Shown piece by piece: positions 1-36,033 of a stretch of DNA of 36,033 nucleotides. The DNA is from Desulforhopalus sp. (GTDB lineage: Bacteria; Desulfobacterota; Desulfobulbia; Desulfobulbales; Desulfocapsaceae): assembly GCA_024710585.1 (NCBI GenBank), contig JANJUM010000189.1:1-36033 (forward strand), in the 5' to 3' direction. The position numbers and the translations under genes were made by a program. The notes under the pieces were generated by a model. The model was not told the origin of the DNA. It searched no databases and saw only the letters and a program-made list of their open reading frames with translations. Each line of letters starts with the position of its first letter. Position 1 is the first letter of the stretch.

Positions 1-1
1 G

Positions 2-127
2 AACGGCGACACCCTCTACTCCATCTCGCAGAAAGTCAACATCTCCACCAGCGAGATCAAGAAGTGGAACAACCTCAAGTCCGACACCATCATCCCTGGC
101 GACGTCCTCAAATTGAAGAAAGCCTGA
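2..127 (+). CDS. C-terminal end of a LysM-domain protein (5' partial)
   Basis: The reading frame is open from the window edge to a TGA at 125-127 and encodes 41 residues starting NGDTLYSISQKVN and ending IIPGDVLKLKKA. This matches the peptidoglycan-binding LysM fold: the GDTLYSIS start, a central NNL after two helices, and a closing I-x-P-G-x-L-K-L strand. LysM modules attach cell-wall enzymes such as lytic transglycosylases, amidases or peptidases to glycan chains. The catalytic part lies outside the window, so the protein's function cannot be given. It ends 171 bp before the TraB-family gene on the same strand. Confidence 0.75.
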   Translation, partial: NGDTLYSISQKVNISTSEIKKWNNLKSDTIIPGDVLKLKKA

Positions 128-298
128 TTCGGTCACGACACACCTCGTTCCTCTTTGACACGATGGCAGAAGCGGATGAGAATCTTCATCCGCTCTTCCC
201 TCGGCTGTGTCCATCCCCGTGTTGAGTCACACAGCCACCGCCCCCTTGGGTGCAGGTTAGCCCCACTCATTTTTTCCTTCCAGCGACCACCACAGCCA

Positions 299-1531
299 AT
301 GCAGCACGACAGTGACCAAGAGTTCCAGTTGAAGGGCGAAGACGTTCCCTGGCCAAGCTGCGACTACGATGGCGAAGTGCAAACCCTGCGCGTTGGCGAC
401 AAGACCGTTCTTCTTATCGGCACCGCCCATGTCAGCCGCGAGTCGGTACAGCTGGTGGATGAGGTCATTGCCCGCGAACGCCCCGACGGCGTCTGCCTGG
501 AACTCGACCGCAATCGCTACCTTGCCCTGACCCGCAGGGGCCAGTGGCAGGAACTCGACCTGCGCACCATCATCCGCAGAAAGCAGCTCAGTACCCTGCT
601 CGTTTCGCTGCTGCTCGCCTCCTATCAGAAACGGCTCGGCGACGACCTCGGGGTCTCACCGGGAGCAGAACTCCTGGCGGCAGCCGAACGCTGCGAGTCC
701 CTCGCCATCCCATTCTTCTTCTGCGACCGCGATGTGCGTGTCACGCTGCGCCGTGCCTGGAAACTGACCTCTCTGTGGAAGAAAAACCTGCTCCTCGCCT
801 CGCTGCTCACCTCGTTCTTCGACGACAGCAAGCTGAGTGAAGAGCAACTGCGCGAGCTCAAGCAACAGGACATGCTCGCCAAGCTTCTCGAGGAACTGGG
901 CGGGGAGCATCCCGCGCTCAAGCAGGTACTCATCGACGAGAGAGACCTCTATCTTGCGGAAAAAATACGGCAAACTCCTGGCAAGCGTCTCGTCGCGGTG
1001 ATCGGCGCCGGCCATGTGCCTGGCGTTCTGCGCCATCTCGGCGAAGACAACAGCGGGCGCATCGCCGAAATCGAACGCATCCCCGAGGTCTCACGTGGCT
1101 ATAGGGTGGCTGGCTGGACCATCCCCATGTTCATCGTTGGCTCCATCGTCTATCTTGGCTTGAACAAAGGTGCGGATATAGCCGGCGAGAGCATGCTCTA
1201 CTGGGTTCTCGCCAACGGCATCCCATCTTCGCTAGGCGCCCTGCTCGCCCTTGGCCACCCGATGACCGTCCTCTCCGCCTTTGTCGCCTCCCCGTTCACC
1301 AGCCTCTCACCGCTGATTGGCGCCGGCTATGTGTGCGCCTTTGTGCAGCTGCTGGCCATGCCACCCAAAGTGGCCGAAATCGAGACCTCGCGACAAGACC
1401 TGTTCAGCCTGCGCGGCTGGTGGCGGAACCGACTGCTGCGCATCTTCCTGGTCTTTCTTCTTACCAGCCTTGGCTCCGTCTTGGGTACGTGGCTCGGTGG
1501 CTATCACATCGCCGCCACCCTGTTGACGTAA
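299..1531 (+). CDS. TraB/PrgY/GumN-family integral membrane protein
   Basis: The protein has 410 residues from the ATG at 299. A GTG/ATG-like extension back to 155 adds 48 residues of low-complexity sequence unlike the family, and neither start has a clear Shine-Dalgarno site. The N-terminal domain has the family signature: GTAHVS at residues 41-46, the following GVCLELD with its conserved acidic residues, and a second GAGHVPG near residue 290. The C-terminal third has several hydrophobic segments (GWTIPMFIVGS, the long run around LGALLALGHPMTVLSAF, and LLRIFLVFLLTSLGS), so it is probably a polytopic inner-membrane protein. The family is named after enterococcal TraB/PrgY, which limit pheromone activity, and is structurally related to Tiki-type metalloproteases. 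Its role in free-living bacteria is not established. Family assignment is confident; function is not. Confidence 0.85.
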   Translation: MQHDSDQEFQLKGEDVPWPSCDYDGEVQTLRVGDKTVLLIGTAHVSRESVQLVDEVIARERPDGVCLELDRNRYLALTRRGQWQELDLRTIIRRKQLSTLLVSLLLASYQKRLGDDLGVSPGAELLAAAERCESLAIPFFFCDRDVRVTLRRAWKLTSLWKKNLLLASLLTSFFDDSKLSEEQLRELKQQDMLAKLLEELGGEHPALKQVLIDERDLYLAEKIRQTPGKRLVAVIGAGHVPGVLRHLGEDNSGRIAEIERIPEVSRGYRVAGWTIPMFIVGSIVYLGLNKGADIAGESMLYWVLANGIPSSLGALLALGHPMTVLSAFVASPFTSLSPLIGAGYVCAFVQLLAMPPKVAEIETSRQDLFSLRGWWRNRLLRIFLVFLLTSLGSVLGTWLGGYHIAATLLT

Positions 1532-1619
1532 AGTGGCAACCACGGGCAAACGCCACCGGCAGCTTTCTCGCCCACATCCCTTTATTCCAGATCCCCCTTA
1601 GCATAGCAAATATACGGAA

Positions 1620-1955
1620 ATGACAGAAAAACTTCCCCAACCATCCCCGGCCCTCAGCACCCGTCAGAAACAGTTTCTCAAGGCCCTCGCCCACCCCCTG
1701 GCGCCGCTGGTTCTCATCGGCAAGGAAGGCCTCAGCCCGGCGGTATTTGCCACCATCGACAAGGAGCTGGCCCACCACGAACTGCTCAAGGTCAAGATCG
1801 GCAACAATAGCGGCCTGGAGCGTCACGAAACCTCGGCGACCATCGCCAGCGCCAGTTACAGTTGTCTGGTGCAGGTGATCGGCAAGACCATCGTCCTCTA
1901 CAGGCCCAATCCGGATAAGCCCAAGGAACGGCGCATTGTTTTACCGAAGAGGTAG
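1620..1955 (+). CDS. yhbY: YhbY-family (CRM domain) ribosome-associated RNA-binding protein
   Basis: The 111-residue product is a single CRS1-YhbY (CRM) domain, the usual size for stand-alone bacterial members. Visible hallmarks are LSTRQKQFLKALAHPL at the start, the GKEGLSPAVF loop corresponding to the GxxG RNA-binding turn, the helix containing DKELAHHELLKVKI, and the closing GKTIVLYRP strand. E. coli YhbY associates with pre-50S particles, so a role in large-subunit assembly is expected. A basic tail (KPKERRIVLPKR) may add RNA affinity. The gene starts 88 bp after the TraB-family gene on the same strand and converges on the metallo-beta-lactamase-fold gene, leaving 107 bp in which I see no convincing terminator. 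Confidence 0.92.
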   Translation: MTEKLPQPSPALSTRQKQFLKALAHPLAPLVLIGKEGLSPAVFATIDKELAHHELLKVKIGNNSGLERHETSATIASASYSCLVQVIGKTIVLYRPNPDKPKERRIVLPKR

Positions 1956-2062
1956 GTGACAATCGGGAAGGGGTGACAGAAAAGGACTCTCTGCCAAAGG
2001 CCACTGCCGCAAGAGAAAGCCAGCAGGTGGCACTCTGCATCAGTTCTCTCAGCCCGGCGCCT

Positions 2063-2836
2063 TCAGAGGCGCAGCTCGATAAGCTCGAGGGGGCGGTGCT
2101 GTTCGGCAATTACCAGGGCGGTATCGCCCCATTCGGCCACAGCTGCCAATGCGGCGCCACGAGCCAGTGCCGGCGTGTTGTTGGTCTCGCTCAAATGAGC
2201 GAGCACGGCAACCTGCAGATGATCGGCAATCAGCCTGGCGAGGGCCTCCGCCCCCTGCTCATTGCTGAGATGCCCGGTAACGGAACGTACGCGCTGCTGC
2301 AGCGGCAAGGGATAAGGCCCGTTGCGCAACATGTCGAGATTGTGGTTGAACTCGACGATGAGCGCCTCGCAGCCACCAAGACGCCGCTCGATGAGATGGG
2401 TCACCTTGCCGGTATCGGTGCAATAGCCAAGGCGGTGGCGACCATCACTGACGATGAAGCCCACCGGATCGAGGGTATCATGGGAAACGGGAAAGGAGCG
2501 CACCTTCAACCCACCGCAGAGGATTTCATCACCGGTGGCGAACTCATGAACCTTGTGGGGCCTGCCGAGTCTCCTTTCTCCCCCCCGCAGAGTACCGGCG
2601 TTGGCATGAAGGGGAATCTTGTATCTCCTCGAAACGACCCCCGCGCCACAGATATGATCGTCATGCTCATGGGTGAGGAAGATCCCGGCGACACCGGCCA
2701 GGCTGCGCTCGATGCCTTGCATCCTCATTTCAAGCTCCTTGCCTGAAAATCCGGCATCGATGAGGATAGCGCTGCCCCCGCCCTCGATATAGACGGCGTT
2801 GCCCTTGCTGCCGCTGCCCAACAGTGAGAATCTCAT
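2063..2836 (-). CDS. MBL-fold metallohydrolase, YycJ/WalJ-like
   Basis: This 257-residue protein starts MRFSLLGSGSKGN, a hallmark of the YycJ/WalJ group of metallo-beta-lactamase-fold proteins. The metal-binding motif is THEHDDH (HxHxDH), followed by the expected FPVSHD and GYCTDTG segments, the latter holding the bridging Asp, and a closing LSETNN. Homologues are thought to act as nucleases or exonucleases; Gram-positive WalJ is linked to cell-wall and replication control, but a function here is not proven. The ATG at 2836 is chosen because GGAG lies about 7 nt upstream. A TTG four codons earlier is possible but would place that GGAG inside the coding region. The gene lies downstream of pnp on the same strand, behind a terminator, so it is probably transcribed separately. 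Confidence 0.85.
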   Translation of the reverse strand: MRFSLLGSGSKGNAVYIEGGGSAILIDAGFSGKELEMRMQGIERSLAGVAGIFLTHEHDDHICGAGVVSRRYKIPLHANAGTLRGGERRLGRPHKVHEFATGDEILCGGLKVRSFPVSHDTLDPVGFIVSDGRHRLGYCTDTGKVTHLIERRLGGCEALIVEFNHNLDMLRNGPYPLPLQQRVRSVTGHLSNEQGAEALARLIADHLQVAVLAHLSETNNTPALARGAALAAVAEWGDTALVIAEQHRPLELIELRL

Positions 2837-3043
2837 CCCCGACTCCAAAGGGGCCCAGGCATCCCAGGACTTGCCACGGGCCGGTCACTGCCGCCTCTTC
2901 CACTGAGGTATGGCAGCCCGCTGCAATAACTTCCAAGTAACCGCCGAGGCCTGTCCATCTCGTTGTTGTCACGCATGCATTATGGTGGTCGGCAGTCGAA
3001 GCTTGCGAAACTCGTCGGCTGAGGTGACGAGCCCAGCGGATGG
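2837..3043. other. Spacer between pnp terminator and the YycJ-like gene
   Basis: About 200 bp separate the pnp terminator from the start of the metallo-beta-lactamase-fold gene. It should contain that gene's promoter. A CATAAT (minus strand, near 2985) resembles a -10 box, but there is no good -35 at the right distance. I see no gene, tRNA or repeat here. Confidence 0.4.
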
Positions 3044-3080
3044 CAAACAAAAAGCCGACTCCATGGCGAAGTCGGCTTTC
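3044..3080 (-). terminator. Rho-independent terminator after pnp
   Basis: A perfect 10-bp stem (3051-3060 with 3070-3079, AAAGCCGACT/AGTCGGCTTT) with a 9-nt loop is followed, reading on the minus strand, by TTTTTGTTT. It starts 23 bp past the pnp stop codon and closes the translation/RNA-processing operon. The other strand has only a short T stretch (CTTTCTTT), so the site mainly serves minus-strand transcription. Confidence 0.85.
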
Positions 3081-3102
3081 TTTGGGATCACCGGCGAAGA
3101 GC

Positions 3103-5187
<2,085 letters not shown>

Positions 5188-5300
5188 AGTATCTCCAGAT
5201 GGTTGCAGCACCAGGGAAAGGCGTAGCGCCTTGTGTGATCGACCGGATTATCCACCAGCCCCGTATGCTCTCTTTTTCGGTTTTCCATAAATAACAAAGA

Positions 5301-5336
5301 CCTCAGACAGTTCTCGTCACGAGGAACTGTCTGAGG
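5301..5336 (-). terminator. Long hairpin between rpsO and pnp (attenuator or processing site)
   Basis: A perfect 13-bp stem (5301-5313 with 5324-5336, CCTCAGACAGTTC/GAACTGTCTGAGG) lies 53 bp past the rpsO stop and 114 bp before pnp. On the minus strand it is followed by a loose T-rich tail (TCTTTGTTATTT), so it may terminate part of the rpsO transcripts. In E. coli the same gap holds a leaky terminator and the RNase III hairpin through which PNPase controls its own mRNA. A similar role here is inferred from position and stem length only. Confidence 0.7.
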
Positions 5337-5389
5337 CCGCAAAACAGTACGTATCCCTGAAGCGCAATGCACACTCTTCCCGCAGAGGT

Positions 5390-5659
5390 CTACTTGCGGA
5401 GGTTGAGCTCCTTGAGGATCTTACGATACTTCTCGAGATCCTTCTTTTTGAGATAGTCGAGAAGGCTGCGCCGCTGACCAACCAGCTTGAGCAGGCCGCG
5501 CCGCGAGTGGTGATCCTTCTGGTGTACTTTGAAGTGCTCGGTGAGGTATTCGATACGGTCGGTGAGAAGGGCGATCTGCACCTCGGACGACCCGGTATCG
5601 GTGGGATGGGTTTTGAATTTCTCAATGATTTCGTTCTTCTTGACTGCTGACTGTGCCAC
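5390..5659 (-). CDS. rpsO: 30S ribosomal protein S15
   Basis: The 89-residue product has the normal S15 length and its diagnostic core: [23 protein letters not shown], and the [13 protein letters not shown] helix, which together bind the 16S rRNA central-domain junction. The start is the GTG at 5659 ([11 protein letters not shown]): AGGAGGA lies 5 nt upstream, and the family begins at this point. A longer frame to 5734 adds a tail with no counterpart in S15. It lies between truB and pnp on the minus strand, the common bacterial order. Its leader is 173 bp long and structured, as expected if S15 controls its own translation. Confidence 0.97.
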
Positions 5660-5800
5660 GACACTCCTCCTGATGGTTTCTCTTCGTACATATGAACGCC
5701 TCATGGCGTCCGCGGGCCACGGGTTCGGAGGCAAAGGCCCCTTCTGCTGCCCGCTGATGGCGCTGCGGCAGACGAACGGAAGGGCCTTTTACCCCACATT
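5660..5800 (-). promoter_or_regulatory. Structured 5' leader of rpsO
   Basis: The truB-rpsO gap contains two nested structures. A long imperfect hairpin spans 5733-5789: AAGGCCCTTC pairs with GAAGGGGCCTT across a 30-odd-nt loop that has its own short TCTGC/GCAGA pairing. A 7-bp hairpin at 5694-5711 (minus strand GGACGCC-ATGA-GGCGTTC) includes a G-U pair next to a G-C pair. The ribosome-binding site AGGAGGA follows 25 nt later. S15 leaders in several phyla are autoregulatory and use G-U/G-C recognition. That this leader binds S15 is inference. Confidence 0.4.
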
Positions 5801-5832
5801 ACCGTCGCCCACACACTAGCCAACTGCGCACT

Positions 5833-6564
5833 TTATTGCAAGAGTTTACACGCCTCCTCCACAGATATCATCTTATCCAGGCACCGCTGCAGGCCCACTT
5901 CGCCCTCGAGATCCTGCCACTGCAGACTGCCATCGACGGAAAAACAGCCGCTGCGCAAACGTCGCAATTGAAGGAGATACGCCCCGCAACCAAGACGGCG
6001 ACCGATGTCGGTGGCCAGAGTGCGAATGTAGGTGCCTTTGCTGCACACGACGCGAAAGGACAGCTGGGCCCCTTCCCCGCCGACCGGCCCCTGGCCGTCT
6101 GTCCGCTGCAGGAGGGAGATTTCCACCTGACGCGGCTCCTTGATCACCTCGATACCCTTGCGGGCATAGTGGTAGAGTGGCTTGCCCTGGTGTTTCAGGG
6201 CGGAAAAAGCCGGCGGAGTCTGCAACTGTCGGCCGCGGAAGGTCGCCAGGCAGGATTCGATCTCCTCGGGGGAATACACGGGGACTGCTTCCTGGCGCAG
6301 AATTCTGCCCTCGCCATCCTGAGTGTCGGTTTCCACACCCAGCTGTGCCGTGGCGAGATATTCCTTGTCGCCAACCATGAGACGATCGATGAGCTTGGTC
6401 GCCGGGCGTCCGGCACAAAGGACCAGCAAGCCGGTGGCGAAGGGGTCGAGCGTGCCGGCGTGCCCCACCTTCTTCATCTTCAGGACACGGCGCAGACGGG
6501 CAACCACGGCGAAGGAACTGACACCGGCCGGTTTATCGACAAGAAAAATACCGCCTTCAACCAT
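5833..6564 (-). CDS. truB: tRNA pseudouridine(55) synthase TruB
   Basis: TruB isomerises U55 to pseudouridine in the T-loop of tRNAs and also helps tRNA folding. The 243-residue protein starts FLVDKPAGVSSF, the N-terminal family signature, and carries the catalytic motif GHAGTLDPFATG with the nucleophilic Asp at residue 40. Further on are the conserved Y-x-A-x-A-Q-L-G segment (EYLATAQLGVETDTQD), QTPPAFSALK with the K-x-x-G following, and CSKGTYIRTLATDIG. Length is at the short end because there is no separate PUA domain. The start lies 68 bp after the nrnA stop on the same strand, consistent with the rbfA-nrnA-truB-rpsO operon. Confidence 0.96.
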   Translation of the reverse strand: MVEGGIFLVDKPAGVSSFAVVARLRRVLKMKKVGHAGTLDPFATGLLVLCAGRPATKLIDRLMVGDKEYLATAQLGVETDTQDGEGRILRQEAVPVYSPEEIESCLATFRGRQLQTPPAFSALKHQGKPLYHYARKGIEVIKEPRQVEISLLQRTDGQGPVGGEGAQLSFRVVCSKGTYIRTLATDIGRRLGCGAYLLQLRRLRSGCFSVDGSLQWQDLEGEVGLQRCLDKMISVEEACKLLQ

Positions 6565-6632
6565 GAAACACCATCAACACCATCTCGGACATGGCAGAAG
6601 AGGAAGGGAACGGGAACGAGATCAAGCAGGGT

Positions 6633-7637
6633 TCACGACAAGACGCGGCACAGCGCCTCTTTCACCGCCAAGCGTACCTCGTCGACGGTCTTGCCATGGA
6701 GCCGAAAGCCAGCGGCATTGCGGTGACCGCCACCATCGAATTCCTTGGCGACGCGGGCGACATCGCACTGCCCTTTGGCACGCATGCTGACGGCGATGGC
6801 GCCGTTGCCGGTTTCTTTGATGAGCACGGCCACCTTTACCGAAAAGAGGGAGCGAGGCAGGTCGACAAAACCCTCGACATCCTGGATGCTGGCACCGCTT
6901 TGACGCAGCATTTCATCGGTGACGTGCATGAAGGCGATTTGATCGTCGGCGAACAGGGCAATGGTCGACAGCACCATTTCCATGAGCTTGAGTCGCTCGA
7001 TGCTGTACTTGTCGTAGAGATGGCTGCCGACCTCCTCCGGCCGCACCCCCATGTCGAGCAAGGCAGCGGCAATCTGCATGGTCCTCGAGGTGGTGCACTC
7101 GTAGCGGAACGAGCCGCTGTCGGTGCAGATGGCCACATAGAGGTTGTAGGCGCAGGGGTAGCTGATTGGCGCCTGCAACGCCACGGCCAGTTCGTAAATC
7201 ATTTCGCCGGTGGAGGAACGACAGGGGTCGACCCAGCTCACCGTGCCAAAGGGGCGATGGGAGCGGTGGTGGTCGATGACCACAAAGGGCTCGATGCAAA
7301 GAAACTCATCTTTGAGCTTGCCGAGACGATCACCGTCGCCGCAGTCGAGGCCAACCATGACCAGATTGCTGCCCGCGGCGGCAACGAAGCGATGATATTC
7401 ATCGAGGTCGCAGCTGGCGCGGTCCTTTTCGGGCAGGAAATCGTAGTGATGCGAAACCGGCTCTTCGAGAAAACAAAAAACGGTCTTGCCAATGCCCTCG
7501 AGGATGGCGGCGCAGGCGAAGAGCGAGCCGAGCGCATCCCCATCGGGATGGGAGTGGGTGAGCAGAACGACATGGGACGCCCCGCGCAGCTCCGTCAGGA
7601 GCGGCTCAGGGATTATCCTCGCGGGACTCTCGTTCAT
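6633..7637 (-). CDS. nrnA: DHH-family phosphoesterase NrnA (nanoRNase / pAp phosphatase)
   Basis: NrnA-type DHH/DHHA1 enzymes degrade 2-5-nt RNAs left by larger exonucleases, and many also dephosphorylate pAp; this completes the mRNA decay begun by PNPase. The 334-residue protein shows the DHH motifs THSHPDGDALGS, GLDCGDGDRLG and VVIDHHRSHRPFG, and the C-terminal DHHA1 motif FDGGGHRNAAGF. The ATG at 7637 is preferred: AGGA lies 8 nt upstream, whereas the TTG two codons earlier is not needed. The gene overlaps the end of rbfA by 32 bp, so translation is probably coupled. The nusA-infB-rbfA-nrnA-truB order is common in bacteria. Confidence 0.93.
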   Translation of the reverse strand: MNESPARIIPEPLLTELRGASHVVLLTHSHPDGDALGSLFACAAILEGIGKTVFCFLEEPVSHHYDFLPEKDRASCDLDEYHRFVAAAGSNLVMVGLDCGDGDRLGKLKDEFLCIEPFVVIDHHRSHRPFGTVSWVDPCRSSTGEMIYELAVALQAPISYPCAYNLYVAICTDSGSFRYECTTSRTMQIAAALLDMGVRPEEVGSHLYDKYSIERLKLMEMVLSTIALFADDQIAFMHVTDEMLRQSGASIQDVEGFVDLPRSLFSVKVAVLIKETGNGAIAVSMRAKGQCDVARVAKEFDGGGHRNAAGFRLHGKTVDEVRLAVKEALCRVLS

Positions 7638-8031
7638 TGGCAATTTCCTGAAACAGTTCTTCCAGCCCAGCCACCTTTTCTGCTACTTCATCATATCGAA
7701 AAGCCAGCTCGGGTGTAAAGCGCAAATTGAGAGTCTTGGCCAAGTGGCTGCGCATGAACCCGCGTGCGGAACGCAGCCCCCTCTCGGCGTCTGGCGCGGC
7801 CGCTCTGCCGCCACGCATGGTAAAGAACACCCGTGCCATGCTGATGTCGTCATTGACCTCGACTCGGCAGATGGACAGCCCCTGCAGCCGCGGGTCCTGA
7901 ACCTTGGCGAGCAGCAGGGTGGCCAGTTCGTTGCGGATCGCTTCGGCGACTCGACCCGGCCTCTTGCTTTCCCTCTTGCCGCCGGCGCCAGTGGCGTCGA
8001 TGGTCTGTTTGGCATCGAAATTCTTCACCAC
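7606..8031 (-). CDS. rbfA: 30S ribosome-binding factor A
   Basis: RbfA is a KH-type cold-shock protein that binds immature 30S subunits and helps 16S rRNA 5'-end maturation. The 141-residue product has the family core: RVAEAIRNELATLLL, VQDPRLQGLSICRVEVNDDISMARVFFT, and LRFTPELAFRYDEV near the end. About 25 extra basic residues (including GAGGKRESKRPGR) precede the domain. The start is one of two consecutive GTG codons at 8031 and 8028; GGGGTG lies 5 nt upstream of the first. It begins 15 bp after the infB stop and overlaps nrnA. Confidence 0.94.
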   Translation of the reverse strand: MVKNFDAKQTIDATGAGGKRESKRPGRVAEAIRNELATLLLAKVQDPRLQGLSICRVEVNDDISMARVFFTMRGGRAAAPDAERGLRSARGFMRSHLAKTLNLRFTPELAFRYDEVAEKVAGLEELFQEIANERESREDNP

Positions 8032-8046
8032 AGAAACACCCCGCTA

Positions 8047-10842
8047 TTAGAGCGTCGCCTCGACCTCGTTCATGACAAAGGCCTCGAGATTATCGCCTAT
8101 CTTGATATCGTTGAACTTCTCCACACCGATACCGCACTCGAAGCCGGAGAGAACCTCGCGGACATCATCCTTGAAGCGGCGCAGGGAGTCGATTCTGCCA
8201 GTGAAGATGACCACCCCATCGCGGACCACCCTCACCCTGGCGTTACGGGTGATCTTGCCATCGATCACCGCGCAGCCGGCGATGGTGCCGATCTTGGGCA
8301 CATTGAAGGTTTCACGCACCTCGGCAGTACCGATAATCTGCTCCTCAAAGGTCGGCTCGAGCATGCCCACCATCGCCTTGCGGATGTCGTCGAGGGCGTG
8401 GTAGATGACGTCGTAGCTGCGCACGTCGACGTTTTCTCTGCTGGCGAGCTCTTTGACCTTCACCGTCGGCCGCACGTTGAAACCGATGATGATGGCGTCG
8501 GAGGCCGAGGCGAGGAGGATGTCGGACTCGGTGATGGTGCCGGTGCCCTCATGGAGGATCTTGACCTTGATGGTCTTGGTGGACAGGTCCTCCGCAGCCT
8601 TGGCGAAGGCCTCGAGGGTACCCTGCACGTCGGCGCGCAGCACCACCCGCAGTTCCTGCACATCGCCCTCGCTCATCTGCTCGAAGAGGCGGTCGAGGGA
8701 GATCTTGCTGGTCGCGCCGAGTTCGCTTTCCCTGGCCTTGAGAGCACGGACCTGGGACACGCTCCTCGCCATCTTCTCGTCGGTGACGACGAGGAATTCG
8801 TCGCCGGCGCTGGGCACCCCGGAAAGGCCCTGTACCTCAACCGGGATAGAGGGCCCGGCTTCCTTGATCTTGCGCCCCTTGTCGTCAAGCATGGCGCGCA
8901 CCTTGCCGCTGAACTGGCCGACGACAAAGTACTCCCCGAGACGCAGGGTCCCTTCCTGGATGAGCACTGTCGCCACCGGGCCACGGCCCTTGTGCAGCTG
9001 GGCTTCCACGACCCGGCCGCGCGCCTTGCGGGTCGGGTCGGCGCGCAGCTCGAGCACTTCGGCGAGCACCTGGATGGAGTCGAGGAGGTTGTCGATACCG
9101 ATATTCTTCTTGGCCGAGGTCTCGCAGTACATGGTTTGCCCGCCCCAGTCCTCAGGCATAAGATCGAGGTCGGAGAGTTCGCGCTTGACCCGGTCGATAT
9201 CGGCGTTGTCCTTGTCGATCTTGTTGACCGCGACGATGATCGGCACGTTGGCGGCCTGGGCATGGTTGATGGCCTCGCGGGTCTGATCCATAACGCCGTC
9301 ATCGGCGGCCACCACCAGGACGACGATGTCGGTGACCTGGGCCCCGCGGGAACGCATCTCGGTAAAGGCAGCATGGCCGGGGGTGTCGACGAAGGTGACG
9401 TCCCCGGACGCGGAGCGCACATGGTAGGCGCCGATATGCTGGGTGATGCCGCCGGCCTCGCCTAAGGCGACGTCGGTCTTGCGGATGGCGTCGAGGATGG
9501 AGGTCTTGCCGTGGTCGACATGGCCCATGACGGTCACCACCGGTGGCCTGGTCAGCCGCTCGCCGCCCTCTTCCGCCTCCTGCAGCATCTGCACCTCCAA
9601 TTCCTCGGTGATGCCCTGCTCGACCTCATAGCCGAAATCGGCGGCGATGAGGGTCGCCGTCTCGACATCGACCAGCTGGTTGATGGTCGCCATTACGCCG
9701 AGCCCCATCAGTTTGGCGATAACTTCGCTCGCCTTGACCTTCATTTTCATGGCGAGATCGCCGACGCTGATCGTTTCGAAAATCTTGAAGCGCTTCTTGC
9801 TCGCCTTCATCTCGCTGGGCGGGGTAATCACCTTGGGCATCCTGCGACCGCGCTTGCCCCGTCTGCCGACACCGTCCTGCTCGAGGAAGTCCTGCGCAAA
9901 ATGGGTGAATTTGACGTTCTTCTGTCCTTTCTTGCCGCCACGACGATACTCGGCGTCCTTTTCGGCTTCGGTCTCCTTCTTGCCCTTTTTCTTGGCACGA
10001 TTATGCTCGTCGGTACCTGCTACCGGTACCGGATCAACAATTCCGGGCTGTCCGGGACGCTTCGGCGGCAGCGGCTTGCCTTGCTTCTTCTTCTGGCGGG
10101 CTTCCGCATCGTCCTCGACCGTCTGCGGCAATTCGATAGTGCGCACCACCCGAGCCAACGCTTTCTTCTGGGGCGGCTTCTTATCCTTTCTCTCAGGTGG
10201 CCGGGCAAAGGAGGTGATCTGCGGGCCAGCTTCGCGGGTGGGAGCTTCCTTGACTTCGGCCCCTTCCGATCGCACTTCGACGGCCTTTTCTCCCGTTTCC
10301 ACCGAAGTTCCACCCTCATCTCCGGCCGGCTCGGGGGGGGCAACCGCGGCCACAGGCTCGATGGCTTCCTCGTGTTGAGCCGGGATTTCGGGAGCCACGG
10401 TGGTGCGAGCCCCCTCGACGGGGGCGGCGGTCTCCACGATTTCGGCGACAGGCGATGCCGGCCGTTCTGGGGGGGCAACGGCCTGTTCCTCCGCGACGAG
10501 GGAGACCTCCCCTTCCACAACAGACTGAGATTCTACCACGGGCGAGGTCTCCATCGGGATGTCGTCCACCGCGTCGGCCTGAGCCGCCGCCGGCCGTCGT
10601 CTGATCACCGTGGTCTTGCGGCGCACGGCGCTATCTCTGGCGGCGTCGTTCGAGGGGCGAGCTTCCAGCTTTTCGTTGACCACCGCGCGGCGCAGGGCGG
10701 CGCGAATCCGATCAGCCGTTTCGTCGTCGACCGAGGAACTGTGGCCTTTGATATCGAAGCCCAACTCCACCAGCTTGTCGGCCAGCGCCTTCCCGCTCAT
10801 CCCAGCCTCTTTGGCCAACTCGTACACCCTGATTCTACTCAT
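8047..10842 (-). CDS. infB: Translation initiation factor IF-2
   Basis: IF-2 is the GTPase that brings fMet-tRNA to the 30S subunit and promotes 50S joining. The 931-residue protein starts with an IF2_N helix ([20 protein letters not shown]), followed by a long low-complexity linker at about residues 55-330. That linker is first rich in Glu/Ala/Val/Pro and then strongly basic. A second IF2_N-like module ([20 protein letters not shown]) precedes the G domain with G1 GHVDHGKT at 440-447, G3 DTPGH at 486-490 and G4 NKID at 540-543. Domains II-IV follow with the C-terminal IF2 signature. GGAG lies 6 nt before the ATG. It follows ylxR after 99 bp and is followed by rbfA. Confidence 0.98.
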
Positions 10843-10941
10843 CCCTCACTCCCGTATTGCTTCGCAAATGTACCCCATCCAGGAACGGCCCCATCCACCG
10901 ACCGTCACGTTTTTCCCCTGGACGACAACCTCATATAGTCA

Positions 10942-11142
10942 TTACCGCAACCGAAAAGCCCTCTTCCATTTGCCAACCGCCTTGAAAAAGGTCTGGCGGC
11001 AGGACTGGCGCCGGCAGCAGTAGGCTCCCCTGCCCGGTTCTATCTGTCGTTCATCTTCCTGCGGCCCATTCTGCCGCCATACGAAACGGCTCAGCGACCG
11101 TTTGTCATCCTTCGCCCCGCAGGCGATACAGGTTCTCTCCAT
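10942..11142 (-). CDS. ylxR: YlxR (DUF448) family RNA-binding protein
   Basis: This short 66-residue protein matches the YlxR family: the RTCIACG start, the KRSLSRFVW strand, and the GRGAYCCRRQSCRQTFFK motif. The family is typically encoded between nusA and infB, as here, has a positively charged surface and is thought to bind RNA. In some Gram-positive bacteria it has been linked to transcription or RNase P regulation. Four Cys residues in CIAC and CCRRQSC are notable, but zinc binding is not established. The protein is shorter than many homologues because the C-terminal helix ends soon after KWKRAFRLR. It starts 60 bp after the nusA stop. Confidence 0.9.
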   Translation of the reverse strand: MERTCIACGAKDDKRSLSRFVWRQNGPQEDERQIEPGRGAYCCRRQSCRQTFFKAVGKWKRAFRLR

Positions 11143-11202
11143 AACCGCCGCTTTTAGGTTGAACCCCTCTTCGCTTGCCCTCTAACTGCCAGCCGCATGC
11201 CG

Positions 11203-12627
11203 TTAGGGTCGCCCGGTCTCGTCCTCGTCCATATCGACCGGCGCCGAACCGCTATCTTCGCTTTCAGCCGCCGCGCCGGCTGAAATTTCGCTTTCGGCCT
11301 CTTCGCCGAGGTTCTCCGCCAGTTCGTTCGGATCTTCTTTAGCGCTGTCTTCGACAGGAACTGCCGGCGCAGCAACGACTTCGATCCCGTTCTCCAGGCA
11401 ATAGGCCTTGGCAGCCTCGATGAGCGCCGCCCCCGAATCCTCGTCAAGAGCTCGAATCACCAGCAGATCCTCGGCACGCTTGGCGGCCAGGACTGCCGCC
11501 GAGGCGATCCCCTTGGCAAAAAGCTGATCGGCGAGACTCTCGTCGATGCCGGCAAGAGCGAGCAGCGACTGGTAGTTGGGGTCGGAGAGGTTGGCGTAGC
11601 GCTGCTCGCTCTTGACGTCGATGCGCCAACCAAGGAGCTTGGAAGCAAGGCGAACGTTCTGGCCCTGCCTGCCGATGGCCAGTGAGAGCTGATCATTGGG
11701 AACGACGACGAGCAGCGAGTGATTCTCTTCGTCCACCATGACCATGCTGACATGGGCCGGGGCGAGGGCGTTGTAAACGTATTTGGCCGGGTCGGGGCTC
11801 CAGGTGACGATGTCGATCCTCTCCCCCTGCAGTTCCTGGACGACGTTCTGCACCCGCGAGCCTTTCATGCCGACACAGGCGCCCACCGGGTCGACATCGC
11901 TCTCCGAGGAACTGACGGCGATCTTGGCGCGGAACCCTGGCTCGCGGCTGACGGCCATGACACGCACGATGCCCTCAGCCATCTCCGGGACTTCCATTTG
12001 AAAGAGCTTGGCGAGGAACTCGTCACAGGTCCGCGAGAGGATGAGCTGCGAGTCACGGCTGGTCTGGCGGACCTCCTTGAGGTAGGCCCTGATGCGATCG
12101 CCCTGCTTGAAGGAACGCTTGGCGATCTGCTGATCTTTAGGGAGGATGGCGTCGGTGCGGCCGAGATTGACGATCATATTGCCGCGCTCGAAACGCTGCA
12201 CGATGCCGCTGACCACCTCGCCGACCCGGTCCTTGAACATGCCGTAGACGACGTCGCGCTCGGCATCCTTCATCTTATGGATGATCACCTGCTTCGCCGA
12301 CTGCGCCGCGATCCTGCCGAGGTCGCTGACGTCCTCCATCTTCTCACCGAGCTCATCGCCCAGCTGCACCTCGGGGTCGAGCTTGAGCGCCTCGTCCAGG
12401 GAGATCTCGGTCTGGTCGTCTACGGCCTCCTCGACGACGTTGCGGAACTGGAAGACCTCGACCTCGCCGTATTCCTCGTTATAGCGAACCTCGATCTCGC
12501 GGCGGTTGCCGAACTTCTTGCGGGCGGCGGAGTGCACTGCTTCTTCGATGGCCTCGATCAACAGGCTCTTGTCGAAGCCGCGATCGCGGCTGATCTGGTC
12601 GATTATCCGTTTCAAGTCTGAAAGCAT
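11203..12627 (-). CDS. nusA: Transcription termination/antitermination factor NusA
   Basis: NusA binds RNA polymerase and nascent RNA and tunes pausing, termination and antitermination. The 474-residue protein has the N-terminal domain ([19 protein letters not shown]...ARKKFG), an S1 domain ([24 protein letters not shown]), and tandem KH domains with [14 protein letters not shown] and [19 protein letters not shown] helix-hairpin-helix-like repeat follows, then an acidic Ser/Glu/Ala-rich tail ending [10 protein letters not shown]. Two ATGs are possible; the one at 12627 has GGGG 8 nt upstream, while the one at 12633 is only 2 nt from it. It follows rimP by 82 bp in the classical operon. An attenuator-like structure upstream may make NusA part of its own control. 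Confidence 0.97.
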
Positions 12628-12709
12628 TGTCATTACCCCGTTGGTGAAACTTTCCTCTCCGCCCCGGCGGAGGATAGTACTGTCGGCAAGGGAACAGGTG
12701 GTCTCCGCT

Positions 12710-13165
12710 TCAGATGACCAGTCTCGCCTTGTTGATCATGTCCATGGTCATGCGCACCACCTTGCCGTCGGCTTCGCGCAGGTCGATGACCTCGTCGGCG
12801 GCAGCCTCGATGACCCCCTCATACACCTTGCGGCCATCGAGTTCGTGGTGCAACCTCACTTTGGCCTTCTTCCCCTGAAAACGGAGAAACTCGGCAATAC
12901 TGCGCAGGGGACGCTCCAGCCCCGGGGACGACACCTCGAGGTGATAGGCATGGGTGATGCAATCCTCTATATCAAGATAGGCCCCCAACTCGCGACTGAC
13001 ATTGCTGCAGTCGTCGAGGCTGATGCCCCGTTCGGCATCGATGAACACCCGCAGCACCCAGCCATGCCCCTCGCGACGAAACTGCACCTCGAAGAGTTCC
13101 AGGCCCATGGTGGGCAGCAGCGTCTCGAGAAAGCTGCGAACCTTGTTTGTGACGAACTCGCTCAT
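12710..13165 (-). CDS. rimP: Ribosome maturation factor RimP
   Basis: RimP is needed for assembly of the 30S head and is usually the first gene of the nusA-infB operon. The 151-residue product shows the two-domain pattern: GLELFEVQFRREGHGWVLRVFID, DDCSNVSRELGAYLD, and the family signature YHLEVSSPGLERPLRS, followed by the C-terminal SH3-like barrel with VRLHHELDGRKVYEGVI. The ATG at 13165 is preferred over a GTG at 13195, which adds ten residues absent from the family; AAGG lies 9 nt upstream of the ATG. A terminator-like hairpin with ten T residues lies 60 bp upstream, so expression of the whole operon probably depends on read-through. Confidence 0.94.
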   Translation of the reverse strand: MSEFVTNKVRSFLETLLPTMGLELFEVQFRREGHGWVLRVFIDAERGISLDDCSNVSRELGAYLDIEDCITHAYHLEVSSPGLERPLRSIAEFLRFQGKKAKVRLHHELDGRKVYEGVIEAAADEVIDLREADGKVVRMTMDMINKARLVI

Positions 13166-13188
13166 CGGCGACAACCTTGTCCCACGGA

Positions 13189-13213
13189 CGCCCACCTACG
13201 GCGTGGGTGGGCG
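13189..13213 (-). promoter_or_regulatory. Second hairpin in the rimP leader
   Basis: A perfect 8-bp stem (CGCCCACC/GGTGGGCG; 13189-13196 with 13206-13213) with a 9-nt loop lies 23 bp before the rimP start. Its arm overlaps the segment that could pair with the terminator's left arm, so the two structures compete. It has no T tract and is not itself a terminator. Confidence 0.5.
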
Positions 13214-13225
13214 CTTTGCAGATAT

Positions 13226-13251
13226 AAAAAAAAAAGCGGGCAAAGCCCACT
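13226..13251 (-). terminator. Intrinsic terminator upstream of rimP (candidate attenuator)
   Basis: On the minus strand, AGTGGGC-TTT-GCCCGCT forms a 7-bp stem (one G-U pair) followed at once by ten T residues (13226-13235). This is the strongest intrinsic terminator in the window. It lies between the operon promoter (13383-13410) and the rimP start (13165), so it would stop leader transcripts after about 150 nt unless antitermination occurs. The left arm (GTGGGCTTTGC) can also pair with downstream GCAAAGCGCCCAC with a 2-nt bulge, giving an alternative fold. Confidence 0.8.
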
Positions 13252-13721
13252 TCCGAAAGCCGTCCCGCAACAACAGAAAAGGAGGTATCCAGCGGACGCC
13301 CCCATGCCACGGTGATCGGTCGCCAGCAAGGAGAGGCCGACGGGACAACATACCGAGACAAAGAGAATCATCCGGCCGACAAATTAACCATATGAATCCT
13401 GCAATGTCAACTTAAAACTCCTTATTTTGCATGATTTACGTCCTTATCGGCGATGCCCGCCGACCGTCCAAGGCAACGCCGTTGGCCGCCCCTCACGGCA
13501 AAATCTGTTTGACAAACCATGTTTGCACCTTTACTTAATCGGCAGTTCCGAGTAGGTTCGGCCACTCTCTGCCAGCGCCATGACGCCGCTGCCGCGAAGA
13601 AGAGGCGTTCACGTAGTGAGACCCGCTGCCAGGCAGCGTGCGGAGCGATTCTCCAGGGAATGGCAACTTCCCGCCCGATTGGGGGTTGCGCCTTGAAAAA
13701 CCGCCGTCATCAACTGAATTC
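13252..13721. other. Divergent regulatory region between rimP and the topoisomerase gene
   Basis: This gap holds the rimP-operon promoter and leader on the minus strand. On the plus strand, TTGACA at 13509-13514 with TTTACT at 13530-13535 (15-bp spacer) could drive the topoisomerase gene, which would have a leader of about 180 nt. Short hairpins are visible in it: GGCAG/CTGCC (13541-13545, 13569-13573) enclosing GAGT/ACTC, the near-palindrome CGCTGCC-A-GGCAGCG (13624-13638), and GGGAA/TTCCC (13656-13660, 13668-13672). I recognise no known riboswitch or tRNA and no gene with a ribosome-binding site. Confidence 0.45.
13383..13410 (-). promoter_or_regulatory. Sigma-70-type promoter of the rimP-nusA-infB operon
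   Basis: On the minus strand a perfect TTGACA (13405-13410) is followed after 16 bp by GTTAAT (13383-13388, 4 of 6 consensus). The DNA just upstream is AT-rich (AAAATAAGGAGTTTTAA), like an UP element. Transcription would start near 13375 and give a leader of about 210 nt before rimP. No other good promoter is visible before this operon. Confidence 0.6.
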
Positions 13722-16223
13722 ATGTCTGAAAAAACACTGATCATCGCCGAGAAGCCGAGCGTCGCCTCCGATCTGGTTAAAGTCCTGCCGGGGAAGTTCG
13801 CCAGGGAAAAAACCCACTTCGAGGGGGACTCCTATGTCGTCTCCTTCGCTATCGGCCATCTCGTCTCCATCTGCTACCCCGAGGAAATCGATCCCGCCTA
13901 TCAAAAGTGGGACATGGCCAACCTGCCCATTCTCCCCGAAACCTTCCCGCTGAAAGGCCTCGACGGAACCAAGGCGCAGCTCGGCACCCTGCAGAAACTG
14001 ATCCGCCGCCGCGACATCACCACCATCGTCAACGCCTGCGACGCCGGTCGCGAGGGCGAACTCATCTTTAAATATATCGTCAAGTACGTATGGAACGCCT
14101 CGGTGGCGGGAAAGACCTTCAAGCGTCTCTGGCTGCAGTCGATGACCGCCGACTCCATCCGCGCCGCCTTCTCGGCCCTGCGCAACGATGACGAGATGCG
14201 CCCCCTCGAGGACGCCGCCCTGTGCCGCTCAGAGTCAGATTGGCTCATCGGCATCAACGCCACCCGCGCCCTCACCGGCTACAACTCCCGCCGGGGGGGC
14301 TTCTTCCTCACCCCCTGCGGCCGGGTGCAGACACCGACCCTGTCTTTGCTCGTCAAGCGCGAACGGACCCGACTGGGCTTTGTCGCGAGACCTTACTGGA
14401 ACATCCAGGCGACCTTCGCCTGCGGCCCCCTTCTCTATCAGGGCAAGTGGATCGATCCGCAGTTTGCCAGGGATCCCGGCGACGCTCTGGACCGTGCCGA
14501 CCGGCTGTGGGACAAGGCCCAGGCCGAGGCCATCGCCGCGCAGTGCCAGGACGAGGTAGCCACGGTGGAGGAAGAGAGCAAGAAGAGCACCCAGGGTGCG
14601 CCGCCGCTGTACGATCTCACCCTGCTGCAGCGCGAAGCCAACTCCCGCTTCGGCCTCTCCGCCAAGAACACCCTGGCCCTGGCCCAGGCCCTCTACGAAA
14701 AGCACAAGGTGCTCACCTACCCGCGTACCGACAGCAAACACCTGCCCGAGGACTACCTGCAGTCGACGAAAGAGGTCATGCAGCGGCTCGGTGGCGGGGA
14801 CTTCGGGCCCCTCGCCAAGGAGGCCCTGGCCAGGAACTATCTCCGCCCCGACAAGCGCATCTTCAACGACGCCAAGGTCTCTGACCACCACGCCATCATC
14901 CCCACCACCCTCCTGCCCACGCGACTCAACGAGTTCGAGAGCAAGATCTACAATATGGTGGCGCAGCGTTTCATCGCCGTGTTCTACCCCCCGGCGGTCT
15001 TTCTCAACACGCGCCGTCTGTCGCTGGTCAAAGAACAGACCTTCGTCACCGAAGGAAAAATCCTCCTCGAGGCCGGCTGGAAGAAGGTTTACGACGGCGG
15101 CGGCGACAATGACCGCAGTCTCGACCCCCTGCCACCGGGAAGGGAGGTGCTCTGCCAGAAGGTCGACCTCGCCGAGCATCAGACCACCCCACCGCCGCGC
15201 TACAACGAGGCCACCCTGCTCTCGGCCATGGAGAACTCCGACAAGCTCGTCGAAGACGAAGAGCTGGCCGAGGCCATGAAAGAGCGAGGCCTCGGCACCC
15301 CGGCGACCAGAGCGGCCATCATCGAGAAGCTCATCAAGGAAAAATACGTCGTCCGCGAGGGCAAGGACCTCATCCCCACCGGCAAGGCCTTCGAACTCCT
15401 CGGCCTGCTGGAGGCGATGCGCATTGACGTCCTCGCCTCGCCGGAGATGACCGGGGAGTGGGAGTTCAAGCTCAACCGCATTTTGAAGGGCCAGTTCACC
15501 CGCGACCAGTTCATGGGCGAGATCCGCGCCATGACCAGGCAGATCATCGATCGCATCAAGGACTTCGCCACCTCGGAGACCGGCCCGGAGGCCCCCTTCA
15601 GCCCGGTGAACGGCATCCGCTACTTTTCCACCCCCACCGCCTACGTCGCCGAGGATGGCAGCATCAGCATCCGCAAGATTCTCGGTGGCCGCCCCCTCGG
15701 CGACGACGAGGTGGTCCTCCTCCTGCGCGGCGAGACCATCGGCCCCTTCACCGACTTCCGGTCCAAAAAGGGCAAGCCATTCACTGCCTCGGTGCGACTC
15801 GCCGGCAAAAAGGTGGAGTTCATCTTCGCCACACCGGCAGGCGAGGAGGATATCGAGGCGGTCAAGGAAGGCGAGGTGCTCGGCCTCTCCCCCATCGACC
15901 GCACCAGGGTCTACGCCACGCCGCTCGCCTATATGTCCGAGTCGGCCCTTGACGGGGATCGCAAGAAAGGGTTGAAGATCAGCAGGACCATCCTCTCCCG
16001 CGAGCTGAGCGCCACCCACGTGCGCCAGCTCCTCGAACAAGGCCGCACCGAACTCATCAGCGGCTTCATCTCCAAGAAGAAAAAGCCCTTCGACGCCTAT
16101 CTCCTCCTGGCGAAAAATGGTACATTGACGTTTGAATTTCCGCCGCGCAAAGAAAAGGGCCTCAAGCAAAACCCGTTGACAGCCGCACCAGAAAAAGGCA
16201 CAAAGAGCCATGAAACCGATTAA
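13722..16223 (+). CDS. topB: Type IA DNA topoisomerase, topoisomerase III-like
   Basis: Type IA topoisomerases relax or decatenate DNA by passing one strand through a transient break. The 833-residue protein starts EKTLIIAEKPSVASDLVK, the TopB-like Toprim start, has the metal motif ACDAGREGE (107-113) and the catalytic Tyr333 in LTYPRTDS. C-terminal to the core (about residue 620 on) lie repeated modules of the type-IA C-terminal-repeat kind (GPFTDFRSKKGKPFTASVRL; ELISGFISKKKKPFDAYLLL) with no zinc-finger cysteines. The ATG at 13722 is chosen because the upstream GTG extension is not family-like; its Shine-Dalgarno is weak. The symbol topB is by similarity of the core; some annotations call such proteins topoisomerase I. 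It overlaps rsfS by 14 bp. Confidence 0.88.
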   Translation: MSEKTLIIAEKPSVASDLVKVLPGKFAREKTHFEGDSYVVSFAIGHLVSICYPEEIDPAYQKWDMANLPILPETFPLKGLDGTKAQLGTLQKLIRRRDITTIVNACDAGREGELIFKYIVKYVWNASVAGKTFKRLWLQSMTADSIRAAFSALRNDDEMRPLEDAALCRSESDWLIGINATRALTGYNSRRGGFFLTPCGRVQTPTLSLLVKRERTRLGFVARPYWNIQATFACGPLLYQGKWIDPQFARDPGDALDRADRLWDKAQAEAIAAQCQDEVATVEEESKKSTQGAPPLYDLTLLQREANSRFGLSAKNTLALAQALYEKHKVLTYPRTDSKHLPEDYLQSTKEVMQRLGGGDFGPLAKEALARNYLRPDKRIFNDAKVSDHHAIIPTTLLPTRLNEFESKIYNMVAQRFIAVFYPPAVFLNTRRLSLVKEQTFVTEGKILLEAGWKKVYDGGGDNDRSLDPLPPGREVLCQKVDLAEHQTTPPPRYNEATLLSAMENSDKLVEDEELAEAMKERGLGTPATRAAIIEKLIKEKYVVREGKDLIPTGKAFELLGLLEAMRIDVLASPEMTGEWEFKLNRILKGQFTRDQFMGEIRAMTRQIIDRIKDFATSETGPEAPFSPVNGIRYFSTPTAYVAEDGSISIRKILGGRPLGDDEVVLLLRGETIGPFTDFRSKKGKPFTASVRLAGKKVEFIFATPAGEEDIEAVKEGEVLGLSPIDRTRVYATPLAYMSESALDGDRKKGLKISRTILSRELSATHVRQLLEQGRTELISGFISKKKKPFDAYLLLAKNGTLTFEFPPRKEKGLKQNPLTAAPEKGTKSHETD

Positions 16224-16587
16224 AAAAGAACTGACCGACAAGAGCGGCCTGGAACTGGCCCGCATCTGCGCCGCCGCCGCCCTCGACACCAAGGCCGAGG
16301 AGCTGGTCATCCTCGATGTCCGCGGCCTGGCCTCCTTTACCGAGTATTTCGTCATCATGAACGGCAGGTCCACCCGTCATGTCCAGGCATTGGCCGAGGC
16401 GGTGGAGGGGGCCCTGCGCTCCAAGCGGGTCAAGGCATCCACCGCCGAAGGCATCGCCGAGGGGCTGTGGGTGCTTCTCGATTTCGACGACGTCATCGTC
16501 CATATCTTCTATCACGAGCAACGCAGATTCTACGATCTCGAAGGGCTCTGGTCCCAGGCAAAACGCATCGACCCGGCCGCCGGCTGA
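16210..16587 (+). CDS. rsfS: Ribosomal silencing factor RsfS
   Basis: RsfS (RsfA/Iojap family) binds ribosomal protein L14 on the 50S subunit and blocks subunit joining, lowering translation in nutrient-poor conditions. The 125-residue product has the family pattern: KAEELVILDVRGLASFTEYFVIMNGRSTRHVQALA, AEGLWVLLDFDDVIVHIFYHEQRRFYDLEGLW, and a short tail. The ATG overlaps the end of the topoisomerase gene by 14 bp, so the two are probably translationally coupled. thrC follows after 63 bp. In many bacteria rsfS sits near nadD; here it does not. Confidence 0.95.
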   Translation: MKPIKKELTDKSGLELARICAAAALDTKAEELVILDVRGLASFTEYFVIMNGRSTRHVQALAEAVEGALRSKRVKASTAEGIAEGLWVLLDFDDVIVHIFYHEQRRFYDLEGLWSQAKRIDPAAG

Positions 16588-16650
16588 AACGTCCCGCCCC
16601 CGTGCACCCGCCGGTCGACACACCCGCCGACCTGAAACAACGCAACGACT

Positions 16651-18054
16651 ATGCACTATTTAAGCACCAGGGGGAAGATATCCCCGATCCCGTTCACCGA
16701 GGCCGTGCTCATGGGGCTGGCGGAAGACGGCGGACTGCTCCTGCCGCGCACCATCCCGCGCATCGGCTCCGAAACCTTCGCCTCGTGGCAGAAGCTCGGT
16801 TACGCCGACCTCGCCTTCGAGGTCATGTCGCGCTTTATCGACGACATCCCGGTGAGTCACTTAAAGGACATCATCGCCAGGTCTTACGCCTCCTTCCTTC
16901 ACAAGGAGGTCACCCCACTGGCGCATTACGGCGACTTCCACATCCTGGAACTCTTCCACGGACCGACCCTGGCCTTCAAGGACGTCGCCCTGCAGTTCCT
17001 CGGCAATCTCTTCGCCTACCTCCTCGACCGCGACAACAGCTCGCTCAACATCCTCGGGGCGACCTCCGGCGACACCGGTTCCGCCGCCATCTACGGGGTG
17101 CGCGGCAAGGAACGCATCAAGATCTTCATCCTCCACCCCCACGGCCGCGTCAGCCCGGTGCAGGAAAAGCAGATGACCACGGTGCTCGACGACAACGTCT
17201 TCAACATCGCCATCCGCGGCTCCTTCGACGACGGCCAGGCCATCGTCAAGAAGATCTTCGGCGACGTCGAGTTCAAGAACGCCCACCGCCTCGGGGCCAT
17301 CAACTCTATCAACTGGGCACGGGTGCTGGCCCAGGTGGTCTACTACGTGCGCAGTTGCCTGCACGTGCTTGGCCACGAAAAGGACACCTCCGTCGACTTC
17401 GCCATTCCCACCGGCAATTTCGGCGATATCTTCGCCGGCTACATCGCCAAGAAGATGCTGCCTCCAGGGACCATCCGCCAACTCGTGCTGGCCACCAACG
17501 ACAACGATATCCTGGCCCGCTTCGTCGCCACCGGCCACTACGCCCTGGGCCCGGTGCGCATCACCACCAGCCCCTCCATGGACATCCAGGCGGCCTCCAA
17601 TTTCGAGCGGTACCTCTACTACCTGGAAGACGGCGACCCGGTGCACACCCGCGAGCTGATGGAGGAATTCGCCAAGTCCGGAAAGATCGACCTTTCCGGC
17701 CGCCACGACCAGATCCGCCGCGACTTCTGCGCCTGCGCCGTCAACGAGACCGAGGTGGTGGAGACCATCGCCAGGTTCCACCAGGAGCATGGTTATGTCC
17801 TCGACCCCCACACCGCCGTCGGCGTCAGGGCGGCGAGCCGTTTCAAGACCGGCGGCGTGCCCATGGTCTGTCTGGCCACCGCCCACCCGGCCAAATTCGC
17901 CACGGTTGTGGAAAGCGCCATCGGCGCCCCCGTCGACATGCCCCAGGCCCTGGCCGGCATCCTCGACCGTGAGTCGCGATGCGAGATCATGGATGCGCGG
18001 CGCGAGGCGGTGCAGGCCTACGTCGCCCTGCACGCCGGCGGAACGGGACAGTAG
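16651..18054 (+). CDS. thrC: Threonine synthase
   Basis: Threonine synthase converts O-phosphohomoserine to threonine using pyridoxal phosphate. The 467-residue protein starts HYLSTRGKISPIPFTEAVLMGLAEDGGL, the N-terminal signature, has the PLP lysine in HGPTLAFKDVALQFLG (Lys110), and shows the phosphate-binding GATSGDTGSAAI loop and PTGNFGDIFAGY. Length and layout fit the longer, E. coli/yeast-like ThrC branch. The ATG has a weak Shine-Dalgarno. It follows rsfS after 63 bp, and a new promoter lies downstream before the tatA genes, so it probably ends the topB-rsfS-thrC unit. No other threonine-pathway gene is in the window. Confidence 0.96.
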   Translation: MHYLSTRGKISPIPFTEAVLMGLAEDGGLLLPRTIPRIGSETFASWQKLGYADLAFEVMSRFIDDIPVSHLKDIIARSYASFLHKEVTPLAHYGDFHILELFHGPTLAFKDVALQFLGNLFAYLLDRDNSSLNILGATSGDTGSAAIYGVRGKERIKIFILHPHGRVSPVQEKQMTTVLDDNVFNIAIRGSFDDGQAIVKKIFGDVEFKNAHRLGAINSINWARVLAQVVYYVRSCLHVLGHEKDTSVDFAIPTGNFGDIFAGYIAKKMLPPGTIRQLVLATNDNDILARFVATGHYALGPVRITTSPSMDIQAASNFERYLYYLEDGDPVHTRELMEEFAKSGKIDLSGRHDQIRRDFCACAVNETEVVETIARFHQEHGYVLDPHTAVGVRAASRFKTGGVPMVCLATAHPAKFATVVESAIGAPVDMPQALAGILDRESRCEIMDARREAVQAYVALHAGGTGQ

Positions 18055-18144
18055 GGTCGCTTCTGACTGAACTGGCCACGCCCTGCACCGCGAGGCCCGC
18101 GACAAGGCGCCGCGAGCCGTCCCCGGACACGCGGCTGAGGAATC

Positions 18145-18178
18145 TTGACAGAACCACGAGACTACTCTAATGTCTCGT
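18145..18178 (+). promoter_or_regulatory. Promoter of the tatA genes with an operator-like dyad
   Basis: A perfect -35 TTGACA (18145-18150) is followed by TCTAAT (18166-18171; 15-bp spacer, 5 of 6) or TAATGT (18168-18173; 17-bp spacer, 3 of 6). A perfect 7-bp inverted repeat, ACGAGAC (18156-18162) and GTCTCGT (18172-18178), with a 9-bp spacer, brackets the -10 box. This geometry fits a repressor site. The predicted start leaves about 70 nt of leader before the first tatA gene. Confidence 0.55.
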
Positions 18179-18247
18179 CCAAGGGCATCGGCCAGCCACC
18201 CTGGCCACTGCCGTACGATATCGACGCATTTTTTTACGAGGTAGAAC

Positions 18248-18439
18248 ATGTTTGGACTCGGTATGCCGGAATTGATCGTCATCCTGGTGATCATCGTCAT
18301 CATCTTCGGTGCCGGCAAGCTGCCGGAGATCGGTTCCGGAATAGGCAAGGGCATCAAGAATTTCAAGGAGGCGACCCGCAAGGAAGAGGAGCCCAAGAAA
18401 CTCGACGAGTCCGACAAGGAGCCGGAAAACAAGGCCTAG
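18248..18439 (+). CDS. tatA: Twin-arginine translocase subunit TatA/TatE
   Basis: TatA multimerises in the inner membrane to form the pore-like part of the Tat system, which exports folded proteins with twin-arginine signals. The 63-residue product has the family form: [29 protein letters not shown] gives one transmembrane helix and the F-G-x-x-K-L-P hinge, followed by the amphipathic [16 protein letters not shown] and a charged tail. GAGGT lies 5 nt before the ATG. It is the first of two tandem tatA-like genes; tatC is not in the window. Confidence 0.93.
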
Positions 18440-18466
18440 CAGCCGCAACGCTTACACGGTGAAGAG

Positions 18467-18721
18467 ATGTTTGGACTGGGAACACCCGAACTCATAGTCA
18501 TACTCGCCATCGCCTTCCTCGTCTTCGGTGGCAAAAAGCTGCCGGAACTCGGCGCCGGGCTGGGCAAGGCGATCAGCTCGTTCAAGAACGGCCTCAAGGA
18601 TGTCGAACAAAGCGGCAAGAGCCTCATCGACGATATCCCCGGCGTCAAGGAAGCGGCCGAAGTCAAAGCCCAGGTAGACAAGGTCAAGGACCTCGGCAAG
18701 CTCGACAACATCCTAAAATAG
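18467..18721 (+). CDS. Second TatA/TatB-family translocase subunit
   Basis: This 84-residue protein repeats the TatA pattern: MFGLGTPELIVILAIAFLVFGGKKLPELG for the transmembrane helix and hinge, then the amphipathic helix LGKAISSFKNGLKDV. It has a longer C-terminal region (SLIDDIPGVKEAAEVKAQVDKVKDL) than its neighbour. It starts 27 bp after the first copy, with GAAGAG just before the ATG. The pair looks like an old tandem duplication. The longer tail could mean a TatB-like role, but the N-terminus is TatA-like and has no TatB-specific motif I can point to. Confidence 0.9.
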   Translation: MFGLGTPELIVILAIAFLVFGGKKLPELGAGLGKAISSFKNGLKDVEQSGKSLIDDIPGVKEAAEVKAQVDKVKDLGKLDNILK

Positions 18722-19275
18722 GTCCCCCCACCACCATCGGCGTTTTCGCTCCCTGCGGCGGCAATTTTGAAAATCCACCGCCCCGCGGGGCATGGCACGC
18801 TGTGCCGCCCCACCCCTCTAGGAAAGCCATTTCGCCATTCTCCAGCCGCGTCAGCAGGGGACGGTTCTCCGCCCACCGGCGCCCAGCAAGACTGACTCCA
18901 ACGGCTGATCTCTGTCGACTTCCCCTTGAGATTCCGCGACGCCCCGCAAGCAGACAGCTGCGCGGTGCGACGTAAGGGGCCACCCCTCTGTTGAGGTATC
19001 TCACCCTACCCACCTTTGCTCGCCGATCCGTTTCACGATCGGCACTTCCCTCCTGTTGACACCAGGCTCGAACTGGTTCGCCCGTGATGTTTGAAAAATC
19101 CTCTCTCCCTTCTTGCTATTTTATAAATTCTTGACTTTTTTGTTACAACTAGATAAAGCAAACGAGTAGTTCATACGTTTTTGTATTTATCCGGCCGTAG
19201 CTATGAGCAATATCAGCCGGATAGCGGCCACCGTCCCCCCAGCGGGGGCAAGCTTCAACCCCTCCGGAGAGTTTT
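18722..19275. other. 554-bp gap with hairpins and a repeat, no convincing gene
   Basis: This is the longest gap in the window after the rimP-topB region. It is GC-rich up to about 19080 and then AT-rich just before the glutamate synthase genes. Visible elements are the palindromic GCCCCGCGGGGC near 18779-18790, a TGGCAC/GTGCC hairpin just after it, a 10-bp direct repeat CCACCCCTCT at 18810-18819 and 18980-18989, and a 7-bp hairpin GCCGATC/GATCGGC (19022-19043). A 109-codon minus-strand frame exists but has no ribosome-binding site or family resemblance. It may be a degraded or dispersed repeat. Confidence 0.4.
19131..19157 (+). promoter_or_regulatory. Possible promoter of the glutamate synthase genes
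   Basis: TTGACT (19131-19136) followed by GATAAA (19152-19157, 15-bp spacer) or TAAAGC (19154-19159, 17-bp spacer) lies in the AT-rich stretch just before the three-gene cluster. Start would be near 19165, giving a leader of about 110 nt. That leader has a C5/G5 hairpin at 19235-19248 and a CTCCGGAG palindrome covering the ribosome-binding site. No sigma-54 -24/-12 pair is visible. Confidence 0.35.
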
Positions 19276-20415
19276 ATGTGTCGACTAGCCCTGAAAACGG
19301 CGCGAGAGCCGTTTTCCCCCTACGAGGTTCTGACCGCCATGGAGGCCATGAAAGAAGGTTACGATGGCTCCGGGCTCGGTCTGCTCCTGCGTGGGATGGA
19401 ATTTGAGGATTTCAAGTACAACCCGCGCTTTCCCATTCTCTCCGGCATCGCCCATACCGAAAAGGCCTGGTACCGCATGACCGACTACATGGAAGAGATG
19501 GAGTACGAGCTCAAGTACGACCATCGCTTCGCCATGCGCCCGGAGCTGATCGAGGCCAAGGATCGCTACCGCTATTTCATGCGCGCCTACCGCATGCCGG
19601 TGGAGTTCCGCGACGAGAGCGACGAACTGCGCGAGGCCGAGCTGCTGCGCGCGCGGCTGGCCCTGCGCAACCTCAGCACCGAGGAAGACCCGCTGACCAT
19701 CTTTTCCTTCTATCCCGACGTGGCGATGATCAAGGAGGTCGGCTGGCCGATGCAGATCGGCGACGCCCTTTGCCTCCACGACGGCCAACTGAAGTCGCGG
19801 GTGTGCATGGCTCAGGGACGGCAGAACACCAACTACGATATCAACCTCTACGCCTGTCACCCCTTCTTCATCCAGGGCATCTCGACCATGACCAACGGCG
19901 AGAACACCGCCTTCGTGCCCATCCGCGATTGGCTGGTGGGGCGCAATCTCCCCGGCTATGTCGGCTATCACAGCGACAGCGAGGTCTTCACCCATATCCT
20001 CCATTACACCCTCAAACACCTCGGCCTGCCGCTGCAGGCATACAAGCATATCATCACCCCGCTTAGCACCGGCGAGCTCTCCAGACATCCCCAGGGGGAT
20101 TTCCTCACCGGTCTGCGCCAGGCCTGCAAACGGCTGATCATCGACGGCCCCAACGCCGTCATCGGCACCCTTCCCGACGAAACCTGCCTGCTGGTCATGG
20201 ACCAGAAGAAGCTCCGGCCAGCCACCGTCGGCGGCCGTGACGGCGTCTGGGGCATCGCCTCGGAGATCTGCGGCATCCAGGCGATGATCCCCGACCGCGA
20301 CCCGTCCCTCGATTTTCAACCCATGCGCGAACATACCGTCATCATCCCCCCCCATAGAAAGGAATTAGAGATATGGTCTCAGTACGATCGGTTACCCTTA
20401 CCCCAAGCAGCCTGA
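19276..20415 (+). CDS. Glutamate synthase, glutamine amidotransferase (class II) subunit
   Basis: This 379-residue protein corresponds to the N-terminal glutaminase domain of the large glutamate synthase subunit. It begins MCRLA, so Cys2 would become the N-terminal nucleophile (Ntn hydrolase) after Met removal. Family features include YDGSGLGLLLRGME, ILSGIAHTEKAW, the NGENTAFVP segment, and HSDSEVFTH. It releases ammonia from glutamine for the synthase domain encoded by the next gene. GGAGAG lies 5 nt before the ATG. Its last 43 bp overlap the next gene, so the two are translationally coupled. In E. coli this domain is fused to the rest of GltB; here it is a separate gene, as in several archaea and anaerobes. 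Confidence 0.87.
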   Translation: MCRLALKTAREPFSPYEVLTAMEAMKEGYDGSGLGLLLRGMEFEDFKYNPRFPILSGIAHTEKAWYRMTDYMEEMEYELKYDHRFAMRPELIEAKDRYRYFMRAYRMPVEFRDESDELREAELLRARLALRNLSTEEDPLTIFSFYPDVAMIKEVGWPMQIGDALCLHDGQLKSRVCMAQGRQNTNYDINLYACHPFFIQGISTMTNGENTAFVPIRDWLVGRNLPGYVGYHSDSEVFTHILHYTLKHLGLPLQAYKHIITPLSTGELSRHPQGDFLTGLRQACKRLIIDGPNAVIGTLPDETCLLVMDQKKLRPATVGGRDGVWGIASEICGIQAMIPDRDPSLDFQPMREHTVIIPPHRKELEIWSQYDRLPLPQAA

Positions 20416-22013
20416 CCGCCACCGACCTCCCCTGGATCATCGAGCACCGCGAAGACCGCTGCACCCTGTGCGGCAACTGCACCGCGATCTGCCCCAAGGG
20501 AGCGATCCGCCTGTCGCATATGCGGCAGCGGCTGCCCAGGCTCGATGTCTTCGGCTCGCAGCGGGGCAGCGAATACCGCACCTTTACCGGTATCCGCCAG
20601 GAGACCGATCCCGCCAAGCTGTGCATCGGCTGCGGCATGTGCGCCATGGTCTGCCCCAACGAGGCCATCACCCCGGTGGCCGGCACCAACGAAAACCGCA
20701 CCCTCTTCTTCGAGAATCGCAAGGGCGAGCCGATGAAACGCGGCGGGCGGCGCAACGCCACCGGCCCGACCCTGCTCGACCGCATCGTCTTCCACCGCAT
20801 CTCCATGCTCACTGACCCGGCTCTCGATGCCGGACGCCACGAGTTCACCGCCACCACCACCCTCGGCCGGGTCCTGTCGCCGGAAGAGTTTCTCAAGCGC
20901 ACCATGAACGGCGGGTGGATCCCGCCGACCCGCGAGATCTTCCCCTTCATCATCGGCTCGATGTCCTTCGGCGCACTCTCCCCCAACATGTGGCTGGGGC
21001 TCTTGCAGGGAGTGGCCTACTGCAACGAGGTGCTCGGCCTGCCGGTGGTGATGTGCACCGGCGAAGGCGGCTGCCCGCCGTGGGTGCTGCGCAGCCCCTA
21101 TCTGAAGTACATCATCCTGCAGATCGCCTCGGGCTACTTCGGCTGGGACGAGATCATCCGCGCCATTCCCGAGATGCAGTGCCTGCCGGCGGCCATCGAG
21201 ATCAAGTACGGCCAAGGCGCCAAGCCCGGCGACGGCGGGCTGCTCATGTGGCACAAAGTCTCCAAGCTCATCGCCCGCCTGCGCGGCGTGCCCGAGGGAG
21301 TCGACCTGCCCTCGCCACCGGTGCATCAGACGCTGTACTCCATCGAGGAAAGCGTCATGAAGATGGTGCAGACCATGTCCATGGCCTTCCACCACCAGGT
21401 TCCGGTCTATCCCAAGATCTCCGCCTCGACCTCGGCCAAGGCGGTGCTCAACAACCTGGTGCGCAACCCCTACGCCGCCGGCCTGGTCATCGATGGCATC
21501 GATGGTGGCACCGGTGCCGCCTACAACATCTCCATGGACGCCACCGGCCACCCCGTGGCCTCCTGCGTCCGCGACTGCTATCTCGAACTCGCCAAACAGG
21601 GCATGCAGAACGAGATCCCCCTTTTCGCCGCCGGGGGTATCGGCAAGAACGGCAACGTCGCCCAGAACGGTATGGCCATGGTTATGCTGGGGGCCTCCGG
21701 CGTCCACCTCGGCAAGTACATGATGCAGGCTGCCGCCGGCTGCCTCGGCAACGAGAAGAACCGCTGCAACGTCTGCAACCTGGGCATCTGCCCCAAGGGC
21801 ATCACCAGCCAGAACCCCAAGCTTTACCGCCGCCTCGACCCGGACAAGGTGGCGGAGCGGGTGGCCGAGATCTACATGTCGATCAACACCGAGGTCAAGA
21901 AGATCATGGCGCCGCTGGGACGCTCGCAGAGTCTGCCCATCGGCATGTCCGACGCCATCGGCATCGCCGACAAGGCCGCCGCCGAACGTCTGCGCATCTC
22001 CTATATCTGTTAG
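20373..22013 (+). CDS. Glutamate synthase, FMN-binding synthase subunit with N-terminal ferredoxin domain
   Basis: The 546-residue protein makes glutamate from 2-oxoglutarate and ammonia. Residues 25-100 carry two 4Fe-4S motifs (C30-x2-C33-x2-C36-x3-C40 and C84-x2-C87-x2-C90-x3-C94). The rest is the FMN TIM-barrel domain of GltB: IIGSMSFGALSP, MCTGEGGCPPW, EIKYGQGAKPGDGG, VIDGIDGGTGAAYN, and FAAGGIGKNGNV. Near the C-terminus CNVCNLGICPKG would be the cysteines for the internal Fe-S cluster. The built-in ferredoxin replaces or adds to electron input from the next gene's flavoprotein. It overlaps the amidotransferase gene by 43 bp; the third gene follows after 70 bp. Confidence 0.88.
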   Translation: MVSVRSVTLTPSSLTATDLPWIIEHREDRCTLCGNCTAICPKGAIRLSHMRQRLPRLDVFGSQRGSEYRTFTGIRQETDPAKLCIGCGMCAMVCPNEAITPVAGTNENRTLFFENRKGEPMKRGGRRNATGPTLLDRIVFHRISMLTDPALDAGRHEFTATTTLGRVLSPEEFLKRTMNGGWIPPTREIFPFIIGSMSFGALSPNMWLGLLQGVAYCNEVLGLPVVMCTGEGGCPPWVLRSPYLKYIILQIASGYFGWDEIIRAIPEMQCLPAAIEIKYGQGAKPGDGGLLMWHKVSKLIARLRGVPEGVDLPSPPVHQTLYSIEESVMKMVQTMSMAFHHQVPVYPKISASTSAKAVLNNLVRNPYAAGLVIDGIDGGTGAAYNISMDATGHPVASCVRDCYLELAKQGMQNEIPLFAAGGIGKNGNVAQNGMAMVMLGASGVHLGKYMMQAAAGCLGNEKNRCNVCNLGICPKGITSQNPKLYRRLDPDKVAERVAEIYMSINTEVKKIMAPLGRSQSLPIGMSDAIGIADKAAAERLRISYIC

Positions 22014-22035
22014 CAACCACCTTACCATCAAGTGA

Positions 22036-22064
22036 CGGCGCCCCGGCCAGCTGCCAGGGCGCCG
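22036..22064 (+). repeat. Intercistronic hairpin between glutamate synthase genes
   Basis: A perfect 8-bp stem, CGGCGCCC (22036-22043) with GGGCGCCG (22057-22064), has a 13-nt loop with its own GGC/GCC pairing. It lies between the second and third glutamate synthase genes and has no T tract. It is more likely an mRNA-stability or processing element than a terminator. Confidence 0.5.
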
Positions 22065-22083
22065 CATTCGCAAGGAGTTTCCC

Positions 22084-24438
22084 GTGACGACAACGGTTAT
22101 CAAAGGTCTCAACGAACAAGGTGGCCGCCTCAGCTCCATGGAGTTCGAAAAGCTGGTGCGGCAGGCCGCGACGACCAGCAACAACCTGGTGCTCGAGGCC
22201 TACGGCCAGCACAATATCGGCATCCGCCTGCAGCATCCCGACGGTCTCAAGCTGACCGTGTCGGGCCCGTCTGGACAGCGCCTCGGCTGCATGGGCATGC
22301 CCGGCACGACCATCGTCTGCCAGGGTTCGACCTCGGACGACGTCGGCTATCTCAACATCGGCGCGGAAATCATCGTGCAGGGCGATGCCACCAACGGCGC
22401 CTGCAACGCCATGGCCAACGGCAAGGTGTTCATCGCCGGCTCCATCGGCGCCCGCGGCCTGACCATGACCAAATGGAACCCCGAATACAGCCGGCCGGAG
22501 CTGTGGGTGCTCGGGTCGGTGGGTGACTCCTTCGCCGAGTTCAATTGCGGCGGCATCGCCGTGGTCTGCGGCGTCAACCCCAAGAACCCGGAGAACGTTC
22601 TCGGCTACCGGCCCTGCGTCGGCATGGTCGGCGGCACCATCTACTTCCGCGGCAAGATCGACCACTCGTACCCAAAAACCAACGCCCGCCTCAATGCGGT
22701 AAGCGACGAGCAGTGGCAGTGGCTGACCGATAACATCGGCGGTTTTCTGACACGCATCGACAGAAGCGACCTCTTGCCCTCGCTGACGGTTCGCGAAGAA
22801 TGGCAGGTGCTGATGCCCATCACCCCGCAGGAGCGGGCGCTGATGTTCGCCGGCCCCATGCCCATGGCGGAGTTCCGCAATACCCAGTGGAACCGCAGCT
22901 TCGGCGGCGATCCCCTGCGCGACATCGCCCCCGGCCTCGACCGCAGCCCCATCGGCTTCATCGTCAGCGGCGACCTGCGCCGCAAGAAACCCTACTGGGC
23001 CAACTGCGAGTCCGCCGCCCCCTGCACCTTCTACTGCCCGGTGCATATCCCCACCGTCGACCGCCTGCGTCTCATCCGCGAGGGCCGCATCGACGAGGCC
23101 TACCAGCTGCTGCTGCGCTACACGCCGCTGCCGGCCTCGGTGTGCGGCGCCGTCTGCCCCAACCTGTGCATGGAGAACTGTTCCCGCCAGGGCGTCGACG
23201 AGGCCATCGATGTGCAGGTCCTCGGCCGCGCGGTAGGTGGCAGCAAGCCGCCAGCAGTTGCGCCGCCGCTGGGCAAGAAGGTAGCCATCATCGGCGGTGG
23301 CCCGGCGGGCATGAACGCCGCCTGGCAGCTGGCCTTGGCCGGCATCGAGGCCCATATCTTCGAGCAGGACGACAAGCTCGGTGGCAAGCTCGCCCAAGTC
23401 ATCCCCTGGGAGCGTCTCTCCCAGGCAATCTGGGACCAAGAGATGAAGCGCTTCCTCGCCACCCCAGGAATCTTCGTCAACCTCGGCGTGTCGCTGACCC
23501 GCGACAAGGTAACCGAGCTCGCCAACGCCTTTGACTACGTCATCGTCGCCGTTGGCACCCATACCCCGCGCCGCCTGCAGTTCCCGGGCAGCGAGCGGGT
23601 TATCCCGGCCCTCGACTTCCTCAAAGGGGCCAAGAGCACCAATCCCCCGAGCGTCGGCCGTCGCGTCGTGGTCATCGGCGCCGGCAACGTCGGTTGCGAT
23701 GTGGCCTGCGAGGCCTACCGCCTCGGCGCCGACATGGTGACACTGGTGGACATCCAGAAACCGCTCGCCTTCGGCAAGGAAAAGGCGGCGGCAGAGCGCC
23801 TCGGGGCAACCTTCAAGTGGCCGGTGGTCACCCGCGAGGTCACCGCCGAGGGACTGGTCACCAGCGAAGGCGAGGTCATTCCCGCCGACACGGTGATCAT
23901 CTCCATCGGCGACGTCCCGGCCCTGTCCTTCCTCCCCGACTCAGTGCAGACGGTAACCGTCGGCGGCGCCGCGTGGATCGCCACCGACCGCGCCCACCTC
24001 ACCTCCGACAAGCGCATCCTCGCCGTGGGCGACGTCGAACGCCCGGGCCTGGCCACCAACGCCCTCGGGGCCGGCAAGACCGCCGCCGAATATATCATCG
24101 CCAGCTGTCAGGGCCGTGAGTGGAAGCCTTTCGACAAGCCGCTCATCCCCCAGAAGGCGCTGACCATCACCCACTACACTCCAGCGGTTCGCGGAACGAC
24201 GGAGGGGGAGCAGGCCAGCCGCTGCCTGTCCTGCGCCTCCTGCCGCGACTGCCACCTCTGCGAGACCATTTGCCCCACCGGAGCCATCAGCCGCCGCGAG
24301 CTCACCGCCGGCAGCGCCGCCGACGGCATCTCTCTCGCCATCGGCTACGAGTATGTCTCCGACGACGACAAATGCATCGCCTGCGGCTTCTGCGCCGACA
24401 CCTGCCCCTGCGGCATCTGGACTATGAACGCCTTCTAA
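22084..24438 (+). CDS. Glutamate synthase GXGXG domain fused to GltD-like flavoprotein and ferredoxin
   Basis: The 784-residue protein joins three parts. Residues 1-250 are the GXGXG beta-helix domain found at the C-terminus of GltB (for example GCMGMPGTTIV and ANGKVFIAGSIGARG). Residues 300-690 resemble the small subunit GltD: cysteines at 308, 314, 318 and 354-366, FAD motif GGGPAG (404-409), NAD(P)H motif GAGNVG (532-537), and ILAVGDVERPG for the second FAD contact. Residues 710-780 form a ferredoxin domain with cysteine groups at 714-730 and 764-776. It would take electrons from NAD(P)H or ferredoxin and pass them to the FMN subunit. The start is GTG at 22084, with AAGGAG 6 nt upstream. 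Confidence 0.88.
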   Translation: MTTTVIKGLNEQGGRLSSMEFEKLVRQAATTSNNLVLEAYGQHNIGIRLQHPDGLKLTVSGPSGQRLGCMGMPGTTIVCQGSTSDDVGYLNIGAEIIVQGDATNGACNAMANGKVFIAGSIGARGLTMTKWNPEYSRPELWVLGSVGDSFAEFNCGGIAVVCGVNPKNPENVLGYRPCVGMVGGTIYFRGKIDHSYPKTNARLNAVSDEQWQWLTDNIGGFLTRIDRSDLLPSLTVREEWQVLMPITPQERALMFAGPMPMAEFRNTQWNRSFGGDPLRDIAPGLDRSPIGFIVSGDLRRKKPYWANCESAAPCTFYCPVHIPTVDRLRLIREGRIDEAYQLLLRYTPLPASVCGAVCPNLCMENCSRQGVDEAIDVQVLGRAVGGSKPPAVAPPLGKKVAIIGGGPAGMNAAWQLALAGIEAHIFEQDDKLGGKLAQVIPWERLSQAIWDQEMKRFLATPGIFVNLGVSLTRDKVTELANAFDYVIVAVGTHTPRRLQFPGSERVIPALDFLKGAKSTNPPSVGRRVVVIGAGNVGCDVACEAYRLGADMVTLVDIQKPLAFGKEKAAAERLGATFKWPVVTREVTAEGLVTSEGEVIPADTVIISIGDVPALSFLPDSVQTVTVGGAAWIATDRAHLTSDKRILAVGDVERPGLATNALGAGKTAAEYIIASCQGREWKPFDKPLIPQKALTITHYTPAVRGTTEGEQASRCLSCASCRDCHLCETICPTGAISRRELTAGSAADGISLAIGYEYVSDDDKCIACGFCADTCPCGIWTMNAF

Positions 24439-24458
24439 ATAGTGGAAAGATAAAAAAG

Positions 24459-24495
24459 AACGAGCGCTTCCGCCACATGGCGTGAAGCGCTCGTT
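24459..24495. terminator. Bidirectional terminator between glutamate synthase genes and a minus-strand gene
   Basis: A perfect 12-bp stem, AACGAGCGCTTC (24459-24470) with GAAGCGCTCGTT (24484-24495), lies between the convergent genes. On the minus strand it is followed by CTTTTTTAT, a good U tract; on the plus strand by TTCGTTCT, weaker. It therefore ends both transcription units, with the better tail for the minus strand. Confidence 0.85.
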
Positions 24496-24500
24496 TCGTT

Positions 24501-24773
24501 CTAGCGGCGCACCAGGCGCAGGGTGACCTCGTAGCGGCCGCTGTCGAGGTCGGCGGGAAGAAGGGTGCCGTCGGGCACCATGATGGTCAGCACGCGGCCC
24601 TTGCGCGGGTCGCTGCCCTGCTTGGTGCGGCGCTCGCGTCCGGAAGGTCCGGCCACCCCCTTGCGCGGGGGACGCACGTGGAGCAACTGGGCATCGATAA
24701 AGACCGCCCCTTTCTGGGGCACTTTCTGGCCCTGCGGCTGCAGGGGCGGGATGGACCCGATGACGATTTCCAT
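24501..24773 (-). CDS. Small protein of unknown function
   Basis: This 90-residue protein is not one I recognise. It is supported as a gene by an excellent AAAGGAG 7 nt before the ATG and by the terminator just after its stop codon. It starts MEIVIGSIPPLQPQG, has a basic central region (RPPRKGV, RERRTKQGSDPRKG), and ends with alternating hydrophobic residues (RVLTIMVPDGTLL, RYEVTLRLVRR) that could form beta-strands. There is no signal peptide, transmembrane segment or cysteine. It is small and soluble-looking, and might be an RNA- or nucleoprotein-binding or phage-derived protein, but nothing here decides that. Its neighbours are the glutamate synthase genes (convergent) and the P-loop/phosphatase gene (divergent). 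Confidence 0.7.
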   Translation of the reverse strand: MEIVIGSIPPLQPQGQKVPQKGAVFIDAQLLHVRPPRKGVAGPSGRERRTKQGSDPRKGRVLTIMVPDGTLLPADLDSGRYEVTLRLVRR

Positions 24774-24975
24774 GATTCTGCTCCTTTGCTGATTCCTGCC
24801 CCACTTCTACCCCAAAGAGAGAAAATCAGCAACAATGTTATCAGCCTGCGACTACGTTCTTTTTGACTGAGCCACCACATTGCCCGCTGCCGCTCCCCAT
24901 CCTTCGTCGCCGTTTCCCTCTTTCCAGCACCGGCCCGCCTCGTGTATGGTGACCAGGTCGCGGGGCCGCCTCTCG

Positions 24976-25007
24976 CCTCCTCTCCCTTTCCACCTCCTCT
25001 CCCTTTC
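24976..25007 (+). repeat. 15-bp tandem direct repeat in a divergent gap
   Basis: CCTCCTCTCCCTTTC occurs twice (24976-24990 and 24993-25007), separated by 2 bp, in a pyrimidine-rich stretch in the 292-bp gap between the small minus-strand gene and the P-loop/phosphatase gene. The gap should contain both promoters, but I find no good -35/-10 pair for either. The repeat might be a binding site or simple slippage. Confidence 0.5.
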
Positions 25008-25065
25008 ACCATAGGCACGGCTGCCCGAAGTCGCCAGCCGCCATGCCCTGCCGGGCCTGACAGCG

Positions 25066-27150
25066 ATGATCGATCCCTTAAAAAAAATCCTCGAGCCAAT
25101 CAAGGAACTGCAGACCATCCGCGGCATCGACCTGCCCATTGGCCTGGAGTATCTGCAACTGGTGGTGACCGGTCCGCCGGGGGCCGGCAAGTCCTATTAC
25201 ATCGAACAGATCCGTGGCTGGCCCAATGAGGGCTACCTCGACCTCACCCAGAAAAACTGGTGGAAGAACCAGACGCTCATGTTCCGCCCCCGCGAAGTCC
25301 ATCTCGGCCTGCCCTTTCGCGGCTTCTCCGAGGCGCTGACCGTCTTCGACAAGGAATACCTGCGCTGTCAGCCTCCCCCGGAGATCGACTTCCAGCGCGT
25401 CAAGATCCCCCCGGAGAAGCGTTTCTTCTTCCAGACCGATTGGCGCCACCGCTATATCTTCGAGTTTCTCATCCCCAGCGCCGCCACCATCTACGAGCAG
25501 CGCCTGGCGCGCCAGGACCAGGGTTATTTCCCGGTGGACGACAACCTCAGCCTGGAGATGGTGCGGCAGCAGGTGGCGGTCTACCGCGAAATGGCCCTCT
25601 ACCTGCACCGCGCCGGGCTCAACGTCTACGTGCGCAAGGGCATCGACCACCCGCCGATGATTATTGTCGAGAAAGGCGTCGCCAGCGTGCCGCGCTGGTC
25701 CCTCGACAGCAGCCCGCAGCGCCCCAGCCTGCGCACTCGCGCCGGCTGGCGCTGGCTCCTTCGCCACCACTACCCCATTCGCTGGCTGACCCTCGACACC
25801 ACTCCGCAGACCCTGCGCGAGCCTGGGCGCATCGCCCACGACGGCAAGAGCTTCGAACTGCACCTCGGCAGCACCCAGCTGCGTTTTCAGCCGGAGATCC
25901 CCATCGGCGGCAAGAAGGGCCGCAGCACCAAGAACTGGGTCATCCAGAGCCACCGTGGCTGTTCGGAGACCACCATGGGCGGCTTCCTGCGCATCCGCGT
26001 CGGCGAGACCATCGTCATCGGCCGCAGTCACAAGGAGTTCCGCCAGCTCTTCCAGCTCTCCGCCGACGTCGCTGAACGCCATATCAGCATCACCAACCGC
26101 CGTGGCGACCTCATCCTCTCGCCCCTCGCCGGGAGCAGCGATATCAGGGTGCAGCGCCTCGACGACCTCGACTACCGCGAACAGGTGGCGCGCGGCCGCC
26201 ACAAGGCCCTGCTCGCTATCGGCCGCCTCTACGGAGGGCCATTCAAGCCACTGCCGACCGACAAGGCGCTGGCCACCATTCGCGCCGTCAACAGCCTGAT
26301 GGAGGACGAGGCCTATCGCCCGAGAAACCATCAAGGCTCCCCCGGCGGCCTGCTCGAACTACCGGTGGAGGCCATCCCGGTAATCGTCGGCGACCTCCAC
26401 GCCCAGGTCGACAACCTCCTCAAGATCCTCAGCGAGAACTGCCTGCTCGACTGCCTGCGCAGCAAGACAGCCCTGCTCCTCTTCCTCGGCGATGCGGTGC
26501 ACTCCGAACAGTTTCACGAGATGGCCAGATTCGACAGCTCGATGCTCATTATGGACCTCATCTTCAGGCTGAAGCTGTCCTTTCCCGACGCCGTCTTTTA
26601 CCTGCGCGGCAACCATGACAGCTTCGATGCCGAGATCTCCAAGAACGGGGTGCTCCAGGGCGTCCTATGGCGGGAGGCGCTGCTCGGTCAGCGCGGCGCC
26701 GCCTATGTCGAGGAAATGCAAAGGTTCTACGACCTCCTCCCCTACGTCGCCGTCTCCGAGAATTTCATCGCCTGCCATGCCGGGCCGCCGCGCGAGGAAA
26801 TCAGCCGCGAGGACCTCATCAACCTCGCCGGCCACCCGGAGCTGGCGGCGGAACTGGTCAGCACGCGCATGAAGCGCCCGCACTTCCTCGCCGGGTACGG
26901 CAAAGGCGATGTCAAGCGGCTGCGTCGCTCGCTGCACCTCACTCCCAAGGCGCGGCTCATTGTCGGTCACACCCCCCTCGACCCCTTCGGCAGTTTCTGG
27001 CTGCACGCCGGGTCGATCAAGAACCACCATATCATCTACAGCGCCCACAATGACGGGCCAAGCGTCATCATCCGCACCGGCGATACCTTCAACCCCATTT
27101 CCTATCCTGCCGAGCCGCTCGGCGAGATCATCGGCGAACTGCTCGACTGA
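25066..27150 (+). CDS. P-loop NTPase / FHA-like / PPP-type metallophosphatase fusion protein
   Basis: This 694-residue protein has three parts. Residues 25-200 hold a P-loop NTPase/kinase-like domain with Walker A GPPGAGKS (36-43). Residues 300-370 look like an FHA-type phosphothreonine-binding fold: ETIVIGRS, then a spaced ERHISI (337-342) and GDLILSPLAGSSDIRV, though the Asn-Gly turn of a classical FHA domain is missing. Residues 435-690 form a PPP-family metallophosphatase with GDLHA (442-446), GDAVH (475-479), GNHD (515-518), CHAG (His571) and GHTP (634-637); the usual Arg after GDxVD is absent. Substrate and role are not known; reversible phosphorylation or RNA end repair are possible. 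The ATG has a weak Shine-Dalgarno. The DUF47 gene follows after 144 bp. The domains are confident except the FHA-like one. Confidence 0.8.
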   Translation: MIDPLKKILEPIKELQTIRGIDLPIGLEYLQLVVTGPPGAGKSYYIEQIRGWPNEGYLDLTQKNWWKNQTLMFRPREVHLGLPFRGFSEALTVFDKEYLRCQPPPEIDFQRVKIPPEKRFFFQTDWRHRYIFEFLIPSAATIYEQRLARQDQGYFPVDDNLSLEMVRQQVAVYREMALYLHRAGLNVYVRKGIDHPPMIIVEKGVASVPRWSLDSSPQRPSLRTRAGWRWLLRHHYPIRWLTLDTTPQTLREPGRIAHDGKSFELHLGSTQLRFQPEIPIGGKKGRSTKNWVIQSHRGCSETTMGGFLRIRVGETIVIGRSHKEFRQLFQLSADVAERHISITNRRGDLILSPLAGSSDIRVQRLDDLDYREQVARGRHKALLAIGRLYGGPFKPLPTDKALATIRAVNSLMEDEAYRPRNHQGSPGGLLELPVEAIPVIVGDLHAQVDNLLKILSENCLLDCLRSKTALLLFLGDAVHSEQFHEMARFDSSMLIMDLIFRLKLSFPDAVFYLRGNHDSFDAEISKNGVLQGVLWREALLGQRGAAYVEEMQRFYDLLPYVAVSENFIACHAGPPREEISREDLINLAGHPELAAELVSTRMKRPHFLAGYGKGDVKRLRRSLHLTPKARLIVGHTPLDPFGSFWLHAGSIKNHHIIYSAHNDGPSVIIRTGDTFNPISYPAEPLGEIIGELLD

Positions 27151-27202
27151 AACCGCCGCCTCCAAGGGAGCCCATATGTCTCCACAGCCACCGACAAAAA
27201 GA

Positions 27203-27228
27203 TTGACAATTTTCACCAATCCTTTAAT
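27203..27228 (+). promoter_or_regulatory. Possible promoter of the DUF47-pit genes
   Basis: TTGACA (27203-27208) is followed by TTTAAT (27223-27228), 5 of 6 for the -10 but only 14 bp away. Two TGACA elements (27204-27208 and 27228-27232), 24 bp apart, recall Pho-box half-sites, but the 11-bp spacing of a Pho box is not there. It separates the phosphate genes from the preceding phosphatase gene. Confidence 0.35.
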
Positions 27229-27294
27229 GACAGCGTAACATCGCGGGCGGCGCCCTGTGCCCGTCCACCACATACCCTCCCCAGGAGTCCTGCC

Positions 27295-27981
27295 ATGCCC
27301 CTTCGCTCGCCTCGACCCCTTTCCGGACTGTTCCGCGGTTCCCCCTTCAAGCCCATCCAGGAACACATGCGGGTGGTGTTCTCCTGCATCTGCCATATCC
27401 CGCCGCTGTTCGACGCCGTCTACCGCGAGGACAGGGCGCAGCTGGTCGACTTCGCCACACAGATCAAGGAGACCGAGACCGCCGCCGACAAGCTCAAGTC
27501 CACCTTCCGCCTCAACATGCCCAAATCGCTGTTTCTGCCGGTGGACCGCAAGGACCTGCTCAGCCTCATCGGCGATCAGGACAAGATCGCCGACACCACC
27601 GAGGACATCGCCAAGATCTTCCTCTTCCGCGACATGGTGGTGCCGGAAGGCATCAAGGAGCTGCTCGACGAACTGCTCGAGGGAACCATGGAGATCAGCG
27701 CCTCGGCGCGCGACATGATCGAGCAGCTCGACGAGTTGCTCGAGGTCGGCTTCGTCGGCCGTGAACTCGACAAGGTCAACGTCATGATCGCCGGCGTGCG
27801 CCGCAGCGAGCACAACATTGACGACATCGTCCACCGCCTGCGCGCCCGCCTTTTCGCCATCGAAAAGGAGCTCAACCCGGTGGACGCCATATTCTGGTAC
27901 AGAATCATCGACCTCGTCGGTCAGATCTCCGACCAGGCGGAAAACCTCGCCGACCGCCTGCTCCTCTTCCTTTCCAAATAA
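27295..27981 (+). CDS. DUF47 (PhoU-like) phosphate transport regulator
   Basis: The 228-residue protein is a DUF47/TIGR00153-type PhoU-like helical-bundle protein, which is usually encoded beside a Pit transporter, as here. Visible features are an acidic-basic helical body, HMRVVFSCICHIPPLFDAV, ETAADKLKSTFRLNMPKSLFLPVDRKDLLSLI, a DQDKIADTTEDIAK metal-type segment, and the C-terminal DLVGQISDQAENLADRLL. Members are thought to adjust PiT activity or bind divalent metal; the exact role is not settled. AGGAG lies 7 nt before the ATG. The pit gene begins 15 bp after the stop, so the two form an operon. Confidence 0.93.
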   Translation: MPLRSPRPLSGLFRGSPFKPIQEHMRVVFSCICHIPPLFDAVYREDRAQLVDFATQIKETETAADKLKSTFRLNMPKSLFLPVDRKDLLSLIGDQDKIADTTEDIAKIFLFRDMVVPEGIKELLDELLEGTMEISASARDMIEQLDELLEVGFVGRELDKVNVMIAGVRRSEHNIDDIVHRLRARLFAIEKELNPVDAIFWYRIIDLVGQISDQAENLADRLLLFLSK

Positions 27982-27996
27982 CCAAGGGGAATCTCG

Positions 27997-29262
27997 ATGG
28001 AAATTATCGCATCCTACGGCACCGTGTTCCTCGTCCTGGCGATCATCTTCGGCCTCTACATGACCTGGGGGGTGGGGGCCAACGACCTCGCCAACGCCAT
28101 GGGCACCTCGGTGGGAGCCGGCGCGGTCACCATGAAGCAGGCCATCTGCATCGCCATGATCTTCGAGTTCCTCGGCGCGGTGCTCGCCGGCGGCCATGTC
28201 ACCGAGACCATCAGGAAGGGCATCATCGACCCGACGCCGATCATCGACCGCCCCGAGGTGCTCGTCTACGGCATGCTCGCCGCCCTGCTCGCCTCGGCCA
28301 TCTGGCTGATGATCGCCTCCGCCAAGGGCTGGCCGGTCTCAACCACCCACTCCATCATCGGCGCCCTGGTGGGTTTCGCCGTCGTCGGCATCGGCCCGGA
28401 GGCGGTCAAGTGGCAAAGCCTGATCACGGTGGTAATGAGCTGGATCGTCTCGCCATTGGTGGGCGGCACCATCTCCTTTCTCCTCGTCATCTCCACCCGC
28501 AAGCTGATCTTCGATACCGCCAACCCCCTGCAGAACGCCAAGCGCTACGCCCCGGCCTATATCTTCCTCGTCGGCTTCACCATTTCCCTGGTCACCCTGT
28601 TCAAGGGGCTCGAGCATCTCCACCTCGAGCTCAACGCCCTGCAGAGCTTCGCCGCCGCCACCATGGTCGGTCTGCTCACCGCCCTCATCGGCTGGTCGCT
28701 GATCCGCAAGGTCAAGGACGACCCCGGCGCCAATCGCACTTTCGCCTTCGCCAGCGTCGAGAAGGTGTTCACGCCGATGATGCTCTTCACCGCCTGTTCC
28801 ATGGCCTTCGCCCACGGCTCCAACGACGTCGCCAACGGCATCGGCCCGCTGGCCGCCGTGTTCAGCATCGTCTCCTCTGGCGGCGAAGTGATGCAGAAGT
28901 CGGCCATCCCCCTGTGGATCCTGCTGCTTGGCGGCTTCGGCATCGTCCTCGGCCTGGTCACCCTCGGCTTCCAGGTCATGCAGACCATCGGCAAGCGCAT
29001 CACCGAGCTGACCCCCTCGCGCGGCTTCTGCGCCGAGCTGGCGGCGGCGATCACCGTGGTCATCGCCTCACGCACCGGCCTGCCCATTTCCACCACCCAC
29101 GTCCTCGTCGGAGCGGTGCTCGGCGTCGGCCTGGCCCGCGGCATCGGCGCGCTCGACCTGCGGGTGGTGCTCAATATCGTCATTTCCTGGGTGGTGACCC
29201 TGCCGGCCGGGGCGATCATGGCGATGTTCTTCTTCTTCACCCTCAAGGGCATCTTCGGCTGA
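27997..29262 (+). CDS. pit: PiT-family inorganic phosphate transporter
   Basis: PiT proteins take up phosphate, commonly as a metal-phosphate complex, coupled to H+ or Na+. The 421-residue protein has about ten hydrophobic segments and the two inverted-repeat signatures: GVGANDLANAMGTSVGAGAVT (near residue 26) and FAHGSNDVANGIGPLAAV (near 268). The helix with STTHSIIGALVGF and its counterpart STTHVLVGAVLG also mark the family. AAGGGG lies 7 nt before the ATG. It follows the DUF47 gene by 15 bp. The symbol pit is by family; the ion used and regulation are not shown by sequence. A GC-rich hairpin follows the stop. Confidence 0.94.
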   Translation: MEIIASYGTVFLVLAIIFGLYMTWGVGANDLANAMGTSVGAGAVTMKQAICIAMIFEFLGAVLAGGHVTETIRKGIIDPTPIIDRPEVLVYGMLAALLASAIWLMIASAKGWPVSTTHSIIGALVGFAVVGIGPEAVKWQSLITVVMSWIVSPLVGGTISFLLVISTRKLIFDTANPLQNAKRYAPAYIFLVGFTISLVTLFKGLEHLHLELNALQSFAAATMVGLLTALIGWSLIRKVKDDPGANRTFAFASVEKVFTPMMLFTACSMAFAHGSNDVANGIGPLAAVFSIVSSGGEVMQKSAIPLWILLLGGFGIVLGLVTLGFQVMQTIGKRITELTPSRGFCAELAAAITVVIASRTGLPISTTHVLVGAVLGVGLARGIGALDLRVVLNIVISWVVTLPAGAIMAMFFFFTLKGIFG

Positions 29263-29272
29263 TCCGTCACCT

Positions 29273-29304
29273 GTTGCGGCCCCGCCAATAGGGGGGGCCG
29301 CAAC
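29273..29304. terminator. GC-rich hairpin between convergent pit and the penicillin-binding-protein gene
   Basis: An 11-bp stem, GTTGCGGCCCC (29273-29283) with GGGGCCGCAAC (29294-29304), lies in the 51-bp gap between the two convergent genes. It has no T tract on either side, so it is only terminator-like and could act with other signals. It is too GC-rich and stable to be accidental. Confidence 0.55.
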
Positions 29305-29313
29305 ATCAACTTC

Positions 29314-31215
29314 CTAACGGGCGCTGACGGCGAGCATGAAATCCCGCCACACCGGTGCCGCCGCGGTGCCGCCGCTCTCCCCCGTGCCCATCGGCTCGTT
29401 GCCGTCGTTGCCAAGCCAGACCCCGGTGGTATGCCTGGTGTCGTAGCCGACGAACCAGGCGTCCTTGTAGTCGTCGGTGGTGCCGGTCTTACCGCCGGCC
29501 GCCCCCGGCACCTCGGCCACCGCCTTGCCGGTGCCGTCGGTGATCACCGACATCAGCATGTTGCGCATCTGCGCCAAAGAGGTGGGGGACAGCACCCGCT
29601 GCCGCTTACGGCCCGCCTCCGGTCGCAGCACCACGCCATCGGGAAGGACGATGCGGTCGATGAAGGACGGCTCGACATAGGTGCCATCACCGGCGAAAGG
29701 CAGATACGCGGCGGTCATCTGCAGCACGGTAACTTCGGCGGTGCCCAGGGCGAGGGTCAGGTTGTTGGGCAGCTTCGGCCCGAGACCGGCCCTGGTGGCC
29801 ATCTTCTGCACCTCTTTGACACCGACCAGCTGAATGAGCCGCACCGTGGCGGCATTGAGGGAGTGGGTCAGGGCATCGCCCAAAGTGGTCGGCCCGTGGT
29901 AAACGCCGCCATAGTTCTTTGGCGACCATGGGCTGCGCCCCACGCCGCTGATCGTCAAGGGGCTGTCGTCGATGGGCGAGTTGGCGCTCCAGCCCTGTTC
30001 CAGGGCGGTGGCGAAGACGAAGGGCTTGAAGGTCGAGCCGGCCGGACGCCGCGCCTGGGTGGCGCGGTCGAAGGGCGAGAGGCTGTAGGAGATGCCGCCG
30101 ACCGTCGCCAGCACCCGGCCGGTGGCAGTCTCGATGCACACCAACCCCCCCTGGAGGAAGGGGTCGACCTCCATGCCCCTCTTGATCTGCCGCGAGAAGC
30201 TCGCCCGGACCCCGCTGCGCACCGCTAACGCCGCCGCCTCCTGAAAGGAGGAGTCGAGATGGGTGTAGATCTTCGCCCCGGCGCTCTGCAGCGGTATGCC
30301 CAGAATGGCCCGTGCCCGCCGCTTGACCACTTCAAGATAGTGACCATTGTCGTCATTGGCCCTCTGGCTGCGACTGTTGAGGACGATCTCCGCCTGTGCC
30401 GCCGCCCTGGCTTCTGCTTCGCTGACGAAGCCCTCGGCGACCATACGCTCGAGGACGTATTTCTGCCTCTCCACCGCCCGCTCGAGGTGGTCGAAGAGGG
30501 AATAGCGGTTGGGCGCCTGGGGCAGGCCGGCGAGCAGGGCGCACTCGGCAAGGCTCAGCCTGGCGGCGCTCTTGCCGAAGTAGATTCGCGCCGCCGCCTC
30601 GACCCCATAGGCACCCTCGCCGAGGTAGATCTGGCTGAGGTAGATATGGAGAATCTCGTCCTTGGTCATCAGCTTGTCGATGCGCCAGGCGAGGATGGCC
30701 TCCTTGAACTTGCGGATATAGGTCTTTTCCGGGGTGAGCAGCAGCGACTTGATGACTTGCTGGGTGATGGTCGAGCCGCCCTGGCTGCGGGCCCCGGAGA
30801 GGATGTTGTTGATCGCCGCGCGCAGCACCGAGAAGAGATCGAGCCCGGGATGTTCGTAGTAGCGCCCATCCTCGGCGGCGATAAAGGCCTTCGGCAGCAG
30901 GGGAACCATGTTTTCGAGCGGCACGACGGTACGATCCTCGACGAAGACGCGGTCGACGATCTTGCCGGCGCCATCGTAGATGATCGTCGCCTGGGAAGGG
31001 CTGTAGCCGGCGACGGCGTCGATATCGGGGATCTTGAGGCTGTCGAGGAAGAAGAGCAGGCCACCGACGAAAAGGGTCTGCACGAGGCAGAGAATGAGCA
31101 GGAAGCCGTTGATGTGGCTCTCCCCGTAGACGCGGCGCGGATCCCTCGGGCCCGTCTCCCGAGCCCCCGGTTTTTCCTCCGCTGGTTTTGCCGATGACAG
31201 TGTCGCCTCGCTCAT
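29314..31215 (-). CDS. Class A penicillin-binding protein (PBP1A family)
   Basis: Class A PBPs join a GT51 glycosyltransferase to a transpeptidase and build peptidoglycan at the inner membrane. The 633-residue protein has a cytoplasmic tail, one transmembrane helix (about 36-58), GT51 motifs AAEDGRYYEHPG (catalytic Glu115) and GGSTITQQ (146-153), and then the transpeptidase with SxxK at Ser394-Lys397 (AGSTFKPF), SLN at 452-454 and KTG at 576-578. It is shorter than E. coli PBP1a because it lacks the inserted OB-like domain. The gene starts 95 bp from mutL, divergently, with no clear Shine-Dalgarno. A specific symbol (mrcA/pbpA) is not justified by sequence alone. Confidence 0.93.
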   Translation of the reverse strand: MSEATLSSAKPAEEKPGARETGPRDPRRVYGESHINGFLLILCLVQTLFVGGLLFFLDSLKIPDIDAVAGYSPSQATIIYDGAGKIVDRVFVEDRTVVPLENMVPLLPKAFIAAEDGRYYEHPGLDLFSVLRAAINNILSGARSQGGSTITQQVIKSLLLTPEKTYIRKFKEAILAWRIDKLMTKDEILHIYLSQIYLGEGAYGVEAAARIYFGKSAARLSLAECALLAGLPQAPNRYSLFDHLERAVERQKYVLERMVAEGFVSEAEARAAAQAEIVLNSRSQRANDDNGHYLEVVKRRARAILGIPLQSAGAKIYTHLDSSFQEAAALAVRSGVRASFSRQIKRGMEVDPFLQGGLVCIETATGRVLATVGGISYSLSPFDRATQARRPAGSTFKPFVFATALEQGWSANSPIDDSPLTISGVGRSPWSPKNYGGVYHGPTTLGDALTHSLNAATVRLIQLVGVKEVQKMATRAGLGPKLPNNLTLALGTAEVTVLQMTAAYLPFAGDGTYVEPSFIDRIVLPDGVVLRPEAGRKRQRVLSPTSLAQMRNMLMSVITDGTGKAVAEVPGAAGGKTGTTDDYKDAWFVGYDTRHTTGVWLGNDGNEPMGTGESGGTAAAPVWRDFMLAVSAR

Positions 31216-31310
31216 GGTAGTCTATCGCCCCTTGCTGGCCGCAGATCGCTCATCTCCGCCGGGCAGACTCTACCATCTGACCCGCAACTATCAACCCCAA
31301 AGTCGAGACC

Positions 31311-33410
31311 ATGGCCAAAATCCGTATTCTCCCGGAAAAACTCGCCAATCAGATCGCCGCCGGCGAGGTTATCGAACGCCCTGCCTCGGTGGTCAAGGAA
31401 CTGGTGGAAAACAGCCTCGACGCCGGGGCGGACCGCATCGAAGTGGAGATCGAGGGTGGCGGTACCCGCCTCATCCGCATCATTGACAATGGCTGCGGCA
31501 TGGACGAGGACGACCTCCTCCTCTGCCTCGAACGCCATGGCACCTCCAAACTCAGCGAAGCCGAGGGCCTGGCGGCGATTACCACCCTCGGTTTCCGCGG
31601 CGAGGCCATCCCCTCCATCGGTTCGGTGGCGCAGTTGACCATCTCCTCGCGAAGCTCGGCCAGTCCCTTCGGCACCAGGGTTGTGCTCGAATACGGCAAG
31701 CTGCTCAAGGTGCACGAGGTCGGCTGCCCCGTCGGCACCAACTGCGAGGTGCGCAACCTCTTCGGCAACACCCCGGCACGGCGCAAGTTCCTGCGCACCC
31801 TGCGCACCGAGCTGGGTCATATCGAGGAGGTGGTGAAGAACTTCTCTCTGACCGCCACGACGGTGACCTTCATCCTGCGCATCGACGGCCGCGAGGCGCT
31901 CTCCATGGGCCACGATCGCAGCCTCGAAAGCCGCCTGGCGCTGCTCCTCAGACACCAGGGGGCATTCATCCATGTCAACATGAAGAGCGGCCCCGGCTCT
32001 GTCGAGGGGCTCCTGCTGCCGCCTGAGACCCCGGGGGTTGGCGCTCTTGGCCTGCGCATCGCCGTCAACGGGCGCATCGTCCGTGACCGCACCATCGCCC
32101 ACGGGGTGGCCGAGGGCATGCGCAATTTCCTCATGAAGGGGCGTGCCCCCATCGGCCTGGTGCGCCTCGCCCTGCCCCTGGGCGATGTCGACGTCAACGT
32201 CCATCCGGCCAAGCATGAGGTGCGGTTCCGCAGCAGCCGCGAGGTGCACGAGTTGGTGCGGCAGGCGGTGGCCGAAGCCATGGCCAATTACCAGCGCACC
32301 CTGCGGCTGGCCATCTTCGGCGAGGGCCGGCGGGCGGAGCCATCGCCGCTGCCCCCTTCCCCGCAACCCTGGGGGGCTCAGGAGGAAAGTGGCGAAGAAG
32401 GTTTGCCTGGCGGACCCGAGAGCCTCGTGCCGCAGCCATCCATCCCCGAGGGGGACGATCTTGCGGCCATGGCCGAGCCGCCATCGTCCCAGGAGCCGCA
32501 GCCAGGCTACCATGGCCGCGCCGAGTTTCGCCCCATGGTGCAGGGGGCGGAGACAGGGCCAGATACCCGGCCACAGCGGCGTGGCCTCGCTCCCGGCAAA
32601 GCGGAGATCATGCCGGAGGGGGCCTTGCGCAAAGGCCACGACTATGCCAGCCAAAACCCGGCAGCCAGACCCTTCCCCGCCCAGCCGCCTCCCATCCTGA
32701 ACGCAGCCCGGCAAGACAAGCCCCTGACGAGTCCCGCAGCCCCGACCTCTTTCCCGGACCTCCTCGCCGACAGCGAGCCCCTGACGAGATCGAGGCCGCC
32801 GGCCACGTCCGACGCCCCCACCCAGCAGCGGCCACGCCAGCACCAGCTCCTCGTCATCGGCCAGTTCGACAACCTCTATATCTTCTGCCGCAGTGGCGAT
32901 GAACTGCTGGTCATCGACCAGCATGCCGCCCACGAGCGGCTGCTCTTCGAGAAGCTGCGCCGCCAATACGCCGCCGCCAGGGTGGCACGCCAGACGCTGA
33001 TGTTCCCGGTGTCGGTGCAGCTGTCGCTGCTGCAGTGCCGCCTGGTGGAAGAAAACCTCGACGTCATCGACAGGCTCGGCTTCACGGTGCGCGATTTCGG
33101 CGGCAACACCTACGTCGTCGCCGCCGTGCCGGCCCTGGCGGGCAGGGTGGAGCCGGGCGCACTCTTTCTCGACCTCCTCGAGCAATTTGGCGGCAAGGAC
33201 AGCGAGGGCGGCGGCCATCTCGACACCGTGCTCGCCTCCCTGGCCTGCAAGGCGGCGGTCAAGGCGGGTACCGCGCTCTCCGCGGCGGAAATCGACAGGC
33301 TGCTCGACGACATGGCCGCAGCCGACCTCTTCTCCCACTGCCCCCACGGCCGCCCGGTGGTCAAGCGCTTCTCCCGCGAGGATATCAAGCGCTGGTTCTA
33401 TCGCGGCTAA
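31311..33410 (+). CDS. mutL: DNA mismatch repair protein MutL
   Basis: MutL couples mismatch recognition by MutS to strand nicking. The 699-residue protein has the N-terminal GHKL ATPase: IAAGEVIERPASVVKELVEN, DNGCGM, RHGTSKL, TLGFRGEAIPSIGSV, and GNTPARRKFL. A Pro/Gly-rich linker at about 345-515 follows, then a C-terminal dimerisation/endonuclease domain with DQHAAHERLLFE (Asp536; the DQHA-x2-E-x4-E motif), SLACKAAVKAG, and CPHGRP (from Cys677). The endonuclease motif means this MutL can nick DNA itself, as in bacteria without MutH. It is divergent from the PBP gene and convergent with priA. The start ATG (MAKIRILPEKLANQI) is standard for the family. Confidence 0.97.
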   Translation: MAKIRILPEKLANQIAAGEVIERPASVVKELVENSLDAGADRIEVEIEGGGTRLIRIIDNGCGMDEDDLLLCLERHGTSKLSEAEGLAAITTLGFRGEAIPSIGSVAQLTISSRSSASPFGTRVVLEYGKLLKVHEVGCPVGTNCEVRNLFGNTPARRKFLRTLRTELGHIEEVVKNFSLTATTVTFILRIDGREALSMGHDRSLESRLALLLRHQGAFIHVNMKSGPGSVEGLLLPPETPGVGALGLRIAVNGRIVRDRTIAHGVAEGMRNFLMKGRAPIGLVRLALPLGDVDVNVHPAKHEVRFRSSREVHELVRQAVAEAMANYQRTLRLAIFGEGRRAEPSPLPPSPQPWGAQEESGEEGLPGGPESLVPQPSIPEGDDLAAMAEPPSSQEPQPGYHGRAEFRPMVQGAETGPDTRPQRRGLAPGKAEIMPEGALRKGHDYASQNPAARPFPAQPPPILNAARQDKPLTSPAAPTSFPDLLADSEPLTRSRPPATSDAPTQQRPRQHQLLVIGQFDNLYIFCRSGDELLVIDQHAAHERLLFEKLRRQYAAARVARQTLMFPVSVQLSLLQCRLVEENLDVIDRLGFTVRDFGGNTYVVAAVPALAGRVEPGALFLDLLEQFGGKDSEGGGHLDTVLASLACKAAVKAGTALSAAEIDRLLDDMAAADLFSHCPHGRPVVKRFSREDIKRWFYRG

Positions 33411-33537
33411 AAGGCGGGCGACGCCTCGCTGGCCCGTATCACCGCTCAGGCGCAAGAGCGCCGTGCGGCCTGGCGGGCAACGCTCCCATTCCCGCCATCC
33501 GCAGCGCTTTTCCCCCGCCCTGGTCCGGCAAAAAGGG

Positions 33538-36033
33538 CTACATCATGCTCTCCGGGTCGACATCGATGGCCAGTTCGCAGGAGCGGGCCAGCAAAGTGGC
33601 GCGCTCCTTGCGCAGCTTGCGGCACAGGGTCTTGAGCGCCTCGCTGTCGGCCCCCTTGAGCAGCACCTGCCAGCGGTAGCGGTCCCTGATCTTGTCGAGC
33701 GGCGCCGGCGCCGGCCCGAGCACTTCCACCGCCAGGCCGTCTTCGGCCACCAGGCGGCGCAGCAGGGCGGCAACCTTGGCGGCGTTGTCCTGCACCTCCT
33801 TCTCCACCCGTCCCCGGATGCGCAGGGCGACCAGCCGCACGAAGGGGGGAAAGCGCGGCTGGCGCCGCAGGCGCAGCTCGTGCTCGAAGAGCCCCTGGTA
33901 ATCGTGCCGGGTGGCATGGACGATGGCATAGTGGTCGGGGCGCAGGGTCTGGATGATCACCTCCCCGGGGACCTCGCCGCGACCCGCCCGGCCGGTCACC
34001 TGGGTAAGCAGCTGGAAGGTGCGTTCGGCGGCGCGGAAGTCGGGCATGCTGATGCCGCCATCGGCCCACACCACCCCGACCAGGGTCACCCCGGGAAAGT
34101 GGTGACCCTTGGCGATCATCTGCGTGCCGACGAGGATGTCGATCTCGCCACGGTGCATCGCCCCCAGGGTGGCGAAGAAGCCGCGCCGGTCGAGGGCGCT
34201 GTCCGAGTCGAGCCGGGCAATGCGCGCTTCGGGGAGGAGCTGGCGCACCTCCTCCTCGACCCGCTCGGTGCCGAAGCCGGCGGGGGCGAGGTCGCTGCCC
34301 CGGCAGCTGACGCAGATGGTGGCGGCGTTGCAGGAAAAGCCGCAGTAGTGGCAGACGAGGCGATTGCGGCCCTTGTGCAGGGTCAGGGCGACGTGGCAAT
34401 GGCTGCATTGCACCGGGGTGCCGCAGTCGCGGCAGAGAAAGGCGCTGGCGAAGCCGCGGCGGTTGATGAGCAGAATTGCCTGACGGCCCTGGGCCAGGGT
34501 CTCGGCAAGGCGCGTCAAGAGAGCCGGGCCGATGATGCCAGTGTGCTCCTTGGTCTCGCGGCGGCTGAGATCGACCACCGTCACCGCCGGCAACTGCCGC
34601 TCGAAGACGCGCTCGGCCATGGTCAAGAGGCGGTACTTACCCGACTTGCCGTGGGCGTAGCTGGTCACCGAGGGTGTCGCCGAACCGAGAATGACCGTGC
34701 AGCGCTGCAGGCTGGCGCGCAGCACCGCCAGGTCGCGGCCATGGTAGCAGAAGCCCTCGTCCTGCTTGAAGCCGGCGTCGTGCTCCTCGTCGACGATGAT
34801 CAGCGCCAGGTGGCGCAAGGGGGCGAAGACCGCCGAGCGGGCGCCGATGACTACTCGCGCCTGGCCATTCAGGGCGAGGCTGTACTGGTCGAAGCGCTCG
34901 GCGCCGCTCAACCCGGAGTGGAGCAGCACCACCTGGTCTGCGAAGCGCGACAGGAAGTGGGACTCCAGCTGAGTGGCCAGGGCGATCTCCGGCACCAGCA
35001 CGAGCACGTCGCCGCCGCGGCGCAGAGTCTCCTCCGCCGCCTGCAGATAGACCTCGGTCTTGCCGCAGCCGGTCACGCCATGCAGGAGCACCGGGCAATA
35101 GACCTCCCGGCAGAGGTTGGGGAGAATCTCCGCCAGCACCCGCCGCTGCGCCTCGGAGAGGCTCTGCGGCCGCCCGTAGAACGGCAGGGGGGCGCCAAAG
35201 GGGCTGCGGTAGAGGCGAGTGCGCCGCTCCTCCACCAGCCCCCTGGCGACGAGGGCGGCCAGGGCGGTGGCCGTGCCGCGCCCGCCCTCCTCGCGCAGCC
35301 GCTCCACGGGGATGGTTTCCCCACAGGGGCAGGCGGCGAGCGTCGGCAACAGGCGCCGTTCGCCGGCCTTGCAGCGGGTCGGCTGCCGCCTGCCCTCCTT
35401 TGCGCAGGCCTTCGTCGCGGCCGTGTCCGCCTCCGCGCCACCTTCGCCAAAGAGGCGCCGCCCCTCTTCAGTCAGCGCGTAGGAGAGCTGGTAGCGCTCG
35501 CCGACGCCATCGCGCGGGCGGTCCTCGACCACCGCCACCAGGCCTTCGGCGACGACCTGCTGCAGCAGCTGGCGCTGTTCCCGCTCGGCGAGCAGCCTCT
35601 TCGTCTTGTCGTAGCCAAGCCGGCCGCGGCTGGCCACCTCGGCCAGCCATGGGGGCCCGCCATCAAGGAGCCGGGCACGCAGTGCTGCCTCGTCCCCCAA
35701 CCTGGCCAGGCGGCGGCGAACGCCGCCCGAAAGACCTGCCGGCAAAGCGCTCTTCAGCACCATGCCAATCGGGTAGTGGTAGTATTCGGCGGCCCAGCGG
35801 TAGAAGGCGACGAGGTTTTCCGGGAACAGCGGCCGTGCGTCGAGGCAGGCGAGGACTTCACGGAGGCGGCCGTCCTCGCCGGTTTCGGGAACGACGGCGA
35901 GGATATAGCCGGTGACACGGCGGGCGCCGAGCGGCCCCAGCACCCGTCTGCCGACGAGCGACCCGGGGCCATCGCCGCCGTCTTCGGCGGCGAACAGCTC
36001 CGGCTGAGCCTTGTATGTCAGGGTATGCTCGAG
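33538..36033 (-). CDS. priA: Primosomal protein N' (replication restart helicase PriA), 5' partial
   Basis: PriA recognises stalled forks and loads the replisome outside oriC. The frame runs from the window edge (first visible residues LEHTLTYKAQPEL, the N-terminal DNA-binding domain) to a TAG at 33538-33540, 831 codons; only a few start residues are missing. GRRVLGPLGARRVTGYI matches the 3'-end-binding domain, HGVTGCGKTEVYLQA is Walker A, VDEEHDAGFKQDEGFCYHGRDLAVLRA is the DEEH box, and FLCRDC...CSHC...CHYC...CVSC gives eight zinc-binding Cys (around 34310-34440). A GTG at 35943 is not the start, as the conserved sequence continues upstream. The winged-helix region is divergent. It is convergent with mutL (127-bp gap, small GGCGC/GCGCC hairpin). 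Confidence 0.96.
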   Translation of the reverse strand, partial: LEHTLTYKAQPELFAAEDGGDGPGSLVGRRVLGPLGARRVTGYILAVVPETGEDGRLREVLACLDARPLFPENLVAFYRWAAEYYHYPIGMVLKSALPAGLSGGVRRRLARLGDEAALRARLLDGGPPWLAEVASRGRLGYDKTKRLLAEREQRQLLQQVVAEGLVAVVEDRPRDGVGERYQLSYALTEEGRRLFGEGGAEADTAATKACAKEGRRQPTRCKAGERRLLPTLAACPCGETIPVERLREEGGRGTATALAALVARGLVEERRTRLYRSPFGAPLPFYGRPQSLSEAQRRVLAEILPNLCREVYCPVLLHGVTGCGKTEVYLQAAEETLRRGGDVLVLVPEIALATQLESHFLSRFADQVVLLHSGLSGAERFDQYSLALNGQARVVIGARSAVFAPLRHLALIIVDEEHDAGFKQDEGFCYHGRDLAVLRASLQRCTVILGSATPSVTSYAHGKSGKYRLLTMAERVFERQLPAVTVVDLSRRETKEHTGIIGPALLTRLAETLAQGRQAILLINRRGFASAFLCRDCGTPVQCSHCHVALTLHKGRNRLVCHYCGFSCNAATICVSCRGSDLAPAGFGTERVEEEVRQLLPEARIARLDSDSALDRRGFFATLGAMHRGEIDILVGTQMIAKGHHFPGVTLVGVVWADGGISMPDFRAAERTFQLLTQVTGRAGRGEVPGEVIIQTLRPDHYAIVHATRHDYQGLFEHELRLRRQPRFPPFVRLVALRIRGRVEKEVQDNAAKVAALLRRLVAEDGLAVEVLGPAPAPLDKIRDRYRWQVLLKGADSEALKTLCRKLRKERATLLARSCELAIDVDPESMM

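What the first reader, a model, noticed from the sequence alone, without database searches (positions are those of the whole stretch)
25066..27150. Single protein joining a P-loop domain, an FHA-like module and a PPP phosphatase
Seen: Walker A at residues 36-43, an FHA-like GR...ERHISI segment at about 318-365, and all major PPP metallophosphatase motifs (GDLHA, GDAVH, GNHD, CHAG, GHTP) at 442-637. Known: bacterial Pnkp has a P-loop kinase and PPP phosphatase but a ligase domain in place of FHA; eukaryotic PNKP has FHA plus a HAD-type phosphatase. Inference: this is a different arrangement that could be an RNA/DNA end-healing enzyme or a self-contained phospho-signalling switch (nucleotide binding, phosphothreonine recognition, dephosphorylation). 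It sits beside phosphate-uptake genes, which may be chance. The Arg missing after GDxVD and the unusual FHA turn suggest a divergent family.
Basis: partly seen in the sequence, partly recalled or inferred. Interest (0 to 1): 0.75.

Follow-up and report, generated by a model that had tools for sequence, protein, structure and literature searches.

The report
Kinase-phosphatase partner of phosphate transporters
This bacterial gene makes one protein that joins a kinase-like domain, an FHA-like domain and a phosphatase of the kind best known from animals and plants, and in several bacterial groups it sits beside phosphate transporters and their PhoU-like controllers, so it is probably an undescribed switch for phosphate uptake.

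Summary
Window 25066-27150 (+) encodes 694 aa: a P-loop kinase-like domain, an FHA-like domain and a PPP phosphatase domain. PPP is firm (Z 26 to human PP5). FHA homology is supported by profile comparison, but the phosphothreonine-binding Ser is Ala or Gly in most relatives. The kinase fold is likely, with only moderate structural scores.

Relatives found by kinase motif alone lie within 1.5 kb of the phosphate transporter Pit and/or its PhoU-like partner DUF47 in 68 of 79 loci; 8 of the rest have a contig end close by. Gene order differs between lineages. In Chromatiaceae and other Proteobacteria, kinase and FHA-PPP are separate adjacent genes, mostly DUF47-Pit-kinase-FHA-PPP. FHA-PPP also flanks an unrelated Na/Pi cotransporter (23 of 67 loci), shown once to carry a PhoU domain.

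Best reading: an accessory kinase/phosphatase that switches phosphate transport by reversible phosphorylation, probably through the PhoU-like partner. The link to phosphate transport is strong; substrate and activity are inferred. Nucleic-acid end healing is not supported. Against: two same-genus genomes keep the gene beside no Pit, and seven Chromatiaceae-family genomes lack a findable kinase. Nine open-access paper searches found no description.

The parts
25066..27150 (+). Whole gene: P-loop kinase-like / FHA-like / PPP phosphatase fusion, 694 aa
   Evidence: ORF; 27 relatives aligned with it over (nearly) full length
25147..25659 (+). P-loop kinase-like domain, residues 28-198 (Walker A at 25171-25194)
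   Evidence: VIA-align Z 8.3 to YorR, 7.8 to adenylate kinase, 7.3 to C. thermocellum polynucleotide kinase; Walker A, D59, R74, R76, R146, R149, D158, R190 invariant and E133 nearly so in 33 rows
25792..26199 (+). FHA-like domain, residues 243-378
   Evidence: pocket Ser mostly absent
26209..27129 (+). PPP-type phosphatase domain, residues 382-688
   Evidence: VIA-align Z 26.1 to PP5, 264 residues, rmsd 2.9; D443, H445, D476, N516, H517, H571, H635 kept in 120 of 126 rows, 5 degenerate, 1 truncated
27295..27981 (+). PhoU_div/DUF47 accessory protein, 228 aa, the only DUF47 found in the genome
   Evidence: PF01865 4.6e-50; single genome match
27997..29262 (+). Pit (PHO4) phosphate transporter, 421 aa, the only Pit found in the genome; GANDLAN and GSNDVAN signatures intact
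   Evidence: PF01384 4.4e-120; single genome match; alignment

Best explanation
The protein is a dedicated accessory of phosphate transporters. Its N-terminal P-loop kinase adds, and its C-terminal PPP phosphatase removes, a phosphate on a shared target, the FHA-like domain positioning phosphatase and target. The most likely target is the PhoU-like protein that controls the neighbouring transporter (DUF47 beside Pit, or the PhoU domain carried by the NPT-type Na/Pi cotransporter), so that phosphate flux or phosphate-starvation signalling is set by the modification state. Shown here by computation: the PPP domain with intact ligands, an FHA-like domain, a P-loop domain with conserved charged residues, one fused protein or two adjacent genes, and repeated linkage to two unrelated Pi transporters. 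Inferred: that the P-loop domain is a kinase, catalytic activity of either domain, opposition on one substrate, the identity of the substrate, and the direction of control.
For: Linkage: 36 of 42 genomes of the GTDB family with the gene have DUF47 downstream on the same strand, 81-694 bp away. In the kinase-motif scan of public genomes (80 loci kept of 89, plus the window) 79 loci have kinase and PPP; 68 have DUF47 or Pit within 1.5 kb, 8 have a contig end within 1.5 kb and show none, 3 are not adjacent. Order differs: fused gene-DUF47-Pit (Desulfobulbales, Gemmatimonadetes L119), DUF47-Pit-kinase-FHA-PPP (Thiohalocapsa, Chromatiaceae), convergent in Alphaproteobacteria (L110, L112, L113). Further sample: of 9 strong kinase places in other genomes (8 in 7 gammaproteobacteria, 1 in the phylum of L104) 8 lie within 1.5 kb of Pit or DUF47. 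Co-occurrence in the family: DUF47 of the linked type (>=150 bits) in 37 of 42 genomes with the gene and 0 of 15 without, Fisher 7e-10, not corrected for phylogeny, 3 genomes with fragments left out; Pit of the linked type (>=385 bits) in 22 of 26 with and 0 of 8 without, among the 36 family genomes searched for Pit (2 with fragments left out). In a list of 312 gammaproteobacterial genomes the 7 strong-kinase genomes that appear are all among the 12 with the Pit most like the window's (>=67% identity). Second transporter: Na_Pi_cotrans+PhoU next to FHA-PPP in L201; matches to it within 1.5 kb of FHA-PPP in 23 of 67 loci, 6 of them without Pit there. PPP is of the PP1/PP5 type.
Against: G004 and G007, same genus, keep the gene but have no DUF47/Pit beside it; in G004 a Fic gene and an AbiU2-like gene stand there. 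G012 and G014 carry DUF47 on another contig; L043, which has G012's contig length and coordinates, has 7.8 kb downstream without Pit although one search counts it as contig end. L118 has DUF47-Pit only 5.3 kb away. Five of the 12 closest Pits in the gammaproteobacterial sample have no kinase or FHA-PPP near, so the transporter does not need the module. In seven Chromatiaceae-family genomes an intact FHA-PPP has no kinase that I could find. The NPT neighbours of L201, L203 and L205 stand beside FHA-PPP proteins with lost metal ligands. Five of seven solo kinases outside the linked clusters with enough flank lie away from Pit or are paralogues with GAF. mutL also recurs nearby (24 of 81 loci). 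The FHA pocket Ser is mostly lost and the PPP phosphate-binding Arg is missing. P-loop kinases usually act on small molecules (recalled). Co-transfer of one gene block could explain part of the cross-phylum linkage.
Confidence: 0.45

Rival explanations
1. The kinase makes and the PPP domain destroys a small phosphorylated messenger that in turn binds the PhoU-like partner or the transporter, like 6-phosphofructo-2-kinase/fructose-2,6-bisphosphatase or the inositol-pyrophosphate kinase/phosphatases of eukaryotes (both recalled).
For: Nearest structural neighbours of the kinase domain are kinases of nucleotides, nucleosides, nucleic acid or shikimate. Same linkage evidence as the best reading. 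The FHA pocket is degenerate.
Against: The phosphatase is of the PP1/PP5 protein-phosphatase type and carries an FHA-like region in the 31 loci aligned for it. FHA-PPP occurs without a findable kinase beside Pit (L321, L173, L216) or NPT (L322, L323).
Confidence: 0.25
2. It is a phosphate-economy enzyme (polyphosphate, nucleotide or phosphorylated-metabolite turnover) encoded next to transporters because it feeds or drains the phosphate pool, not because it signals.
For: Pit, DUF47 and NPT neighbours; a CHAD-domain gene (polyphosphate association recalled) lies within 3 kb of FHA-PPP in 5 of 145 loci.
Against: A combined kinase and phosphatase is a poor design for bulk turnover (inference); CHAD linkage is rare.
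Confidence: 0.12
3. Genomic passenger: the gene block travels together but the protein has another function.
For: Gammaproteobacterial genomes with the kinase also carry the Pits closest to the window's, as expected of co-transfer; G004 and G007 keep the gene without Pit beside it.
Against: Gene order and strand differ between lineages, FHA-PPP also stands beside an unrelated phosphate transporter, in six loci without Pit there, and in Desulfobulbales the other flank varies while DUF47-Pit stays.
Confidence: 0.1
4. Nucleic-acid end-healing enzyme related to bacterial Pnkp.
For: Same order kinase then PPP (Pnkp layout recalled); C. thermocellum polynucleotide kinase is among the structural neighbours (Z 7.3, tied with many other kinases). 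mutL and priA lie in the window and mutL stands within four ORFs of the gene in 24 of 81 loci.
Against: No ligase domain, no RNA-repair gene among 20 neighbouring ORFs scanned, phosphate-transport linkage also where mutL is not near, PP1/PP5-like phosphatase.
Confidence: 0.04

Closest known systems
PPP-family protein phosphatases (PP1, PP5, PPZ1, plant BSU1)
   Same: Fold over residues 382-688 (Z 25-26), D/H/D/N/H/H ligands; BSU1 and PPZ1 are the best sequence matches in the PDB
   Different: Ser480 for the phosphate-binding Arg of GDxVDRG (recalled motif), His479 for Asp; fused to kinase-like and FHA-like domains; bacterial
Bacterial Pnkp (C. thermocellum)
   Same: P-loop kinase domain followed by PPP domain (Pnkp layout recalled)
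   Different: FHA-like domain between them, no ligase, phosphate-transporter neighbourhood
PitR and PhoU accessory regulators (PMC13170248, passages read)
   Same: Tied to a particular Pi transporter; that paper links PitR with Pit and the PhoU domain with NptA. That PitR is DUF47/PhoU_div is my inference: the paper does not use the word DUF47
   Different: These are non-enzymatic helical regulators (recalled); the protein here would be an extra enzymatic layer. In the passages shown, 'kinase' and 'phosphatase' appear only for PhoR conformations
FHA-domain proteins (TB39.8/FhaA of M. tuberculosis)
   Same: Profile similarity over the GR...SxxH half
   Different: SxxH Ser mostly Ala or Gly
Bifunctional kinase/phosphatases such as PFKFB (recalled)
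   Same: P-loop kinase and phosphatase in one chain
   Different: Phosphatase of a different superfamily; substrate unknown here

Membership tests
PPP phosphatases | PPP fold | tested here: met
   Z 26.1, 264 residues, rmsd 2.9 to PP5; PF00149 38.2 bits over a cut-off of 21.5
PPP phosphatases | Metal ligands D, H, D, N, H, H and catalytic His | tested here: met
   D443 H445 D476 N516 H517 H571 H635
PPP phosphatases | Arg of GDxVDRG (motif recalled) | tested here: not met
   S480 here; Ser in 60 of 72 rows with a residue, Arg in 3
FHA domains | Sequence-profile homology | tested here: met
   hhalign 92.6, P 4.7e-7, control 0.1; PDB profile hits mostly FHA, best E 0.011, most names from recall. 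Pfam FHA not reached by the single sequence nor by the ten distant members scanned
FHA domains | Phosphothreonine pocket (Arg of GR and Ser of SxxH, recalled) | tested here: not met
   Arg in 60 of 74 rows, Ser in 10 of 74
P-loop (nucleotide-kinase-type) kinases | Walker A and Arg-bearing lid region | tested here: met
   GPPGxGK[ST], R146 and R149 invariant in 33 rows; that they form the lid is inferred
P-loop (nucleotide-kinase-type) kinases | Kinase fold | tested here: inconclusive
   Foldseek best E 0.012, prob 0.95; VIA Z 8.3 at best; no Pfam kinase above its cut-off
Bacterial Pnkp | C-terminal ligase domain (recalled) | tested here: not met
   Protein ends after PPP; no Pfam hit other than Metallophos and weak P-loop
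Bacterial Pnkp | End-healing activity | not testable with these tools
   needs assay
Pi-transporter accessory proteins | Conserved gene linkage to a Pi transporter | tested here: met
   exceptions G004, G007, G012, G014
Pi-transporter accessory proteins | Effect on phosphate transport or Pho signalling | not testable with these tools
   needs a mutant

The most novel reading that the evidence does not exclude
A previously undescribed bacterial phosphate-control system: a paired P-loop kinase and eukaryote-type PPP phosphatase with an FHA-like domain, fused or as two genes, that reversibly phosphorylates the PhoU-like partners of two unrelated phosphate transporters (Pit with DUF47, and NPT with its PhoU domain).
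Probability: 0.35. Interest if true: 0.75.

Novelty: new variant of a known kind. Interest (0 to 1): 0.6.

Why it matters
How Pit-type transporters are switched is poorly known (recalled); a 2026 paper ties PitR to Pit and to phosphate signalling (PMC13170248, passages). An enzymatic kinase/phosphatase attached to PhoU-like partners of two transporter classes would add a post-translational layer to phosphate control in sulfate reducers, cable bacteria (Ca. Electrothrix) and purple sulfur bacteria, which matter for sediment phosphorus. It also turns an open question (how are DUF47 and PhoU-domain proteins set?) into an assay: mix kinase, FHA-PPP and partner with labelled ATP.

Tried and rejected
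Viral contigs: no relative. Plasmids: none. NCBIfam: no family. Rfam at gathering scores and tRNA scan of the window: nothing.

I looked for linked-type-specific Ser/Thr in DUF47 and Pit as possible phosphorylation sites (107 linked vs 17 unlinked DUF47, 110 vs 14 Pit). The two sets are distinct subfamilies, differing at many positions of all kinds, so the few Ser/Thr differences point to no site. A suspected loss of the Pit signature Asp was wrong: the GANDxAN and [GS][SA]NDVAN signatures are there in the rows printed.

Idea that the phosphatase decays when the kinase is lost: five genomes in which no kinase was found (G527, G411, G490, G459, G511) have FHA-PPP without metal ligands, while all 48 untruncated loci with a kinase in the locus or elsewhere in the genome are intact (two truncated ones left out); but 9 loci in 7 genomes without a findable kinase are intact too, and the five may be one clade, so this is a hint only.

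An automatic ORF choice missed DUF47 in several loci because of long antisense ORFs; linkage counts therefore come from tblastn. One search picked a wrong-frame ORF for L201; corrected, still degenerate. Of 133 FHA-PPP features 8 gave no ORF over 300 aa and were left out, and its 126 rows hold the window protein twice. labels the side of L061, L073, L192 and L198 wrongly because hit ends overlap; adjacency is unaffected. In some searches only 8 or 15 candidates per genome were scored, so kinases can have been missed. The fold comparisons list mostly one domain each; that a family is absent from them is not counted against it.

A paper sharing the words metallophosphoesterase and Pit (PMC6620896, passages) proved unrelated.

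Not in print: based only on nine searches of open-access full text, of which I saw listings and, for three papers, passages.
Full report
The gene. One copy was found in the genome. In the relatives sample, 42 of 60 genomes of its GTDB family have the gene (nearly) full length, two of these cut by contig ends (G029, G041), and three more have fragments; 0 of 37 genomes of other families of the order have a match (counted). A sample of 297 genomes of the phylum gave, besides the window's own genome, 11 genomes with weak matches to the phosphatase part only.

Domains. The PPP domain is firm: residues 382-688 match PP5 at Z 26.1 (264 residues, rmsd 2.9) and PP1 and PPZ1 at about 25, and a family profile matches BSU1, PPZ1 and PP1 in the PDB. 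D443, H445, D476, N516, H517, H571 and H635 are kept in 120 of 126 rows; 5 rows are degenerate and one is truncated (8 short features left out). The Arg of GDxVDRG is missing (Ser480) and the second Asp is His479 (motif recalled). The FHA-like domain (243-378) is supported by profile-profile comparison against 28 FHA domains of related genomes (probability 92.6, P 4.7e-7; control 0.1) and by PDB profile hits: of 9 with E up to 10, one is named FHA in the listing, six are FHA proteins by recall (best E 0.011), one I cannot place and one is not FHA. No Pfam FHA hit was obtained for the window protein or ten distant members or pieces scanned to E 1. Its SxxH Ser is Ser in only 10 of 74 rows, while the GR Arg is kept in 60 of 74, so phosphothreonine binding is doubtful. 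The N-terminal domain (28-198) has an invariant Walker A and several invariant charged residues; structure comparison places it among nucleotide-kinase-type folds, with moderate scores (Foldseek E 0.012, probability 0.95; VIA Z 8.3 at best). Models: full protein mean pLDDT 76; residues 1-432 mean pLDDT 81.

Fusion and fission. In nearly all Desulfobulbales loci the three domains are one protein; L101 and L108 read as two ORFs there, by true splitting or frame errors. In Gammaproteobacteria such as Thiohalocapsa and Ca. Thiosymbion, and in Alphaproteobacteria L110, L112 and L113, the kinase (205-249 aa) and FHA-PPP (470-501 aa) are adjacent separate genes. Fused forms also occur in Thermoanaerobaculia L104, Gemmatimonadetes L119, Rhodospirillaceae L118 and the unassigned bacterium L107. 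This suggests that the two act together.

Linkage to phosphate transport. Window neighbours downstream are DUF47/PhoU_div and Pit, the only such genes found in the genome (assembly about 96% complete); a PstB is present elsewhere. A consensus scan shows no terminator-like site between the gene and DUF47 on the + strand. In 36 of 42 family genomes DUF47 follows on the same strand within 700 bp. Of 81 loci examined from the motif scan (80 plus the window), 79 have kinase and PPP; 68 of these have DUF47 or Pit within 1.5 kb, 8 show none but have a contig end within 1.5 kb, 3 are not adjacent (L045, L095, and L118 at 5.3 kb). One of the 8, L043, has 7.8 kb downstream without Pit, and L104 is cut upstream only. 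Many of these are the same genomes as, so the two counts are not independent. In Desulfobulbales the upstream flank varies (GltB-like, MutL or other genes) while DUF47-Pit stays; mutL is within four ORFs in 24 of 81 loci. In the family of Thiohalocapsa, 60 of 146 genomes have matches. From 50 of these I fetched 60 regions. In the 41 with kinase and PPP the two lie side by side, at most 306 bp apart by hit ends; 39 have Pit adjacent and the other 2 have contig ends close by. Of 7 regions with kinase alone, 1 is beside Pit; of 12 with PPP alone, 2 are. In a wider sample (369 gammaproteobacterial and 199 genomes of the phylum of L104), of 9 strong kinase places in genomes not examined before, 8 have Pit or DUF47 within 1.5 kb; L270 is the exception.

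Asymmetry. Of 312 gammaproteobacterial genomes, 182 have some Pit match and 12 have one at least 67% identical to the window's. Nine genomes have a strong kinase hit; the seven that appear in the Pit list are all among these 12, and the other two (G395, G874) do not appear in it. The remaining 5 of the 12 carry DUF47-Pit without the module in the regions fetched. So the module goes with this Pit type, but this Pit type does not need the module.

A second transporter. The gene after the solo FHA-PPP of L201 encodes an NPT-type Na/Pi cotransporter with a PhoU domain and overlaps it by 4 bp; L203 and L205 have the same neighbour. These three FHA-PPP proteins have lost their metal ligands. A search with the L201 transporter finds matches within 1.5 kb of FHA-PPP in 23 of 67 Chromatiaceae/gammaproteobacterial loci, against 2 of 78 in the mainly Desulfobulbales set. 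In six of the 23 (L201, L203, L205, L322, L323, L327) no Pit stands there, and in the last three the ligands are intact. Some matches score low (about 70-170 bits) and may be another NPT subtype; their PhoU domains were not checked. Linkage to two unrelated transporters that share a PhoU-like partner is, to me, the strongest hint to the target. A 2026 paper ties PitR to Pit and the PhoU domain to NptA (PMC13170248, passages read); that PitR corresponds to DUF47 is my inference. A cable-bacteria paper reports Pit as otherwise exclusive to Ca. Electrothrix (PMC12093952, passages); the motif scan found the gene in three Electrothrix records and lists no Electronema (capped at 80 of 89), which agrees but is not a test.

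Mechanism. The best-supported account is an accessory kinase/phosphatase controlling Pi transport or Pi signalling through the PhoU-like partner. My own estimate is about 0.9 that the function concerns phosphate transport, about 0.45 for the full account, and lower for any given substrate. A small-molecule messenger is the main rival. Results against: G004 and G007 keep the gene without DUF47-Pit beside it; G012 and G014 have DUF47 on another contig; seven Chromatiaceae-family genomes have an intact FHA-PPP and no kinase that I found, one of them (G424) with only a stop-ridden weak match upstream.

Novelty. Each domain type is known; the combination, the split/fused pairing and the linkage to two transporter classes were not found in nine searches of open-access text. 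I file it as a new variant of a known kind.

Noticed in passing
window 24501-24773 (-): Small ORF of 90 aa upstream and antisense, grouped with ORFs of 16 other loci; an 8-sequence DNA alignment looks protein-coding by eye; function not determined.
   Followed up: partly
L201-L205: FHA-PPP proteins with lost metal ligands (GDLRA, GSAVH), probably pseudophosphatases, in genomes where no kinase was found.
   Followed up: partly
L206-L211, L122: Solo relatives of the kinase; L122 and L207 carry a GAF domain. Away from Pit where the flank allows a judgement; L207 lies near multihaem cytochrome genes, L122 near SbcCD-like genes.
   Followed up: partly
L217 5193-6119; also near L212, L104, L322, L327: CHAD-domain gene or matches to it within 3 kb of FHA-PPP in 5 of 145 loci, a possible polyphosphate link.
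   Followed up: partly
L277 10236-12232: In G004 a Fic-family gene, a gene without Pfam match and a HEPN_AbiU2 gene stand between the gene and the PBP gene, where relatives have DUF47-Pit.
   Followed up: partly
L201 4172-5587, L202, L203, L205, L180, L187 and others: A HAMP-domain protein gene recurs upstream, usually divergent, of these phosphate clusters in Chromatiaceae.
   Followed up: no
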